64,000 bases of DNA from NCBI RefSeq assembly GCF_018228765.1, contig NZ_CP073695.1, positions 1,240,001 through 1,304,000 of the forward strand, given 5' to 3'. Numbering within the stretch: position 1 is the first letter of the stretch; every line of letters starts with the position of its first letter. A program made the translations under genes and the position numbers. Under the pieces are notes generated by a model that was not told the DNA's origin, ran no database searches, and worked only from the letters and a program-made list of their open reading frames with translations. Below, piece after piece: positions 1 to 64,000 of the stretch. This DNA is from Halorubrum ruber (lineage in GTDB: Archaea; Halobacteriota; Halobacteria; Halobacteriales; Haloferacaceae).

Positions 1-636
1 CGCGGGCTGCTCCGGAAGAGCGCCGGGCTCGGCGCCGTCGGGGTCGCCGCCCTCGCCGGGTGTTCGGGGTCCGACGGCGACGAGCCGGCCTTCGAGGAGA
101 GGTTCGAGGACGGGCTCGGCGACTGGGAAACGGGCGCCGCGATCGGTCCTGAGGTCGACATCGACGACTTCGACTGGGAGGTCGATGTCTCCGAGACGGA
201 GGCGGTCGCGGGCGAGCGCTCGCTCCGGATCTGGAACCAGGGCGACTACGACGACGGGGTGACGTGGGCGGTCCACCCGGTCCCGATCGAGTCCGGCGAG
301 TCGTATCAGATCGAGGTGAGCGGGCAGTTCTGGAGCGAGTCGGAGTCGTTCAACACGATCCGGCACGCGCTGATGCGGCTGGCCCCCGAGCTGCCGGAGA
401 CGGAAGAGGACTTCCCGCAGCCCGGGCTCAACACGACCGACCTCGGCGAGACGCCGTACGGCGGGCTCCGCGACGCGCTGTGGCTCGCGGACGGCTGGCG
501 CGAGTACGCCTTCGAGTGGACGACCCCGGAGCTGTCGACGGACACGCTGTACCTCGCCGTCGGCACGGCCGTGATCTGGGAGGCAGACGCGACGCACTAC
601 GTCGACGACCTCTCGGTGACCGTCGAACCGCGATGA
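1..636 (+). CDS. Haloarchaeal lipoprotein, 5'-truncated
   Basis: The reading frame is open from the first base of the window, so the start lies upstream. The visible part (211 aa) begins with a hydrophobic stretch ending in L-A-G-C, a lipobox; the preceding R-G-L-L-R-K could be the remainder of a Tat signal. The mature protein is acidic and contains an ERFEDGLGDWE segment followed by beta-rich sequence, resembling carbohydrate-binding or jelly-roll extracellular domains, but I cannot name a family. It probably sits on the outer face of the membrane. Its stop overlaps the start of the next gene (ATGA at 633-636), so the two are translationally coupled. Confidence 0.75.
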   Translation, partial: RGLLRKSAGLGAVGVAALAGCSGSDGDEPAFEERFEDGLGDWETGAAIGPEVDIDDFDWEVDVSETEAVAGERSLRIWNQGDYDDGVTWAVHPVPIESGESYQIEVSGQFWSESESFNTIRHALMRLAPELPETEEDFPQPGLNTTDLGETPYGGLRDALWLADGWREYAFEWTTPELSTDTLYLAVGTAVIWEADATHYVDDLSVTVEPR

Positions 637-1718
637 GCGGGAACTCGGAGACGGCGTCGAGCGCTTCCGATGCCCCTGACGGCCCCGACGCCGAGAGCGA
701 CACCGACACCGCCGACACGATGCGCGAGCGCGCCGGCGAGAACCGCGTCAAGCTCTGGCTGCTGTTGCGCGCGAACCGACTCGTCGTCGCGGGGGTCCTG
801 ACGGTCGCCGTCTTCGTCGCGTTCGTCGCCGTCGCAGTCGGCCTCTCGCCGTCCCTCGCGGAGAAGGTCGGGTCGAGCGACCCGATCGAGACGCTGTTCG
901 CCTCGATGATCACGGCGATCGTCACCGGGGCGACGCTCGTCGTCACGATCGGACAGCTCGTGCTCACGCAGGAGAACGGCCCGCTCGGCGACCAGCAGGA
1001 GCGCATGGACGACACGCTCGCGGTCCGGGGCGACATCGCGGAACTCACTGACGGGCCGACGCCGACCGACCCGGCCGCGTTCCTCGACGCGATCCTCGGC
1101 GCCGCGGCGGAGCGCGCCCGTGACCTCCGCGACGCGGTGGACGATGAGGGAGACGACGCCGACGGGTCGAGCCGGGACGCGCTCCGAGCGGAGGTCGACG
1201 ACCTCGTGACGGGACTCACCGAGAACGCCGACGCGGTTCGCGGCCAGCTCGACGGCGCCGAGTTCGGTTCCTTCGACGTCGTGTTCGCCGCGCTCAACTT
1301 CGACTACGGGCCGAAGATCGGCCGGATCGAGCGCATCACGACCGATCACGACGAGACGCTCACGGACGACGAGCGGAACCGCCTCGGGGAGCTGAAAGAG
1401 ACGCTGTCGCTGTTCGGCCCCGCCCGCGAGCACGTCAAGACGCTGTACTTCCAGTGGGCGCTGATCGACCTCTCGCGCCTGATCTTGTACGCCGCGGTGC
1501 CGGCGCTGGTGGTCGCTGGCGTCACCCTCACCGCCGTCGACGCCGGCACGTTCCCGGGGAGCACCCTCGGCGTCGACCACGTGACGCTCGTCGTCGGCGG
1601 CGCGTTCGCCGTCTCGCTGCTCCCGTTCTCGCTTTTCGTCTCCTATCTGCTCCGCGTGCTCACCCTCGCGAAGCGCACGCTCGCCATCGGGCCGCTGGTG
1701 TTGCGCGACTCGGAGTGA
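633..1718 (+). CDS. Hypothetical four-TM membrane protein
   Basis: A 361-aa protein whose ATG overlaps the stop of the upstream lipoprotein gene (ATGA). The acidic Ser/Asp-rich N-terminus is cytosolic-like. Two hydrophobic segments follow at about residues 45-70 and 85-112, then a charged soluble region (about 120-280), then two more hydrophobic segments near the C-terminus (about 285-310 and 320-350). The 2+2 TM arrangement around a soluble domain is clear, but I do not recognise the family. The overlap with a lipoprotein gene suggests a joint envelope function; this is inference. Confidence 0.7.
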   Translation: MSGNSETASSASDAPDGPDAESDTDTADTMRERAGENRVKLWLLLRANRLVVAGVLTVAVFVAFVAVAVGLSPSLAEKVGSSDPIETLFASMITAIVTGATLVVTIGQLVLTQENGPLGDQQERMDDTLAVRGDIAELTDGPTPTDPAAFLDAILGAAAERARDLRDAVDDEGDDADGSSRDALRAEVDDLVTGLTENADAVRGQLDGAEFGSFDVVFAALNFDYGPKIGRIERITTDHDETLTDDERNRLGELKETLSLFGPAREHVKTLYFQWALIDLSRLILYAAVPALVVAGVTLTAVDAGTFPGSTLGVDHVTLVVGGAFAVSLLPFSLFVSYLLRVLTLAKRTLAIGPLVLRDSE

Positions 1719-1844
1719 GCTCGCTGTCGCTCTCGAACGTGCGGGACGCTCGGACGCGTCGGAACGTCGTCCGAGACACTACCGGGCGGGAATCTACTGA
1801 TAGGCTCGGTGGACGTGGAACCGGCCGTGTGAGCGACGAGTGAC

Positions 1845-1860
1845 CGCCGAAAAGATATAA
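1845..1860 (+). promoter_or_regulatory. TATA box of the toxin-antitoxin pair
   Basis: An AAAAGATATAAAC sequence lies about 30 bp upstream of the ATG at 1886, the usual archaeal TATA spacing for a leaderless or nearly leaderless transcript. Confidence 0.5.
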
Positions 1861-1885
1861 ACGAGAACGCGACCAATGACGACGT

Positions 1886-2161
1886 ATGAGTATCTCCCGC
1901 GACGAGGACGTCCTCGGGGGCGAACCCCGAATCGAGGGGACGAGAGTCGGCGTCCGGCACGTCGCGGCCAGGGTCGTCGATAACGACCGGTCACCCGCAC
2001 ACGTCGCAGACCAACTCGAAATCTCTCTCTCCGAGGTGTACGAGGCGCTCTCGTACTACTACGCGCACGTCGAGGAAATGCGTGAGTTCGAGCGTGAAAA
2101 CGAGGCTGCCTTCGAGCGAATTCACGAGTCATCGCTGAAGCCGAAGGAAACGATTCAGTGA
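1886..2161 (+). CDS. DUF433 family antitoxin
   Basis: A 91-aa protein with the DUF433 hallmarks: GGEPRIEGTRVGVRHVAA near the N-terminus and a winged-helix core (SPAHVADQLEISLSEVYEALSYYYAH). DUF433 proteins are usually the antitoxin partner of DUF5615 PIN-like toxins, and such a gene follows directly. The stop (TGA 2159-2161) overlaps a GTG at 2158 that would start the toxin, the typical TA coupling. It probably binds its own promoter; this is inferred from the family. Confidence 0.85.
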   Translation: MSISRDEDVLGGEPRIEGTRVGVRHVAARVVDNDRSPAHVADQLEISLSEVYEALSYYYAHVEEMREFERENEAAFERIHESSLKPKETIQ

Positions 2162-2525
2162 CGGGAGCGCGGATTCTCTTGGACGAGCACGTCGGGCGAG
2201 TGTTCGAGCGCGTGCTCAGCGAGCGGGGCTACGAGGTCGAGCAGGGAAGGACGTGTTCGGCGAGTTCACTGAGGACGCGGAGCTACTGGCGTGGTGCGGC
2301 GAGCACGGCGTCGCGCTGATGACGAACAACGCGCGGGACTTCGAGGAACTACACCGGGAGATCGACCACGCAGGGCTACTGCTCTACTACGATCAGAACC
2401 GCCCCGACGAGGATCCGGAAGGACTAGCGCGAGTCGTGGACGAAGTGTTCACCCAGTACGGGGCGACGGATATCGAAAACGAGGTCGTTGACCTCGACGA
2501 GTGGTACGACTGGCTACACGGGTGA
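2158..2525 (+). pseudogene. DUF5615 PIN-like toxin, frameshifted
   Basis: The first part (GTG at 2158) reads V-T-G-A-R-I-L-L-D-E-H-V-G-R-V-F-E-R-V-L-S-E-R-G-Y-E-V-E-Q, the typical N-terminus of a DUF5615 toxin with its acidic D-E-H motif. The remainder (FGEFTEDAELLAWCGEHGVALMTNNARDFE...) is in another frame from about 2247. One base is missing after the CAG at 2242-2244, in the G-run at 2244-2246. Restoring it gives a normal full-length toxin of about 122 aa. This is either an inactivated toxin next to an intact antitoxin or a sequencing error; two other genes here show the same type of lesion. Confidence 0.75.
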
Positions 2526-2533
2526 GTAAACTA

Positions 2534-2582
2534 CCCTACCCTACTCCCTCGGCGCTACGCGCCTCGGTCCTTGAGGGTAGGG
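2534..2582 (-). ncRNA. Right-end hairpin, probable 3' part of the TnpB guide (omega) RNA
   Basis: Downstream of tnpB, CCCTACCCT (2534-2542) pairs with AGGGTAGGG (2574-2582), enclosing an inner GGCGC/GCGCC hairpin. In IS200/605 elements the right end is transcribed as the TnpB-bound omega RNA, with the guide just beyond the element end. Assignment is by position and fold only. Confidence 0.45.
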
Positions 2583-2604
2583 CTTTGATGTGGACTCCCG
2601 GCAA

Positions 2605-3849
2605 TCAGTCGCCAGCAATAGGCTGGTAACTCTCGCCGTTCACCGTTCCACCATTCACACGCACGTCTACTGGTGCGTCTCCGCTCCCCGACTTGGGCGA
2701 GGAACGGAGGCTGTGTCTCTGTTTCCGGGCGTATCGCACCCCGATATTCTTCGCTGCATTGTAGTCCGCGTTGACCTCGTACCCGCACTTCTGGCACTCA
2801 AAGTGTTCACCGTGGCGGTTGTCTTCATGCGTGAACCCACAGTCCGTCCGAGAACAACGTTGGGACGTGTGGTTCGGCTCAACTTGCTCCACGGAGACGC
2901 CTTGCTCTGGTGCTTTGTACTCGACATACTCGGCGAGGCGTCGGAACGCCCACACGTGGTGCCACTTCGCGTATGGAAGTCGCTCACGGATGTCCGTTAA
3001 CTCCTCGAACACGATCACGTCGCAGTCGTGTTCGACGGCTTCCGAAACGATCTCGTTGGCAACCGTGTGGATGTACTGTTTCCGCCAGGCTTCTTCGCGC
3101 TTTCCGAGGCGAAGCAGGGCATTGTGTGCGGCTTGCGTGCCGCGCTGTTGCATCTCCCCACGCCGCTTCTCGAACTCGCGGCACCAATGGTCGTACTCGT
3201 CTCCCTGCCAGAACGTGCCGGTCGAAGAGACGGCGAGGCTGTTGACGCCGAGGTCGATACCGAGGACTGTTTGGTGCCCGGTATCTGCCGAAACCTCGTT
3301 ATCGTCATCATCGTCCTTCCGGGTTGTAATGTGGAAGTAGAACTCGTCAGTCGCCTTGTCGTATTGGAGTGTACTCGCCCGGAACTCATACTCGTCCGAA
3401 AGAACGTACTGTTCGTAGGGCGTCAGGCTGTCCGCCGGAAGTTCAAACTCGCACTCAACCCGCCCGTTGACGGTTGAGAGTGAAACTTTGTTCCGATAGA
3501 ACGTCGCACTCCGCTTGTCATAGAGCATACTCCACGACGTGAACTCCGGTTGGCTCACACGCTTCCCCTGTTTCCACCGTTCAACGACGCCTTTCGTCGC
3601 TTGGACGGCGCGTCGGATGGCTTCTTGAACGAGGTTCGCGGTGAGTTCAGTTTCTTCCCGCAGCTCCGCGTAGAGTGCGTCTCGCGCAGTTGAGTTCGCC
3701 GTGACGCAGTTCGTGTAGGAACGGTCGTCCCAACAGAACTCGGCAGCACGATTCGCGCAGTGAAGGAACTGTCGCGCGGATTCGTGGAGGTCGTCGCGCC
3801 GCTCGTCGGGAACGATGAGTTTGACCGGCGCGGTTCGACGCACCTCCAT
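2605..3849 (-). CDS. tnpB: RNA-guided endonuclease TnpB
   Basis: A 414-aa TnpB. An N-terminal OrfB_IS605-type region is followed by the split RuvC nuclease: D199 in GIDLGVNSLA, E282 in VFEELTDIRE, and D362 in NADYNAAKNIG. The zinc finger is formed by C332/C337 and C352/C355. All catalytic and zinc residues are present, so the protein looks active as an RNA-guided DNA nuclease using an omega RNA from its 3' end. Length is normal for the family. The ATG at 3849 sits about 30 bp from a TATA-like AAGTATATAAG. There is no adjacent tnpA. Confidence 0.93.
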   Translation of the reverse strand: MEVRRTAPVKLIVPDERRDDLHESARQFLHCANRAAEFCWDDRSYTNCVTANSTARDALYAELREETELTANLVQEAIRRAVQATKGVVERWKQGKRVSQPEFTSWSMLYDKRSATFYRNKVSLSTVNGRVECEFELPADSLTPYEQYVLSDEYEFRASTLQYDKATDEFYFHITTRKDDDDDNEVSADTGHQTVLGIDLGVNSLAVSSTGTFWQGDEYDHWCREFEKRRGEMQQRGTQAAHNALLRLGKREEAWRKQYIHTVANEIVSEAVEHDCDVIVFEELTDIRERLPYAKWHHVWAFRRLAEYVEYKAPEQGVSVEQVEPNHTSQRCSRTDCGFTHEDNRHGEHFECQKCGYEVNADYNAAKNIGVRYARKQRHSLRSSPKSGSGDAPVDVRVNGGTVNGESYQPIAGD

Positions 3850-3876
3850 ATTTCAGATTACTACATGACGGTACTT

Positions 3877-3892
3877 ATATACTTGGGAGTCG
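3877..3892 (-). promoter_or_regulatory. TATA box of tnpB
   Basis: On the minus strand AAGTATATAAG lies about 30 bp upstream of the tnpB ATG (3849), consistent with a short-leader transcript. Confidence 0.5.
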
Positions 3893-3936
3893 GGTAGCTA
3901 CTGTCGGGCGGTTGCGTCGTCGGTTGTCGGTTTCCT

Positions 3937-3979
3937 CTCCGACCTACTCGCTCGCTACACTCGCTCCTTGAGGTCGGAG
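3937..3979 (-). repeat. Left-end hairpin resembling the right-end hairpin
   Basis: CTCCGACCT (3937-3945) pairs with AGGTCGGAG (3971-3979). The loop starts ACTC and ends CTCCTTG, as in the right-end hairpin (2534-2582), but the 9-bp stem has a different sequence. No convincing gene is present from 3986 to 4292. Confidence 0.55.
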
Positions 3980-4292
3980 GCTCCACCTTGAATTATGCTG
4001 ACAGTCAACAGTTCGATGCCCGACTCTACGGCGTACCGCTTTTTGATTCCGAAATGTGCGCCCGCAACACTAACGACCGGTCTCATCTCCGGCGGCGTGC
4101 CGCGTCGACCGGGAAACCCTCGTGGCGGGCGGTCGCCTGCGCGGCGACGGGCGGGTCGCGTCAGCGACCGATGTGACGCGCCTGGGTTCTCCGCGCTGTC
4201 ATCGCTCCCATCGGGGAGTACTCGGGCGGGGACTGATGGCGCGCGCTCGACGGTAGCCGCTCGGCGCGTTTAAAAGGTCCGCTGGGGGACCG

Positions 4293-5978
4293 TCACTCTC
4301 GTTTTTCGCTTCCACCGACGCTGATCGTGTCCGCTTCCGGTTCCTGCGGCTCCGAGACCGAGACGGGGTCGATCCCGCGGCGCCCGGCGTCGAACTCCGA
4401 GAGCAGGTAGACGAGCGCGACGAGCGTCAGGACGCCGACCGGGAGCAACACGAACGGCGTAATTCCGAGGAATCCCCACACGAGCAGCAGCGCCACGGAG
4501 ACTAACCCCACGGTGACCGCGTAGTAGATCTGGGTGCGGACGTGGTCGATGAGGTCCGCGCCGGTGAACGTCGCGGACAGCACCGTCGTGTCGGAGATTG
4601 GCGAGCTGTGGTCGCCGAAGATGGCCCCGGAGAAGATGACGCCGACCATCACCGCGACGAGGGTGTGCCCCTCCGCGCCGCCGCCGGTGATCTCCCAGGC
4701 GATGGGGACCGCGATCGGGGTCATGATCCCCATCGTGCCCCACGAGGTCCCGGTCGAGAAGGCGATGAAGCCGGCGACGACCATCACGAGCGCCGGGAGG
4801 ACGGCCTGTGGAACCGTCCCGACCGTCGCCTCGGCGACGTACTGGCCCGTCTCCAGCGCGGAGATCACCTCGCCGATCCCCCACGCGAGCACGAGGATCG
4901 ACACCGCGGTGAGCATGATTCCGAACCCGTCGACGGTGTACTCCGTCGCGTCGCCGAAGCCGAAGACCCGGTAGACCTTCCCGAGGACGAACCCGGACAG
5001 CACCATGCCGAACGCGCCGATCATCAGCGCGGTCGCGAAGTCAGCGTTGATGACCGCCTCCCAGAGGCGGTCGCCCGCGCTCCCGAACTCGGCCGCGAGG
5101 AAGTCGGCGAGGAACCCGGTCGGCGCGAAGCCGCCGGACCAGAACGCGGTCCCCACTGTGACGACGATCAGGACCGCGACCGGCGCGAAGAAGTTGATCA
5201 GCCGAGGCGTCGACGCCGGCGGTTCGCCCAGCTCGCCGGCCACGTCCTGCATCGGCTCCGCGCCCTCTCGAGTGACCTGCCCGGTCGTCCACGACCGGTG
5301 TTCCGCCGTCAGCATCTCGCCGTAGTCGCGCCCCCACAGCACCACGATGGCGACCATCGCGATCGCGAGGATCGCGTACATGTTGAACGGGATCGAAGAG
5401 AGGAACACCTCGAAGGTGCTCGGCCGGTTCGCCTCGGCGACGCCCGCCTCCGCGTACCCCTCGTCGATCAGCGACAGCTGGAACGCGACCCACGAGGAGA
5501 TCCCGAGCGTGGCGACCGGGGCAGCGGTGGAGTCGACGATGTACGAGAGCTTCTCGCGGGATATCCGGAGCTGGTCGGAGACGTCTTTCATCGCCGAGCC
5601 GACGATGGCGGTGTTGGCGTAGTCGTCGAAGAAGAGGACGATCCCGAGCGCCCACGCCGCCAGCCCCGCCTTGCGCTGCGTGTCGAGGCGCTCGATCGCC
5701 CAGTCGCGGATCGCGTAGGTCCCGCCGAGGTTCCACACCAGCGCCACGCCGGAGCCGAGCAGGAGCGTGAACACGAGGATCGTCGCCTGGAACCCGTCGT
5801 CGGCGATGATCGCGGCGACGATCCAGTCGAACGTCTGGACGATCCCGAGCCCGCCCGTGTAGATCACGGCGCCCGACCAGATGCCGAGGAACAGCGAGAG
5901 GATCGCCTTGCGGGTGACGATCGCGAGCGCGATGGCGAGCAGCGGCGGGACGATCGAGAGCGCTCCGAACTCGGACAT
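4293..5978 (-). CDS. NhaC-family Na+/H+ antiporter
   Basis: A 561-aa polytopic membrane protein with about 11-13 hydrophobic segments. It carries the signature blocks of the NhaC antiporter family, including LGIVLFFDDYANTAIVGSAM, ISREKLSYIVDSTAAPVATL and a late FSTGTSWGTMGIMTPIAVP with GDHSSPISDTTVLSA. It is expected to exchange Na+ for H+ (or Na+-lactate for malate in some relatives) and to help keep cytoplasmic Na+ low. The start at 5978 is preferred to the upstream ATG at 6002 because a TTTTAAATAT box at 6001-6010 lies about 27 bp away, giving a leaderless mRNA. The acidic C-terminal tail is cytosolic. Confidence 0.88.
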   Translation of the reverse strand: MSEFGALSIVPPLLAIALAIVTRKAILSLFLGIWSGAVIYTGGLGIVQTFDWIVAAIIADDGFQATILVFTLLLGSGVALVWNLGGTYAIRDWAIERLDTQRKAGLAAWALGIVLFFDDYANTAIVGSAMKDVSDQLRISREKLSYIVDSTAAPVATLGISSWVAFQLSLIDEGYAEAGVAEANRPSTFEVFLSSIPFNMYAILAIAMVAIVVLWGRDYGEMLTAEHRSWTTGQVTREGAEPMQDVAGELGEPPASTPRLINFFAPVAVLIVVTVGTAFWSGGFAPTGFLADFLAAEFGSAGDRLWEAVINADFATALMIGAFGMVLSGFVLGKVYRVFGFGDATEYTVDGFGIMLTAVSILVLAWGIGEVISALETGQYVAEATVGTVPQAVLPALVMVVAGFIAFSTGTSWGTMGIMTPIAVPIAWEITGGGAEGHTLVAVMVGVIFSGAIFGDHSSPISDTTVLSATFTGADLIDHVRTQIYYAVTVGLVSVALLLVWGFLGITPFVLLPVGVLTLVALVYLLSEFDAGRRGIDPVSVSEPQEPEADTISVGGSEKRE

Positions 5979-6000
5979 AGCGTGCGAGTACCACGCACCC

Positions 6001-6010
6001 ATATTTAAAA
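6001..6010 (-). promoter_or_regulatory. TATA box of the NhaC-family gene
   Basis: ATATTTAAAA, about 27 bp upstream of the ATG at 5978. This spacing decides that start over the in-frame ATG at 6002, which would overlap the box. Confidence 0.6.
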
Positions 6011-6140
6011 GGTATCACCGAGCGACGGAGAACGCACGACCGCGACCGGACCGACCGGCCCGCGGGCGCGACGGGACCGCGGCCGGCGGAATCGACGCGT
6101 ATCCGAACGCACTTACGTCCCTGTCACGGACCCACGCGCA

Positions 6141-7187
6141 ATGTCTGTCCGAGTCGGCATCCTCGGCGCGACGGGCGCCGTGGGCCAGCGATTCATCCAG
6201 TTGCTCGACGACCACCCGACGTTCGACCTCGCCGCGGTCACGGCGAGCGCGGAGAGCGCGGGCGAGACGTACCGCGAGGCGGCCAAGTGGCGCGTCGACA
6301 CGCCCATCCCGGACGACGTCGCCGAGATGGAGGTCGCGGAGACGACGCCCGCGGGCATCGCGGACGACGATGTCGACCTCCTGTTCTCCTCGCTCCCCTC
6401 GGGCGTCGCGGCCGAGGTCGAGCCCGCCTTCTTGGAGGAGGGCTACGTCGTCTCCTCGAACTCCTCGAACGACCGGATGGCGGCGGACGTGCCGCTCACC
6501 ATCCCGGAGATCAACCCCGGTCACCTCGACCTGATCGAGGTCCAGCGCGACGAGCGCGGCTGGGACGGCGCCCTCGTGAAGAACCCGAACTGCTCGACGA
6601 TCACGATGGTGCCGACGCTCGCGGCGATCGACGAGTTCGGTCTTGAGAGCGTCCGCGTCTCGACGCTTCAGGCCGTCTCCGGCGCCGGCTACTCCGGTGT
6701 CACCTCGATGGAGATCATCGACAACGCCATCCCGCACATCGGCGGCGAGGAGGAGAAGATGGAGACGGAGTCGCGCAAGCTGCTCGGCGAGTTCGACGGC
6801 GCCGAGGTCAGTCTCCACGACGCCGACGTGGCGGCCTCCTGTAACCGGATCCCCACGCTCGACGGTCACTTGGAGAACGTCTTCGCCGAGTTCGCCGACG
6901 ACCCCTCCCCCGAGGACCTCCGCGAGGCGATGCGCTCGTTCGAGGGTGCCGGCGACCTCCCGAGCTCGCCCGACCAGCTGATCAAGGTGTACGGCGACGA
7001 CGAGCCCGAGCGCCCGCAGCCCCGCCTCGACCGCACGTACGCGGACGGGATGGGGATCGTCGCCGGCGGCGTCCAGTCGACGGACGCCGGCGCGAAGTAC
7101 AACTGCCTCGCGCACAACACGATCCGCGGCGCGGCCGGCGCCTCGCTGCTCAACGGCGAACTGCTCGTCGAGGAGGGGTACGTCTAA
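6141..7187 (+). CDS. asd: Aspartate-semialdehyde dehydrogenase
   Basis: A 348-aa enzyme that reduces L-aspartyl-4-phosphate to aspartate semialdehyde with NADPH, the branch point to Lys, Thr, Met and Ile. The dinucleotide-binding GATGAVG is at residues 9-15, and the catalytic cysteine is C151 in KNPNCSTITM, followed by the substrate-binding segment SGAGYSG. Length fits the archaeal/fungal-type Asd. The last 27 bases, including the TAA, are tandemly repeated downstream (7161-7349), so the gene end has been duplicated without altering the product. Confidence 0.95.
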   Translation: MSVRVGILGATGAVGQRFIQLLDDHPTFDLAAVTASAESAGETYREAAKWRVDTPIPDDVAEMEVAETTPAGIADDDVDLLFSSLPSGVAAEVEPAFLEEGYVVSSNSSNDRMAADVPLTIPEINPGHLDLIEVQRDERGWDGALVKNPNCSTITMVPTLAAIDEFGLESVRVSTLQAVSGAGYSGVTSMEIIDNAIPHIGGEEEKMETESRKLLGEFDGAEVSLHDADVAASCNRIPTLDGHLENVFAEFADDPSPEDLREAMRSFEGAGDLPSSPDQLIKVYGDDEPERPQPRLDRTYADGMGIVAGGVQSTDAGAKYNCLAHNTIRGAAGASLLNGELLVEEGYV

Positions 7188-7349
7188 CTGCTCGTCGAGG
7201 AGGGGTACGTCTAACTGCTCGTCGAGGAGGGGTACGTCTAACTGCTCGTCGAGGAGGGGTACGTCTTACTGCCAGTTGAGGAGGGGTACGTCTTACTGTC
7301 AGTTGAGGAGGAGTACGTCTTACTGCCAGTTGAGGCAGGGCGCGTCCGA
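7161..7349 (+). repeat. Seven-copy 27-bp tandem repeat at the asd 3' end
   Basis: Units start at 7161, 7188, 7215, 7242, 7269, 7296 and 7323. The first is the coding end of asd (L-L-V-E-E-G-Y-V-stop). Units 1-3 are identical, unit 4 differs at one base (TAA to TTA), and units 5-7 become progressively more divergent. The gradient suggests stepwise duplication from the gene side. Confidence 0.95.
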
Positions 7350-7427
7350 CCGAACGGCTCGGCGCGAGCGATGGCGGACGGCGAGACCGTCAAAGCCTTT
7401 ATCCTCCGCGTTCCGGTCCCGGTCGCC

Positions 7428-7634
7428 ATGTCGGAGACGACCAGATCCCTCCGTCGAGGCGTCGCCCTCCTCCTGATCCCGCTGTCCGGAGCGACCTCGC
7501 TCCCCGCGTTCGTCGAGTCCGCGCTGCCCGGCGTCTCGGACGTCGTCGGCGTCGCGCTGTTCGTCGCAGCCGTCACGTATCTCGTCGCGAGCGTCGGGCG
7601 GCAGGTCGCCGAAGCGGCCGACACGCCGCTGTAG
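7428..7634 (+). CDS. Small two-TM membrane protein
   Basis: A 68-aa protein with two hydrophobic segments (about residues 8-25 and 34-55) separated by a short loop with V-E-S-A-L-P-G. The ATG at 7428 is chosen because CCTTTATCC lies about 27-30 bp upstream; an in-frame ATG at 7371 would precede that box. I do not recognise a named family. It follows the asd repeat array on the same strand but has its own TATA box. Confidence 0.6.
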   Translation: MSETTRSLRRGVALLLIPLSGATSLPAFVESALPGVSDVVGVALFVAAVTYLVASVGRQVAEAADTPL

Positions 7635-7661
7635 TCGGGCAGCGCGGCGGCCTCGGGGGTT

Positions 7662-9656
7662 CTACTTCCCTTCGAACTCGGGCTCGCCGTCGCCCATGAA
7701 CGCCGTGACCCCTTCCATGAGGTCGTCGGTGTTCATTACGTGGCCGAAGCCCATCGCCTCGACCTCCAGCCCGGCCTCGTTGTCCGTCCGGCCGGCGTGG
7801 ATCGCGCGCTTCGTGTACTTCTGGGCGATCGGCGGGCCGCCGGCCAGCTGCTCGGCCAGCTCGCGGGCCCGCTCGTCGAGCTCGTCGTCCGGGACGACCT
7901 CGTTGACGAAGTCGTACTCGGCCATCGTCTCCGCGTCGTAGCGGTCGGCGGTGAGGATGATCTCCTTCGCGCGCCCCTCACCGACGATCCGGGCGAGGCG
8001 CTGCGTGCCACCCCACCCCGGAAGCAGGCCGAGGTCCAGCTCGGGCTGACCGAGCTCGGAGCGCTCGGAGGCGATCCGCATGTCCGCGGCGGTCGCCAGC
8101 TCCATCCCGCCGCCGAGGCAGTAGCCGTCGATGGCGGCGACTACGGGCTTGTCCGACTCCTCGAGCTTGCCGAACGTCTGCTGGCCCTGTCGGGAGAGCT
8201 CCACGGCGTGGATCGGGTCGGCGCCGCCCGCGGCCATGCTCTGGACGTCCGCGCCCGCGGAGAAGGCGCGGTCACCGGCGCCGGACAGCAGGATGGCCCG
8301 GACCTCGTCGTCGTCGTCCAGCCGGTCGATCGCGTCCGCGAGCTCGTCGAGGACTTCGCCGCTGATCGTGTTCATCCGGTGCGGGCGGTCGATCTCGACG
8401 TGGCCGACACGGTCGTCGACCGCGACGTTCAGCACCTCGTAGTCGGGGCCATCCTCGGCGTCGCTCGCGTCGCCGCTCCCGCCACTCGCGCCGCCGCGGA
8501 ACCCGCCGGATTCGCCGGCCTCGCGGAGATAGTCGGTCGCCTCGTAGCGCGCCTCGCCCGTCTCTTCCGCGAGCGCGTCGAGCGTCTCGACGAGCGCGTC
8601 GAGCCCCTCCTCGTCCGCGAGCTTGGCGGGGCCGTCGGGGAAGCCCGCGCCGAGCTTGACGGCCTCGTCGATGTCGTCGGCGTCGGCCACGTCGTTGCCG
8701 ATGAGGCCGGCCGTCTCGTTGGCCATCACGGCGAGCAGGCGGCGGCGGACGTCCTCGTCGACCGCGTCGCTGGGGATCTGGGCGCCGTCGCCGTCCTCGT
8801 AGTCGTAGAACCCCTTCCCGGTCTTCTTCCCGAGGTTCTCCGCCTCCACCTTCTCGCCGAGCAGCGGGCAGGGACGGTAGGCGTCGCCGAGCACCTCGTG
8901 CATGTACTCCAGCACGTGGTAGCCCACGTCGATGCCGACCTGGTCGGCGAGCTCGAACGAGCCCATCGGGAGGCCCATCCCGAACTTCGTCGTGGAGTCG
9001 ACCGCCTCCATCGTCGCGTCGCCGGACTCGACGATCCACGCCGCCTCGTTCATCAGCGGGACGAGGATCCGGTTGACGATGAAGCCGGGGCTGTCCTTGC
9101 GGACGCGGACCGGGGTCTTCCCCATCGACTCCGCGAGCCCCTCGATCAGTTCGAGGGTGTCCTCGCTCGTGTGCTTCCCGGAGATGACCTCGACGAGGTC
9201 CATCCGCACCGGCGGGTTGAAGAAGTGCATGCCGCAGAAGCGCTCGGGGCGGTCGGTGACCTCGGAGAGCTCGGTGATAGAGAGGCTGGAGGTGTTGGTG
9301 ACGAAGACGGCCTCCTCGGGCGCGTGCTCGACGACCTCGTCGTACACGTCCTTCTTGATCGCCATCTTCTCGGGGACGACCTCGACGACGACGTCGGCGC
9401 CGTCGAGCGCGTCCTCGAGGTCGACGAACGCCTCGACGCGGTCGAGCGCGGCGTCGGCCTCGTCGTCGCCGATCCGGTCCTTCTCGGCGAGCTTGCCGAG
9501 CGACCACTCGATCTGGTCGTACCCGTTCTGGACGAGCTCGTCGTTGATGTCGCGGAGCGACACGTCGTAGCCGGCGAGCGCCGCCACTTCCGCGATGCCG
9601 TGCCCCATGTTTCCGGCGCCGAGCACTGCCACGCGCTGAACGTCTTCGAGCTGCAT
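7662..9656 (-). CDS. 3-hydroxyacyl-CoA dehydrogenase/enoyl-CoA hydratase fusion
   Basis: A 664-aa bifunctional beta-oxidation enzyme. The N-terminal half is the NAD-dependent 3-hydroxyacyl-CoA dehydrogenase (GAGNMG at residues 13-18, the HFFNPP motif, then the C-terminal HAD domains with GKGFYDYE). The last 250 or so residues are a crotonase-fold enoyl-CoA hydratase (AGDRAFSAGADV and AIDGYCLGGGMELA). The domain order is the reverse of E. coli FadB and is common in archaea. The start at MQLEDVQRVAVLGAG is preferred by family length. An ATG at 9695 adds 13 residues and fits an AATAAACTTA box about 27 bp further up, so it remains possible. Confidence 0.92.
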   Translation of the reverse strand: MQLEDVQRVAVLGAGNMGHGIAEVAALAGYDVSLRDINDELVQNGYDQIEWSLGKLAEKDRIGDDEADAALDRVEAFVDLEDALDGADVVVEVVPEKMAIKKDVYDEVVEHAPEEAVFVTNTSSLSITELSEVTDRPERFCGMHFFNPPVRMDLVEVISGKHTSEDTLELIEGLAESMGKTPVRVRKDSPGFIVNRILVPLMNEAAWIVESGDATMEAVDSTTKFGMGLPMGSFELADQVGIDVGYHVLEYMHEVLGDAYRPCPLLGEKVEAENLGKKTGKGFYDYEDGDGAQIPSDAVDEDVRRRLLAVMANETAGLIGNDVADADDIDEAVKLGAGFPDGPAKLADEEGLDALVETLDALAEETGEARYEATDYLREAGESGGFRGGASGGSGDASDAEDGPDYEVLNVAVDDRVGHVEIDRPHRMNTISGEVLDELADAIDRLDDDDEVRAILLSGAGDRAFSAGADVQSMAAGGADPIHAVELSRQGQQTFGKLEESDKPVVAAIDGYCLGGGMELATAADMRIASERSELGQPELDLGLLPGWGGTQRLARIVGEGRAKEIILTADRYDAETMAEYDFVNEVVPDDELDERARELAEQLAGGPPIAQKYTKRAIHAGRTDNEAGLEVEAMGFGHVMNTDDLMEGVTAFMGDGEPEFEGK

Positions 9657-9803
9657 ACCAGAACGGTCGGAACCGTCATGGTTGAACGTTTTCATCTTCC
9701 AAACGCGAAACGTACTGTAAGTTTATTCGAGTAGGCTACGCCGGATCGCCGCGCGTCGAGTCGGAACCGAACGTACTCGTGCGTGCGGTCCCGTCGGATC
9801 GGT

Positions 9804-10484
9804 ATGGATGACGGAGCCGACGGCGCGAAGGAACGAACCGCGGACGCGGGCGCAGACGCCGCGGACGCGGGCGCGAACGCCGCGGACGCGTCCGATCCGG
9901 TCGCCGAAGCGCTTCGCGAGGACCCGACGATGGCGGCGCTGATCGACCGGCACGGACGGCTCTCGGTCGAGCCCGCCGCCGACGAGTTCGGTCGGCTCTG
10001 TACCTCGATCGTGAACCAGCAGCTCTCGACCGCCTCCGCGAACGCGATCCGCGAGCGGTTCCTGGACGTGCTGGGCGGCGAGCCGACGCCCGACCGCGTC
10101 CTCGCGGCCGACGAGGCGGCGCTGCGCGAGGCCGGGCTCAGCGGCACGAAGGTCGACTACCTGCGCAACGTCGCGACCGCGTTCCGCGACGACGAGCGCG
10201 ACTTCACCCGGGCGGGGCTGGCGGGCGTGAGCGACGACGAGGTCGTCGACCGGCTCACCGAGATTCGTGGGGTGGGCGAGTGGACCGCCCGGATGTACCT
10301 CATCTTCGCGCTCGGCCGCGAGGACGTGCTCCCACTCGGCGACCTCGCGGTGCGGAAGGGGATCGAGCAGGCCTACAACGACGGCGCGGAGCTGAGCCGG
10401 GCGGAGATGCGCGAGATCGGCGAGACGTGGCGCCCCTACCGGAGCTACGGCACGCGGTACATCTGGGCAGAGTACGAGTCGTAG
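9804..10484 (+). CDS. DNA-3-methyladenine glycosylase (AlkA-type HhH-GPD)
   Basis: A 226-aa base-excision repair glycosylase that removes alkylated purines. After a low-complexity Ala/Asp N-terminus (residues 1-40) comes the HhH-GPD domain: SIVNQQLSTASA, the helix-hairpin-helix LTEIRGVGEWTA (151-162) and the catalytic aspartate D180 in LPLGDLAVRKG. No FeS cysteine cluster is present, consistent with AlkA rather than Nth/MutY. A GTG at 9783 is an alternative start. Repeat element copy A follows directly. Confidence 0.88.
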   Translation: MDDGADGAKERTADAGADAADAGANAADASDPVAEALREDPTMAALIDRHGRLSVEPAADEFGRLCTSIVNQQLSTASANAIRERFLDVLGGEPTPDRVLAADEAALREAGLSGTKVDYLRNVATAFRDDERDFTRAGLAGVSDDEVVDRLTEIRGVGEWTARMYLIFALGREDVLPLGDLAVRKGIEQAYNDGAELSRAEMREIGETWRPYRSYGTRYIWAEYES

Positions 10485-10507
10485 AACGGTGCCCGCTGAT
10501 CGCTGGT

Positions 10508-10836
10508 GACCGCCCTCAAATCCCCAGTTGCTCGGCCATACGTACGCGGCTACTGATCAACGGCGAACACCGCCGAAGCCCCAGCCGCGAGGCGGGCGCA
10601 CACTCGTTGCGCTCCTCAGTCGCTCGCTTCGCTCGCTCCCTGCGGTGCTTACGTCGTCTGCGCCCGCCTCGCGGCTGCCCCTTCGAATCCCGCCCCGCCC
10701 CGCACAGCGACCGCACCTCACGCCTCCCCAGCCTCGTCGGTGGTCCTCCGCTTCGCTCCGGACCACCGACTCCCTCGCGCGGGCTGACTCGCGGCCTCCG
10801 CTTCGCTCCGGCCGCTCGCAGGCACGCGCCACCGCG
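10508..10836 (+). repeat. Structured dispersed element, copy A
   Basis: The core runs from about 10561 to 10836. Stem I pairs CAGCCGCGAGGCGGGCGCA (10582-10600) with its complement ending at about 10677. Stem II pairs GTCGGTGGTCC with GGACCACCGAC (about 10736-10770). Stem III pairs GCGGCC with GGCCGC (about 10792-10815). A degenerate flanking unit lies upstream, with its CCCCAG at 10522, exactly 57 bp before the one at 10579. This copy lacks the TTATAAA boxes. It lies between the convergent alkA and ATP-grasp genes. No plausible protein-coding frame is seen. Confidence 0.85.
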
Positions 10837-10867
10837 ACTGCTCCCGTCTCGTCGACCGCGTCTCCGT

Positions 10868-12226
10868 CTACTCTTCCTCTTCTTCGAGGATCTCGCCCGC
10901 CTCGTCGCGTTCGGTCTCGTCGGTGTCGGCGCGCCGACGCACGTCGACCCGGTAGTCGGTGAGGATGTCGCGGCCGAGGAGGAGCGGGTACTCCATGTGC
11001 CCGCGGTCCTCGACGCTCGCGGTGACGGTGTGCTGGTTGCCGCCGATGCCGATGACGAGGTCGACCACGGGACGGGCCTTCCCGCCCTTCACGCTGCCCG
11101 ACTTGACGCGCGTCATGCTCTTGATCGGGCCGGCGCCGATCTCGGCGGCGAGCTGGGTGTCGATGCTCGTCCGGGTCGCGCCCGTGTCAGACTTCGCGAG
11201 CGCCTGCGTCGAGCCGGAGGTGCCGGTGACGACGACCTCCTCGATGTAGCCGATGTCGGGCTGCTCGGTCGAGCTCGGTTTCGGCGCCGGTGCGCAGGAG
11301 GGCCGCGAGTCGTCGAGACTGGCGGCGACGCGCTCGACCGCGTCGTCGTCCACCTCGCCGCCGACCGTCTCGATCGCGAGCCGCGCGATGTGCGGGGCGG
11401 GGCTCGTGCCGGTCGCCTCGAAGAGCCCTTTGAAGCCGGCGGTGGGGTTCACTTCGAGGACGTACCAGCCGTCGTACCCCTCGACGAGGTCGACGCCGGC
11501 GTAGTCGAGCCCCATCACCTCGGCCGCGTAGAGGGCGGTGTCGGCGGCCTCCTGGGGCATGTCGTCGGTCGCGTCCTCGACAGCGCCGCCGAGCGCGACG
11601 TTCGTGCGCCAGTCGCCCTCCGGCGCGTAGCGGTACATCGAGCCGACGATCTCGTCGCCGACGACGTACACCCGCAGGTCGCGGTGCTTCTCGTCGTCGC
11701 GGTCGATCAGCTGCTGGAGGAACGCCTGCCGGTTCCCCACCTTCGGGTTCACCCGCTCCGTGAGGTCGACCTTCCACGTCCCGCCGCCGTGGGTCCCGAT
11801 CGCGGTCTTGTACACGCCCACGTCGCCGAACCGCTCGCGCCCCTCGTTGAGGCGGTCGTTCGACAGCGCCAGCAGCGCGTCCGGCACGCGGATGTTCCAG
11901 TCCGCGAGCGTCGCGGCCGTCGCGAACTTGTGGATCGACGCGAGGACGGCATCCGGCTCGTTCAGCATCGGCCGGATGCGCTCGAACGTCGTCGCCAGCC
12001 CCAGTAGCTCCGCGGGCTGGTCGGTGTTCGACAAGAGGAGGCGGTTCGCGATCACGTCGACCGCGGGCTCGACGGAGACGTCGCCGTCCTCGACGCTGAC
12101 CGCGGCGTTCTCCTCCCGGAGCCACACCGGCTCGTGGCCGAGGTCCTCAACCGCGTTGCAGATCGCCTTCGTCTCCTTGCTGTTGTGTAGCGACAGCACT
12201 CCCACCCGAACCGAGTCCGAACTCAT
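10868..12226 (-). CDS. RimK-type ATP-grasp ligase fused to a retropepsin-like RimB domain
   Basis: A 452-aa two-domain protein. Residues 1 to about 290 form a RimK-like ATP-grasp ligase, with a pre-ATP-grasp domain, KTAIGTHGGGTWKVDL as the glycine-rich loop and YVLEVNPTAGFKG as the metal-binding end. Residues from about 325 form a retropepsin-like domain (PF05618/RimB type) with SDTGATRTSID as the aspartyl-protease-like D-T-G and LLLGRDILTDYRVDV near the end. A linker rich in Pro and Ser joins them. RimK ligates amino acids to carboxylates, and RimB-like proteins cleave such tags. A divergent AstE-like deacylase lies 110 bp away, suggesting one amino-acid tagging and trimming pathway. The substrate is unknown. 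Confidence 0.85.
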   Translation of the reverse strand: MSSDSVRVGVLSLHNSKETKAICNAVEDLGHEPVWLREENAAVSVEDGDVSVEPAVDVIANRLLLSNTDQPAELLGLATTFERIRPMLNEPDAVLASIHKFATAATLADWNIRVPDALLALSNDRLNEGRERFGDVGVYKTAIGTHGGGTWKVDLTERVNPKVGNRQAFLQQLIDRDDEKHRDLRVYVVGDEIVGSMYRYAPEGDWRTNVALGGAVEDATDDMPQEAADTALYAAEVMGLDYAGVDLVEGYDGWYVLEVNPTAGFKGLFEATGTSPAPHIARLAIETVGGEVDDDAVERVAASLDDSRPSCAPAPKPSSTEQPDIGYIEEVVVTGTSGSTQALAKSDTGATRTSIDTQLAAEIGAGPIKSMTRVKSGSVKGGKARPVVDLVIGIGGNQHTVTASVEDRGHMEYPLLLGRDILTDYRVDVRRRADTDETERDEAGEILEEEEE

Positions 12227-12301
12227 ACGTCTCCCTGCGGGGGCCGAGGTAAAAGGAACGCCGATCGATTCAGCCCGGCGGGACGTCCGATCGCCCGGTC
12301 G

Positions 12302-12318
12302 CCATATATATACCCGGC
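12302..12318 (+). promoter_or_regulatory. TATA box of the AstE-like gene
   Basis: CATATATATACCC lies about 27 bp upstream of the ATG at 12337, giving a leaderless transcript divergent from the ATP-grasp gene. Confidence 0.55.
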
Positions 12319-12336
12319 CCCGCGCTCCGCTTTGGC

Positions 12337-13379
12337 ATGAGCGACGACCGGGCGTTCACGTACAACGGCGGGGCGGTGCCGCCCGGCGACACGCAGAACA
12401 TCCGTTACGGGATCAGCGAGACGTACCTCGGCGACCCGGTGCGGATCCCGGTCACCATCGTCAACGGCGAGCGCGACGGCCCCACCGCGTTCCTCACCGC
12501 GGCCGCCCACGGCGACGAGCTCAACGGGATCGAGGTCGTCCGCGAGGTGGCTCACGAGTGGGACCTCTCGGAGCTCGCGGGCACGCTGGTCTGTCTCCCC
12601 GTCCTCAACGTCCCCGGCTTCCTCGCCCAACAGCGGTACCTCCCGGTGTACGACCGCGACCTGAACCGGTCGTTCCCCGGGAAGCAGGGATCGACCAGCT
12701 CGAAGCGGATGGCCCACCGCATCTACGAGAACTTCATCGCGCCCTGCGACTTCGGGCTCGACTTCCACACCTCCACCCGCGGCCGGACGAACATGCTCCA
12801 CGTCCGCGCGGACATGACCGACGAGGCGGTCTACCGCCTCGCGATGGCGTTCGGCTCGAAGGTGATCATCGACAGCGACGGCCCGGGCGGCACCCTCCGC
12901 GGCGAGGCGACCGCCGACGGCATCCCCACGATCACGATCGAGATGGGCGAGGCCCACCGGTTCCAGCGCCCGCTGATCGACGACGCGCTCGCGGGCGTCC
13001 GCTCCGTCTTCGCGGAGTACGAGCTCTTAGAGACCGACACGGTTCGCTGGCCCGGGTGGCGCACAATCGTCGCCGGCGCGGGCGAGAAGACGTGGCTGCG
13101 CGCCGACTCCGGCGGCATCGTCGACACCCACTTCGAGAGCGGGTCGCTCGTCCGCGAGGGCGAGCGCATCGCGACGATCACCAACCCGTTCAAGGAGGAC
13201 GCGGTCGCGGTCGAGGCCCCTTCACCGGCCTCCTCATCGGCCTGTTGGAGAACCCCGTCGTCTACCCCGGCAACCCCCTCTGTCACCTCGTCGAGATCGG
13301 CGAGTCGACCCGCCGGGCGATCGAGGCCGGCGACGCGCCGAAGCCCGTCGGCCAGCCGGCGTCGACGGTCAGAGAATAG
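12337..13379 (+). pseudogene. AstE/AspA-family deacylase (M14-like), frameshifted near the 3' end
   Basis: The first 295 or so residues are a clear succinylglutamate desuccinylase/aspartoacylase: AAHGDELNGIEV carries the zinc-binding H-x-x-E, then NRSFPG, LDFHTSTRG (second zinc His) and TIEMGEAHR (catalytic Glu). The C-terminal beta domain continues in another frame from about 13221 (FTGLLIGLLENPVVYPGNPLCHLVEIG). One C is missing from the CCCC run at 13217-13220; restoring it gives a 347-aa protein ending at 13379. Such hydrolases accompany RimK-like ligases in known clusters. It is either a recent lesion or a sequencing error. Confidence 0.82.
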
Positions 13380-13454
13380 GACTCCCCGTTACTCTCCGGC
13401 CAGCCGGCGTCGACGGTCAGGGAATAGGACTCCCCGTTACTCTCCGGCCAGCCG
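13350..13454. repeat. 48-bp tandem duplication across two convergent gene ends
   Basis: Unit 1 is 13350-13397, unit 2 is 13398-13445, and a partial third follows. Unit 1 holds the TAG of the AstE-like gene. The stop of the minus-strand membrane protein (13437-13439) lies in unit 2. The two full units differ at one base. Confidence 0.9.
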
Positions 13455-13979
13455 TCCTCGAAGCCCGACCGCGGCGCCGGCGACGACCGCGAGGAAGCCG
13501 ACGAGGAACGCGACCGGCTGGAGGAAGACCCGCTGCGCGACGACGGCCCCCGGTTCCCGCTCGACGGTTCGGGTCCAGAACTCGTACCGCTCGCCGTCGC
13601 GCTCGACGATCAGCAGCCCGTCCCCGAGCGTCGGCTCCGTCGGGTACGACAGCGAGTCGACGCGCTCGTCGGGGTCCTCGACGCCGAATCCGCCTTCCGG
13701 CGCGTCGCGGGCGCGGTCGAACGCCGCCCGCGCGTCGGGCGCGAGGTCGGCGTACGCGACGACCGCGTCCGAGGCGTTAGTGTCGTTCTCCGCGTCGGAC
13801 CCGTTTGCCGCGCCGGTCGCCGGCGACTCGATGCCGGCGACCGACCCCTCGCCCACCGGCTGAACGGTGTGCGTGTAGGCGGGGTTCGGCTCGCCGACCG
13901 AGACGGGGAGGAACAGGGGGTTCGCCATCAGGAGGACGCCGAGCGCGACGAGCCCGACGGCCGCGAGCGGGGTGCGCAT
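13437..13979 (-). CDS. Hypothetical membrane protein with extracellular loop
   Basis: A 180-aa protein with a TM segment at each end (about residues 5-27 and 150-172) and an acidic, Asn/Asp-rich extracellular-looking middle. The second TM is followed by a short basic tail (GLRGRLAGE). No family name is secure. It is convergent with the AstE-like gene, and both gene ends lie within a 48-bp tandem duplication. Confidence 0.65.
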   Translation of the reverse strand: MRTPLAAVGLVALGVLLMANPLFLPVSVGEPNPAYTHTVQPVGEGSVAGIESPATGAANGSDAENDTNASDAVVAYADLAPDARAAFDRARDAPEGGFGVEDPDERVDSLSYPTEPTLGDGLLIVERDGERYEFWTRTVEREPGAVVAQRVFLQPVAFLVGFLAVVAGAAVGLRGRLAGE

Positions 13980-14028
13980 GGGTCGGGGTTTGTCGGGCCG
14001 GGAGTTGAGCTTTTCCGACTCGACATGG

Positions 14029-14455
14029 ATTTATAAATCGAATCGTCGGTTTCCGCTGACCATTTATAAACGAACGGCGCCTCCGCGGTGAGTTCTTCCA
14101 ACGTCTTGGGCGTTTGCTTATAAACTGGTATTGGCGGACCGGTGGCGGACACCTCCAAAGCCCCAGTCACGAGGGCGGCGCACGCTCGTTGCGCTCCTCG
14201 TCGCTCGTTTCACTCGCTCCTGCGGTGCTTACGTCGCCTGCGCCGCCCTCGTGACTGCCCCTTTGAGTCCCGCCCCATACCGCACGGCAACCGCACCTCA
14301 CACCTCCCCAGCCTCGTCGGCGGTCCTTCGCTTCGCTCCGGACCGCCGACTCCCTCGCGCGGCGCTCCTCGCGCCCGCTGGGCGCTCGGAGGCGCGCGCC
14401 ACCGCAGTTCGTTTATAAATAATCGTCGCCGTCGCTCCTGGTTGTTTAAATACTG
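14029..14455 (+). repeat. Structured dispersed element, copy B
   Basis: TTATAAA-type boxes occur at about 14030, 14064 and 14118, and the core runs to TTTATAAA at 14412-14419. A box-like TCTTGG at 14104 is exactly 57 bp before CCCCAG at 14161. Stem I is CAGTCACGAGGGCGGCGCA with a perfect 19-bp complement. Stem II is GTCGGCGGTCC/GGACCGCCGAC and stem III is GCGCCC/GGGCGC. Beyond the last TATA-like box lies CGTCGCCGTCGCTC and TTGTTTAAATACT, shared with copy C. Confidence 0.85.
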
Positions 14456-14495
14456 TATCGCATCCGGCCGTGGCGCACGCACCCCTGCTGTTCCT

Positions 14496-15260
14496 CTATC
14501 GCCCGATAGTCCCCTGCCGCGTCACGGGCGCGTCGGGGTCGATGAGGAAGGCGACGACGGTCGCGCCCTCGTCCCCAGCGCTCACGGTCGGCGGGGCGCC
14601 GTCGCCGGTCCACAAGACGCTCTCCGTCTCGTCGAGCGTGGTGTCGCCGACGTCGACGGCGCCCTCGAAGACGTACACGTAGGCGTCGCGGCCCTCGATC
14701 TCGGGGAGCGTCGCGCCCGCATCCGCGTCGAGGCGGACGTCGTAGCAGTCGACCGCGTTGCGCACAGTGAACGGGTGGTCGGCGCCCGCCGGCGCGAACA
14801 CGCGGCGCCACTCGTTCGGCTCGGGGTCCGGCAGCGGCCCGTGCTGGATCCCGGGTTCTAAGCCGATCTCTTGGGGGCGGACGAAGATCTGGAGCATCCG
14901 GAGCGGCGGGTCGTCGGCGAGCGTCTCCTCGGCGTGCCAGAACCCGGACCCGGCGTTCATCACGAGCAGGTGTTCCGAGTCGGTGACCAGCTCGTTGCCC
15001 TCGCGGTCGTCGTGGCGCATCACGCCCGCGGGCACCCACGAGACGATCTCCTCGTCGCGGTGCTGGTGCATCCGGATCAGCGTGCCGGGGTCCATGAACG
15101 ACTCGACGACCGTCGAGAGGGGTCCGTAGCCGTGGTCGTCGTGGTCCGGGAGATTCCGCCCGGGGAAGTTGAACCGCGTGCGGAACTTCCCCTGATTTTG
15201 AAAGACCTCGGAGCGGGGCGCCGGGTGGAGGCCGCGGTCGGCGGCGGTGGTGGAGTCCAT
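14496..15260 (-). CDS. Pirin family protein
   Basis: A 254-aa bicupin of the pirin family. The N-terminal cupin has DDHGYGPLSTVVESF and MHQHRDEEIVSWVPAGVMRH, whose histidines and glutamate match the metal site, then GSGFWHAEE. The C-terminal half has the RRVFAPAGADHPF and YVYVFEGAVDVGD segments typical of pirins. Some pirins have quercetinase activity and others act as transcription cofactors; the role here is unknown. The start at 15260 fits a GGCTTTTCACC box about 27 bp upstream. Confidence 0.88.
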   Translation of the reverse strand: MDSTTAADRGLHPAPRSEVFQNQGKFRTRFNFPGRNLPDHDDHGYGPLSTVVESFMDPGTLIRMHQHRDEEIVSWVPAGVMRHDDREGNELVTDSEHLLVMNAGSGFWHAEETLADDPPLRMLQIFVRPQEIGLEPGIQHGPLPDPEPNEWRRVFAPAGADHPFTVRNAVDCYDVRLDADAGATLPEIEGRDAYVYVFEGAVDVGDTTLDETESVLWTGDGAPPTVSAGDEGATVVAFLIDPDAPVTRQGTIGR

Positions 15261-15344
15261 TACCAACTGGTAAAATCTCCGCGGTGAAAAGCCGTCCGGT
15301 GGGGGCGACGCGCTCTTTTGTCCCGCGCCCCGCGTTCCGGTATC

Positions 15345-15953
15345 GTGCCGACCGTCCTCTCGGAGCTCGACCGCCGCAAGCGCGACGACCGCCCCGACGA
15401 GACGTTCTACGCCGAGCCGCGGTTCGTCACCCACGCGGACGACGCGTTCCTCGCGCGGCTGACCGAGCTGTACGCCGCGGTGACCGAGCCCGGCGACCGC
15501 GTCCTCGACGCGATGAGCAGCTGGGTGTCGCACCTACCCGACGTCGAATACGCCCGCGTCGTCGGCCACGGGCTCAACGAGGCCGAGCTGGCCGCCAACG
15601 ACCGTCTCGACGAGTTCGTCGTCAGCGACCTCAACGCCGACCAGTCGCTGCCGTTCGACGACGGCTCGTTCGACGTCGTCTGCTGTGCGCTGTCGGTCCA
15701 GTACCTCCAGTACCCCGGCCCCGTGTTCGCGGAGTTCGCCCGCGTCCTCGCCCCCGGCGGCACGATCGTCGTGAGCTTCTCGAACCGCATGTTCCCGACG
15801 AAGGCCGTCCGCGCGTGGCGGGCCGCCACGATGGCCGAGCGGGCTGACCTCGTTGAGCGGTACCTCGACGCGGGCGGCTTCGAGGTCGCCGACCGGATCG
15901 CCGAGCGGCCGGGCGAGGACCCGTTCCACGCCGTGGTGGGAAGGCTCCCCTGA
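15345..15953 (+). CDS. Class I SAM-dependent methyltransferase
   Basis: A 202-aa Methyltransf_11-type enzyme. Motif I is degenerate (GDRVLDAMSSWVSHLP rather than D-x-G-x-G). It is followed by VSDLNADQSLPFDDGSFDVVCCALSVQYLQYPG, a typical motif II/III region, and the FARVLAPGGTIVVSFSNRMFP segment. The GTG at 15345 is preferred because CTCTTTTGTC lies about 27 bp upstream. The substrate cannot be predicted. It is divergent from the pirin gene, about 85 bp away. Confidence 0.8.
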   Translation: MPTVLSELDRRKRDDRPDETFYAEPRFVTHADDAFLARLTELYAAVTEPGDRVLDAMSSWVSHLPDVEYARVVGHGLNEAELAANDRLDEFVVSDLNADQSLPFDDGSFDVVCCALSVQYLQYPGPVFAEFARVLAPGGTIVVSFSNRMFPTKAVRAWRAATMAERADLVERYLDAGGFEVADRIAERPGEDPFHAVVGRLP

Positions 15954-16052
15954 GGCCGCGTCGCGTCGCCGCCGGGGCCGCTGTCGGGCTCTGGTCGCTC
16001 GCGGACAGCCGGGGCGACGCGGTGAGAAGGTCGGTAGGCCGGGCCGCCCCGC

Positions 16053-17471
16053 TCAGTCCGCGGCGGCCGGCTCGGTCGTCTCCAGCCCCGACCCGCTCGG
16101 CGGGCGGAGGACGAAGGTCGCCAGCCCCGCCGCGACCGCGAGTGCGCCGCCGAGGACGAAGGTGGCGTTCCACCCCGTCGACGCGACGAGGTAGCCGGCG
16201 ACGACGCCGGAGAAGACGCCGCCGCCGACCTTCGCGGTGTACAGGACCGCGTAGTTGCCGGAGGAGTTGGCGGCGCCGTAGTAGTCGGCCAGCATCGACG
16301 GGAAGAACACGTACAGCGGCGAGGAGAAGAACATCGCCCCGAGGACGAACGCGACGAAGACGGCCCCGTTGCCCGCCTCCCCGGCGGCGACGAGTCCGAT
16401 CCGGAACAGTCCGGCCAGCAGGAACGACCCGGCCATCACGCGCTTGCGGTCGAATCGGTCGGTCGCCTCGCCGAGGATCAGCCGCGAGACCCCCGCGGCG
16501 ACGGGCAGCAGGGTCGCGGAGAGCGTGGCGATCAACGCCGCGAGCCCGAAGTTCTCCGCGAACCGGACCACGTTCGCGATGACGAGGAGGTCGGCGCTCG
16601 CCATCGCGATGAACATCGCGTACAGCAGCCAGAACTGCCACGTCGAGAGCATCTCGCGCGTCGAGTAGTTCCGACCGCGGATCGACGCCGCGAGGTCCTC
16701 GTCGCCGTTACCGCCGTCGCCGCCACTGCCGTCACTGCCGCCGTCACCGCCCTCGTCGTCGCCGTTTTTCCGGTCTAGCCAGTCCTTCGGGGGATCTCGG
16801 AGGAGGAACGAGCCGACGAGCGTGACGACTAAGATTCCGATCCCGATGTTGCGGAGCACGTCGCTGTACGCCGACACGGTCGCGTTCGCCTGGACGTACG
16901 GGACGACGAGGGCGCTCCCGGCGGCGAACGCCATCGTCCCGACGCCGGTCGTCAGTCCCGTCCGGTCCGGGAACCACTTGACCGCGGTGTTGACCGCGAC
17001 CGTGTAGACGATGCCGACACCGACCGCGCCCAGCGAGTACAACAGGTACAGCTGCCAGAGGCTCGTCGCGTACGCGAGGCCGATGTATCCGCCGCCGGCG
17101 AGGATCGCGGCGAGGAACGTGAGCGCGCCCGGCCCCCGGCTGTCGCGCCACTTGCCCGCGGGGAACTGCGAGAGCGACTGGAACACCACGTAAAACGAGA
17201 ACACGGCGCCAAGCGCCGGCAGCGCGATGTCGAGCCCCTCGGAGAGCTCCGGCGAGATGGACGACCAGACGTACTGGTACGGGCTCACCGCGGCCATCAT
17301 CCCGGCCGCGGCGGCGATCTGCCACCACCGCGAGAAGCCGAGCGTGTCGGCGGCGCGCGCGGCGTAGTCGATTCCGCCGGCCGACCCGCCCTCGTCGGTC
17401 TCTCCCGTCGGTCCGTCATCGCTCGTCTCGTCAGTCTCAGCGGCCGAGGCGTCCGATTCGTCGTTACCCAT
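16053..17471 (-). CDS. MFS transporter, oxalate/formate-antiporter-like
   Basis: A 472-aa, 12-TM major facilitator protein with an acidic N-terminal extension (about 35 residues). GKWRDSRGPG follows TM2 at the position of the conserved MFS loop 2-3 motif. The central loop (about residues 225-250) is a glycine/aspartate-rich linker. The layout resembles the OFA (oxalate/formate antiporter) family, but the substrate is not determined. Confidence 0.8.
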   Translation of the reverse strand: MGNDESDASAAETDETSDDGPTGETDEGGSAGGIDYAARAADTLGFSRWWQIAAAAGMMAAVSPYQYVWSSISPELSEGLDIALPALGAVFSFYVVFQSLSQFPAGKWRDSRGPGALTFLAAILAGGGYIGLAYATSLWQLYLLYSLGAVGVGIVYTVAVNTAVKWFPDRTGLTTGVGTMAFAAGSALVVPYVQANATVSAYSDVLRNIGIGILVVTLVGSFLLRDPPKDWLDRKNGDDEGGDGGSDGSGGDGGNGDEDLAASIRGRNYSTREMLSTWQFWLLYAMFIAMASADLLVIANVVRFAENFGLAALIATLSATLLPVAAGVSRLILGEATDRFDRKRVMAGSFLLAGLFRIGLVAAGEAGNGAVFVAFVLGAMFFSSPLYVFFPSMLADYYGAANSSGNYAVLYTAKVGGGVFSGVVAGYLVASTGWNATFVLGGALAVAAGLATFVLRPPSGSGLETTEPAAAD

Positions 17472-17787
17472 CGTTGTTCGTCGACCGCGTGGTAGTGTTC
17501 GGTGTCATGTCGTGTGCCTCGATCGCAGTGCGGGGCCGGTCCGTCGCGCCGCTCGCGCTCGTACCGGTACTGTTCGGACTGATCGATTAAAACGCGTCGT
17601 TGGGGTCGTACTTGCCTCGTCGATCCGCGGCCGAAATGCTCCCGACGGCCGGCGACGCGCAGAGCGCGTCGAGGTCCGCCGCGGCGCGTCTCTACCGGGG
17701 GCAGATCCGGCCTGCGCCCCTCGTCGTACTCACTCTCGTGACCGGGGCAGAACAGGCGCAGCCGACCGTGTGTCGTCTATACTTCCA
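17472..17787. other. Intergenic region without recognisable gene
   Basis: About 316 bp between the MFS gene start and the zinc-ribbon gene end. A GATCGATTAAAACG stretch near 17580 could be a promoter for the MFS gene with a long leader. No plausible coding frame is seen. Confidence 0.5.
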
Positions 17788-18153
17788 TCACGGCTCTTGA
17801 GCCGGCATCGAGTCGCTGATTCTGATGCCCTGCGCGGTAACTCTCGTCGCGACGGCAGATGGAACCGACCACACCGTCTCGGTGGGTACCGTCACCCCAT
17901 CGATCGCGAGACAGACGAGCTTCCCTCGTCCTCGCCGCGCCGCAATCACGAATTCAAAGAGACGCGACCGGTCGTCGGTCGCCGTCACGTGGATCGTTGA
18001 GAGCCCGTTCGCACTCTCCCACGTCGTCGTGTCGGCGACGCTGAGGTCGCCTGCTGGGGTGACAGTAGTCGAGCCGCAGGCTGGACAGAACCCTTCGTGC
18101 GGGGCCGTTCCGAGGTACCCGTAATCGGTTTCGCACGCAAAGCAGTGTTCCAT
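17788..18153 (-). CDS. Zinc-ribbon hypothetical protein
   Basis: A 121-aa protein opening with a zinc ribbon (CFACETDYGYLG...CPACG; C4, C7, C23, C26). A beta-rich domain follows that includes LVCLAIDGVTVPTETVWSV. I do not recognise the C-terminal domain. It is the last of three closely spaced minus-strand genes after sufB (gaps of 4 and 9 bp), so it is probably cotranscribed with sufB. Confidence 0.6.
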   Translation of the reverse strand: MEHCFACETDYGYLGTAPHEGFCPACGSTTVTPAGDLSVADTTTWESANGLSTIHVTATDDRSRLFEFVIAARRGRGKLVCLAIDGVTVPTETVWSVPSAVATRVTAQGIRISDSMPAQEP

Positions 18154-18162
18154 GGTCCCCGA

Positions 18163-18303
18163 CTAGTACCGATCCACGATCGTCTCTGCGATGTGTGCCC
18201 GACCGGAACATGCTGGACAGGCAACTACGTCACCACCGTCTAACCCGAACACGGTCACAAACTGCTGTGAGACGTGTGTTCCGCAGTGGGCGCACTCCGG
18301 CAT
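18163..18303 (-). CDS. DUF7563-like small zinc-finger protein
   Basis: A 46-aa protein starting M-P-E-C-A-H-C-G with a second C-P-A-C pair, the pattern of the small haloarchaeal DUF7563 zinc-finger family. The start at 18303 is chosen over an in-frame upstream start because of the family N-terminus. It lies 4 bp downstream of sufB and 9 bp upstream of another zinc-ribbon gene. Small zinc-finger proteins of this type in haloarchaea are linked to stress and regulatory functions. Confidence 0.75.
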   Translation of the reverse strand: MPECAHCGTHVSQQFVTVFGLDGGDVVACPACSGRAHIAETIVDRY

Positions 18304-18307
18304 CGAA

Positions 18308-19738
18308 TTACCCCAGCGAGCCCTCCATCTCGAGTTCGACGAGCCGATTGAGCTCAACGGCGTACTCGATCGGCAGCTCCTCCGTGATCGGCTCGATGAA
18401 GCCCGAGACGATCATCTGCTTGGCGTCGTCGTCGTCGAGACCGCGCGACTGGAGGTAGAAGATGTCCTCGTCGCCGATCTTGCCGACGGTCGCCTCGTGG
18501 GCGACGTCGACCTTCGACTCGTTGATCTCCATGTACGGCATCGTGTCCGATGTCGACTCGTTGTCGAACATCAGCGCGTCGCACTCGACGGCCGTCGAGG
18601 AGTTCTCCGCGCCGTCGGCGATGTGGACGAGGCCGCGGTAGTTGGTGCGGCCGCCGTCCTTCGCGATCGACTTCGACTCGACGGTGGACTTCGTGTTCGG
18701 CGCGTTGTGGTACACCTTCGCGCCGGTGTCGATGTCCTGGCCCTCGCCCGCGAAGGCGATGGTGATGTGGTTGTCGGAGGCGCCGCGGCCCTTCAGGATC
18801 GTCGAGGGGTACAGCATCGTCGCCTTCGACCCCATCGAGCCGGAGATCCACTCCATGCGCCCGCCCTTCTCGGCGATGGCGCGCTTGGTGTTGAGGTTGT
18901 ACGTGTTCTTCGACCAGTTCTGGACGGTCGAGTACTGGACGTGAGCGTCCTCGCCGACGAACACCTCGACGCCGCCACAGTGAAGATTGAACTTCGAGTA
19001 CTTCGGGGCCGAACAGCCCTCGATGTAGTGGACTTCCGAGCCTTCCTCGGCGATGATGAGCGTGTGCTCGAACTGGCCCATCCCCTCGGAATTCATCCGG
19101 AAGTACGCCTGCACCGGCATGTCGACGGTGGTGTTCTCCGGGACGTAGACGAACGAGCCGCCCGACCAGATGGCGCCGTGGAGCGCCGCGAACTTGTTGT
19201 CGCTCGGGGGGACGCAGTTCGTCATGAAGTGCTCGCGGACGAGCTCCTCGTGTTCCTGGACGGCCTCATCCATGTTACAGAAGATGACGCCCTTTTCCTC
19301 CCAGCGCTCCTGCATGTTCTGGTAGACGACTTCCGACTCGTACTGGGCGCCGACGCCCGAGAGCGCGTTCTTCTCTGCCTCCGGGATGCCCAGCTTGTCG
19401 AACGTGTCCTTGATATCGTCCGGGAGCTCGGTCCAGTCGTCGACGCCGGCACGAACGTCGACGTCCGGCCGAATGTAGGGAATGATCTCGTCGACATCGA
19501 CCTCCGAGAGGTCCGGCTGGCCGGGCCAGTCGGTCGGCATCGGCATCTCCTGGAACTGCTCGAGCGCGCGCAGGCGGCGCTCCAGCATCCACTCCGGTTC
19601 GTCTTTGTCCTCCGAGATGACGCGGACCGTCTCCTCGGTGAGACCCTTCTCGCTTTTGAACGCGGATTTCTCTTCCTTCTTGAACTCGAATCGGGCCTCG
19701 GTGTTCGTCTCCTTGAGATCGTCTTGTTTTGAACTCAT
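18308..19738 (-). CDS. sufB: Fe-S cluster assembly scaffold SufB
   Basis: A 476-aa SufB of the SUF Fe-S assembly machinery, which forms the scaffold with SufC and SufD. The characteristic blocks are present: PPSDNKFAALHGAIWSGGSF, PVQAYFRMNSE, EGCSAPKYSKFNLHCGGVEVF, NWSKNTYNLNTKRA and RGLVHIADGAENSSTAVECDALMF. Length is typical. The ATG at 19738 sits about 28 bp from an ACTTATATTC box. sufC and sufD are not adjacent on the 3' side, where small zinc-ribbon genes follow. A 14-bp palindrome upstream may be an operator. Confidence 0.95.
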   Translation of the reverse strand: MSSKQDDLKETNTEARFEFKKEEKSAFKSEKGLTEETVRVISEDKDEPEWMLERRLRALEQFQEMPMPTDWPGQPDLSEVDVDEIIPYIRPDVDVRAGVDDWTELPDDIKDTFDKLGIPEAEKNALSGVGAQYESEVVYQNMQERWEEKGVIFCNMDEAVQEHEELVREHFMTNCVPPSDNKFAALHGAIWSGGSFVYVPENTTVDMPVQAYFRMNSEGMGQFEHTLIIAEEGSEVHYIEGCSAPKYSKFNLHCGGVEVFVGEDAHVQYSTVQNWSKNTYNLNTKRAIAEKGGRMEWISGSMGSKATMLYPSTILKGRGASDNHITIAFAGEGQDIDTGAKVYHNAPNTKSTVESKSIAKDGGRTNYRGLVHIADGAENSSTAVECDALMFDNESTSDTMPYMEINESKVDVAHEATVGKIGDEDIFYLQSRGLDDDDAKQMIVSGFIEPITEELPIEYAVELNRLVELEMEGSLG

Positions 19739-19761
19739 CAAAGTATTCTTCAGAGACTACG

Positions 19762-19809
19762 AATATAAGTGTGGTGCGCTAAAACACACATTTGTAACCT
19801 ATATAGGTT
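19762..19809 (-). promoter_or_regulatory. sufB promoter with upstream 14-bp palindrome
   Basis: The TATA element ACTTATATTC is at about 19763-19772. The perfect palindrome AACCTATATAGGTT (19796-19809) lies about 25 bp further upstream, where an activator or metal/redox-responsive regulator could bind. The region to 19912 is AT-rich. Confidence 0.55.
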
Positions 19810-19912
19810 TCTTTAACGAAAGAGAATAACTTTACGAGGTTTAATTTGGTTTCTCTAATCAATAGAATTTACTATGTGGCGAGAGGGCTACTCCATACGA
19901 ACGGGATCACCG

Positions 19913-20209
19913 TCACTCGGTAGCGAGAACGACTCGACAGCACGCGATCGCCGCTTCGATGTGACGGTCGGCGACGGCGTCGTCCGTTTCGTCGGCCGAC
20001 TCGAGCAGTGTGGCAACCTGGCGAACCCGTTTCCGTCTGGTTTGCGCGTCAAGATCGTCACTGGTGGCATCGCGGGCGACGGCTTCGGCCTCTCCGAGCC
20101 ATCGGTTCGTCGCTGGCGGTACCGGGCGATCTGCGGTCGCAATTAAGTGGGTCGCCAGCGCGTCGACCGCGGCCCGCGGCTCGGTTGGGACGTCGAATTC
20201 GTCGGTCAT
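19913..20209 (-). CDS. Haloarchaeal hypothetical protein
   Basis: A 98-aa acidic helical protein (ATG at 20209) with PPATNRWLGEAEAVARDAT and LDAQTRRKRVRQVATLLES. The family is unknown to me. The same frame stays open upstream to about 20480 and reads protein-like sequence (RETIGRFGPRPIEERAAAAV, GVVREYPECGLAHQFF) without an ATG. A GTG at 20344 is an alternative start, or the upstream part may be a remnant of a longer gene. Confidence 0.5.
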   Translation of the reverse strand: MTDEFDVPTEPRAAVDALATHLIATADRPVPPATNRWLGEAEAVARDATSDDLDAQTRRKRVRQVATLLESADETDDAVADRHIEAAIACCRVVLATE

Positions 20210-20594
20210 GGTTAGTGTATTGGCACCCACTGTGAAGAACTGGTGCGCCAAGCCACACTCGGGGTACTCGCGAACGACTCCAGCCGAGAACGACTCCTCG
20301 TTAGCCAGTGGCACCGTCAACCGAACCGAGCGGCCAGCAGTCACCGCCGCGGCGGCACGCTCCTCGATCGGTCTCGGGCCGAAGCGTCCGATAGTTTCTC
20401 GAATTCGCCGTTCAGCTGAATGGACGTTTATGAAGAAATAGCAAGAATCAATGATGGAATATTGTAATATATTCTGGATTACGGCCGTATAGATAATGAT
20501 AATCGTCTATACTGTCAAAAACCGTTAAATGGCGTCCGCTCGAAGGGTGAGGCGAACACACCTGCCCTCCGCAAACGGGCGAGGCCTCCCACAC

Positions 20595-21155
20595 ATGTCC
20601 GCCGAAATCGACACCGACTCCACCGACGCCACCGATGCTGCCGACGCCGCCGATCCGACCGCGACCGCAGGGCCCGATGGTTCAACCGCGGCTGCGGAGC
20701 CCGCAGAGAGCGCCGCCTCGGACGGCGACCGCGTCGGCTCCGTCTTCGATCGCGTGCTCGTCGTCACCGGCGACGACGAGGCCGGCCGCGCCGCGGTCGA
20801 CGCGGGACTGGACGTCGCCGCCGCCTACGGCGCGACGGTCGACGCGCTGTACGTCGTCGACACTGCCGAGGGCTGGGACATGGTCGTCGAGCGACGCGAG
20901 CGCACCGGCGAGGCGCTCGTCGAGGACGCCGCGGCCCGGGGCGAGGCGGTCGGCGTCGACGTGGCGGAGCGGTTCCGGTACGGCACGCCCCACGAGGAGG
21001 TGCTCGACTTCGCCGACGTCCACGACGTGGACCTGATCGTGGTCGGCTCGGCCCGCCGCACGGGCCTCGACCGGCTCGTCCACCCCGAGACGGTTCCCAC
21101 CCGAGTCCAGCGGGGCGCGTCCGCGCCCGTGCTGGTCGTCGGCGCCGACGACTGA
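20595..21155 (+). CDS. Universal stress protein (UspA family)
   Basis: A 186-aa protein with a low-complexity Ala/Asp/Thr N-terminus of about 45 residues followed by a Usp domain (DRVLVVTGDDEAGRAAVDAGLDVAAAYGATVDALYVVD). The C-terminal DLIVVGSARRTGLDRLVHPETVPTRVQRGASAPVLVV corresponds to the nucleotide-binding G-2x-G-9x-G(S/T) region, but its glycines are partly lost, so ATP binding is doubtful. An ATG at 20529 would add 22 residues. Confidence 0.85.
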   Translation: MSAEIDTDSTDATDAADAADPTATAGPDGSTAAAEPAESAASDGDRVGSVFDRVLVVTGDDEAGRAAVDAGLDVAAAYGATVDALYVVDTAEGWDMVVERRERTGEALVEDAAARGEAVGVDVAERFRYGTPHEEVLDFADVHDVDLIVVGSARRTGLDRLVHPETVPTRVQRGASAPVLVVGADD

Positions 21156-21234
21156 CGGCCTTTCACTCGCCGCCACGCGCGTCGCCAGCGGCCGCGAGAC
21201 GACCGGTTAAGTGGGTCGAACCCCAACGATCGGT

Positions 21235-22296
21235 GTGACTGACGTAGGCATCGTCGGCGCGGGCGCGGGGGCGGCCGCGGCGGCGTTCGTGGTCGACGGC
21301 ACCGTACCCGACGCGGACGTGACCGTGCTGGAGAAGTCCGGGGGGCTCTGCGGGCGCGCGGCGACCCGCCGCCACGACGACCTCACGTACGATTACGGGG
21401 CGAACTACCTGAAGAGCGACGACGACCGCGTCGTCGAACTGATCACCGAGACGCTCGACGACGAGGGGCTCGTCGACGTGACCGAGCCGGTGTACACCTT
21501 CGAGGCCGACGAGGAGGTGTCCCCCGGCCGCGACGCGGACGAGCACAAGTGGAGCTATCGGCGGGGGCTCACCCAGATCGCCAAGCGCCTGTTCGGCCGC
21601 ACCGACGCGACCGTCCACCGCCGGACCCGGGTCGAGACGGTGCGAAGAGTTGAGGCCGCGGGCGGAGCGAGCGACGACGCTCGCTGGGAGCTCGACGACG
21701 CCGACGGCGAGACCCACGGCCCGTTCGACGTGTTACTTTTAAACCCGCCGGCGCCGCAGACGGCCGAGCTGCTCCGGACCGCCGAGTGGGACGACCCGCT
21801 CCGCGAGACGCTCGTCGAGGCGGTCGGCGCGGTCGAGTACCGCAGCGTCTGGACCGCGGTCCTCCGCTACCCGTTCGCGCTCGACGTCCCCTACTACGCG
21901 CTCGTCAACACGGACAAGGAGCACCCGGTCGGCTGGATCTCCCGCGAGGAGTGTAAGGCCGGACACGTCCCGGACGGCGAGACGCTGCTCGTCGTCCAGG
22001 CGAACGCCGAGTGGTCGGCGGCGCACTACGACGACGACCCGGCCGAGAACGTCGCCGCGCTCGCCGACCACGCCGCCGAGATCGTCGGCGACGAGCGCTT
22101 AGCCGACCCCGACTGGACCGACCATCAGGGGTGGCGCTACGCGCAGCCGGAGGGCGGCGTCGACCGCGGGCCCGTCGACTCGGCGCGCGACGCGGGGCTG
22201 TACCTGCTCGGCGACTGGGTCGCGGGCGAGGGGCGGCTCCACGCCGCGATCGCGAACGGGCTCGACGTCGGCGAGCGCGTCGCGTACGGGATTTAG
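21235..22296 (+). CDS. FAD-dependent NAD(P)/FAD oxidoreductase (amine-oxidase-like)
   Basis: A 353-aa flavoprotein with N-terminal VGIVGAGAGAAAAAFVV (the Rossmann G-x-G-x-x-x), then EKSGGLCGRAATRR and YDYGANYLK. The late motif GLYLLGDWVAGEGRLHAAIANGLDVGERV is the C-terminal FAD-binding region. It resembles the renalase-like or protoporphyrinogen-oxidase-like group; the substrate is unknown. The GTG start at 21235 is about 27 bp from a GGTTAAGTG box. Confidence 0.82.
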   Translation: MTDVGIVGAGAGAAAAAFVVDGTVPDADVTVLEKSGGLCGRAATRRHDDLTYDYGANYLKSDDDRVVELITETLDDEGLVDVTEPVYTFEADEEVSPGRDADEHKWSYRRGLTQIAKRLFGRTDATVHRRTRVETVRRVEAAGGASDDARWELDDADGETHGPFDVLLLNPPAPQTAELLRTAEWDDPLRETLVEAVGAVEYRSVWTAVLRYPFALDVPYYALVNTDKEHPVGWISREECKAGHVPDGETLLVVQANAEWSAAHYDDDPAENVAALADHAAEIVGDERLADPDWTDHQGWRYAQPEGGVDRGPVDSARDAGLYLLGDWVAGEGRLHAAIANGLDVGERVAYGI

Positions 22297-22425
22297 GGAG
22301 AGTCGGAGCCGGGAGGGTCAGGACGGCGCCGCGATCGACCGCGGCGTCACTGTAGGGTGACGGAATTTTTCGAAAAACGGTTCGACGGCGTTTCAGTCGT
22401 GTGGTCGCGCGGTCGTACGGTCGCG

Positions 22426-22713
22426 TCAGTTCGTCGTGATCCGGTACTCCACGGTCCCCAGACCGGGGAGCGTGAGCGTCCGGACGCGACCGCTACGGCG
22501 GCGCAGGGTCCGCAGGACGGACCGCGACAGGACGGCGAGCGCGACGGTGCCGGTCAACAGCGCGACGGTCGCGACGGGGTACGCGAGCGCGACGAACGGT
22601 GCGAGGACGAGCGCGAGGAACGCGAGCGTCCCCAGCGGCGAGCGACTGCCCGGCGGCGACTCGGAGCCGATCGGCCGGTGCGCCTCCGCCGAGGTGATGG
22701 AACCTTGGTACAT
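22426..22713 (-). CDS. Small membrane protein, haloarchaeal
   Basis: A 95-aa protein with two adjacent hydrophobic segments (about residues 25-62) and a basic C-terminal half ending in LPGLGTVEYRITTN. The ATG at 22713 is about 27 bp from a GGTTTTAGTC box on the minus strand. No functional assignment. Confidence 0.6.
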   Translation of the reverse strand: MYQGSITSAEAHRPIGSESPPGSRSPLGTLAFLALVLAPFVALAYPVATVALLTGTVALAVLSRSVLRTLRRRSGRVRTLTLPGLGTVEYRITTN

Positions 22714-23052
22714 ATCTCACCGTACACGCTCCGCCGACTAAAACCTTTCACTTCTCGTATAGGTTTTGAGAAACGGTACCACGGAACATGCGAGTAAAAC
22801 ATCTGAAACGGTTGTTCATGCGGTGTAAACTGTACCATGGTATTCATTAGTTCACCTCTCAGAAATCTGTGAGGTGAACTCGGTGACGGCGGCGAACCCC
22901 CGGTCGCGGGGAGTCGGCCGCCGCGGACCGCGCTCGTGGTCTGGGAGTCGAATCCACCTATCGGGGGAGCGATGGGAGACTTTTCGGGCCGCGACTCGGC
23001 GGTGCTTTTATTTCGCTTCGACTGTTCTCGTAGATACGGACAGAGACACACA
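22714..23052. other. Intergenic region with a 10-bp-stem hairpin
   Basis: 339 bp between divergent genes. It contains a perfect inverted repeat AGTTCACCTC/GAGGTGAACT (22849-22858 and 22871-22880) with a 12-nt spacer. A TTTTATTTCG box at about 23005 would serve the next gene. No coding frame looks real. Confidence 0.6.
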
Positions 23053-23352
23053 ATGACACTCGACACTCCCACCACCGACCCAACGGTCGTCGTTTCGGCG
23101 CCGGAGCGCAGACGCGTGGTCGCCGGCCTCGCCGACGGCACCGTCGAGACGGTCGCGGATCTGCGCGTTCGCGGGCGGGCCGACGAGATCGCCGCCGAGC
23201 TCCGCGAGACGCACCTGCCGGCCTTAGAGGAGGCCGGCTACATCGAGTGGGACCGCGAGGCCGGCACCATCGAGCCCGGCCCCAACTTCGAGGAGGCCGC
23301 GGGCCACGTCGACGACCTCCCGATGCCGGACGCGGAGCCCTCCGACGACTGA
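23053..23352 (+). CDS. DUF7344 winged-helix-like regulator
   Basis: A 99-aa protein whose core (SAPERRRVVAGLADGTVETVADL and LRETHLPALEEAGYIEWDREAGTIEPGPNFEE) is the haloarchaeal ArsR-like winged helix annotated as DUF7344. It is probably a DNA-binding transcription factor. The TATA box near 23005 suggests a short leader. Two tandem copies of a 39-bp sequence begin about 28 bp after its stop. Confidence 0.8.
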   Translation: MTLDTPTTDPTVVVSAPERRRVVAGLADGTVETVADLRVRGRADEIAAELRETHLPALEEAGYIEWDREAGTIEPGPNFEEAAGHVDDLPMPDAEPSDD

Positions 23353-23379
23353 CCGGCGCGGTCGACTGACCGTCGCGGC

Positions 23380-23457
23380 CGGCCGAGCGCGCGGTGGCTC
23401 GGGGGCCGATCATCGCGGTCGGCCGAGCGCGCGGCGGCTCGGGGCCGATCATCGCGG
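23380..23457. repeat. 39-bp tandem duplication after the DUF7344 gene
   Basis: Two nearly identical units, each containing CGGCCGAGCGCGCGG and GGGGCCGATCATCGCGG, lie between the DUF7344 gene and the adenine methylase gene. They contain TGATCA-type palindromes and therefore GATC sites. Confidence 0.75.
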
Positions 23458-23505
23458 ACGCGGCCCGGGACGTTTATCCCCGGGCGCGGGCGACACCCGA
23501 CAGCC

Positions 23506-24426
23506 ATGGCCGAGCCGATCCTGAAGTGGGCCGGCGGGAAGCGGCAGCTGCTCGACGAGCTGTACGCCCGGTTCCCGTCGGAGTTCGGCCGCTACCACGA
23601 GCCGTTCGTCGGCGGCGGCGCCGTCTTCTTCGACCTCGAACCGTCGCGCGCGACGGTCAACGACGCGAACCCGCGGCTCGTGAACTTCTACGAGCAGGTC
23701 CGCGACCGCCCCGACGAGCTGCTCTCGCGGCTGGCCGAGTTCGACGACCCCGAGAGCGACCCCGACCCCGAGCTCCCGTACGCCGAGGAGACCGCGCGCG
23801 GCAGGGAGGTGGACGCCTACTACTACCAGCAGCGCGCGCGGTTCAACCGCCGGCCGTACGAGGGAGAGTTCGACCCCATAGAGGAGGCCGCGCTCCTCTT
23901 GTACCTCAACCGCACCTGCTACAACGGGCTCTACCGCGAGAACGCGGACGGCGGGTTCAACGTCCCGATCGGCCGGTACGCCGACCCCGACTGGGTCCAG
24001 CGCGACCGGGTCCGCCGCGCGAGCGATCTGCTCGCCGACGCCGAGATCCGACAGGGGGACTTCGCGTACGTCCTCGACGCCGCCGAGCCCGGCGACCTCG
24101 TCTACTTCGACCCGCCCTACGAGCCGATGAGCGCGACCGCGAACTTCAACGAGTACAGCGCCTCCGGGTTCGACCGCGAGGACCAGCGCCGCCTGCTCGA
24201 CGTCGCCGGCGAGCTCGACGACTCTGGGGTGTGGGTCGTCCTCTCGAACAGCGGCGTGATGTACGACGCGTACGCCGACGCGGGGTTCCGCGTCGACCGC
24301 GAGGACGCGACCCGCGCGATCAACAGCGACGCCGACAACCGCGACGCGGTCGACGAGATCGTCGCGACGAACGTCCCGCCCGCGGAGCGCCGGGAGGCCG
24401 GCCAGCGGGAACTCCCCGACTTCTGA
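23506..24426 (+). CDS. DNA adenine methylase, D12 class (Dam-like)
   Basis: A 306-aa N6-adenine methyltransferase of the alpha (D12/Dam) class. KWAGGKRQLL (about 7-16) and HEPFVGGGAVFF (31-42) bind SAM. RTCYNGLYRENADGGFNVPIG lies in the central region, and the catalytic DPPY is at 202-205. No cognate endonuclease gene is adjacent, so it appears to be an orphan methylase. The family often targets GATC, but specificity is not proven here. The start fits a GACGTTTATCC box about 28 bp upstream. Repeat element copy C follows it. Confidence 0.9.
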   Translation: MAEPILKWAGGKRQLLDELYARFPSEFGRYHEPFVGGGAVFFDLEPSRATVNDANPRLVNFYEQVRDRPDELLSRLAEFDDPESDPDPELPYAEETARGREVDAYYYQQRARFNRRPYEGEFDPIEEAALLLYLNRTCYNGLYRENADGGFNVPIGRYADPDWVQRDRVRRASDLLADAEIRQGDFAYVLDAAEPGDLVYFDPPYEPMSATANFNEYSASGFDREDQRRLLDVAGELDDSGVWVVLSNSGVMYDAYADAGFRVDREDATRAINSDADNRDAVDEIVATNVPPAERREAGQRELPDF

Positions 24427-24543
24427 GCCCGCGGATTCGTTGAAATGCTCAGGATTCGATATCTCTCGCGCTCGATCGCTCACTATAGGGGTAGCGACGA
24501 GCGATAGCGGGAGTATGTGTCGCAGATCGGTAACAGCGATGTA

Positions 24544-24974
24544 GTATTTAAACAACCGTGAGCGACGGCGACGAACGCTTATAAATGGCAGGCGGTTCGG
24601 TGGCGCGTGCCGACGAGCGCCCGGAGGGCGCGAGTCGCACGCGCGAGGGACGCCGCGAACGCCCGGAGGGCGTGAGCGGCGAGGTTGGGGAGGCGTGAGG
24701 CTGCGGTGCTGAGCGGTGCGGGGCGGGACTCAAAGGGGCAGTCGCGAGGGCGAAGCACGCCGCAGCAAGCACCGCAGCGAGGGAGCGACAGTGACCGAGC
24801 GAGGAGCGTGGTTCGAGACGCCGGAGGCGTCTCGTCATCACGAAAGGCGCAAAGCGCCTTTCGAACGACAGCAAGGCGCGCGAGCCCTCGCGACTGGGGC
24901 TTTGGAGGTCGCCATCCCAGCAGCGGTGATCACTTATAAAAAGCCGACAACAACACCACAACTCTCCTTATAAA
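24544..24974 (-). repeat. Structured dispersed element, copy C
   Basis: Reverse orientation, with TTATAAA at 24579-24585, 24934-24940 and 24968-24974. The CTGGGG box is at 24894. Stem I is CAGTCGCGAGGGC/GCCCTCGCGACTG (13 bp). Its loop carries two hairpins absent from most copies (CGAAAGGCGC/GCGCCTTTCG and GAGACGCC/GGCGTCTC). Stem II is GCCGC-TC-ACGCCC paired with GGGCGT-TC-GCGGC, and stem III is GCGCCC/GGGCGC. The left flank shares TTTAAACAACC and the CGTCGCCGTCGCTC complement with copy B. Confidence 0.85.
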
Positions 24975-25196
24975 TGGCCTCACTCACGATATACTACACC
25001 TACTCCCGCAACCGATCAAAAAACACCCTCCAGCGACCGGCCGTTTCAGGCGAGAATTCGTCTGAAAAACGGATTCAACCGGATCGACAGGACGGAATCG
25101 CGCGGATCGAGGTACCGCGTCGACCCCGGAGCCGCGCGGTCACCCGACCACGCCGTTGGGGCGGGCTTTTTGACCTCCCCCGCCGACGGGTCGGGT

Positions 25197-25646
25197 ATGA
25201 CCGATCTCGACATCGACCTCGTCCTCGTGCCCGTCGACGGCAGCGAGGAGTCGCACGAGGCGGTCGATTACGCCATCGCGCTCGCGAGCGAGTACGGCGC
25301 GAGCGTCCACGCGCTGTACGTCCTCGACGAGGAGGTCGTCCGCGCCATCGACCACGGCGTGGTCGACGAGAGCGAGGTGGCCGACGACTCCGAGGCGTTC
25401 ACCGACTCCGTCGCGCGCCGCGCGGAGGCCGCCGGAGTCCCCCACAGCAACTCCATCGCCTACGGCTTCTCCACGTCGGTGAAGACCGTCCACCCCGGGA
25501 GCGTCGTCCTCGACACCGCCGAGGAGCTGGAGTCCGACTTCATCGTCGTCCCGCGCGAGCCGGTCTCCGGCGACCCCGGCGAGGTGCTGGGGAAGGCCGC
25601 GGAGTACGTCCTCCTGTACGCGAGCCAGCCCGTCCTGTCCGTCTGA
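25197..25646 (+). CDS. Universal stress protein (UspA family)
   Basis: A 149-aa single-domain Usp. DLVLVPVDGSEESHEAVDYAIALASEYGASVHALYVLDE is the canonical N-terminal half. The C-terminal region (DFIVVPREPVSGDPGEVLGKAAEYVLLYASQPVLSV) lacks the usual G-2x-G-9x-G(S/T), so nucleotide binding is uncertain. The ATG at 25197 fits a GGCTTTTTGACC box about 28 bp upstream. Its stop overlaps the ATG of the next gene (TGATG), indicating an operon with the DUF63 protein. Confidence 0.87.
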   Translation: MTDLDIDLVLVPVDGSEESHEAVDYAIALASEYGASVHALYVLDEEVVRAIDHGVVDESEVADDSEAFTDSVARRAEAAGVPHSNSIAYGFSTSVKTVHPGSVVLDTAEELESDFIVVPREPVSGDPGEVLGKAAEYVLLYASQPVLSV

Positions 25647-26473
25647 TGGTCGGCGGCCTCCTCCCGGCGGGCACGACGCTTCCCCCCCTCCCCCACCTCC
25701 TCGTCGTCCTGCTCGCGACCGGCGGAGTCGTCGCCGCGCTCCGGCGCCGGCGCCCCTCCGTCACCGCCCGGCGCGTCCTCGCGCTCGCCCCGTGGATGGC
25801 GCTCGGCTCCGCGGCTCACGTCCTCTACGTCGTCGACGCGCTCCCGTCCTCGCTCGCGCCGTTCGCCGGCTCGCCGACCGTCTACCTCACGGTCGGGGTG
25901 CTCGCGGGCGCGGCGTGGCTCGCCGCCGACGCGTGGCTCGCGGTCGATGCCGACCGTCCGGACCGGATCGCGGCGACGCTCGCCGCCGCCGGCGTCCTTC
26001 TCCTCGTCCCGGTCGTCGCCGTCGCCCTCGGGGCCGGGGTCTCACCCGCCGGCGTGCGCTGGTCGGCGGTCGCGTTCGCGCTCACCCTCCCGATCGCGGG
26101 CGCCGCCTGGGTCGGACTGACACGTTTCCGACCCGAGGCCGCGGCAACCGGGTCCGTCGGCGCCCTCGCGGTGTTCGGCCACGCGCTCGACGGCGTCTCG
26201 ACCGCGGTCGGGACGACCCAGCTCGGCTTCGGCGAGCGCACCCCCGTCTCGCGGATCCTGCTCGAAATCGGCGGACTCCCGTCGCTCCCGGTGATCGGCG
26301 AGGGGTGGCTGTTCCTCCTCGTGAAGCTCGCCGTCGCGAGCGCAGTCGTGTGGCTGTTCGCGGCGTACATCCGCGAGGAACCGACGGAGGGGTACCTCCT
26401 CCTCGGATTCGTCGCCGCGATGGGGCTCGGTCCGGCGGCGCACAACCTGCTGCTGTTCTCCGTGGCGGCGTGA
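25646..26473 (+). CDS. DUF63 family membrane protein
   Basis: A 275-aa protein with about eight hydrophobic segments and the blocks of archaeal DUF63: ALAPWMALGSAAHVLYVVDALP near TM2, VFGHALDGVSTAVG, GEGWLFLLVKLAVASAVVW, and the end LGFVAAMGLGPAAHNLL. The conserved His/Asp residues in FGHALDG suggest a metal or proton function, unproven. It is translationally coupled to the upstream Usp gene. Confidence 0.82.
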   Translation: MVGGLLPAGTTLPPLPHLLVVLLATGGVVAALRRRRPSVTARRVLALAPWMALGSAAHVLYVVDALPSSLAPFAGSPTVYLTVGVLAGAAWLAADAWLAVDADRPDRIAATLAAAGVLLLVPVVAVALGAGVSPAGVRWSAVAFALTLPIAGAAWVGLTRFRPEAAATGSVGALAVFGHALDGVSTAVGTTQLGFGERTPVSRILLEIGGLPSLPVIGEGWLFLLVKLAVASAVVWLFAAYIREEPTEGYLLLGFVAAMGLGPAAHNLLLFSVAA

Positions 26474-26505
26474 GGGGAGGCCGGAGCGGCGCGCTCCCGG
26501 TCGCC

Positions 26506-26988
26506 TCACAGGACCGCCAGCGCGAACGCGACCGTGACGCCGGCGAGCAGGACGGCCTGGACGAACGCGCTGGCGAGGGCGCCGACGACGGCGTAGGCCG
26601 CCTGCCGAGCGGCCTCGCGCGTGTCGCCGTCGTGCTCGTCGAGCGCGGCGAGGAAGACGGTGCCGCCCAGTCCGACGACGAGCCCGATCGGGCCGAGCGG
26701 GATCAGGAGGGCGATTCCCACCAGCGTCCCGACGACGACGGTCCGGGTCGACGCGCCGCCGAGCCTCCCGGAGACCATCCCCGACGCGACGTCCGCGGCG
26801 GAGGCCAGCAGCGAGACGACGACGAGCGCGACCACCACGGCGAGGCTCGGTTCCGCGAACCCGGTGGTGGACGCGTAGCCGACGACGGTGAGCGCCGCGA
26901 GGACGCCGCCCGGCACCAGCGGGACGAACGAGCTGGCCGTCCAGACGACGAGCAGCGCGATCGCCAGTCCGGCCGCGAGAGAGACCAT
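26506..26988 (-). CDS. DUF456 family membrane protein
   Basis: A 160-aa protein with four to five hydrophobic segments. The glycine-rich GPIGLVVGLGGTVFLAAL and VASGMVSGRLGGASTRTVVVGTLVG segments match the DUF456 family of small membrane proteins. Function unknown. It is convergent with the DUF63 gene. Confidence 0.75.
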   Translation of the reverse strand: MVSLAAGLAIALLVVWTASSFVPLVPGGVLAALTVVGYASTTGFAEPSLAVVVALVVVSLLASAADVASGMVSGRLGGASTRTVVVGTLVGIALLIPLGPIGLVVGLGGTVFLAALDEHDGDTREAARQAAYAVVGALASAFVQAVLLAGVTVAFALAVL

Positions 26989-27062
26989 ACGGACCGGACG
27001 CTACGTGCGCTGAAAACATTTCACCTCGAGCGGCCCGACAGGGGCGGGTCCGTCGACCCCGC

Positions 27063-27644
27063 TTAGTCCTCTTCTTCGACGACTTCCGGGTCCTCGATGG
27101 CCGATTGGAGGGAGTCGAGCCCGTTGACCCACTCGGAGACGAGCCCGTATTCGAGGTCCTCGACGAGCTCGATGTCGAGCGCCTCGCCGTCGATGACGCG
27201 CGTGCCGGCCTGAACGACGTAGCCGAGCGCGGCGTCGAGGTCGTCGCCCTCCTCGGCCTCGGCGGCCGCGCGCACGAACTCGCTCACGTCGCCCTCGACG
27301 ACGCCGCCGACGACGTACTCCTCGGCCGCGTAGAAGACGGGGACGAGCGAGGTCTGGACGCCGTCGATCAGCATCACCTTGTCCTCGTCGTCAAACTCGA
27401 CGTCGGCGAGGACGATCTCGCGGATGTCGCGGACCTCCTCGACGGCGCGGTCCTCGTCGATGCGGCCGTCGTCGAACGCGGCCAGCACCTTCACCACGGC
27501 GATCGCGGCGTCGTCCTGAAGGTTGAGCAGGAGCCGGGCCGAGTCCTCGTTCTCGGGGTCGATCTCCTCTTCGGCCAGCCGGTCGAGCCAGTTCTGCCAG
27601 CGTTCGTCGGTATAGAACGTTTCAACGGCGTCGTCGTCGGTCAT
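27063..27644 (-). CDS. DUF2150 family protein
   Basis: A 193-aa very acidic, helical archaeal protein matching DUF2150 (FYTDERWQNWLDRLAEEEIDPENEDSARLLLNLQDDAAIAVVKVLAAFDDG). The start at 27644 is preferred to an in-frame upstream start because a GGCATTTGAGT box lies about 27 bp away. No known function. Confidence 0.82.
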   Translation of the reverse strand: MTDDDAVETFYTDERWQNWLDRLAEEEIDPENEDSARLLLNLQDDAAIAVVKVLAAFDDGRIDEDRAVEEVRDIREIVLADVEFDDEDKVMLIDGVQTSLVPVFYAAEEYVVGGVVEGDVSEFVRAAAEAEEGDDLDAALGYVVQAGTRVIDGEALDIELVEDLEYGLVSEWVNGLDSLQSAIEDPEVVEEED

Positions 27645-27728
27645 GTCCCGTACGTCGCCCGGACTACTCAAATGCCTTTCCTATCGATCGCCGCCCGAGA
27701 CCGTGTCTCACCCGCGTGAATCCCGGAA

Positions 27729-28586
27729 TCAGACCTCTCTCTCCAGCGTCGCCTCGGTGTCGATCCCGTACACCGCGCGGGGGGTTGCGACGTGCGCCCG
27801 CCGGACCGCCTCGTCGTGCCCCTCATCCAGCAGCCAGCGCACCCGCCGCGGGACGGTCTTCGGTCCCAGCACCATCCCCGGTCGGTCCGGGTCGTCCACG
27901 AAGTCCGTCTCCATCAGGAACGGCTCCCCCGCCTCGGCGGCGCGCTCCAGCCGCTCCTTGTCGCTCATCACGCTCGGCGTGACCCCCGCCAGCTCGCCGG
28001 CCGCGTAGTGTTTGACGACCTTCGACGGGTCGAGGCCGACCTCCTCGGCGACCGCGGCGAGGTCGGTCAGGTCCTCCGTGGCCTCCGTGTGGAGCTGGAC
28101 GGCGCAGTCGACCTCGGCGCCCAGCTCGAACGCGCGGCGCGTGACCGCGTTCGACGCGTCCCAGACCGCGTCGCTCACGTCGTAGTGGGGCCGCCCGGAC
28201 TTCAGCGCGACCGCGTCCCCGTCGGCGACGTACTCGCTCGCGACCTCGAGGCCGCCGCGCATGAGGTCGCGGGCCTCGTCGGGCGAGAAGTCGCGCTCGT
28301 CGACGAGCCGGCTGATCAGGCCGGGGTGGACGCCCAGGACGGGCCACGCGCGACCCGGCAGGGCCTCCGTCGCGGCCGCGACCGTCTCCAGCGTCTCCTC
28401 GAAGACGGCCCGGAAGTCGGCCGGCTCGTCCGGCTTGACGCCGAGCAGCCACGAGGGCTTGTTCACCACGAGCAGGTGGGTCCCGCCGAGCCGCGCGAAC
28501 TCCTCGACCGCCTCGATCCCGCGGCCGTGTCGCGGGTCGAGGTGGAGATGGTTATCCAGCACCGGCGTGCCGAGGTCCTCTGTCAT
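27729..28586 (-). CDS. TatD-related metal-dependent hydrolase
   Basis: A 285-aa TIM-barrel amidohydrolase. The N-terminal LDNHLHLD gives the H-x-H metal site. VLGVHPGLI and VQLHTEAT provide further histidines, KHYAAG follows, and FLMETDFVDDP holds the C-terminal catalytic Asp. TatD-family enzymes are metal-dependent nucleases or hydrolases; the archaeal branch here has no assigned substrate. Confidence 0.8.
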   Translation of the reverse strand: MTEDLGTPVLDNHLHLDPRHGRGIEAVEEFARLGGTHLLVVNKPSWLLGVKPDEPADFRAVFEETLETVAAATEALPGRAWPVLGVHPGLISRLVDERDFSPDEARDLMRGGLEVASEYVADGDAVALKSGRPHYDVSDAVWDASNAVTRRAFELGAEVDCAVQLHTEATEDLTDLAAVAEEVGLDPSKVVKHYAAGELAGVTPSVMSDKERLERAAEAGEPFLMETDFVDDPDRPGMVLGPKTVPRRVRWLLDEGHDEAVRRAHVATPRAVYGIDTEATLEREV

Positions 28587-28658
28587 GGGAGGGCGTTCGG
28601 CGCCGCGCGATTAGAAGGATCGGTCTCGGGCGGGGGACCGCGTTCGGCGTGGACTCTC

Positions 28659-29675
28659 TCAATCCGCACGGTTCGCCGCGAACGCCGCGTCGGACCGCGG
28701 GACCGTCACGTCGGCGAGACCGGCCTCGATCTCGTCCCGGCGGTCCTCGAACCGCCCGGGCAACACTAAGCGCTCCCCGAGCTCGTCGAGCTGTTCGTCG
28801 CTCGCGTACCCGGGGTCGGCGGTGGCGAGTTCGAAGAGGACGCCCGCGAACTCCCGGAAGTAGACCGAGCGGAACCAGTGGCGGTCGATCTGTTCGGTCG
28901 GGCGCAGACCCATCGACGCGACGGCGTCGCGCATCGCGGACTGGTCGGCGTCGGTCGGCGTCTGGAACGCGACGTGGTGGACCGTGCCGCGCCCCGAACT
29001 GCCCTTCCGGTCCGTCTCGACGACGTCGACGTACTTGCCAACGGTGCCGCTCGCGGCGAAGCGAGTTCGGTCGTTCCCCGTCGCGGCGTCGGCCTCGAAC
29101 TCGGTCTCGGTCAGCCCCATCGTTTCGAGGAGCCGCTCGGTGCGTTCGGCGTCGTCGAGCCACAGCGTCACGGAGTGGAACCCGCGGATCGCGGCCGACT
29201 CGGGGACGAACGCGGTCCACGCCGTTGTCGGGTCGTCGTCGGGGATCTCGACTTCGACCAGCTCGACCGGGAGCCCGTCGGGGTCGCGGAAGGGGAGGAC
29301 CGTCTCGCCGAATCGCTCCTCGCGGTCGTCGTAGTCGACGCCGCGCTCGTCGAACCGCGCCTCCCAGTAGTCGAGGGTCCCCTCGGGCACGCGGAACGCG
29401 GTGCGGGACACCTGCCCGGCGCCGACCTCGCCGTCGGGGAGGTCCGTCCACGGGAAGAACGTCATGCTGGTGCCGGGCGTCCCCTCCGCGTCCCCGTAGA
29501 AGAAGTGGTACGTCCCGGGGTCGTCTTGGTTGATCGAGCGCTTCACGAGCCGGAGCCCGAGCGTCTCGACCCAGAAGTCGAGGTTCCGCTGCGGGTCGCC
29601 CGCCACGCAGGTGACGTGGTGGATCCCCGGCGTGGCGTTCGGGTCGTCGCCGCCGTTCTCGGATTCATCCGTCAT
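28659..29675 (-). CDS. VOC-family ring-cleaving dioxygenase (glyoxalase superfamily)
   Basis: A 338-aa protein with two vicinal-oxygen-chelate modules. GIHHVTCVAGDPQRNLDFWVETLG opens the first; GTVHHVAFQTPTD and YFREFAGVLFELATADPG in the second supply His and Glu metal ligands. The order and length match the MhqO/LinE-like (hydroquinone-type) ring-cleaving dioxygenases. It probably acts in aromatic breakdown or detoxification; the substrate is unproven. Confidence 0.82.
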   Translation of the reverse strand: MTDESENGGDDPNATPGIHHVTCVAGDPQRNLDFWVETLGLRLVKRSINQDDPGTYHFFYGDAEGTPGTSMTFFPWTDLPDGEVGAGQVSRTAFRVPEGTLDYWEARFDERGVDYDDREERFGETVLPFRDPDGLPVELVEVEIPDDDPTTAWTAFVPESAAIRGFHSVTLWLDDAERTERLLETMGLTETEFEADAATGNDRTRFAASGTVGKYVDVVETDRKGSSGRGTVHHVAFQTPTDADQSAMRDAVASMGLRPTEQIDRHWFRSVYFREFAGVLFELATADPGYASDEQLDELGERLVLPGRFEDRRDEIEAGLADVTVPRSDAAFAANRAD

Positions 29676-29770
29676 ACCTCGGTCTACGTTGCGTAGGGAC
29701 TTGAATCGGCGCGGACACTGGTGTTACCGGGTGGGATATCTCGACGAAAAACGCCGAGTGACGGATGCGA

Positions 29771-30205
29771 TTTATAGAGAATCGTGAACGGCAGTGACAC
29801 CATTTATAAACAAACTACGGTGGCGCGTGCCTGCGAGCGGCCGCCCCCGGCGGCCGCGAGGAGCACGCGCGAGGGAGTCAGTCGCCCGAAGCGGAGCGAG
29901 GGCGACTGACGAGGCTGGGGAGGCGTGAGGTGCGGAGCGGTGCGGGGTGGGACTCAAAGGGGCAGCCGCGAGGGCCGCGCAGACGACGTAAGCACCGCAG
30001 CGAGCAGCGCGAGCGAGGAGCGCAACGAGTGTGCGCGGCCCTCGCGGCTGGGGCTTTGGCGGAGTTCGCCACCAATCTGCGAGCAGCGATTTATAAATGA
30101 GCTGCTGAGGCTCTGGAGACGTTCGCCGTGGGTCCACTGCCAGCGATTTATAAACGAGTGGTTGAGAATTCGGGGATTCACAGCCGGCCCGCCTGTGTTT
30201 ATAAA
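29771..30205 (-). repeat. Structured dispersed element, copy D
   Basis: Reverse orientation, bracketed by TTTATAAA at 29813-29820 and 30090-30097. On the unit side CTGGGG at 30048 recurs as CTGAGG at 30105 and TTGAGA at 30162, exactly 57 bp apart. Further TTTATAAA boxes are at 30147 and 30198. Stem I is CAGCCGCGAGGGCCGCGCA with a perfect 19-bp complement. Stem II is GTCAGTCGCCC/GGGCGACTGAC and stem III is GCGGCCGCC/GGCGGCCGC. No coding frame is credible. Confidence 0.85.
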
Positions 30206-30279
30206 TACCGTCGCGCGTCCGTATATATCGCGACCGAGTGAAACACATGCGATCTCGGATGCTCTATCGAACCGACTGA

Positions 30280-31125
30280 TCAGCGAGCCCGCGTCATCGC
30301 TCGCTCGATCCGCACCCGGAGCGCTTCCAGGCGGTCGCCGACGGTTCCGACCGCGGCGAGGACCGGATACGTGATGTCGAGGTCTTGGTAGCAGTACCCC
30401 GGCAGGTCGAGCTCGTCGCCGAGCGCGAGCCGGCGCTCGTGATCTGCGAGCACGCGCTGGCGGCGCGCCGCGATGCGGTCGCAGTCCTCTCTAAGCGCCC
30501 CGATCCGGGTCCGGCAGGCGTCGAGCGCGCCGAACCCGACTGACGCCGCTTCGGCGTCGTCGCCGCCGAGTTCGTCGTCGATCGCCTCGATCTCTGTCCG
30601 GATCGGTTCCAGCCGCGACTCCGCGCGCTCGACGGACTCGGTCTCCGACTCCAGGGCGTCGAGGAACGCCTCCCGCTCCTCGATCGCGGTCTCGGCGGCG
30701 CTCAGCAGGGACCGCTTGTACGCCCCGCGGAAGCAGTCCGTGCGGGTGAGCGCGTACGCGAGCTCCGGACCGAACTCCTCGGCGACGCTCCGCTCGTAGG
30801 TGTCGTCGTACTCCTCGGCGTAGTGCGGGACCGACATCACGGTGGCCCGGTACGCGTCCCGAACCGCGACGAGCCGGGAGCCGGGCGACGCCCGCACCGT
30901 TCCGGGATCCGGCGTCGCCCCGCCGAGCGCGCCGCCGCCGAACGCGTCCGGCGACGCGGCGTCCGACGGTCCGACGCTCCCGTCCTCGCTCGGAATCGAC
31001 GACACGCGGCCGCGGAACGCCCGGAACGCTTCGCGCTCGTCGACGACGCGGCGCCGCTCGACGCGGAGCGCGGCCCGCGCCGCCCGAATCGGATCGCTCC
31101 CCTCGTCCGCGTGAGTCGCTGCCAT
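30280..31125 (-). CDS. DUF7260-like haloarchaeal coiled-coil protein
   Basis: A 281-aa, largely helical protein with repeated heptad-like Arg/Glu/Ala stretches (about 8-40 and 130-250). A central segment reads VPHYAEEYDDTYERSVAEEFGPEL, and near the C-terminus come LPGYCYQDLDITYPVLAAV and a final helix. The pattern fits the haloarchaeal DUF7260 group. The start at 31125 follows a CACATATAAGCG box about 35 bp upstream; a GTG four codons earlier is possible. Confidence 0.65.
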   Translation of the reverse strand: MAATHADEGSDPIRAARAALRVERRRVVDEREAFRAFRGRVSSIPSEDGSVGPSDAASPDAFGGGALGGATPDPGTVRASPGSRLVAVRDAYRATVMSVPHYAEEYDDTYERSVAEEFGPELAYALTRTDCFRGAYKRSLLSAAETAIEEREAFLDALESETESVERAESRLEPIRTEIEAIDDELGGDDAEAASVGFGALDACRTRIGALREDCDRIAARRQRVLADHERRLALGDELDLPGYCYQDLDITYPVLAAVGTVGDRLEALRVRIERAMTRAR

Positions 31126-31307
31126 ACGTCGCGGCACGTCGAGACCCCTCGTAAGCGCTTATATGTGTGGTATCGCGGACGGCAGAGATGTCCGGACCGT
31201 TCCGGAGCGGTATATACTTCCATCGCCATCCCCGTCAGTTGCGGCCGCGGTCGCTCGTACCGGCCCCGGTGGGCAGCGATTTTACCGCTCCGCCGCCGAC
31301 AGTCGGT

Positions 31308-31673
31308 ATGGAGAAGGTGTCCCTCGCCGAGGCGTTCGACTCGTTCGACGAGACGTGGTCGCCGCGGCTCGCCGGCGAGCTCAACGGGCAGGCGGTGAAG
31401 CTCGCGAAGGCGGACGGCGAGTTCGTCTGGCATCAGCACGAAGACGCCGACGAGCTGTTCCTCGTCAACGCGGGGCGGCTCCGGATCGAGTTCCGCGAAG
31501 ACGACGATGTCGTGCTGGAGGAAGGCGAGTTCGCGATCGTCCCGCGCGGGACCGAACACCTCCCAGTCGCCGAGCCGGAGGCCGAAATCCTCCTCTTCGA
31601 GCCGAGCGAGACGCGCAACACGGGCGACGTCGAGACCGACGAGACCGTGACCGATCTGGCACGCCTCGACTAA
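31308..31673 (+). CDS. Single-domain cupin protein
   Basis: A 121-aa cupin. The first motif, FVWHQHEDADELFLVNAGRLRIEF, holds two His and a Glu for a metal. The second, GEFAIVPRGTEHLPVAEPEAEILLFEP, supplies the last His. It fits small cupins of unknown substrate. The ATG at 31308 is about 27 bp from a GCGATTTTACC box, giving a leaderless mRNA. Confidence 0.85.
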   Translation: MEKVSLAEAFDSFDETWSPRLAGELNGQAVKLAKADGEFVWHQHEDADELFLVNAGRLRIEFREDDDVVLEEGEFAIVPRGTEHLPVAEPEAEILLFEPSETRNTGDVETDETVTDLARLD

Positions 31674-31676
31674 CTC

Positions 31677-32015
31677 TCACGTCACCACGGCCCGCGCGAG
31701 CGACCCGAACAGCGGCAGCGCCAGCCCCGCGCCGACCGTGACGTAGACGACCGGGAACATGTCCGACGCGGGGCCGACCGCCGGCCCGAGCGAGACCGCG
31801 AACGCGGCGAGGACGGCGACGCCGGCGAGGAGCGCGTACCCCGCCCCCCGACGCACTGTCGGCGCCGCGAGCGAGGCGAGCGCGCCTGCGGCGATCAGCC
31901 CGAGCCAGTGGACCGACGCGAGCGCGACGCCGACCGCGAGCGCACCGGCGAGCGCGACCGCGTGGAGTCGCGGATCCGTCCTGACGCGGCCCGAGAGGGA
32001 GGTAGAGTCGCTCAT
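31677..32015 (-). CDS. Hypothetical membrane protein coupled to penicillin acylase
   Basis: A 112-aa protein with about four hydrophobic segments and a short cytosolic N-terminus (MSDSTSLSGRVRTDPRLH). Its ATG overlaps the stop of the penicillin-acylase gene (ATGA at 32015-32012 on the minus strand), so the two are translationally coupled. No family name. Confidence 0.7.
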   Translation of the reverse strand: MSDSTSLSGRVRTDPRLHAVALAGALAVGVALASVHWLGLIAAGALASLAAPTVRRGAGYALLAGVAVLAAFAVSLGPAVGPASDMFPVVYVTVGAGLALPLFGSLARAVVT

Positions 32016-34462
32016 TCCGATTCCTCCGTCGGTTCGAACCGCACCGCCGGCTCGCCGCCGGCGCCGAGCGGCATCGGGCGCTGGTCGTTGTCGAGCCAGC
32101 GCCGGAGCTGGTCGTCGTAGTGCTCCGAGAAGTAGTCGCCGGAGTTGCCGCCCGGCAGGACCGCGGTCGCGTCGGTCCCCGGCCGCACGACCATCCGCCA
32201 GCTCGACCCGACCGCGGACTCGACGCGGTAGTTCTTCACGGTCGCCGGCGAGCCGTCCGCCGGCAGCTCCTCGTAGTTCAGGAACGGCGCCTCGCCGCCG
32301 AGCGGGTGGTTCATCGCCCGCGTGGTGTTGTAGTCGCCGTACGTCTCCCAACCAGCCTCGGCGATCTCGTCCAGCGCGTCCTGAAGGGCCGCAACCGCGA
32401 GGGCGCCCCGGGGGCGTCCGTCGAACAGCGGGTCGTCGTCGGGGAGCCGCGCGAGCGTCCAGTCGCTCGGGTAGTACGACTCGCCGAGGTCGGCGTCGGA
32501 GAACAGGGGGCCGAAGACGCGCTCGCGAAAGTGCGGCAGGTAGCGGGCGAAGATCAGCGCGGCGCGCGAGTCGCGCCGCATCCGGTAGTCCCACTCGTCG
32601 AGGGCGTCGGCGGCGTCGACGAGCGACGCCGCGGGGTCGGGCCGGTCGCGAACGGCGGCGACCAGTTCGGGGACGAGCTCGGCGGCGCGCCCGTCGCGCA
32701 CGTCGCTCTGGAGCGCGCGGTGGAAGTCGGGGTCGGTCGGGGTTCCGCCGTGGATCCTGTCGTCGAGCCGCTCCGCGATCCGCTCGCCGCGGTACGGCGC
32801 CGCGTAGTCGACGCCGACGTAGTGGGTCGGATCGTCGATCGGGCGCTGGTTGGCCGTCGAGAGGACCTCGGGGTCGATCGCGTGCGGCTTCTCTTCGAAG
32901 GGGACGAACCCCTCCCACGAGGACTCGCCGAACGGCTCGAACCCCGACCACTCCCCCTCGCCGGCGGAGCCGTCGAAGATCCGGTCGCCGTCGACGACCT
33001 CGCCGTCGGTCCGGCGGATCGGCAGCCGCCCGGTCGCGTAGTAGAGCGTCCGGCTGTCGGCGTCCGCGTACACGAGGTTCTGCGTCGGGAGGTCGAAGTC
33101 GCGCGTCGCTTCGAGGAGGTCGTCGATCCCCTCGCTGCGCCCGTACGCCTCGATTGCGGTCGTCGTGCGCGTCGCGGTGTGTCCGGTCCACGCCACGCCG
33201 ACCGTCCGCCCCTCGCGCTCGATCAGGGGGCCGTGAACGGTGCGGCGCACGCGGAGCTCGCGGTCCTCGCCGCCCGCGACCGGAATCGTTTCGCGGCGGT
33301 CGACCTCGAACTCGCGCCACTCCCCGTCGTAGCGGTAGCGGTCGCCGGCGTCGTCGATATCGTACCGGTAGCAGTCGAGCACGTCGGCGCCGAGGTTGGT
33401 GAACGACCACGCGCCGCGGTCGTTCGCGCCCGCGATGACGAACGGGACGCCGGAGAACGTCGCGCCCCGGACCGACCGCTCGGGCGTCTCGACCGACTGC
33501 TCGTACCACAGCGGCGGCGCCTGTAAGGAGAGGTGCGGGTCGTACGCGAGTATCGGCGTTCCGCTCTCGGTGTGCTCGCCCGAGACGACCCAGCTGTTCG
33601 AGCCGACGCCCGTCGGCGACTCGAAGCCGGAGAGCCAGTCAGTGAGCGCGGGGTCGACGGGGTCGGCCGAGGCGGACCGCCGCTGGTTCACGGCGCGGGA
33701 GCTTTCGGTCGCCGTCGCCTCGGAGAGCCGCGTCTCCGTCCCGTCGAGGATCGGGTACTCGTGGTCGTACCGCGTCGGGAACAGCGTTTCCGCGCGCTCC
33801 GCGCCGAGGCGGTCGGCGACGAGCGCGCGCCGCAGCTCGCTGAAGCTCCCGGTGAGCGTCCACGAGATCTGCTTCTCCATCAGCATCGAGTCGACAGGGG
33901 TCCACGGCTCCGGCTCGTAGCCGATCAGCTCGAACTCCAGCGGGAGCGGCAGGTCCTCCATCGCCGCGTTGACGCCGTCGGCGAACGCCTCGACGAGCGG
34001 GCCGGCGCGCGTCTCGGCGACGACCTCCCAGGTGGCCTCGGCGGCGTCGGCGAACCCCATCGCGACGTTGAACTCGTCGCTGTCCAGCGTCGCCTCCCCG
34101 ACGACCTCGGAGAGTCGGCCGCGCATGGCGCGGCGCTGGAGGTCCATCGCGAACAGGCGGTCGAACGCCTGGCAGTAGCCGACCGCGAAGTACGCCGCGG
34201 GCTCCGCGTCCGCCTCGACCTGCGGGACGCCGAACTCGTCGCGGGCGACCGTGGCCGGCCCGTGCGGGCTCTCGACGGTCTCGGGGAGCGACCGGTCGGC
34301 GGCGTCCCACGCCTCGCCCGACAGCGGGCCGAACGAGTCGAGGAGGTCGGCCGCGTCGCTCGCCGCCAGCCCGGCTGTCCCAGCGGCGAGGACGCTCGCG
34401 AGGACCGCGCGGCGCGTGGTGTCGCGCGTCACCTCCGGACCGAGGCCGCGGACCCTCATCAT
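32012..34462 (-). CDS. Penicillin acylase family Ntn-hydrolase, Tat-exported
   Basis: An 816-aa precursor. The N-terminus carries T-T-R-R-A-V-L-A-S-V-L-A-A-G, a twin-arginine-type signal. The alpha chain is followed by a processing site at GVG-SNSWVVSG, where S288 would become the N-terminal nucleophile of the beta chain. Downstream are GTPILAYDPHLSLQAPPLWYEQ and TNQRPIDDPTHYVG, typical of the family. It hydrolyses amides such as beta-lactams or N-acyl homoserine lactones; the natural substrate in haloarchaea is unknown. It is coupled to a small membrane protein gene downstream. Confidence 0.9.
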   Translation of the reverse strand: MMRVRGLGPEVTRDTTRRAVLASVLAAGTAGLAASDAADLLDSFGPLSGEAWDAADRSLPETVESPHGPATVARDEFGVPQVEADAEPAAYFAVGYCQAFDRLFAMDLQRRAMRGRLSEVVGEATLDSDEFNVAMGFADAAEATWEVVAETRAGPLVEAFADGVNAAMEDLPLPLEFELIGYEPEPWTPVDSMLMEKQISWTLTGSFSELRRALVADRLGAERAETLFPTRYDHEYPILDGTETRLSEATATESSRAVNQRRSASADPVDPALTDWLSGFESPTGVGSNSWVVSGEHTESGTPILAYDPHLSLQAPPLWYEQSVETPERSVRGATFSGVPFVIAGANDRGAWSFTNLGADVLDCYRYDIDDAGDRYRYDGEWREFEVDRRETIPVAGGEDRELRVRRTVHGPLIEREGRTVGVAWTGHTATRTTTAIEAYGRSEGIDDLLEATRDFDLPTQNLVYADADSRTLYYATGRLPIRRTDGEVVDGDRIFDGSAGEGEWSGFEPFGESSWEGFVPFEEKPHAIDPEVLSTANQRPIDDPTHYVGVDYAAPYRGERIAERLDDRIHGGTPTDPDFHRALQSDVRDGRAAELVPELVAAVRDRPDPAASLVDAADALDEWDYRMRRDSRAALIFARYLPHFRERVFGPLFSDADLGESYYPSDWTLARLPDDDPLFDGRPRGALAVAALQDALDEIAEAGWETYGDYNTTRAMNHPLGGEAPFLNYEELPADGSPATVKNYRVESAVGSSWRMVVRPGTDATAVLPGGNSGDYFSEHYDDQLRRWLDNDQRPMPLGAGGEPAVRFEPTEESE

Positions 34463-34520
34463 TATTCGGGTCTGTTCGGGCGGGAAACGTACATCCGTCG
34501 GCCGACCCTACGACGCGTCG

Positions 34521-35261
34521 ATGGAGGTCGCGCTGATCACGGTCGGGGACGAACTGCTCTCGGGCGACACGGTGAACACGAACGCGAACTGGCTCGCCGC
34601 GGAGCTGAGCGAGCGCGGCGTCGCTGTGCCGCGTATCCTCTCGATCCCGGACGACAGGGCCGAGATCGCCGACCGGGTCCGGGAGTACGCCGCCGACTTC
34701 GACGCCGTGATTGTCACGGGCGGGATCGGCAGCACCCCGGACGACGTGACGATGGAGGCGGTCGCGGACGCGTTCGACCGCGAGATGGCCCCGACCGAGC
34801 TCACGCGCGAATCGGTCGAGCGCCGGCTGGCCGCGATCCGCGAGCAGGTGCCCGACCGCGAGTTCGACGTCGACGTCGCGGCGGAGGCGGCGGTCCCCGA
34901 GGGGAGCCGCCCGCTGGTGACCGAAGCGGGGCTCGCGCCGGGCTGCGTCGTCGAGAACGCGTACGTCATGCCCGGGATCCCGGACGAGCTGAAGGCGACG
35001 TTCGAGACGGTCGCCGACGAGTTCGGAGGCGACCGGCGCTCGCGGTTCCTCTACACCGTCGAGCCGGAGTCGAACATCATCGCCGCCTTAGCGGAGGCGA
35101 TGGACCGGTTCGACGTCGCCGTCGGCTGCTACCCCGACCGCGAGGCGGACCACAACCGGCTGAAGGTGACCGCGACCGACGACGACGCGCTCGACGGCGC
35201 CGCGTCGTGGCTGCTGGAGAACGTCGACGCGAGCGAGACGCCGGTGTCGCGCGACTGGTGA
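34521..35261 (+). CDS. CinA N-terminal (MoaB/MogA-fold) domain protein
   Basis: A 246-aa protein with ALITVGDELLSGDTVNTNANWLAAELSERGV and VIVTGGIGSTPDDVTMEAVADAF, the defining blocks of the CinA/molybdopterin-binding fold. YVMPGIPDELKATFE follows. It lacks the C-terminal NMN-deamidase domain of bacterial CinA, as is usual in archaea. The fold in bacteria hydrolyses ADP-ribose-type compounds; the function here is inferred. It is divergent from the penicillin acylase gene, 58 bp away. Confidence 0.85.
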   Translation: MEVALITVGDELLSGDTVNTNANWLAAELSERGVAVPRILSIPDDRAEIADRVREYAADFDAVIVTGGIGSTPDDVTMEAVADAFDREMAPTELTRESVERRLAAIREQVPDREFDVDVAAEAAVPEGSRPLVTEAGLAPGCVVENAYVMPGIPDELKATFETVADEFGGDRRSRFLYTVEPESNIIAALAEAMDRFDVAVGCYPDREADHNRLKVTATDDDALDGAASWLLENVDASETPVSRDW

Positions 35262-35377
35262 AGGCGGTCCGCCCGGCGCCGCGCGATGCCCGTCCGCTCG
35301 CCGTCGTGACCGGTTCGACGATCCAAACACACAGCCGCGGACGGGTTTTCTCCGTCCCCGAACTACGCCGGAGCACG

Positions 35378-35734
35378 ATGGCAAAAGCAGCAATCGTGAT
35401 CCTCGCCGGCAACGAGTCGCACGCCGACTACGGACGCCTCGCGAACGCCCTCGAAGCGGCGAAGGAGTTCGCGGAGACCGACGGTGACGAGCTGGAGCTG
35501 ATCTTCGACGGCGCCGGGACGCAGTGGATCCCGGAGCTCGAAGACGAGGAGAGCGACTACCACGAGCTGTACCAGGCGGTCCGCGACGACGCCGCGGTCT
35601 GTGACTTCTGTTCGAGCGCGTTCGGCGTCGCGGACGCGGTCGACGACGCCGGGCTGGCCACCCTCGCCGAGTACGACGGCCACCCGAGTATTCGGTCGCT
35701 CGTCGACGACGACTACGAAGTCATCACGTTCTGA
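35378..35734 (+). CDS. DsrE-like sulfur-relay-fold protein
   Basis: A 118-aa protein with AKAAIVILAGNESHADYGRLANALEAAKEF, LELIFDGAGTQWIPEL and AAVCDFCSSAFGVADAV, the haloarchaeal DsrE/DsrF-like fold. C-D-F-C offers two possible redox or persulfide cysteines. The ATG at 35378 follows a CGGGTTTTCTCC box. The role may be sulfur transfer; this is inference. Confidence 0.78.
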   Translation: MAKAAIVILAGNESHADYGRLANALEAAKEFAETDGDELELIFDGAGTQWIPELEDEESDYHELYQAVRDDAAVCDFCSSAFGVADAVDDAGLATLAEYDGHPSIRSLVDDDYEVITF

Positions 35735-35773
35735 CCGGTGTTTCCGGCCGCCCCACCGCACCCGACCGCGTCG

Positions 35774-36493
35774 TCAGATGAATTCCGAGGGGTTCGGGCC
35801 GTTCGTGACATGAACCTCGAACGGCTGCGTGCCGACGTCGTCCCGCTCGACGAAGTGCCAGTACGTCTCGGCCATCTCGTCGGGGTCGAGGAACGTCTCT
35901 GCCTCGCGGTCGGGCTGGCGCTCGCGGGCGTCGGGCGAATCGATCTGGCCGTCGATCACGACGTGCGCGACGTGGACGCCCTCGCCGCCGAACTCCTGGG
36001 CGATGTCCATCGCCATCCCGCGGGCGGCGAACTTCGCGGCCGTGAACCCGATCGCGCCGCCGCGGCTCCGCACCGCCGAGGTCGCGCCCGTGAAGATCAC
36101 CGTGCCGCCGCCGGTTTCGAGCATGTCGTCGACGGCCTCCTGCGAGCAGACGAACGCGCCGCGGCCGTTGACCGCCCACGTCTCCTCGAACGCCTCGACA
36201 CTCGTGTCCATGAGGCCGGTCCACGACGCGGCGCTCGCGTGGTTGACGAGCACGTCCACCGGCCCGAACGCCTCGTGGACGGTCTCGAACCCCTCCCGAA
36301 TCGCGTCGACGTCGGTGAGGTCCGTCGTGACCGCGAGCCCCTCGCCCGGGTCGGGGAGGTCGGCCGCGAGCTCCTCGATGTACTCCGTCGAGCGCGCGAA
36401 CAGGGCCACCCGACACCCCTCCGCCGCGAACTTCCGCGCGAGCGACTCCCCGAGTCCCGGACCGACGCCGGCGACGACTACCGTGCGAGTCAT
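35774..36493 (-). CDS. SDR-family protein with Phe in place of the catalytic Tyr
   Basis: A 239-aa short-chain dehydrogenase/reductase fold. GVGPGLGESLA (10-20) is the cofactor loop, VNHAS replaces the N-N-A-G motif, and the active-site region reads FTGATSAVRSRGGAIGFTAAKFA. The catalytic Ser139 and Lys154 are in place, but position 150 is Phe instead of Tyr. Classical dehydrogenase chemistry would be impaired, so it may act as a different enzyme or a binding protein. It lies about 100 bp downstream of another SDR on the same strand. Confidence 0.8.
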   Translation of the reverse strand: MTRTVVVAGVGPGLGESLARKFAAEGCRVALFARSTEYIEELAADLPDPGEGLAVTTDLTDVDAIREGFETVHEAFGPVDVLVNHASAASWTGLMDTSVEAFEETWAVNGRGAFVCSQEAVDDMLETGGGTVIFTGATSAVRSRGGAIGFTAAKFAARGMAMDIAQEFGGEGVHVAHVVIDGQIDSPDARERQPDREAETFLDPDEMAETYWHFVERDDVGTQPFEVHVTNGPNPSEFI

Positions 36494-36597
36494 GGCCGAG
36501 GTACGGTCCGTCACGTGAAAACCGTCACGCCCCGGACGGCCCCCGCCGGCCGCGTCGGGTTCCGCCCGTTTCGAAGTCGATTCGCCGGACGCGCGGT

Positions 36598-37437
36598 TCA
36601 ATCGGCCGCCTGCCCGCCGTCGACCGGGATCGTGTGGCCCGTGATGTACGAGGCGTCCGACGAGCAGAGAAACGCGACCGCGCCGGCGATCTCTTCGGGG
36701 TCCGCGATCCGACCCATCGGTACGTCCCGCATCGCGGAGGTGTCGTAGTCGGCCCGGACCGTCCGAATCGCGGTTCGGATCAGCCGCAGCGCGGTTCGGA
36801 GACGGTCGCGGAGCGACGGCGTCGAGCCGCCGGGTCTGTCACCGAGCAGCCCAGACTGGATGTTCGTCTTCGTCGGCCCGGGGGCGACCGCGTTGACCCG
36901 GATCCCGCGCTCGGCGTGTTCGAGCGCGACCGACTTCGTCAGGCCGACGACGCCGTGTTTGCTCGCCGAGTAGCTGGAGAGCCCGGGCATCCCGACCAGC
37001 CCCGCCTCCGACGCGGTGTTGACGATCGCCCCCTCGCCCTGCGATTTCATGACCGGAAGCTCGGCCTTCAGACAGGCCCAGACGCCTTTGAGGTTGACGT
37101 CGATGATCCGGTTCCAGCGCGCCTCAGATATCCCCGTCACGTCGACGAAGTCGGTCAGGATGCCGGCGTTGTTGTGCGCGAACTCCAGGCTCCCGTACGT
37201 CTCGACCGCGACGTCGACCATGTTCTCGACCGAGTCGGTGTCCGCGACGTCCACCTCGACGAAGGTCGCGTCGCCGCCGGCGTCGCGAATCCGGTCGACG
37301 GTCTCTCTCCCCTCGGCCGTCGCGATGTCCGCCGCGACGACGTTCGCGCCCTCCGCCGCGAAGCGACGCGCCGAGGCCCGACCGATCCCCGACCCCGCGC
37401 CCGTAACCAGCGCCGTCTTCCCCGCGATTCCGTTCAT
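36598..37437 (-). CDS. SDR-family oxidoreductase
   Basis: A 279-aa classical SDR with TGAGSGIG (12-19), NNAG (89-92), S143 and Y156-x-x-x-K160 in [10 protein letters not shown]. The end, [15 protein letters not shown], is typical of glucose-1-dehydrogenase/FabG-like enzymes. An insert of about 30 basic residues ([20 protein letters not shown]) follows [10 protein letters not shown], where the substrate loop lies; this could be a membrane-associating helix. Substrate unknown. Confidence 0.85.
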
Positions 37438-37527
37438 AGCTTCCCTCGTCGTTCGACGCCGCGGCGCAAAACTCTTCAGGTGCCCCCTCCCCGCCGGGCG
37501 ATCCGAAGAGGGCGACGAAAGGCCCCG

Positions 37528-40427
37528 CTACCCGTCCCGGTTGAGCCGTTCCCGGTGGAGTACCTCGCCCTCGGCGAAGACGACGGCGGCCAGTCCCGGC
37601 TCCGAGTCGACCGCGACGCTCGTCTCGTCGCCGGCGGTCACCTCGTCGGCGTCGGAGTCCCAGGGGCGCAATCCCTCGGTCGCGGGTTCCACGACCACGT
37701 CGAGGCGGTCGGCATCGAGCGCGTCACCGCCGACGTGAGAGAACGTCACGACGCCCCCCTCGCCGTCGTCGGCCGGTTCGTACGCGACCTCGAACGTCGC
37801 CTGCGGGGGGATAACGTGTTCCGTCACGGTTCGGGTCTCGTCGCCGGCGGTCCACTCGACGGCGACCGTCGTGCCGGCGGAGAGATCGCCGAGCGACAGC
37901 GTCTCGCCGCCGGTCAGTCGGTCCGTCTCGTCGGCGGGCTGCTCCGTCGCGGGCTCGCCGTCGATCAGCACTCGGAAGGCGTCGGCGTCGCGGCGAACCT
38001 CGCCGACGTAGCGGAGCGTGACCCCCGATCCCTCGCCGCCTCCGTCCCCGTCGTTAACGACGAATCCGCGGCGGGGCGCCGCCGAGAAGTAGCCGACGGA
38101 ACTGGTCGCCGATCCGTTCTCGAACTCGGTGTGGACGCTGACGACGACGGTGTCGTCGAGCCCGACGTCGTCGACCGTGACCGTGTCCCCCGACGTGAGC
38201 TCGTCGTGTTCGGCCGCGAACGCCGACTCCCGACCGCGCTCTCGCCCGCCCAGTTCGCCAGCGCCGTTCACCGACACGCGCAGCCGATCGGGGTCGGCGG
38301 GCTGTTCGCCGACGTACTCGACCGTCATGGCCTCGGAGTCGGCGTCGTAGGTCGCCGCGACCGCGTCGCGTGCCGTGGTCGTGCCGCCGAGGTGGTGTTC
38401 GCGGTCGCCGCCGGTCCACACGAGTCTGACCCGCGACAGCGGCGGCACCGGAGCGGCAAAGGAGTCGTCCGGACCGAACTCGTCGAGCTCGTCCCCGGGC
38501 TGGACGTCGGCCGGGCTGCGACCGACCTGGAGCTCCAACTCCGACGCGGGAAGCGTCCGGCCGCTCCGGTGCTGGACCGTGATCTCGCCGGCGTCCGGGT
38601 CGTACTCGATCGACGCGCGCGTGTTCGGAACGACCTCGTGGTCGGCGATGACGACCGGCTCGTCCGGCTCCCGCCACTCGACGGTGAGGGTCTTCCCCAG
38701 CGGAAGCTCGCCGAGAACCAGTTCCTCGCCGCCCGAGAGGGTGTCGTGCTCGTCTGCGAACTGCGCGTCGGTCGGCTCTCCGTCGAGCAGGGTCACGAAC
38801 GCGTCAGCGGGTCGCGGCTTCTCTCCGTCGTACCCGACCGTGGTCCCGCCCTCGCCGTGCGAGTGGACCCAAACGCGCGGGGGCTGGCGCGGTAATAGAT
38901 GAGCGAGTCGCCGCCCGACGGTTGCTCGACGTCGAACTCCAGCTGTACGCTGTCGCCGATCGACACGTCGTCGACGGTGACCGCGTCGCCGGGGGTGAGC
39001 GTTCCGTCGGTGAACTCCTCCCCGGCTGTTTGGACCCCTCTCTCGCCGCGGTGGACCAGCCGAAGGTCGCTCGCGTCGGCGGAGCGTTCGGCCTCGTAGG
39101 CGAGTTCCAACGTCTCGTCGCTCATGTCGTAGTCGACGGCGAACGCCTCGCGGTCGACCTGTTCGCTGGCGTACGTGTCGTAGACGTTCGCGTCCGGGTC
39201 GAACCATCGCAGCGTGACGGTTGCGATCAGTCCGGTCTCGACGGTGATCTCGTCGCCCGCGGTGAACTCCTTCCCGTCGAGGACCGTGTCGCTCACCTCC
39301 TCGCCGTCGTGCCAGACCTCCAGCTCGTCGGCCGGCACGGCCTCGCCTTCGACGTGTTCGAACGTCACGGTTCCGGCGGCCCGGTCGAACTCCGACATGA
39401 CTCGGGCGTCCGGCGACGCCTCACGGTCGAGTTCCGGCGGGGCCTCGACGACGGCGTCGACGAGCACGACGCCGTCGGAACGCGTGATGTCCATTTCGAC
39501 GGGGTCTGCGGGGTCGACCGTACGCACGAGTCGCCTGACGGTCCCGTCGTCGAGTTCGTCGGGAGCCGCGGCCGGACGGACCACGTACGCGTTCTCCGCC
39601 GTGCCGTCGATGTCTCGGAGGTCGTTCGGGTCGGTCTCGAAGCCGGCGGCGAACGCGTCCACGTCGTCGGGGACCGACAGCGGAAACGGACCGCCGGCGG
39701 CGTCCGGAACCAAAAGCACCGTTTCGAATCCACCGAGCTTGGGGAGGGCGGCCTCGCCCAGCGGCGATTCCGCGAAACGGTCGGCCTCGTCGGCGGCGGC
39801 CTGGCCGGCAACGCGAGCCGCTTCGATCCGTCGGTCCCTCACCTCGTCTTCCGACGGCGCAGAACCACTGCGAGGGCTCGGCGAGTACCCACCGCCGGTC
39901 GCGGCGGCCGCCACGCCGTCGCCGGTGACGAGCGCGGTCTCATTGTCGTCGGCGAGCCGCCAGCCCGCGGGGAGTTCGTCCGTCGTCTCGGCCTCCGCCG
40001 GGATGTCGTCGTCCGACTCTCCGTCTCCCTCGCCGACAGCGATCGTCTCGCCGCGGTCGGAGCGGTCGAAACCGCCGGCCGCCGTCTCTAACCGGACCCC
40101 GCGTTCGGAGGGAGTGACCGCGACGGTCGCAGCCAACTCCTCGGCGTCGACGTCGAGCCGCTCGGCCGTGGAACGGGCGCGGTAGCTCAGATCCGCTTCC
40201 GCGTCGGCGTCGACGCGGTCCGCAATCAGCATCGTATACGTCGCTGACAGCGCGTCCCCCGTCGGCAGCGGGAGGAACGCGTCGGCGAACGGGGCCGAAA
40301 TATCGACGTCGAGGTCTCTCGGACGGCCTGCGGCAGTCGCGTCGGTTTCGGGGGCGAGAACACCTGTCAGCGCTGCGAGCGTCAGGGCGCTTCCCCCGAG
40401 GAAGCGCCGACGGGAGGGTCGTACCAT
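37528..40427 (-). pseudogene. Large Tat-exported beta-repeat protein, split by a frameshift
   Basis: Two abutting frames form one protein of about 966 aa. The N-terminal part (ATG 40427) has a twin-arginine signal (R-R-R-F-L-G-G-S-A-L-T-L-A-A-L) and no lipobox. Several units of about 90-100 residues follow, each with an F-T-A-G-D-E-I-T-V-like beta motif (TLTPGDAVTVDD, TLSGGEELVLGE, ELTSGDTVTVDD, RLTGGETLSLGD). The frame breaks in the G-run at 38879-38883 (one base missing) and continues as PPRVWVHSHGEGG down to 37528. It is probably a surface protein with Ig-like or pilin-like beta domains. The promoter TTTTTATATACATC at about 40450 fits a leaderless start. Confidence 0.75.
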
Positions 40428-40444
40428 ACGCACCGATCTCGACG

Positions 40445-40645
40445 ATGTATATAAAAACGGTCGATAATACAAATCGTCGTTGTAGTGTCCGTGAGCGTCC
40501 CGAAACGATTGAAGCGAAAGCGCGAGAGGCGCTCAAACACGATGACCCGAGGACGGATTGTGATGTCACGGTTCGCGCTCACAACCGGGATTACGACTCG
40601 GATCGGAGCGTGAAGAATCACCTCATCAGAACTGGTGAGGGATGA
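40445..40645 (+). CDS. Short ORF, possibly a gene remnant
   Basis: A frame whose later part (RPETIEAKAREALKH, then TVRAHNRDYDSDRSVKNHL) reads like a real small protein. Its ATG lies in the TATA box of the divergent Tat-protein gene, and no better start is visible; that box could also drive this strand with a start near 40478. It could be a degraded C-terminus of a transferred gene. Weak call. Confidence 0.3.
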   Translation: MYIKTVDNTNRRCSVRERPETIEAKAREALKHDDPRTDCDVTVRAHNRDYDSDRSVKNHLIRTGEG

Positions 40646-40658
40646 CGTTATGAAATCA

Positions 40659-40688
40659 CAATTTCTGAAATTGCGATTTCCAAAATCG
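40659..40688 (+). promoter_or_regulatory. Two abutting 15-bp dyads upstream of the ATPase gene
   Basis: CAATTTCTGAAATTG (40659-40673) and CGATTTCCAAAATCG (40674-40688) are adjacent, similar inverted repeats 34 bp from the ATG at 40723. They look like a paired operator overlapping the core promoter. Confidence 0.5.
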
Positions 40689-40722
40689 GGAGTTCTATCT
40701 GCGTGGAGCGAGGAGTAACAGT

Positions 40723-42105
40723 ATGGAACGATTCGTTGATCGGGACGCCGAACTCGATCAACTCACGGCCTGTTACGACTCCGAGACGGCGGACCTCGTC
40801 GTGATCTACGGGCGTCGTCGTCTCGGGAAAAGCGAGCTCGTCCGCCAGTCGATCGCCGATCGGGACGACGCGGTGTACTACCAGGCGGTCGAGTCCACGG
40901 CGCAGAACCAGTGTGAGCAGTTCGTCGAGACCGTCACTGCGCAGTTCCCGTCGCTACGAAACGTTCGCCGTGACTGGGAGGTGCTTCTCGAAGCACTGGG
41001 GACAGAAGACGCCGTCGTCGTAATCGACGAGTTCCCGTTCCTCATCGACGAGGACGAATCACTCCCGTCGCGGATCCAACGCGTCTGGGACACGGAGCTA
41101 CAGGACACCGGAATGACGCTCGTGCTCGTCGGGTCGTCGATCAGCGTCATGGAAGACAAGGTGCTCTCCGGAAGCGCACCGTTGTACGGGCGGCGAACGG
41201 CGACGATCGACCTCGAACCGCTCTCGGTCGGGGACGCCCGCGAGTTCTTCCCGGCGTATGACCCGGAGACTGCGATCGCCGTGTGGTCGATTTACGGGGG
41301 TACGCCGTACTACCTCCAGACGATCGACCCCGACCAACCGTTAGGAACGAATGTCCAGCAGGCGATCCTGTCGGAGCGCGGGCTCCTGTACTCCGAGCCC
41401 GAGTTCCTGCTCCGGACCGAGCTCCGGCAACCGAACACGTACTTCAGCATCCTCCGAGCGCTCGCACACGGCCGTCGAACGCCGAACGAAATCGCGGGCA
41501 TGGCCGGCGTCGAGTCGGGGTCGCTCAGCACGTACCTCCAGAAGCTCCGTCGCCTCCGCCTCGTCGAACGCCACATCCCCGTGACGGCGTCGCCGACGTC
41601 GTCGAACCGCGGGCGGTATCGCATCGGTGCGCCGCTGTTCCGGTTCTGGTTCCGGTTCGTGTACGGGAACCAAGACCAGCTCCGCTTGCTCGGCGACGAC
41701 GCGTACGACGAACTCGTGGCACCGGAGCTCGCGGATTACGTGAGTCCGTTGTTCGAACGCCTCTGTCAGCGGTCGCTCCCCGCTCTCGTCGATCGACAGT
41801 TCACGGACCTCGGGCAGTGGTGGTTCAAGGAACACGAGTTAGACGTGCTCGGGCTCACTGGCGAGGGACTCGTCGCGGGCGAGTGTAAGTTCACCTCGCG
41901 CCCCGTGAGCGAAGGCGTCCTCGCGGACCTCGAACGGACGGCATCGGAAGTACGGTGGGCGGCGGAACCGGCAGACGGGACGTCGCTGTACGTCTTGTTC
42001 AGCCGCTCCGGATTCACCGACGACCTCGAACGCGCCGCCGACGCCCGCGACGACGTCCGCCTCTTCGACGTGCCGGACGTGATCGCTACTGAAGGGAACC
42101 CGTGA
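40723..42105 (+). CDS. Archaeal ATPase with DUF234 (PD-(D/E)XK-like) C-terminus
   Basis: A 460-aa STAND/MNS-type archaeal ATPase. The P-loop is GRRRLGKS (30-37) and the Walker B-like VVVIDEFPF is at about 98-106. A winged helix (PNEIAGMAGVESGSLSTYLQKLRRLRLVERH) is central. The C-terminal DUF234 domain has D374 (ELDVL) and E387-x-K389 (GECKF), a PD-(D/E)XK nuclease signature. Such proteins are common in archaeal mobile and defence regions, but their activity is poorly characterised. It stands first in a group with a Mrr-like nuclease. Confidence 0.88.
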   Translation: MERFVDRDAELDQLTACYDSETADLVVIYGRRRLGKSELVRQSIADRDDAVYYQAVESTAQNQCEQFVETVTAQFPSLRNVRRDWEVLLEALGTEDAVVVIDEFPFLIDEDESLPSRIQRVWDTELQDTGMTLVLVGSSISVMEDKVLSGSAPLYGRRTATIDLEPLSVGDAREFFPAYDPETAIAVWSIYGGTPYYLQTIDPDQPLGTNVQQAILSERGLLYSEPEFLLRTELRQPNTYFSILRALAHGRRTPNEIAGMAGVESGSLSTYLQKLRRLRLVERHIPVTASPTSSNRGRYRIGAPLFRFWFRFVYGNQDQLRLLGDDAYDELVAPELADYVSPLFERLCQRSLPALVDRQFTDLGQWWFKEHELDVLGLTGEGLVAGECKFTSRPVSEGVLADLERTASEVRWAAEPADGTSLYVLFSRSGFTDDLERAADARDDVRLFDVPDVIATEGNP

Positions 42106-42302
42106 ACGCTCGTCTCTGCCCGTTCACAATTTTAGCACACTCAGACGGCCGATCGATGAGGCGATTGTAGCGCTTTCGGACCTACGTCGAGTGCGGCCAC
42201 AAGGCGCGAGTCCTGGTGAGGAATCTCGTGAACCGTCGCCGCTTAGTTTGAGAGTTTCAATAGAGCCTTTAGCGAGCGGCTGACATGTGATGAGTACGCG
42301 CA

Positions 42303-43667
42303 ATGCCTGTCCTCGATGACCTCTCCGGATTCGAGTTCGAGGACGTGATGGAGGACGTGTTCCGGAATCTCGGGTACGAAAACGTGCGGCAGGCTGAGCG
42401 GACGGCTGACGAAGGACGCGACATCCTGATGGAAGAGGTAGTTGATGGGACGCGGCGCGGCGTCGTCGTCGAGTGTAAGCACACGGATACCGTCGGGCGG
42501 CCGGTCGTCCAGAAGCTCCACTCGGCGATTGCGACGTTCGAGTTCGACGGGCCGAAACGGGGAATGGTGGCGACAACCGGTCGGTTCACCGGCCCGGCCG
42601 TTGAGTACGCCGACCGGTTGCGGCGGAACGACGACCCGTATCCGATCGAACTGATCGATGGCGAGGACCTGCGTGAGATCGCCGACGAGATCGGGCTTGA
42701 CCTCTACAACGGTCGAATCGAAATCCTGTGCGACGAAACCCTTCGACCGTACGACCCGGCGACGTCGGTGGCGGCACCCGTCGAGGAAGCGTTCCAAGAC
42801 ATCGACAACATCGAATCGGCGGACCTCCCCGAACCGCATACCACCGTCACGTTCCGACCGGTCGTCACTGTGACCGCGGACACGAACGCGGTGTTCGAGA
42901 CCTCTGTCGGCGTGATTCACCGAGTCAACGACCGGTCTCGGTTCGTTGTCCACGCCGAACGCGGCCGCCCGGAGACCGCGACTCGTGACGTCTCGAACCT
43001 CGTGATAGAGAACCTCGACGCGACCGTCGAGCTCGACGCGGACCGGTTCGACGATCCGTTCGACGCGGTCGAGGAGCGACGGTTCGGGCAAACGCAGACC
43101 GAGTACAAAGACTGGGCTGTCGACCGGCTCCGGGACCACCACACGACCACCGTCTCCTACACCGGAGACAACAACGTCACGTACACGAAAACGTGCGAGC
43201 CGAAGCGGTCCGACATCTCGGTCCAATCGATTGAGCCGGTGTACCTCCCACAGGTCCGGCACACGACCGACCTGGGAGAATACGCGTATCCGTACGAGTA
43301 CTTCGCGGCGGGACCGTCGCGCGTGACGAGCGAGGACGGGGTTCACCGGTGTGTCCACTGCGACACGGCAGGGACCGACGCGGCCTACACGTACTGTGCG
43401 AACTGCGGGAGCATTAACTGCGACTCGCACATCAAAACAGAGCGTCTAGAGGATACTCCCGTCTGTACCGGGTGCGCGGTGACCGAGCGCTTCGCGTTCA
43501 AAACGAAGTACTTCTACGACGCGGAGAATCGGGACGCGTTCCGCGAGGAGTACGAATCGATGGCGTTCTACGAGAAGGCGATGGAGAACACGCCGCTCGC
43601 CGCGGGTGCGGTCTGCGTCGTCGTCCTCGTCTTGCTCGGAGTGCTTCTCAGTATCGGCGGTCTCTGA
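42303..43667 (+). CDS. Membrane-anchored Mrr-like restriction endonuclease with zinc fingers
   Basis: A 454-aa protein. Residues 1 to about 120 form a Mrr-type endonuclease domain with G-R-D (D40) and E57-C-K59 in VVVECKH, preceded by the helix FEDVMEDVFRNLGYENV. A long beta-rich middle (about 150-340) is of unknown type. Then come zinc-ribbon pairs (CVHC, CANC, CTGC, about 349-400) and a final hydrophobic segment (about 433-452) that would anchor it in the membrane. Mrr nucleases cut modified foreign DNA. A nuclease tethered to the membrane next to an ATPase-nuclease suggests defence at DNA entry; this is inference. A CCTTTAGCG box lies about 30 bp upstream. Confidence 0.82.
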   Translation: MPVLDDLSGFEFEDVMEDVFRNLGYENVRQAERTADEGRDILMEEVVDGTRRGVVVECKHTDTVGRPVVQKLHSAIATFEFDGPKRGMVATTGRFTGPAVEYADRLRRNDDPYPIELIDGEDLREIADEIGLDLYNGRIEILCDETLRPYDPATSVAAPVEEAFQDIDNIESADLPEPHTTVTFRPVVTVTADTNAVFETSVGVIHRVNDRSRFVVHAERGRPETATRDVSNLVIENLDATVELDADRFDDPFDAVEERRFGQTQTEYKDWAVDRLRDHHTTTVSYTGDNNVTYTKTCEPKRSDISVQSIEPVYLPQVRHTTDLGEYAYPYEYFAAGPSRVTSEDGVHRCVHCDTAGTDAAYTYCANCGSINCDSHIKTERLEDTPVCTGCAVTERFAFKTKYFYDAENRDAFREEYESMAFYEKAMENTPLAAGAVCVVVLVLLGVLLSIGGL

Positions 43668-44311
43668 CGGATTCTCCTGCCGCGTTCGCCTTCGCGGAAA
43701 CCAGTGCCGGACGGTGGGATCCCTTCCGGGTGAACGTTCTGACCGGCGCGCGTGGAGGTCCGCGACCCTTCCAGACACCTGTCCGTTGATCCGAGTCATA
43801 TCGTCGGATTCCCGGACGGAGGCGACCAGCATACGGCGACCGGTTGAGTTAGGAAGTTCCCGGCCTAAAAACAGGATCTAAAAACTGCGATTCGGGCGCC
43901 AGAAAGTCTGATGAAAGTGAAATCGCACGGTTACAGCTCGTGCGTACTACGTAGGGGGTGGGGGCGGATTCGAACCACTGTCCTGATCGGCTTCGTGCGG
44001 TTTTATTCCCTCTGGGGCGCACCGCAACGCACAATGCTTCACGCTAGAGCGTCGTCAGCGAGGGTAGACCGCTGACCCGCGCAACTGCCGGGGATCCAAC
44101 AATCGCACGGAGGTTACCCCCGGAAGAAGCGGTCGACCGGTACGACGCAAGTCAGTGAGAACCGGTAATCGGCTGTTTGGGATTATGGTATGACTGTCGG
44201 GCGTATCGAGTCAAACTGTGCTGATAGAATTTGTATAGAGAACTTGCTGTGAGCTAATGCGGTTCAATAAACTGATTAGATTCAATACGTGTCGTCACAC
44301 AAAGATATCTC
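43668..44311. other. Gene-free interval with a tRNA 3'-end fragment
   Basis: About 640 bp. The only recognisable content is a tRNA-like 3' end at 43957-43985 (see separate entry) and AT-rich sequence from about 44160 leading into the pentapeptide-channel gene. No coding frame is convincing. Confidence 0.55.
43957..43985 (-). other. tRNA 3'-half fragment, possible attachment-site remnant
   Basis: On the minus strand it reads a T-arm (GTGGTTCGAATCCGCC) followed by an acceptor-like CCCACCC. It has no D-arm or anticodon arm. It shares GGGCGGATTCGAACC and 23 of 28 flanking positions with the tRNA-Val gene at 46319-46393, in the same orientation. Confidence 0.45.
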
Positions 44312-46105
44312 ATGGGAATCTGCGAAGACGCGCCCGAGGAGTACTGCGGGCATGTTCTGAAACCGGAGGATGTTGGACTTGATGAGAAAGCAAGTGACAA
44401 GTGGCAAAAAGACGCGCATAACGCTGTTTGTCTCCGTGAACCGAAGTACAACGGACTATGCGTTTGGCACGCCGATAAAAAACAAAAGAGTATACAGGAA
44501 CTGATTGAGGCAAAACAAACATCTGAAGATGTATGCTGGGACGCGGAGTGCGTGAAAGAACACCTTGGTGGGGCTATCTTACGCGGGATTAGGTTCCCTG
44601 ATGGGTTCTCATTCCGTGACTGTATTCTCTCGTTTGCTGACTTTTCTCGTACTACTCTAAGGCAAGCAAAATTTGGTAGTAGCTATCTGTATAAAGCTGA
44701 TTTTCGCAATGCTGACCTCCGGGGTGTCGATTTTTTTAATGCCTCCCTCATAAGTGCTGAATTCCCGAAGGTCTACTTGCATGAAGCCAAGTTTATCGAT
44801 GCTGACCTCTCCAGGGCCACGTTTTCAGACAGTTACCTCACCAAAGCCGACTTTTGTATGGCCGACCTCCCCCAAGCTAAGTTTCAGAATGTTCATCTCC
44901 GCAAAGCCTTTTTCCGCAAGGCTAACCTCCCCCAAGCCGAGTTTCATAATTCGTATCTCCGCAAATCCGACTTCTCTGACGCTGATCTATCTAAAACTGT
45001 ATTTTGCGATGGATACTGTTGCTCTGCTGACTTCTCCAATGCTATCATCCGAAAAGCTGAATTTTCTTCGAGCAATCTCAAAGAAACAAACTTTTCTCGA
45101 TCTGAAATATCCGGCACACAGTTTGTTAACGTCAACCTCAAACAGGCTGAATTTCCTCGTGCCAACCTCGAAGAATCTGCGTTTGTAGAAACAAATCTTC
45201 GCGAAATTAATCTCACGGAAGCGAACTTACGGGAAGCAGAGTTCTCGGATGCGGATCTACGAAATGCCACATTTAGACCTGCGTTCGCAAGGACGCTCAC
45301 ATCGGAAGATGACATTCCAACCGACCCACTTGGTGCCTCACTTGAAGCCGCAGATCTCACCGGTGGGACAGACCTACGTGGCGCGAATCTCTCCGGAGCG
45401 CGGCTCTACCAAGTAAATCTCAGTGATGTTCGTATTAACAATAGAACTCAGTTCGGGATTGACGAGGAAGCCGGTGGCATGCGTGAGATATGTCGGTATG
45501 AGTACGACCCAAATACAGGAGTATATATAAACGAAGATATGCCTCATCTTCGGGCCGCTGCGTGGACGTATCGTCGTCTGGAGTCGCTATTTGAAGAGTA
45601 CGCGATGAACGAACGTGCTCGGAACGCACACATCCGAAGGCAGGAGGCACAGAGAGCGTATCAAAAAGAACGATTAAAAAATAGTGATCGGATTGAAGGA
45701 AGCAACTTCCTCTCTAGTTTGTGGCTCAAATCGTTCGGACAGTACACTGTCGGAACGCTAAACTGGAACCTCCACCGTCATGGTGAAAGTTTGCGAAGAC
45801 TGCTCGGCATGTCGGGGTTGCTGATTTTCTTATGTGGAATTGTCTACTCTAGTGCCGGTATCGCACGGAGTAATCCCGAGACGACGTACCGTGTTACCCT
45901 GACCGACCTCACAAATCCAGGCGCGATGTTAGTCGACCTACTCAACGGCTGGTACTTCAGCGTTATCACATTCTCAACGATAGGATATGGAGATTTCTAC
46001 CCGATGAGTCCATTGTCACGCCTACTAGTTGGCGTTGAATCGCTTACTGGAGCGTTATTTATCGCTTTGTTCGTGTTCGTTCTCGGACGTCGTGTGGCGA
46101 GGTGA
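44312..46105 (+). CDS. Pentapeptide-repeat protein fused to a K+-channel-like domain
   Basis: A 597-aa protein. The N-terminus has possible zinc ligands (C4, C12, H14 and a C-x-x-H near residue 53). Residues from about 85 to 375 are A(D/N)Lxx pentapeptide repeats forming a right-handed beta-helix. A charged coiled linker (about 405-480) leads to two TM helices (about 505-525 and 570-592) flanking a pore loop TFSTIGYGD, the K+-selectivity filter (T556-D561). Codon use is AT-rich (AAA, TTT, GAT, TAT), unlike the neighbours, indicating transfer. It may act as a gated channel sensing an internal signal; no partner is known. Confidence 0.88.
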   Translation: MGICEDAPEEYCGHVLKPEDVGLDEKASDKWQKDAHNAVCLREPKYNGLCVWHADKKQKSIQELIEAKQTSEDVCWDAECVKEHLGGAILRGIRFPDGFSFRDCILSFADFSRTTLRQAKFGSSYLYKADFRNADLRGVDFFNASLISAEFPKVYLHEAKFIDADLSRATFSDSYLTKADFCMADLPQAKFQNVHLRKAFFRKANLPQAEFHNSYLRKSDFSDADLSKTVFCDGYCCSADFSNAIIRKAEFSSSNLKETNFSRSEISGTQFVNVNLKQAEFPRANLEESAFVETNLREINLTEANLREAEFSDADLRNATFRPAFARTLTSEDDIPTDPLGASLEAADLTGGTDLRGANLSGARLYQVNLSDVRINNRTQFGIDEEAGGMREICRYEYDPNTGVYINEDMPHLRAAAWTYRRLESLFEEYAMNERARNAHIRRQEAQRAYQKERLKNSDRIEGSNFLSSLWLKSFGQYTVGTLNWNLHRHGESLRRLLGMSGLLIFLCGIVYSSAGIARSNPETTYRVTLTDLTNPGAMLVDLLNGWYFSVITFSTIGYGDFYPMSPLSRLLVGVESLTGALFIALFVFVLGRRVAR

Positions 46106-46318
46106 AACTTCTTTTATATCTGGTTGGATTAATAATGGTATCGCGCGTATTGATTAGAAACACCGCTCGGTACTTCTACAATCGCGGCGAATCCCCCATG
46201 TTAACCGGTAGATGACGGCGCTACGAATGCGCCGAGGGCAGACAACTCGAAGAAAATTGTCCTCGAAATCGCAGTACGTGGCGGAGGGTGTTTCCTTCAC
46301 AAAACCACGCAGCGCGTA

Positions 46319-46393
46319 TGGGTTGGGGCGGATTCGAACCGCCGACCTGCTCCGTGTGAAGGAGCCGTCATAACCTGGCTAGACCACCAACCC
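46319..46393 (-). tRNA. tRNA-Val (anticodon CAC)
   Basis: A 75-nt cloverleaf: acceptor GGGTTGG/CCAACCC, anticodon stem GCTCC/GGAGC with loop TTCACAC (anticodon CAC), T-arm GGCGG-TTCGAAT-CCGCC, and discriminator A; CCA is not encoded. An AT-rich segment adjoins its 3' end. Confidence 0.93.
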
Positions 46394-46450
46394 GCTCGTG
46401 TCGAGGTATCCGACCTCCGGACTTAAGAGTTACCTTCCGCCGAATAGTTC

Positions 46451-47005
46451 ATGCCGCACCCGCCCGATTCACCCCCCGTGACCCACGAACTCCGCTTCCT
46501 CGAACGCCTCCGGCAGGGCGTCGCGAGCCTCCTCCACGCGCCGCTGTCGCTCGTCGGCCTCTACGCCGAGCGCGAGACACCTCGCGAGCAGTACGCGTTC
46601 ACGCTTCATGAACCGTATCCGATCGTCGAGGCGCAGCTCCACCGGCTCGGGTTCGTTCGCAACCTCGTCTCCTCACTCAAGTACCGCGACTACGAGACGC
46701 CCCCGGAGACGACCGTCGCGAGCTGGGTCCGGTACCCCGAGGGCGCGCTCGCGAGCGACCACCAGCTCCACCTCGCGCTGTACGCCGGCGCCGACCGCTC
46801 GACGACCGACGTGTACGCCCACTGGGAGCCGTCGTGGATCCGCCACCCGATCCGGCACTACCGCGCGACCGACGTCGACGCGCAGGAGGGTATCGAGCGG
46901 ACGCGGTCCCTGTTCGAGGAAGCGGGCATCGAGTACGCGGTGCTGCCGGCCGAAGAGCGGATCGGCGGCGACGCGGCCGCGACGACCGGACCGCCGCTCC
47001 AATAA
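46451..47005 (+). CDS. Haloarchaeal conserved hypothetical protein
   Basis: A 184-aa soluble protein with LLHAPLSLVGLYAERETPREQYAFTLHEP, SLKYRDYETPPETTVASWVRYP and DVYAHWEPSWIRHPIRHYRATD. The conserved Trp/His/Tyr pattern looks like a globular haloarchaea-specific family, with no function I can assign. It begins about 58 bp beyond the tRNA-Val gene and is convergent with the DUF7553-like gene. Confidence 0.7.
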   Translation: MPHPPDSPPVTHELRFLERLRQGVASLLHAPLSLVGLYAERETPREQYAFTLHEPYPIVEAQLHRLGFVRNLVSSLKYRDYETPPETTVASWVRYPEGALASDHQLHLALYAGADRSTTDVYAHWEPSWIRHPIRHYRATDVDAQEGIERTRSLFEEAGIEYAVLPAEERIGGDAAATTGPPLQ

Positions 47006-47021
47006 GGAGTCCGCGGCGTGG

Positions 47022-47300
47022 CTACTCCGCGGCGGCGTCCTTGCCGCGGTACTCGGCGACGCGCTTCCGGGCGGACGCGATCGCCTCGCGCGCCTCGCCC
47101 TCTGCGCGCTCTTCGAGCTCTTTGAGATCGGCTTGGAGCTTGTCCAGCCGCGAGGCCTCCGGCTCCGGCTCCTCGTCTTCCCGCCCGACGAGCTCCTTCA
47201 CGCGGGCTTCGACCGGCTCTAACTCCTCGACGACGCCCGCCTTCGCGTGTTCCGCCGCTCGACCGAGGTAGTACCGCGCGTCTTCGAAGTGTTTGCTCAT
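47022..47300 (-). CDS. DUF7553-like small helical protein
   Basis: A 92-aa charged, helical protein (FEDARYYLGRAAEHAKAGVVEELEPVEARVKELVG, then a Glu/Lys/Ala coiled coil). The pattern matches the haloarchaeal DUF7553 family. The start at 47300 is chosen because AAAGGTTATATC lies about 27 bp upstream. Confidence 0.75.
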   Translation of the reverse strand: MSKHFEDARYYLGRAAEHAKAGVVEELEPVEARVKELVGREDEEPEPEASRLDKLQADLKELEERAEGEAREAIASARKRVAEYRGKDAAAE

Positions 47301-47400
47301 ATCTGTCCTTTGGACGAGGGCAGATATAACCTTTGTGGCGGTGCGACGAGGACAGTATTCGAAACGGCCGGCCGCAGGTGCTCTCCTCGGGACCGCCACC

Positions 47401-48357
47401 TCACTCACGCGCGCCCGGCGGTAACGGGTCGGCGTGGTCCGCGATCGCCTGGGCGACGCGGTGCGGGTGTTCGTGGACGACCCAGTGCGTCGCGTCGTCG
47501 ATCGCGAGCAGCCGGCCGTCGACGCAGTGCTCGACGCTCTCGTTGGCCAGCCGGCGCGCGAGGAACCGGTCGTTCGCGCCCCAGATCAGGAGCGTCGGCA
47601 CCGATACCTCCGTCTTCGGCGGCTCGGGGCGGTCGCGGACGATCGCGCGGTACCAGTTCACCATCGCCTCGAAGGCGCCGTCGCGGTTCCACGCCCGTCG
47701 GTACCGCCGCAGGTCCTCGTCGGTGAAGGTGCCGGGCGCGCTCGTGTCGCGTAACGCGTTCGTCGCGAGCCGCCAGTTTCCGGCGCTCGCCACCGCCTCG
47801 GGCAGCTTCGGCAGCTGGAACGCGAGCATGTACCAGCTCTTGAACCGCTGGTCCCACGAGGTGCGGAGCGCGCGCTCGAAGACGGTCGGGTGCGGGACGT
47901 TGATCGCGACCAGCTCCGAGACGCGGTCCTCGTGGGCGAGCGCGAGCCACCACGCCACCGCGGCGCCCCAGTCGTGGCCGGCGATGGCGGCCGTCTCCCG
48001 GTCGTAGGCGTCGATCAGCCCGACCACGTCGCGTGCGAGTTCGCCGATCCGGTAGTCGCGCACCGCCGGCGGCTTCGCGGAGAGATTGTACCCGCGCTGG
48101 TCGGGGATGACGACGCGGTAGCCCGCGTTCGCGAGCGGCGCGATCGCGTCGTTCCAGCCGTACCAGAACTCCGGGAAGCCGTGGAGCAGGACCAGGAGCT
48201 TCCCGTCCTCGGGGCCGGCCTCGACGACGTGGAGCGGCACCCCGTTCGTCTCTATCGCGCGGGACCGGCCCGATACCGACTCCGGAACCTCGTCGTCGGG
48301 GACCGGTTCCGGCAGCACCGCCTCGTCGACCGGCCGGCCGGTGGGCGTCTCGTCCAT
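47401..48357 (-). CDS. Alpha/beta hydrolase, epoxide-hydrolase-like
   Basis: A 318-aa alpha/beta-hydrolase. LLHGFPEFWYGW carries the oxyanion H-G-x-P, GHDWGAAVAWWLA carries the nucleophile Asp (G-x-D-x-G rather than Ser), the acid is in WGANDRFLA, and the catalytic His is in DDATHWVVHEHP. Asp as nucleophile points to epoxide hydrolase or haloalkane dehalogenase chemistry. The start at 48357 is supported by a CCTATTTGACG box about 27 bp upstream. Confidence 0.85.
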   Translation of the reverse strand: MDETPTGRPVDEAVLPEPVPDDEVPESVSGRSRAIETNGVPLHVVEAGPEDGKLLVLLHGFPEFWYGWNDAIAPLANAGYRVVIPDQRGYNLSAKPPAVRDYRIGELARDVVGLIDAYDRETAAIAGHDWGAAVAWWLALAHEDRVSELVAINVPHPTVFERALRTSWDQRFKSWYMLAFQLPKLPEAVASAGNWRLATNALRDTSAPGTFTDEDLRRYRRAWNRDGAFEAMVNWYRAIVRDRPEPPKTEVSVPTLLIWGANDRFLARRLANESVEHCVDGRLLAIDDATHWVVHEHPHRVAQAIADHADPLPPGARE

Positions 48358-48515
48358 ACCGATCCCGTGCGTCGGCACCGTCAAATAGGTACGCTCGCCC
48401 AGGATGTGGGGGATCGAAATCCTCAAGCGGCTGGCAACCGCCATTCCGAGTATATTCGCGAATCCCAAAGTTCGCCCGCGGTGAGCGCGTTCTCCCGGGA
48501 TTCGCACCGTACCCT

Positions 48516-50051
48516 ATGACATCCGATTCGTCGACCCCTTCAGCCGCGGACGCGCCGAGCGACGACGCGACCGTCTCGAACGTCGTCCTCGTCACGGTGG
48601 ACTCGCTGCGCGTGGACGCCGTCTCCCCGTACGACGACGACCGCCGCTCGCCGGTCATCGACGGGCTCGCAAACGGCGGGACCGTGTTCGACCGCGCGTT
48701 CGCGACGGGCAACTGGACTCCCTTCTCGTTCCCGTCGATCCTCGCGTCGGAGCCCGTCTTCGCCCGGTCGGGCGACATCGGCGTCGACGAGTCGGTGACG
48801 CTCGCGGAGGCGCTCTCCGAGGCCGGGATCGCGACCGGCGGGTTCAACGCCGCGAACGGCTTCCTCACCGACCACTGGGGGTACCCCGACGGGTTCGACG
48901 AGTTCGAGCCGTTCGTCACGAGCGTCGGCTCCAGCCGCTACAGCCGGTACCTCGCCGCCCACCCGACGGTCGAGGCGTGGATCCAGCTCGCGTCCTCCCC
49001 GATCCGCCGGCTCGGGTCGAGGCTCCGCGGCGAGAGCGACGACCGCCCGTTCCTCGACGCCTCGCGCATGTTCGACGTCGAGGACGCCGCGACCGGGTTC
49101 GTCGACGACACGGACGAGCCGTTCTTCCTGTGGGTCCACTACATGGACACCCACACCCCGTACGTCCCCGCGCCCCGGTACATCCGCGAGGTGTCGGACG
49201 GCATCGTCGGCACCCACCAGATGCTCCACGCGCACGCCCGGACGAGCCTCGGACTCGAAGTGGGCGAGCGGACCCTCCGCGAGCTCCGGACCCTGTATCA
49301 GGCGACGGTACGGCAGGTCGACGCCAGCATCGGCCGCCTGCTCGACAGTCTGGAGGGCGCGGGCGTCGCCGACGACACCGCGGTGCTGCTCGCTGGCGAC
49401 CACGGCGAGGAGTTCCAAGAGCACGGCCACCTCGCCCACTACCCGAAGCTGTACGACGAGCTGATCCACGTCCCGCTCGTGGCCGACGTCCCCGGGCTCG
49501 ACGGCGGCCGCGTCGACGGCCACGTCGGGCTCGACGCCATTCCGCCCACGGCCGCCGACCTCCTCGGCGTCGACCCCGCCCCCGAGTGGCACGGCGAGTC
49601 GCTCGTGCCGGCGCTGGGCGGCGACGACGCTCCGTCCGAAGCCGGAGAGGCAGACGCCGATGCCGACGGGCCGGACGTCCCCGACGACCCCGTCGTCTCG
49701 GTGACCGTCCGCGGCGAGGAGGTGACCCAGCAGCCGATCCCGCGGGCGCTGTCCGACGGCGACCTGTTCGTCAGCGCGCGCGACGACGACTGGACGTACA
49801 TCGAGAACGTCGACGCCGGCGAGCGGGAGCTGTACCACCGCCCCTCGGACCCGACCCAACAGGAGAACCTCGCGGTCGACCCGAACGAGGAGGAACAGGC
49901 GGTTATCGACCGGTTCGTGCCGGTCGTCGACACCCACGCGGAGCTGCTCCGCGAGCGCGGGGCGGCAGCGGAAGCGGCCGCGGCCGAGCGCGGCGAGGAG
50001 GAGGTCGACGAAGACCTCGAAGCTCGCCTCGAAGCGCTCGGGTATAAGTGA
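48516..50051 (+). CDS. Sulfatase-family hydrolase
   Basis: A 511-aa alkaline-phosphatase-superfamily protein. VLVTVDSLRVDAVSPY holds the first metal aspartate, GNWTPFSFPSILASEP is the nucleophile region (Thr or Ser instead of a formylglycine Cys), WVHYMDTHTPYVPAP follows, and LLAGDHGEEFQEHGHLAH carries the second metal site. Without the C-x-P-S-R motif it is more likely a phospho-transferase or phosphonate-type hydrolase than an arylsulfatase. It overlaps a GtrA gene (TGATG), suggesting a role in surface polysaccharide or lipid modification. Confidence 0.85.
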   Translation: MTSDSSTPSAADAPSDDATVSNVVLVTVDSLRVDAVSPYDDDRRSPVIDGLANGGTVFDRAFATGNWTPFSFPSILASEPVFARSGDIGVDESVTLAEALSEAGIATGGFNAANGFLTDHWGYPDGFDEFEPFVTSVGSSRYSRYLAAHPTVEAWIQLASSPIRRLGSRLRGESDDRPFLDASRMFDVEDAATGFVDDTDEPFFLWVHYMDTHTPYVPAPRYIREVSDGIVGTHQMLHAHARTSLGLEVGERTLRELRTLYQATVRQVDASIGRLLDSLEGAGVADDTAVLLAGDHGEEFQEHGHLAHYPKLYDELIHVPLVADVPGLDGGRVDGHVGLDAIPPTAADLLGVDPAPEWHGESLVPALGGDDAPSEAGEADADADGPDVPDDPVVSVTVRGEEVTQQPIPRALSDGDLFVSARDDDWTYIENVDAGERELYHRPSDPTQQENLAVDPNEEEQAVIDRFVPVVDTHAELLRERGAAAEAAAAERGEEEVDEDLEARLEALGYK

Positions 50052-50473
50052 TGATTCGATCGGTCCTGCGCAACCTCGTGAGCGGACCGCTCGCGGTCCA
50101 GATGCGTCGGTTCGTGGTCGTCGGTGCGATCACCGCGGGGATACAGATGGGCCTGTTGTGGCTGTTCGACAACGTCGCCGGGCTGAATTATCTGCTCGCC
50201 GCGACGATCGCCATCGAGATCACGATCGTCCTCTCGTACGTCCTCAACAATGCGTGGACGTTTCGGGCGAGTCAGAACACCGGCCTGTCCGCGTACCTCG
50301 GCGGACTGCTCAAGACGAACCTGGTTCGCGGGACCGCGTGGCCGATACAGATCGGCGTCCTCTACGCGCTCGTCGAGTGGGGCGGGATGACCGCGCTCGT
50401 CGCGAACGTCCCCGCGATCCTCATCAGCGGGCTGTACCGCTTCGCGCTCGACTCGCAGTGGACGTGGGGGTGA
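50051..50473 (+). CDS. GtrA family membrane protein
   Basis: A 140-aa protein with four TM helices and the GtrA pattern: RRFVVVGAITAGIQMGLLWLF, the central IAIEITIVLSYVLNNAWTFR and the end GLYRFALDSQWTW. GtrA proteins help flip lipid-linked sugars for cell-surface glycan synthesis. The ATG at 50051 overlaps the sulfatase stop. Confidence 0.85.
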   Translation: MIRSVLRNLVSGPLAVQMRRFVVVGAITAGIQMGLLWLFDNVAGLNYLLAATIAIEITIVLSYVLNNAWTFRASQNTGLSAYLGGLLKTNLVRGTAWPIQIGVLYALVEWGGMTALVANVPAILISGLYRFALDSQWTWG

Positions 50474-50498
50474 TATCCGCCTCGCCGCGTCGAGTCCC

Positions 50499-51200
50499 TC
50501 AGAACGGGAGCCGCGGCTCGACGCGCTCGACGAGGTCGCGGACCGCCTCCTGCTTGTAGTAGCCGACGGCGGACGCGGCCACGACGAGCGCCACGAGCGC
50601 CATCGCCGAGAGGAACCGGCCGCTCGCGAGTTCGCCGCCAGCGTACACCGTCAGCACATACGCCGGAAGGCGGCCGACGGCGATGACGCCGATGAAGGTG
50701 GGGAGCGACCACTTGGTGAGCCCGCTCAAAAAGCAGATGGCGTCGTCGGGAAGCCCGGGGATGATGACGAACGCGAACAGCCCGGGAATTCCCACGGTGT
50801 CGACGAACCCGTCGAACCGCTCGATCACGTCCTCGTGGATGACGTTCTCGACGAAGGAGCGACCGTACCGCTTCGACAGCGAGAAGGCCACCGCGCTGCC
50901 GATGAGCACGCCGGTGAGGCTGTACACGGTGCCCCAGAGCGAGCCGAAAAGGTAGCCCGCGACGAGGGCGACGACCTGTCCCGGAATCGGAGCGACGATG
51001 ACCTGGAGGGCCTGGATGCCGATGAACACGATGGGGGCGAAGATACCGAACTGGTCGAGCCACGTCCGGAGGGCCTCGGCGTCGGTGATGAAGCCCGCGT
51101 AGCGGCTCACGAGGACGTAGAGCCCGACCGCGAGGACCGCGACGCCGACCACGGCGGCGATCCCCCGCCGGCGGTCCGCCCGCGAGGAGAAGAGTTTCAT
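50499..51200 (-). CDS. TVP38/TMEM64 (DedA-like) family membrane protein
   Basis: A 233-aa protein with five to six hydrophobic segments. The SNARE-associated (VTT) domain shows IVAPIPGQVVALVAGYLFGSLWGTVYS, GSAVAFSLSKRYGRSFV and FAFVIIPGLPDDAICFLSGLT. VTT-domain proteins act in lipid scrambling or membrane homeostasis. It is convergent with the GtrA gene. Confidence 0.85.
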   Translation of the reverse strand: MKLFSSRADRRRGIAAVVGVAVLAVGLYVLVSRYAGFITDAEALRTWLDQFGIFAPIVFIGIQALQVIVAPIPGQVVALVAGYLFGSLWGTVYSLTGVLIGSAVAFSLSKRYGRSFVENVIHEDVIERFDGFVDTVGIPGLFAFVIIPGLPDDAICFLSGLTKWSLPTFIGVIAVGRLPAYVLTVYAGGELASGRFLSAMALVALVVAASAVGYYKQEAVRDLVERVEPRLPF

Positions 51201-51283
51201 TCGTGTCGTAGCGGGTGACAGAGGGTCTTGAAGCTTACCAACGGGTCGACCGTTCCGAGACGGACGCGGGGCTAGGAAGCGTC

Positions 51284-52060
51284 TCAATCCAGCCGCTCCG
51301 CGCTCCAATACGCCATCCGCATCGGAATCCGCTCGCCGTCGCGGTAGTCGGCGCCCTCGGGCAGGAACCGGAGCTCGTCGAGCGGACGGGACGCGACGGC
51401 CGCCAGCGCGAGCGCGTCGACCGCGTCGTCGACGGTCGGGTCCGCGGCGTTCACGATGTCGGCCGGCGCCCCGGCGAGTTCCCGGCAGACCCGGCCGAGC
51501 GCCGCGTTCGGATCGTCGAGGTGGCCGTCGAGCGCGTCGAGCCGCTCGCCCACGCCAGGCGCGCCGGTCTTCGAGTGGTCGAGCGGGCGGCCCGCGAGCC
51601 CGCGGAAGCACACCTCCGGGTGCGCCTCCAGAATGCGGTCGCGCGCCGCTTCGTCCTCGCGGAGGAATTCGTCGACCTCGCCGACCGCCGGCGCGATGTG
51701 GTACGACTGCCGGCTGAGCCCCTTGTCGAGGTCGGCGCGGTTCCGCTCGTTCACCGTCTCGTAGTCCGCGCCCTCCTTCGCCGCCTCGCACGCGCTCCGC
51801 GACGGGACGGGAAACACGCTGCTCGGGCGCTCGGCGGCCGACCGCGCGGCGGAGTCGACCGCCTCGCGGGCCGCCAGCGTCTCCGCGTCGTCGGGGAGGC
51901 CGATCGGCACGTCGACGAGGATCCGGTCGAAGTCGCGCTCGGTCCACAGCGATTCGAGATCGCGTTCGAGGCGGGGCTTCGGTTCGTCGTCGCCGTCGAT
52001 GACGACCGCGAGCCACGCGCCGCCCGCCCAGTCGACGCCCGCGACGGTGTCGGTTGGCAT
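51284..52060 (-). CDS. DUF429 family protein
   Basis: A 258-aa protein of the DUF429 family, with VAGVDWAGGAWLAVVID (an RNase-H-like D-x-x-x near residue 9), ILVDVPIGLP, RPSSVFPVPSRSA, GLSRQSYHIAPAVGEVDEFL, AHPEVCFRGLAGRPL and DDAVDALALAA. These acidic residues line an RNase-H-like nuclease fold. The start at 52060 is the family N-terminus. Confidence 0.82.
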   Translation of the reverse strand: MPTDTVAGVDWAGGAWLAVVIDGDDEPKPRLERDLESLWTERDFDRILVDVPIGLPDDAETLAAREAVDSAARSAAERPSSVFPVPSRSACEAAKEGADYETVNERNRADLDKGLSRQSYHIAPAVGEVDEFLREDEAARDRILEAHPEVCFRGLAGRPLDHSKTGAPGVGERLDALDGHLDDPNAALGRVCRELAGAPADIVNAADPTVDDAVDALALAAVASRPLDELRFLPEGADYRDGERIPMRMAYWSAERLD

Positions 52061-52152
52061 CGCTGATCGGTGCGGGCTCCGGGCACTCAATCGGTTCGGT
52101 GCGTCGGAAAACGACAGCCGTCGCTCGTCGAGTGAAACGGATGCGGGAGAAG

Positions 52153-52225
52153 TGGGCCGGCACGAATTTGAATCGTGGTTACGGCCACCCGAAGGCCGAA
52201 GGATACCAAGCTACCCCACCGGCCC
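52153..52225 (-). tRNA. tRNA-Pro (anticodon CGG)
   Basis: A 73-nt cloverleaf: acceptor GGGCCGG/CCGGCCC, anticodon stem CGGCC/GGCCG with loop TTCGGGT (anticodon CGG), T-arm CACGA-TTCAAAT-TCGTG, and discriminator A; CCA is not encoded. Confidence 0.92.
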
Positions 52226-52329
52226 GCACTCGATTGAAGGCCGCTCGTTCTTTTAATCCTTCCGAAAGGGGGGCGATCAGAGAAGATCAGATAGAATGAG
52301 AATCGGTGAGGACCAGGCAAATTGATGGC

Positions 52330-52823
52330 AGCCACGGCCACCGCCAAAGGTCAGGCTGTTCGCTTATAAATAATTAAAAGCAGACCGGCAGTTGACACCG
52401 CTAACTTCCTAGCCGCTCGCTTATAAATGACTGATACCGGATCGATGGTGAATACCGCCAAAGCCCCAGCCGCTCGGTTATAAATAACAGACAATAGATC
52501 CACGGCGACCACCGCCAAAGCCCCGGTCGCGAGGGCGGCGCACGCTCGCTGTGCTCCTCGTCGCTCGTTTCACTCGCTCCTGCGGTGTCGCCGGCGGCTT
52601 TGCCGCCGGCTTTCCGTGGCGCGTAGCGCCACGCTACTTACGTCGCCTGCGCCGCCCTCGCAACTGCCCCTTTGAGTCCCACCCCGCACAGCCCCGCAGC
52701 CTCACGCCTCCCCAGCCTCGTCGGTGGTCCTCCGCTTCGCTCCGGACCACCGACTCCCTCGCGCGTGCGACTCACGCCCTTCGGGCGTTCGTCGGCACGC
52801 GCCACCGCAGCTTCACTTATAAA
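52330..52823 (+). repeat. Structured dispersed element, copy E, with a four-unit 57-bp array
   Basis: The left side is an array. TTATAAA boxes start at 52364, 52421 and 52478, exactly 57 bp apart. CCCCAG-type boxes are at 52407 (TCCTAG), 52464 and 52521, also exactly 57 bp apart, with a weaker one near 52350. The core follows: stem I GTCGCGAGGGCGGCGCA with its complement (one mismatch), stem II GTCGGTGGTCC/GGACCACCGAC, stem III ACGCCC/GGGCGT. Two extra hairpins sit in the stem I loop (GCCGGCGGC/GCCGCCGGC and CGTGGCGC/GCGCCACG). The last TTATAAA (52817-52823) contains the stop of the CHY-finger gene. Confidence 0.88.
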
Positions 52824-53221
52824 TCGACGGCGCCGTCCCCGTCGGTCTCGAAGTACCGATCGCGGTGTTTCCGGCAGCCGGGGTTGAACGCGGCGCCGCA
52901 CGCGGGGCAGACGTCGTCGTCGGCCGCGAGGTATTCGCGGGCCGTGAGCGTCGTGCGGCAGGCACCGCACAGGACTGCCGGCTCGTCGAAGCGGTCGCGG
53001 GGCCACGGGACCGCCTCGTGGTCGGCGGCCGCGTCGTGACAGGCGTCGCAGGGGTAGTACGCCTCACAGCAGCCGAACCGGAGCGCGACCACGTCGACCG
53101 GATCGTCCCAGTGCGCGCAGCGCGTCTCGGGGTCGACGTCGATTCCTCGCAGGGGGATTTCGAATCGGGGGTCCGTGTCGGGTGCGGTCGTCGTTTCGCG
53201 GTTTTGGGGTTGCGTCGGCAT
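52817..53221 (-). CDS. CHY zinc-finger protein
   Basis: A 134-aa protein with the CHY-type zinc-binding pattern: TRCAHWDDPVDVVALRFGCCEAYYPCDACHDAAADHEAVPW, then VLCGACRTTL and VCPACGAAFNPGCRKH. Eight or more Cys/His ligands suggest three zinc ions. In eukaryotes CHY fingers occur in ubiquitin ligases; the small prokaryotic versions have no proven role. Its stop codon lies in the terminal TTATAAA of repeat copy E. It lies 11 bp downstream of trmY and may be cotranscribed. Confidence 0.87.
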   Translation of the reverse strand: MPTQPQNRETTTAPDTDPRFEIPLRGIDVDPETRCAHWDDPVDVVALRFGCCEAYYPCDACHDAAADHEAVPWPRDRFDEPAVLCGACRTTLTAREYLAADDDVCPACGAAFNPGCRKHRDRYFETDGDGAVDL

Positions 53222-53232
53222 CGGTCTCGCGG

Positions 53233-53847
53233 TCAGTATTCGGCGTACCCGTCCGTGTCGAGCCAGTTGTGGACCACGGTGACGGTGTGGTCCGCGTGGA
53301 GCAGTTCGGGGCCGACGCGGAGTCGCCGCTCGGTGCGCTCGGCCACGGCCTCCGCCTCTGCGGGCGCGAAGTCGTGGTGGTCAGAGAGCACGAACACGGG
53401 GTCCTCGGGGGGCTCCGCGTCGGCGAGCGGGTCGCCCTCCTCGTGGAGCTGGACGAGCGTCCCGTCCGGGCCGCGGCCGTCTTCGCCGACGAGTCGGTCA
53501 AGCGTCGCGTCGAGATCCATCCGGCGGAGTTCGACGCCCGGAGAGACGTCCGCGGGCATGTGGCCGATGGCGTCGTCCTTCGCGTCGACCGCGTCGCGGA
53601 CCCGCGCGGCGACGTTGCGCTCGTCGGGGTGGAGGTGGCGGAGCGTGTCCGAATCGAAGGTGACGGTGAACTCGTCCGCGACGACGAGGTGGACCCGGAC
53701 GGACTCGCGGATGCCGTGCGAGAGGAAGACGCCGGCGCTCACGCACCGGCAGAGCAGATCGAGCCGCCCGGCCCCGGGGATGTCCGACAGCGAGATCGCG
53801 TCGGGGTCGGTGGGCACGTCGCGGCCGATGACGACGAACTGGCGCAT
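53233..53847 (-). CDS. trmY: tRNA (pseudouridine54-N1)-methyltransferase TrmY
   Basis: A 204-aa SPOUT-class methyltransferase that forms N1-methylpseudouridine at position 54 of archaeal tRNAs. RQFVVIGRDVPTD, IPGAGRLDLLCRCVSAGVFLSHGIR and the C-terminal PVFVLSDHHDFAPAEAEAV with GPELLHADHTVTVVHNWLD match the archaeal family (the knot holds the SAM site). The start at 53847 is about 27 bp from a CGCCTTATGAGG box shared with the divergent small zinc-finger gene. Confidence 0.92.
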   Translation of the reverse strand: MRQFVVIGRDVPTDPDAISLSDIPGAGRLDLLCRCVSAGVFLSHGIRESVRVHLVVADEFTVTFDSDTLRHLHPDERNVAARVRDAVDAKDDAIGHMPADVSPGVELRRMDLDATLDRLVGEDGRGPDGTLVQLHEEGDPLADAEPPEDPVFVLSDHHDFAPAEAEAVAERTERRLRVGPELLHADHTVTVVHNWLDTDGYAEY

Positions 53848-53865
53848 ATCCGGGGCTCGCCCCCG

Positions 53866-53880
53866 ATCCTCATAAGGCGT
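53866..53880. promoter_or_regulatory. Shared divergent promoter of trmY and a small zinc-finger gene
   Basis: CCTCATAAGGCG lies about 25 bp from both the trmY ATG (53847, minus) and the GTG at 53898 (plus). Both mRNAs would be leaderless, from one AT-rich box read in two directions. Confidence 0.5.
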
Positions 53881-53897
53881 GCGACCCAACCGCTGCC

Positions 53898-54038
53898 GTG
53901 AGCCTCACCGGACTCTGCCAGGTCTGCGAGGCGGCCACGGCGAGCCACGCCTGCGACCGCTGCGGGCGCGCCGTCTGCGACGACCACTGGGACGAGCGGG
54001 CCCGCGCCTGTTCCGGGTGCGCCGCCGGGCGCGGGTAG
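53898..54038 (+). CDS. Small HIT/treble-clef-type zinc-finger protein
   Basis: A 46-aa protein (GTG start) with four ligand pairs: C-Q-V-C, C-D-R-C, C-D-D-H and C-S-G-C, a compact two-zinc fold like HIT or B-box fingers. Haloarchaea encode many such proteins under 70 aa; some affect biofilm formation and swarming. The start is set by the AT-rich box about 27 bp upstream. No close neighbour on the same strand. Confidence 0.78.
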   Translation: MSLTGLCQVCEAATASHACDRCGRAVCDDHWDERARACSGCAAGRG

Positions 54039-54091
54039 CGCGGTTCGCTCGACGAGCCCGCCGGAACGCCTCTGCCGGCGCACTCCCGGCG

Positions 54092-54922
54092 CTATCGGTG
54101 CCGGTTCAGCCGCTTTGTGAGCCGCTTCGCCGCGTCGCCCGCGGCGCCGAAGTAGGTCGCCTCGTCGCCGGGCCGGCTCGACTCCTCGCCGGCGAAGATG
54201 ATCCCGCGCGAGGAGTTCACGAGGCCGACGTCGACCGGGAGGTCGGGGCGCTCCGCGAGCCCGTGTTCGACCGCGGCCTCGGCGTCGCCGCCCTGCGCGC
54301 CGACGCCGGGGACGAGGAACGGGATCTCGGGGACGATCTCGCGGACCGTCTCGAGTTCCTCGGGCGCTGTCGCCCCGACGACGAGCCCGACGTTGTCGTT
54401 CGCGTTCCACACGTCGGCGAGCGCGGCGACGCGCTCGTAGAGGGGCTCGCCGGAGGCGAGTTCGAGGTCCTGAAGGTCGGCGCCGCCCGGGTTCGACGTG
54501 CGACAGAGCGCGAACACGCCCTTGTCCGCGCGGTCGAGGAACGGCTGGAGCGAGTCGCGTCCGAGGTACGGGTTCACCGTGATCGCGTCGACGTGGTCGA
54601 GGACCTCGGCGTACCGCCGCGCCGTGTTGCCGATGTCGCCGCGCTTCGCGTCGAGCAGGACGGGGACGCCCTTGCCCTCCGCGTACGCCGCGGTCTCGCG
54701 CAGCGCGCGCCAGCCGTCCGGGTCCTCGTAGAAGGCCGCGTTCGGCTTGTAGCAGGCGGCGTGCTCGTGGGTCGCGTCGATGATCCGGCGGTTGAACGCC
54801 CACCGCGGGAGGTCGGCGTCGGTCACGGTCTCGGGGAGCCGGCTCGGGTCGGGGTCGAGCCCGACCGAGACGACGCTGTCGACTGCCTCGATTCGGGCCG
54901 CGAGCGTCTCGAAGAAGCCCAT
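54092..54922 (-). CDS. pyrF: Orotidine-5'-phosphate decarboxylase
   Basis: A 276-aa subfamily-2 OMP decarboxylase that converts OMP to UMP in pyrimidine synthesis. The catalytic D-x-K-x-x-D array is LLDAKRGDIGNTA (D91, K93, D96). VGLDPDPSRLP at the N-terminus, YKPNAAFYED and the phosphate-binding FLVPGVGAQGGD with LVNSSRGI complete the barrel. Length is typical for subfamily 2. Confidence 0.95.
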   Translation of the reverse strand: MGFFETLAARIEAVDSVVSVGLDPDPSRLPETVTDADLPRWAFNRRIIDATHEHAACYKPNAAFYEDPDGWRALRETAAYAEGKGVPVLLDAKRGDIGNTARRYAEVLDHVDAITVNPYLGRDSLQPFLDRADKGVFALCRTSNPGGADLQDLELASGEPLYERVAALADVWNANDNVGLVVGATAPEELETVREIVPEIPFLVPGVGAQGGDAEAAVEHGLAERPDLPVDVGLVNSSRGIIFAGEESSRPGDEATYFGAAGDAAKRLTKRLNRHR

Positions 54923-55101
54923 GGGCGCCCTGTGTCGGCGGGCGCACTAACCGTTGCGCTCCGCGACCGCGCTCCCGGATCGCGACGGTCGTGCGGGCGG
55001 GCGACGCGGGCGTACCGGCAACATGATCCGGCGTATGTGCCGACCCCGGGGTCGCGTAATAACAGCTTACACCAACCGGCCTCCCGTTCGGTACCACACG
55101 C

Positions 55102-56364
55102 ATGGCAGCCAGCACCGGCGACGGTCTCGGAGCGGGTCTCTCCGGGAACATCCTGAAATACTACGTCTACAAGGCGACGAAATCGGTCGAGTTCTATCGG
55201 CCGATCATGTACCTCTTCTTTCTGGCGCAGGGGCTCTCGTTCACGCAGATCGCCGTTCTGGAGGCAGTGTATAACCTGACCACGGTGTTTGGTGAGATCC
55301 CGACCGGCTACGTCGGCGACCGCGTCGGGCGGCGCAACAGCCTCCTCATCGGGACCGCGCTCATCTCCGTGACGCTCCTCGGTATCGGGCTGTCGGGCTC
55401 GTTCCTCCCGCTGGCCGGCCTCTACGTCTGCTGGTCGCTGGGGTACAACTTCCGCTCCGGAAGCGAGGACGCGTGGCTCTACGACACGCTCACCGACGAC
55501 CTCTCCGAGGACGAGTTCGCCCGCGTTCGGGGGCGCGGGGAGTCAGCGGCGCTGGCCGTCGGCGCCGTCGCGGCGGTCCTCGGCGGGTACCTCGGCAGCG
55601 TCGACCTCTCGTATCCGTGGTTCGTCGCGGCGGGCGTGACGAGTCTCGGGGTCCCGGTGCTGCTCACGCTCGACGAGTCCGAGACGTACAAGGAGACCGA
55701 CACGGAGGACCTGACCCTCCGCCGAACCGCCGGTATCGTGAAAGCGGTCATCTCGCGCCGTCGGATGCGCTCGTTCCTGTTGTACTACTACGTCCTCTAC
55801 GCCGCCGTCACCTACCTCGTGTTCGTCTTCCTCCAGCCGATATTCGAGACCGTCGTTCTCGACCTCGGGATCTCGCAATCGCAGGTCGAACCCCTCCTCG
55901 GGTGGTTCTACGCGGCGTACAGCCTCGTCGGTGCGGTCCTCTCCTACTACACGGGAGCGATACGGGAGCGGATCGGGCTGCGGACGTGGTTCCTCGTCCT
56001 CCCGTTCGCCGTCGGCGGCGCGCTGATCGCGATGTACTTCGTCCCGGTGCTCGCGCTCCCGACGTTCCTCCTGATCCGGGGGGTGTCGGACGTCACGCGG
56101 TCGTTCGCCGGCCAGTACGTCAACGACCGCGTGGAGACGCTCGGTCGCGCCACCGTCCTGAGCGCGATGGCGATGGTGAGCGGGCTCGCCGTCGTCCCGT
56201 TCCAACTCGGGAGCGGCGTCGTGTCCGACGCCGTCTCCCCGCTGTTCGCGCTCGGCGTCGGCGGCGTCGTCCTCGTCGTCGGGGCGACGGTCATCCTCCT
56301 CTGGCGGGTTCCGATCGGCGACGAAGCGACCGAAGACTCCCGTGACGAACGGCCGGATGGCTGA
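55102..56364 (+). CDS. MFS transporter
   Basis: A 420-aa, 12-TM MFS protein. The conserved loop 2-3 motif appears as GYVGDRVGRRNSLLIG (G-D-R-x-G-R-R). TM5 is preceded by LGYNFRSGSEDAWLYDTLTDD, characteristic of the DHA-like or tetracycline-resistance-related MFS subgroup. RVRGRGESAALAVGAVAAVLGGYLG follows. Exporter of unknown substrate. It is convergent with the ATP-grasp gene. Confidence 0.85.
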   Translation: MAASTGDGLGAGLSGNILKYYVYKATKSVEFYRPIMYLFFLAQGLSFTQIAVLEAVYNLTTVFGEIPTGYVGDRVGRRNSLLIGTALISVTLLGIGLSGSFLPLAGLYVCWSLGYNFRSGSEDAWLYDTLTDDLSEDEFARVRGRGESAALAVGAVAAVLGGYLGSVDLSYPWFVAAGVTSLGVPVLLTLDESETYKETDTEDLTLRRTAGIVKAVISRRRMRSFLLYYYVLYAAVTYLVFVFLQPIFETVVLDLGISQSQVEPLLGWFYAAYSLVGAVLSYYTGAIRERIGLRTWFLVLPFAVGGALIAMYFVPVLALPTFLLIRGVSDVTRSFAGQYVNDRVETLGRATVLSAMAMVSGLAVVPFQLGSGVVSDAVSPLFALGVGGVVLVVGATVILLWRVPIGDEATEDSRDERPDG

Positions 56365-56391
56365 AACGCCCCTGCGGAGCGCCCGAGCTCG

Positions 56392-57696
56392 CTAACAGGA
56401 GCAGTAGTACTCGCGGTCGACGAACTCCGTCTCGAACAGTTTCGCGGCCGGTCCCGGGTCGGAAGGGCGGTACACGCCGGTCGTCAGGTCGCCCTCGCGC
56501 TCGAAGGCGCCGGAAACGAGGCGCCGCCAGTCGGCGGCCGACAGCTGGTCCCAGAACGCGTCGTCGCCGGCGAGCAGCGAGAGGTAGTCGCGGAGGTACA
56601 CCCACCGCGTCGGCTCGACGCCGTCGGACTCGTAGGTCGCGTCGGTGACCGCGGCGTACGCCGCCATCGGGAGGTTCGCGCCCGCCGCGACGGGCATCCC
56701 GATCCACTTCCACGGCCGGGTGTTGACGTCGAGCAGGAGGAACTCCTCGCGGTCGGCGTCGTAGACGAACTCCGACTCGCTGATCCCGTGGTAGCCGGCG
56801 TCGTCGAGGACGGCGAGCGCGCGCTCCTCGATGGCCGGCTCGTCCGCGGTCTCGACGAGACAGGAGGTGCCGAAGTTGCGGGGGTAGCGCACCGCCGCGT
56901 TGCCCACGACCGCGAGCGCGTCGTCGGTGCCCGACGGGGGGACGTAGGAGGCCAGCGAGTGGTCTTTCCCGGTCGCGATGTCGACGCGCTTCTGGGCCAT
57001 CACCGCGATCCCCTCCTCGCTCGCGGCCGCGACGACGTCCGCGAGCTCCTCGCGGTCCGCGACCTCGATCACGTTGGTGCCGAACGCCTCCTCGAAGTCG
57101 CGCTTGAGCTCGGGTTTCACCACAAGCGGGAAGCCGAGCGCGTCCGCGGCCTCCTCGACCGTGGCGTCCGCGTCGCGGGTCCCGGCCGCCGCGGTCTCCG
57201 CTAACCGGTACGTCTCCGGGTAGGGGACGCCGAGCCGCTCGCAGGTCGCGTACAGCTCCGACTTGTTCAACACGTCGTCGAGCGTGTCGCTGCCGGCGAA
57301 CGGGAGCCGGACGCCGTCGGGGTCGGCCTCGGCGTACGACAGCGCCCACTCGTCCATACAGCCGAACGCGACCGCCTCGGTGCCCGCGGCGTCGACGATC
57401 GCCTCCACGTCCTCGCGGAACCCGTCGAGGTCGTCGAGCGGGTACGTCACCGCCCCGGCGAAGTCGACCGCGTCCGAGGGCGGGGCGACCCCGTCGTGGG
57501 TGACCGTCTCGGCGGCCGTTCCCGCGTCGCTGCCGGCCCGGTCGAGCGCGATCACGGGCACGCCGTGGGCGTCGAGCGCGCGGGCGACGCCGAGCCCGGT
57601 GATGTGGGCGTTGCTGACGAGCGCCGGCGGCCGGTCGAACTCGGCGTCCGCGAGCGCGTCGATCAGTCCCTCCGTGGACCGAAACGTGTCTGCCAT
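56392..57696 (-). CDS. ATP-grasp domain carboxylate-amine ligase-like protein
   Basis: A 434-aa protein. The N-terminal Rossmann-like domain starts PALVSNAHITGLGVARALDAHGVPVIALDR. The ATP-grasp core has LGFPLVVKPELKRDFEEAFG (nucleotide-binding Lys), AVMAQKRVDIATGKDHSLASYV and EFLLLDVNTRPWKWIGM as the metal site (D-x-N). A C-terminal extension ends in Y-C-S-C, a possible metal-binding pair. It resembles haloarchaeal ATP-grasp ligases near surface-glycan genes; the substrate is unknown. Confidence 0.82.
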   Translation of the reverse strand: MADTFRSTEGLIDALADAEFDRPPALVSNAHITGLGVARALDAHGVPVIALDRAGSDAGTAAETVTHDGVAPPSDAVDFAGAVTYPLDDLDGFREDVEAIVDAAGTEAVAFGCMDEWALSYAEADPDGVRLPFAGSDTLDDVLNKSELYATCERLGVPYPETYRLAETAAAGTRDADATVEEAADALGFPLVVKPELKRDFEEAFGTNVIEVADREELADVVAAASEEGIAVMAQKRVDIATGKDHSLASYVPPSGTDDALAVVGNAAVRYPRNFGTSCLVETADEPAIEERALAVLDDAGYHGISESEFVYDADREEFLLLDVNTRPWKWIGMPVAAGANLPMAAYAAVTDATYESDGVEPTRWVYLRDYLSLLAGDDAFWDQLSAADWRRLVSGAFEREGDLTTGVYRPSDPGPAAKLFETEFVDREYYCSC

Positions 57697-57852
57697 ACCC
57701 CGCCTCGGCGGTCGACGCACAAAAGGGACCGACGTACCGGCTCGCTGTGCCCGTATCGGTGACGGGGGCGACGGGGTCCGCCACGACGCCGAGGGCGGGA
57801 CTCGCGCGGGCGACGCGAGCGGCTTTTCAGGGCGCGTCGCCTCCGATCGGGT

Positions 57853-58374
57853 ATGACAGGAACCGACGACGCGGACGCGACCGGGGAGCTACCGGACCGA
57901 GTCCGCCGCGCGTTCGCGGACCACGGCTCGTTCGAGCGCGACGGCGACGCCTGGATATCGACGACGACCGCGTTCGACGGGCGCGTTCGCGCCGAGTCGG
58001 CCGAGGAGGGGCGGATCGGGTTCGCGGTCGTCGTCCGCGTGCCCACGCTCTCGGCGGTCACCGCCGACGAGGTCGCCGACGTGGTCGAGGACGGGTGGGC
58101 CGACACGTTCGAGCGCCGCGCGGTCGACGTCGGCGGCGTCACGCGGAAGGACAGGGAGTTCGACCCCGCCGTCGAGCGCGCGGGCGACGAGATCGCGGTG
58201 ACCTACGAGTTCGCGGACATCAACGAGCGTCGCGGCGTCGACGACGCGGGCGCGCTGATCGATTTTGTCGAGGGAACGTACGTTCAGGGCGTCATCCCCG
58301 GCTACGAGTACACGGCACCCGTCTCGGACCTGCTCTCGGCCGCGCGCCAGCAGGGCGGCGGCGGGCCGGTCTGA
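57853..58374 (+). CDS. DUF5813 family protein
   Basis: A 173-aa acidic protein with PDRVRRAFADHGSFERDGDAWISTTTAFDGRV, IGFAVVVRVPTLSAVTADEV and the end FVEGTYVQGVIPGYEYTAPVSDLL. It matches the haloarchaeal DUF5813 group. Function unknown. A GCGGCTTTTCAGG box is about 28 bp from the ATG. Confidence 0.8.
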   Translation: MTGTDDADATGELPDRVRRAFADHGSFERDGDAWISTTTAFDGRVRAESAEEGRIGFAVVVRVPTLSAVTADEVADVVEDGWADTFERRAVDVGGVTRKDREFDPAVERAGDEIAVTYEFADINERRGVDDAGALIDFVEGTYVQGVIPGYEYTAPVSDLLSAARQQGGGGPV

Positions 58375-58474
58375 GGGACGGCCGGGCCGGTCAGCGGGAG
58401 GGTCGGCCGGGCCGAGGGGCGGCGGTCCGGGCTGCGGCCGATAGGGGGAAGTGTCGGCGGTCCGTACGGCGACC

Positions 58475-58798
58475 ATGCTCGCGCTGTTCGGGTTCGGCAG
58501 CCTCCTCGCTCTGGTGGCGTTCCACACGTTCCTCGCCGGGGTCGCGACCCGGTTCTTCCGGATTCAGCTCTCGACGTCGTGGGGGTCGGTCGTGTACACC
58601 CTCGTGTTGACTCCCCTGCTGTTGCTCGTCTCGACGCTCGTGTTCACGGGGGCGCTCGGCGTCGGGACCGGGATCGACGTCGGGAGCTCGACCATCCTGC
58701 TGGCGCTGCTCGTCGCGCTCCCGCTGGTGCTCGGCGTCGCGATCGACTACCTCTACGTCCCGTCGCCCGACGAGTACGAGCTGCCGGACACGCGCTGA
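58475..58798 (+). CDS. DUF7991-like three-TM membrane protein
   Basis: A 107-aa protein with three hydrophobic segments (about 1-25, 38-62, 72-92) and an acidic tail (PSPDEYELPDTR). The pattern resembles the small haloarchaeal DUF7991 membrane family. No clear TATA box is seen, so it may be read through from the DUF5813 gene about 100 bp upstream. Confidence 0.65.
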   Translation: MLALFGFGSLLALVAFHTFLAGVATRFFRIQLSTSWGSVVYTLVLTPLLLLVSTLVFTGALGVGTGIDVGSSTILLALLVALPLVLGVAIDYLYVPSPDEYELPDTR

Positions 58799-58838
58799 GA
58801 ACTCCGGATACCCGCTGAAACCCTCGAACGAGACGCCG

Positions 58839-59432
58839 TTAGCGGTCGACCAAGTTGGCGACTATCTCCTCGACCCGCGCCACCACGTCCTCCGGCGCGC
58901 GCGTGGCGTCGACGCGGTGGAATCGGCCCGGGTCGGCGCCGATCAGGCGCTCGTAGTTGTCGCGCACGGCGGCGAGGTAGCCGTCGCGCTCGAACTTGTC
59001 CGTCCGGCCGGCGCGCTCGGCCGCGGTCTTCGGGTCTAAATCGAGATAGATCGTCGCGTCCGGCGGGCGGGAGAACGCGGCGTGGATCCCGCGGACGTAC
59101 TCCACCGGGCGCTCGATCCCGGCGTCGGCGCGCGCGAGCGTCGCCCCCTGATAGGCGAACCGCGAGTCCGAGTAGCGGTCGGAGATAACCAAGTCGCCGT
59201 TCGCGAGGGCCGGCCGCACCGTCTCCGAGAGGTGGTTCGCGTGGTCAGCGGTGTATAAGAACAGCTCCGCGAGCGGGTCGGCGTCCGGGTCGCCCATCGA
59301 GCGCCCCACCGCCTCCCCGTACCAGCTGTCGGTGGGTTCGCGGGTGAACGTCGCGTCGGGGTACACGTCCTGGAGCGCCTCCCAGACCGTCGTCTTGCCG
59401 CTGCCGTCGAGCCCCTCCAGCGTGATCAGCAT
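58839..59432 (-). CDS. tmk: Thymidylate kinase
   Basis: A 197-aa dTMP kinase. The P-loop GLDGSGKT is at 7-14, [16 protein letters not shown] is the substrate loop, [21 protein letters not shown] is the D-R-Y/H motif, and [21 protein letters not shown] is the LID region. It makes dTDP for DNA synthesis. The start follows a CCGTTTATTCC box about 27 bp upstream. Confidence 0.94.
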
Positions 59433-59523
59433 GGTCGCGTTCCGCCGCGGCGAGGAATAAACGGCCCGGGTCCGGTCCGGGCGTTCGGGCCTCCCTCGGT
59501 CCGAGCGCGGGCCCGCCCGACGG

Positions 59524-59537
59524 CCCTTTTTAGTAAC
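59524..59537 (+). promoter_or_regulatory. TATA box of the uORF/CNNM transcript
   Basis: CCCTTTTTAGTAAC is centred about 27 bp before the ATG at 59557 and about 70 bp before the CNNM ATG (59601). The likely first base is therefore at or next to 59557. Confidence 0.6.
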
Positions 59538-59556
59538 CCCTCCCCGAACGGGGGTC

Positions 59557-59607
59557 ATGGCCGATAATCCGCCAGCCGCTCGCGGGCCCGGAGGGAACGG
59601 ATGGTAG
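59557..59607 (+). CDS. Possible leaderless 16-aa uORF
   Basis: ATG at 59557, exactly where the TATA box predicts transcription to begin, reads [16 protein letters not shown] then TAG (59605-59607). It overlaps the CNNM start (59601) in another frame. A GGAGGG (59590-59595) for the CNNM gene lies inside it. It may couple or tune translation of the main gene. Confidence 0.4.
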
Positions 59608-60989
59608 CGGTCGCCGTCTCGCTCTCGCGGGTGGCGGCCGCCCTGGTGTTGGTCGCCCTGAACGGCTTCTTCGTCGCCTCGGAGTTCGCGTTCGTCAGGA
59701 TCCGAGCCACCTCGGTCGATCAGCTGGTCGAGGAGGGGAAGGCGGGCGCGGAGACGCTCCAAGAGGTGATGACCAACCTCGATGACTACCTCGCGGCGAC
59801 GCAGCTCGGGATCACGCTCGCGTCGCTCGGACTGGGGTGGATCGGCGAGCCCGCCGTCGCGGCGCTCATCGAGCCCGTCCTCGGCCCGCTCCTGCCGGAC
59901 GGGCTGGTCCACCTCGTCGCGTTCGCGATCGGGTTCTCCTTCATCACCTTCCTCCACGTCGTCTTCGGCGAGCTCGCGCCGAAGACCATCGCCATCGCGC
60001 AGGCCGAGCGGATCTCGCTTTTGCTCGCGCCGCCGATGAAGCTCTCGTACCTGATCTTCTCGCCCGGCATCGCGGTGTTCAACGGCACCGCGAACGCGTT
60101 CACGAGCCTGATCGGCGTGCCGCCCGCCTCGGAGAGCGACGAGACGCTCGAAGAGCGGGAGATCCGTCGCGTGCTGGCCCGCGCGGGCGAGGCCGGCCAC
60201 GTCGACGAGTCCGAGGTCGCGATGATCGAGGGCGTCTTCGAGCTCGACGACACTGCGGCCCGCGAGCTGATGGTCCCCCGCCCGGACGTCGTCTCGCTGC
60301 CCGCGGACGCGTCGCTCTCGGCGATCCGCGAGACGGTCCTCGACGCGGGCCACACCCGGTACCCGGTCGTCGAGAGCGACGACGCCGACCGCGTCGTCGG
60401 CTTCGTCGACGTGAAGGACGTGCTGCGCGCGACCGAGGCGGCCGACGGCGACGCCGGCGACGCAGACGGCCCGACCGCGGCGGACCTCTCCCGGGAGATC
60501 CTCGTTGTCCCGGAGACGACGAGCGCGAGCGACCTCCTCGTCCAGTTCCGCGACGAGCGCCGGCAGATGGCGGCGGTGATCGACGAGTGGGGCGCCTTCG
60601 AGGGGATCGCCACGGTCGAGGACGTCGCGGAGGCGCTCGTCGGCGACCTCCGCGACGAGTTCGACGTGGCCGACGGCCGGCACACGATCCGGCGGACCGG
60701 CGACCGGACGCACGAGGCCGACGGCTCGGTCGCGCTCGTCGACGTCAACGACGCGCTCGGCACCGACCTCAGCGGCGACGGCTACGAGACGCTCGGCGGG
60801 TTCGTCCTCGACCGCATCGGGCGCTCGCCCGAGGTCGGCGACGTCGCGGAGACCGAGGCGTACGCCTTCGAGGTCACCGCGGTCGACGGCGCGCGCATCT
60901 CGACGGTGCGCGTCACGCGGCGCGACGGCCCGGACGAGTCGGGCGACGCCGGCGGCGGCGATGGGTCGTCAGCCGGCGACGCTGCGTGA
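59601..60989 (+). CDS. CNNM/CorC-type transporter (DUF21-CBS-HlyC)
   Basis: A 462-aa membrane protein. The N-terminal DUF21/CNNM domain has four hydrophobic segments (about 5-185; [26 protein letters not shown]). Two CBS domains follow (about 210-340; [12 protein letters not shown] and [25 protein letters not shown]). The C-terminal CorC_HlyC domain ends it. CNNM proteins export Mg2+ (Na+-linked), and the CBS pair binds ATP-Mg. The ATG at 59601 has a GGAGGG 5 nt upstream, uncommon in haloarchaea, and lies inside a possible uORF. Confidence 0.9.
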
Positions 60990-61036
60990 CGGCCACCACA
61001 CGAGCGTTTTTCACCCCTGCGCGAGACCAGTCGCGT

Positions 61037-61906
61037 ATGTTCGACCGGATCTGCGTTCCCACCGACGGCAGCGACGCGGCCGCGGCGGCCTTCGAGCACA
61101 CCTTAGCGATCGCCGCCGACCACGGCGCGACGGTCCACCTCCTCCACGTCGCGGACACGACCCGCGACAGCGTGACCCGGATCGGCGGCGACGTGGTCGA
61201 CGTGCTGGAACAGGAGGGCGAGTCGATCGTCGAGGAGGCGGCGGCCCGTGCCGTCGACCGCGGCGTCGACGCGGAGACGGCAGTCCGACAGGGCGGCGTC
61301 CCCGAGACGGTCGCCGCGTACGCCGAGGAGGTCGACGCCGACCTCGTCGCGATGTCGACGCGCGGGCGGCAGGGGGTCGAACACCTCGTCGGCAGCACGA
61401 CCGAGCGCGTCGTCCGGCAGTCGCCGGTGCCGGTGCTGGCGCTCCGTCCGGGCGACGAGGCCGTCCCGTACCCGTACGAGGACGTCCTGGTGCCGACCGA
61501 CGGGAGCCCGGCCGCGACCGCCGCGCTCGACCGCGCGATCCCGATCGCGGAGCGGGCGGGCGCGACGGTCCACGTCCTCTCGGTCGTCGACACCGGCGGG
61601 ATCGGTATCGCCGATCACGTCGAGGTGGACGCCCTCTCCGAGTACGCCGACGACGCGGTCGCCGAGGGCGTCGAGCGCGTCGAGGCCGCCGGGTTAGAGG
61701 CGGTCGGCGCCGTCGAGGTCGCCTCCTCGGCCGCGCGCGGGATCCGAGCGTACGTCGACGACCCCGGCGTCGACCTCGTCGCGATGGGGACCCACGGCCG
61801 GACCGGCGTGGGGCGGTACCTGCTGGGGAGCGTCGCCGAGCGAACCCTGCGGAGCGCGCCCGTGCCGGTGCTGACGGTCCCGGTTCCCGAGGAGCAGGAG
61901 GAGTAG
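61037..61906 (+). CDS. Tandem universal stress protein (two Usp domains)
   Basis: A 289-aa protein with two Usp domains. The first is [25 protein letters not shown] to [31 protein letters not shown]. The second is [25 protein letters not shown] to [32 protein letters not shown]. Both carry the G-2x-G-9x-G(S/T)-like ATP-binding signature. Likely cytosolic, with a stress role inferred from the family. GCGTTTTTCACC lies about 28 bp upstream of the ATG. Confidence 0.92.
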
Positions 61907-61995
61907 TCCGGCCGTTCCCGTCAACGCCGGCCGCCGATACGTCGAATTTCCAGAGCGTCTGACGCCGCGGTAGGTTTACGGGGCTTCCACGCGAT

Positions 61996-62901
61996 ATGAC
62001 TCGCATGAAAGTGTTGGTAGCCGGGGGGACCGGGTTCATCGGGTCGTACCTCTGTCGCGCGCTCGCCGACGATGGGCACGCGGTGACCGCGCTCTCCCGC
62101 TCGCCCGAGGAGACGCCGGACGGCGTGACGGGCGTCACCGGCGACGTGACCGACTACGACTCCATCGCGTCGGCCGTCGACGGCCACGACGCGGTCGTGA
62201 ATCTGGTCGCGCTCTCGCCGCTGTTCGAACCGGACGGCGGTAACCGGATGCACGACCGGATCCACCGCGGCGGGACCGAGAACCTCGTCCGCGCGGCAGA
62301 GGACGGCGGGGTCGACGGCTTCGTCCAGCTGAGCGCGCTCGGCGCGGACCCGAAGGGCGACACCGCCTACATCCGCGCGAAGGGCGAGGCCGAGGAGATC
62401 GTCCGCGAGAGCGGCCTCGACTGGACGATCTTCCGCCCGTCGGTCGTCTTCGGCGAGGGCGGCGAGTTCGTCTCGTTCACCAAGCGGCTGAAGGGGATGT
62501 TCGCGCCGGGCGTGCCGCTGTACCCGCTTCCCGGCGGCGGGAAGACGCGGTTCCAACCGATCCACGTCGAGGACCTCGTGCCGATGATCGCCGCCGCGGT
62601 GACCGACGACGAGCACGTCGGCGAGACCTACGAGGTCGGCGGCCCGGAGGTGCTCACGCTCCGGCAGGTAACGGACCTCGTCTACGAGGCGGAAAAGAAG
62701 GGCGTCACCATCGTCCCGCTGCCGATGCCGCTCGCGAAGATCGGCCTCTCGGTCCTCGGCGCGGTGCCCGGGTTCCCGATGGGCGCGGACCAGTACCGCT
62801 CGCTGAAGTTCGACAACACGACCGCCGACAACGACGTCGGCGCGTTTGGCGTCGACCCGGCCGAACTGACGACGCTCGGCGAGCACCTCGGGATCCGATG
62901 A
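61996..62901 (+). CDS. NDUFA9-like/atypical SDR NAD(P)-binding protein
   Basis: A 301-aa atypical SDR. VLVAGGTGFIGSYL is the G-x-x-G-x-x-G site. VQLSALGADPKGDTAYIRAKGEAE has a Y-x-x-x-K, and TIFRPSVVFGEGGEFVSF is typical of complex-I NDUFA9-like or NmrA-like proteins. They bind NAD(P)H and may be regulatory or act in quinone or cofactor metabolism. The ATG at 61996 fits a GTAGGTTTACGGG box about 25 bp upstream. Confidence 0.85.
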   Translation: MTRMKVLVAGGTGFIGSYLCRALADDGHAVTALSRSPEETPDGVTGVTGDVTDYDSIASAVDGHDAVVNLVALSPLFEPDGGNRMHDRIHRGGTENLVRAAEDGGVDGFVQLSALGADPKGDTAYIRAKGEAEEIVRESGLDWTIFRPSVVFGEGGEFVSFTKRLKGMFAPGVPLYPLPGGGKTRFQPIHVEDLVPMIAAAVTDDEHVGETYEVGGPEVLTLRQVTDLVYEAEKKGVTIVPLPMPLAKIGLSVLGAVPGFPMGADQYRSLKFDNTTADNDVGAFGVDPAELTTLGEHLGIR

Positions 62902-62971
62902 CTGAGACACCGATCACCGGCGACTCGAACGTGTCAGCTGTCCTAATCTCAACGCTGGTAACCGCAACCGA

Positions 62972-62985
62972 AGGCTTATATACGA
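62972..62985 (+). promoter_or_regulatory. cetZ promoter
   Basis: GGCTTATATACGAG is a strong TATA element. The expected transcript would start near 63005 with a leader of about 20 nt that includes GGAGGG (63012-63017), a Shine-Dalgarno sequence 8 nt before the ATG at 63026. Confidence 0.6.
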
Positions 62986-63025
62986 GATCACGTTCTGTTC
63001 AGTTCAAACGCGGAGGGAGCACACG

Positions 63026-64000
63026 ATGAAACTCGCAATGATCGGATTCGGACAGGCGGGGGGTAAAGTCGTCGACAAGTTCTTGGAGTACGATAAGCGG
63101 ACGGGCTCCGAGATCGTTCGGGCCGCAGCGGCCGTCAACACGGCGAAGGCGGACCTGATGGGGCTCGAACACATCTCCGAGGACCAGCGCGTCCTCATCG
63201 GCCAGTCGCGCGTGAAGGGCCACGGCGTCGGCGCGGACAACGAGCTGGGCGCGGAGATCGCCGAGGAGGACATCGACGAGGTTCAGGGGGCGATCGACTC
63301 GATCCCGGTCCACGAGGTCGACGCCTTCCTCGTCGTCGCCGGGCTCGGCGGCGGGACGGGCTCCGGCGGCGCGCCGGTGCTCGCGAAACACCTCAAGCGG
63401 ATCTACACCGAGCCCGTCTACGGGCTCGGGATCCTGCCGGGCAGCGACGAGGGGGGTATCTACACCCTCAACGCGGCCCGCTCGTTCCAGACGTTCGTCC
63501 GCGAGGTGGACAACCTGATGGTGTTCGACAACGACGCCTGGCGGAAGACGGGCGAGTCCGTTCAGGGCGGCTACGAGGAGATCAACGAGGAGATCGTCCG
63601 GCGGTTCGGCATCCTCTTCGGCGCCGGCGAGATCCAGCAGGGCCAGGAGGTCGCCGAGAGCGTCGTCGACTCCTCGGAGATCATCAACACGCTCTCCGGC
63701 GGCGGCGTCTCCACGGTCGGCTACGCGGAGGAGGAGGTCGAGGAGCGCTCCTCGGGCGGCCTGCTCTCGCGGCTGCGCGACGACGGCGACGACGAGGAGC
63801 TCGACAGCGCCCACACGACGAACCGGATCACCAGCCTCGTGCGCAAGGCGGCGCTCGGCCGCCTCACGCTCCCCTGCGAGATCGAGGGCGCGGAGCGCGC
63901 CCTCCTCGTGCTCGCCGGCCCGCCGGAGTACCTCAACCGGAAAGGTATCGAGCGCGGGCGGAAGTGGCTCGAAGAGCAGACCGGCTCGATGGAGGTCCGC
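63026..64000 (+). CDS. cetZ: CetZ tubulin-like cytoskeletal GTPase, 3'-truncated by the window
   Basis: The first 325 codons of a CetZ protein, archaeal FtsZ/tubulin relatives that control cell shape. MIGFGQAGGKVVDKF is the N-terminal strand-loop, and the GTP-binding tubulin signature LGGGTGSGG is at 107-115. VYGLGILPGSDEGG, NLMVFDNDAW and NEEIVRRFGILFGAGE follow. The C-terminal end is outside the window. Its leader with a Shine-Dalgarno motif contrasts with the leaderless neighbours. Confidence 0.94.
   Translation, partial: MKLAMIGFGQAGGKVVDKFLEYDKRTGSEIVRAAAAVNTAKADLMGLEHISEDQRVLIGQSRVKGHGVGADNELGAEIAEEDIDEVQGAIDSIPVHEVDAFLVVAGLGGGTGSGGAPVLAKHLKRIYTEPVYGLGILPGSDEGGIYTLNAARSFQTFVREVDNLMVFDNDAWRKTGESVQGGYEEINEEIVRRFGILFGAGEIQQGQEVAESVVDSSEIINTLSGGGVSTVGYAEEEVEERSSGGLLSRLRDDGDDEELDSAHTTNRITSLVRKAALGRLTLPCEIEGAERALLVLAGPPEYLNRKGIERGRKWLEEQTGSMEVR

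What the first reader, a model, noticed from the sequence alone, without database searches (positions are those of the whole stretch)
40659..46105. Accessory cluster: DUF234 ATPase-nuclease, membrane-tethered Mrr nuclease, pentapeptide-K+ channel
Three plus-strand genes with defence-like architectures sit together between ordinary genes. The ATPase has an intact P-loop and a D/E-x-K nuclease site. The Mrr-like protein has an intact D/E-x-K site, zinc fingers and a terminal membrane helix. The channel has a full T-I-G-Y-G-D filter and a pentapeptide sensor-like domain. Nuclease plus ATPase plus membrane effector resembles the sensor-effector layout of known anti-phage systems, but I know no described system with this set. 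The channel gene may have arrived separately (different base composition, 640-bp gap).
Basis: inference. Interest (0 to 1): 0.68.

Follow-up and report, generated by a model that had tools for sequence, protein, structure and literature searches.

The report
Shuffled nuclease cassettes beside tRNA-Val
Three neighbouring genes in a salt-loving archaeon that looked like one new antiviral system are separately mobile units: a known candidate defence ATPase-nuclease with its own conserved DNA switch, a very common membrane-anchored DNA-cutting enzyme, and an ion-channel gene that inserted later into a tRNA gene, although the same switch also stands in front of the DNA-cutting enzyme in four relatives.

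Summary
The three genes and their motifs are real, but they are not one three-gene system. (1) The channel gene is a later arrival: in four relatives the flank downstream of Mrr runs unbroken into tRNA-Val, while the window carries 2.36 kb of extra, low-GC DNA between a decayed copy of the tRNA 3' end (43952-43988) and the intact tRNA. (2) The ATPase is a PDC-S27-type single-gene candidate (ATPase + PD-(D/E)XK). Close homologues sit in unrelated contexts; only two of about 52 lie beside Mrr, in opposite gene orders. (3) Mrr is a haloarchaeal family found in 190/391 genomes and on 74 plasmid records: N-terminal nuclease, C4HC3 zinc finger, C-terminal membrane anchor. Chromosomal copies often lie near other DNA-processing or defence-like genes. 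New: an iterated palindrome (GAAATC-N2-GATTTC, 15-bp period) stands before the ATPase in 22/22 homologues and before Mrr in four relatives, and occurs almost nowhere else in 52 genomes of the genus. This suggests an autoregulated ATPase and a regulatory or historical tie to Mrr. Defence function is inferred, not tested.

The parts
40651..40700 (+). Iterated palindromic operator: GAAATC-N2-GATTTC units at a 15-bp period, followed by AGTTCTAT (likely TATA box)
   Evidence: In all 22 close ATPase homologues at -72 to -23; 5 pattern matches in the window against 0.03 expected in shuffles; genome-wide rarity
40723..42105 (+). DUF234 ATPase: P-loop ATPase_2 (4-200), winged helix (about 239-284), PD-(D/E)XK DUF234 domain (309-392); PDC-S27 type
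   Evidence: Pfam, PADLOC PDC-S27 1.8e-45, invariant motifs
42246..42302 (+). Upstream block conserved with Mrr in related tRNA-Val loci; own promoter likely
   Evidence: blastn blocks begin at 42246 in L055 and L056 although upstream genes differ; upstream sequences
42303..43667 (+). Tail-anchored Mrr nuclease: Mrr_cat 4-126, alpha/beta middle 178-324, C4HC3 zinc finger 350-391, membrane helix 430-450
   Evidence: Pfam, alignments A1 and A2, model and fold search
43952..43988 (-). Decayed copy of the tRNA-Val 3' end: att-like left boundary of the channel insertion
   Evidence: 33 nt at 85% identity to tRNA-Val; alignment with uninterrupted loci
43989..46318 (.). Inserted low-GC segment carrying only the channel gene; no integrase
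   Evidence: Absent from L054, L055, L056, L061, where the same flank runs into tRNA-Val; GC 0.48-0.49
44312..46105 (+). Pentapeptide-repeat K+ channel: Cys-rich N-terminus, solenoid about 85-380, helical linker, two-helix pore with TIGYGD filter
   Evidence: Pfam, relatives and alignment, model of the solenoid
46319..46393 (-). tRNA-Val(CAC), intact; integration site
   Evidence: ARAGORN, Rfam RF00005 62 bits
46451..47005 (+). Conserved gene marking the right edge of the variable tRNA-Val site
   Evidence: In 30 of 52 genus genomes; tRNA-Val found beside it in nearly all of them

Best explanation
The stretch is a tRNA-Val integration site stocked with three separately arriving units. Shown: (a) the channel DNA is an insertion at the tRNA 3' end, later than Mrr; (b) the conserved unit of the ATPase is its coding sequence plus one palindromic operator; (c) Mrr is a separate mobile gene whose order relative to the ATPase differs between genomes. 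Inferred: the ATPase is an autoregulated single-protein defence nuclease whose winged helix holds its own operator, and which on sensing foreign DNA or infection uses ATP to unleash its PD-(D/E)XK domain. Inferred: Mrr is a membrane-tethered nuclease that cuts non-self (perhaps modified) DNA at the membrane as it enters, serving chromosomes and plasmids alike. Inferred: the channel is an unrelated lone K+ channel gated through its pentapeptide rod. The shared operator suggests that in some relatives ATPase and Mrr are, or were, under one control. The confidence given is for the whole; the anatomy alone (three independent units, later channel insertion) I hold at about 0.88, the defence role at about 0.55.
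For: Continuous flank-to-tRNA alignment in L054, L055, L056 and L061, interrupted only in the window. Operator 22/22 before the ATPase with no conserved downstream flank. ATPase and Mrr in opposite order in G343, with homology blocks starting at the operator (40651) and at 42246. Mrr in 190/391 genomes and 74 plasmid records. PDC-S27 profile 1.8e-45; the family is listed as an unvalidated single-gene candidate (PMC12988326). MspJI/AspBHI-like fold of the Mrr domain. Channel relatives are single genes on plasmids, one with an integrase gene just upstream.
Against: No function was tested. Conserved residues of Mrr show competence, not target. The operator also stands before Mrr in G224, G357 and G354, which have no ATPase of the same subtype (their best ATPase match is weaker), so the ATPase may not be the binder, or those operators may be leftovers. 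The Mrr defence-neighbour count used families first seen beside Mrr, so it is biased. The tRNA-Val site also holds ordinary metabolic genes in other genomes, so it is not a dedicated defence island. No integrase is left in the channel insert.
Confidence: 0.62

Rival explanations
1. ATPase and Mrr form one functional pair: the DUF234 ATPase senses infection and controls or licenses the Mrr nuclease; the channel is a bystander.
For: DUF234 ATPase within the fetched stretch of 7 of 20 high-identity Mrr loci, mostly same strand and upstream; operator shared by ATPase and Mrr in the genus; short gaps (roughly 40-120 bp) between ATPase and Mrr with the other subtypes.
Against: Most Mrr copies have no ATPase nearby, and the plasmid type almost never does (1/19). 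Three ATPase subtypes are involved; subtype ATP70 is tied to another cassette (c76-c77-UvrD/PDDEXK) with Mrr only sometimes following. The window subtype is beside Mrr in 2 of about 52 places, in opposite orders.
Confidence: 0.2
2. The operator before Mrr in four relatives is a fossil: ancestral operator-ATPase-Mrr loci lost the ATPase, leaving the operator behind. Mrr and ATPase then share history, not regulation.
For: Removing 40701 to about 42245 from the window arrangement gives the arrangement seen in L056, L057, L061 and L066. G170 and G363 keep operators beside internally deleted or truncated ATPase remnants.
Against: The palindromic units before Mrr stay well formed in all four genomes while their central bases differ, which suggests upkeep; no ATPase coding remnant was seen there.
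Confidence: 0.45
3. Mrr is primarily a plasmid or mobile-element gene for excluding rival DNA (a selfish trait) that chromosomes acquired secondarily.
For: 74 PLSDB plasmid records carry it, many in a conserved megaplasmid backbone; up to four copies per genome.
Against: Several of the highest-identity relatives of the window copy lie on chromosome-sized contigs, often near other DNA-processing systems.
Confidence: 0.25
4. The channel is a Hailong-type HalA effector that completes a defence module here.
For: Similar architecture (pentapeptide-like repeats, helical linker, two-helix pore) and a HalA profile match of 8.6e-11, best stretch residues 434-597.
Against: 41.6 bits against a cut-off of 250; no HalB over cut-off anywhere in the genome (28.5 against 190); no nucleotidyltransferase annotated beside the plasmid relatives examined.
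Confidence: 0.05
5. The genes serve DNA repair or plasmid maintenance rather than antiviral defence.
For: Neighbouring systems include helicase-nuclease and SMC-NurA-HerA sets, which could act in repair; toxin-antitoxin genes lie beside plasmid Mrr.
Against: Patchy, mobile distribution and multiple copies are unusual for core repair; the ATPase family is a listed defence candidate.
Confidence: 0.15

Closest known systems
PDC-S27 (PADLOC; single-gene putative defence candidate, ATPase fused to PD-(D/E)XK; PMC12988326)
   Same: Same domain make-up and single-gene nature; profile match 1.8e-45 over residues 1-352
   Different: A conserved upstream palindromic operator is shown here; I found no published description of it, and the family itself is experimentally untested
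Type IV Mrr and MspJI/AspBHI-type modification-dependent restriction endonucleases
   Same: Mrr_cat domain with intact D...ExK; predicted fold of that domain closest to MspJI and AspBHI
   Different: Nuclease domain is N-terminal, followed by an unassigned alpha/beta domain, a C4HC3 zinc finger and a C-terminal membrane anchor; no recognised modified-base reader found
Hailong HalA ion channel (NF051894)
   Same: Pentapeptide-like repeats, helical linker and a two-helix pore
   Different: Far below the family cut-off, no HalB, stand-alone gene, Cys-rich N-terminus
HetL/Qnr-type pentapeptide proteins and KcsA-type pores
   Same: Solenoid and TIGYGD filter
   Different: Fusion of both in one polypeptide

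Membership tests
PDC-S27 | ATPase domain fused to PD-(D/E)XK domain, with intact motifs | tested here: met
PDC-S27 | Anti-viral activity | not testable with these tools
   Validation is pending for most such candidates (PMC12988326)
Type IV restriction endonuclease (Mrr) | Mrr catalytic domain with intact active site | tested here: met
Type IV restriction endonuclease (Mrr) | N-terminal winged-helix recognition domain before the catalytic domain, as in E. coli Mrr (from memory) | tested here: not met
   Catalytic domain occupies residues 4-126; nothing precedes it
Type IV restriction endonuclease (Mrr) | Cleavage of modified DNA | not testable with these tools
   Needs biochemistry
Hailong (HalA) | Score above the HalA cut-off of 250 bits | tested here: not met
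   41.6 bits
Hailong (HalA) | Partner HalB nucleotidyltransferase | tested here: not met
   Best match in the genome 28.5 bits against cut-off 190; none beside the gene
Single multi-gene defence system (ATPase + Mrr + channel) | Conserved adjacency of all three | tested here: not met
   Channel has no full-length relative at E 1e-50 in the other 390 class genomes, and its partial relatives are not beside the other genes
ATPase + Mrr gene pair | Conserved adjacency | tested here: inconclusive
   7/20 high-identity Mrr loci have a DUF234 ATPase nearby, 1/19 plasmid-type; subtype varies
tRNA-targeted integration | Direct repeat of the tRNA 3' end flanking the insert, and an uninterrupted site in relatives | tested here: met
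tRNA-targeted integration | Integrase encoded in the insert | tested here: not met
   Only the channel gene was called in 43989-46318

The most novel reading that the evidence does not exclude
A haloarchaeal immune regulon: the PDC-S27 ATPase acts as both sensor and repressor at the GAAATC palindrome array, controlling itself and, in some strains, the tail-anchored Mrr nuclease that guards the membrane against incoming DNA.
Probability: 0.22. Interest if true: 0.72.

Novelty: new variant of a known kind. Interest (0 to 1): 0.45.

Why it matters
PDC-S27 is among the commonest untested archaeal defence candidates. A strongly conserved operator gives a direct handle on how it is controlled and on its regulon, and predicts that its winged helix binds DNA. 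The Mrr family is a very widespread mobile nuclease of haloarchaea, present in about half of the genomes sampled, with a membrane anchor and a zinc finger that the curated families searched here do not describe. The tRNA insertion also shows how adjacency in such sites can mislead the search for multi-gene systems.

Tried and rejected
Searched solved structures by sequence for Mrr (none) and for c37, the 799-aa protein found before Mrr in some loci (none). Viral contigs gave no relative of Mrr or the channel in a close-relatives search and phage records hold no Mrr; the one phage record with a channel match covers only 24% of the pore region. Tested Hailong membership by profile and by HalB search: rejected. 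Tested whether an ATP-binding protein near a plasmid channel was a DUF234 ATPase: it was not. The channel pore and the Mrr zinc region came out at low confidence in the models, so no fold claim is made for those parts. The tRNA-Val site as a dedicated defence island was rejected: it also holds transporters, photolyase and chlorite dismutase genes.
Full report
Observation. All three genes are present at the stated places, on the plus strand, with intact motifs. The channel lies in DNA of GC 0.48-0.49, the other two genes in 0.62-0.65, the surroundings near 0.70.

The channel is a later insertion. In four relatives of the same genus (G103, G343, G148, G224; L054, L055, L056, L061) the DNA downstream of Mrr, or in G343 the same flank, runs without a break into tRNA-Val. 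The window aligns with them up to 43988, inside the decayed tRNA end, and resumes at about 46314, at the intact tRNA. The window therefore carries an extra 2.36 kb holding only the channel gene. This is the footprint of insertion at a tRNA 3' end; the integrase is missing. No other full-length relative appears among 391 class genomes at E 1e-50; partial relatives are in G269 and G330, and plasmid relatives in Halalkalicoccus, Halocatena, Actinarchaeum and Halorussus are annotated as single genes, one with an integrase gene just upstream. Two of the plasmid proteins (L147, L148) have lost the potassium filter (TIMDGG for TIGYGD).

The tRNA-Val site is variable but not a defence island. The flanking gene 46451-47005 was found in 30 of 52 genus genomes, beside tRNA-Val in nearly all of them; Mrr is present there in five (window, G103, G343, G148, G224). 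Among the other genomes are transporters, a photolyase, an RPE65-family (carotenoid-oxygenase-type) gene and chlorite dismutase, and two hold Eco57I-type methylases.

The ATPase. It matches PDC-S27 (1.8e-45), described as a single-gene putative candidate with ATPase and PD-(D/E)XK domains and not yet validated (PMC12988326). Its close homologues (75% or more, about 52 places) lie beside Mrr in only two, judged against the Mrr places listed: the window (ATPase then Mrr) and G343 (Mrr then ATPase). In 22 loci, the window included, nothing downstream of the stop codon is conserved; upstream, one block is, in all 22.

The operator. That block, 40651-40700 in the window, is an iterated palindrome of GAAATC-N2-GATTTC units at a 15-bp period, followed by AGTTCTAT at the place of a TATA box. 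A pattern for it matches five times here against 0.03 expected. In 52 genus genomes it is found in only 12, at 15 places: six before intact ATPases, one before a truncated ATPase, two beside ATPase remnants, four directly before Mrr (G148, G224, G357, G354, each with the c37 gene upstream) and two elsewhere. The reversed control pattern gave none. In 18 ATPase-bearing genomes outside the genus it stands at the ATPase promoter, second copies included, with few extra sites; it is absent from six of the seven compared genomes without this ATPase subtype. The pattern was designed on the window and its homologues, so its presence before the ATPase is descriptive; its rarity elsewhere and its presence before Mrr are the informative parts. 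Three of the four Mrr cases have no ATPase of this subtype in the search, so either another protein binds there, or these are leftovers of a lost ATPase; the remnants in G170 and G363 show that such losses happen.

Mrr. Outside the class only a distant relative was found in the phylum sample (32% identity over nearly the full length). Across 22 sequences the mean column identity is 83%, with catalytic and zinc-binding residues invariant. The predicted nuclease domain resembles MspJI and AspBHI; the zinc region was predicted poorly, so the zinc-finger reading rests on the cysteine pattern. One literature survey reports Mrr as absent from Natrialbaceae (PMC6471742), whereas this family occurs on Natrinema and Halopiger plasmids, so it is probably not the family surveyed there; that is inference.

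Neighbourhoods. Of 20 Mrr loci with 83% identity or more, seven have a DUF234 ATPase and ten have at least one of a helicase-nuclease set (c76-c78), an SMC-NurA-HerA set or an Eco57I-type methylase; of 19 plasmid-type loci, one and none. Those query families were first noticed beside Mrr, so the comparison is biased towards Mrr. A different ATPase subtype (ATP70, at 90% or more) is a regular member of the c76-c78 cassette, and Mrr follows it in some genomes.

Conclusion. The finding is best read as a tRNA-linked site holding three independent units, two of them plausible DNA-targeting defence genes. The strongest new result is the operator. Function, binding partner and any cooperation remain untested.

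Noticed in passing
window 37528-40472 (minus strand): Two long ORFs (37528-39207 and 38793-40472) overlap in different frames and look like one secreted-protein gene broken by a frameshift.
   Followed up: no
window 56125-56221: ARAGORN reports an unassigned tRNA with a four-base anticodon (gagc); possibly an intron-bearing or mis-called tRNA.
   Followed up: no
L071:1167-7650, also L073, L159, L160, L162, L164-L166: A recurrent cassette c76 (no Pfam match), c77 (PDDEXK_1), c78 (UvrD helicase + PDDEXK) followed by a DUF234 ATPase; the ATP70 subtype has its own conserved upstream element (TTAAGTCATTATCGCAGTAATCATTAT).
   Followed up: partly
L056, L057, L061, L066: c37, a protein of 760-799 aa with no match in Pfam, PADLOC, NCBIfam or the PDB (tested on the L061 copy), lies directly upstream of the operator and Mrr.
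   Followed up: partly
L147:3849-5483, L148:4074-5483: Pentapeptide channel relatives whose potassium filter is replaced by TIMDGG.
   Followed up: no
L074-L092, L144, L145: Plasmid-type Mrr sits in a conserved megaplasmid backbone across several haloarchaeal families, next to toxin-antitoxin genes in pHS3.
   Followed up: partly
L197:3038-3081, L198:3084-3112, L199:3076-3104, L200:3443-3471: Operator-like palindromes without a nearby ATPase of this subtype; L199 also holds Mrr and a gene resembling a nucleotidyltransferase, L200 a 737-aa protein that may be a nuclease.
   Followed up: partly
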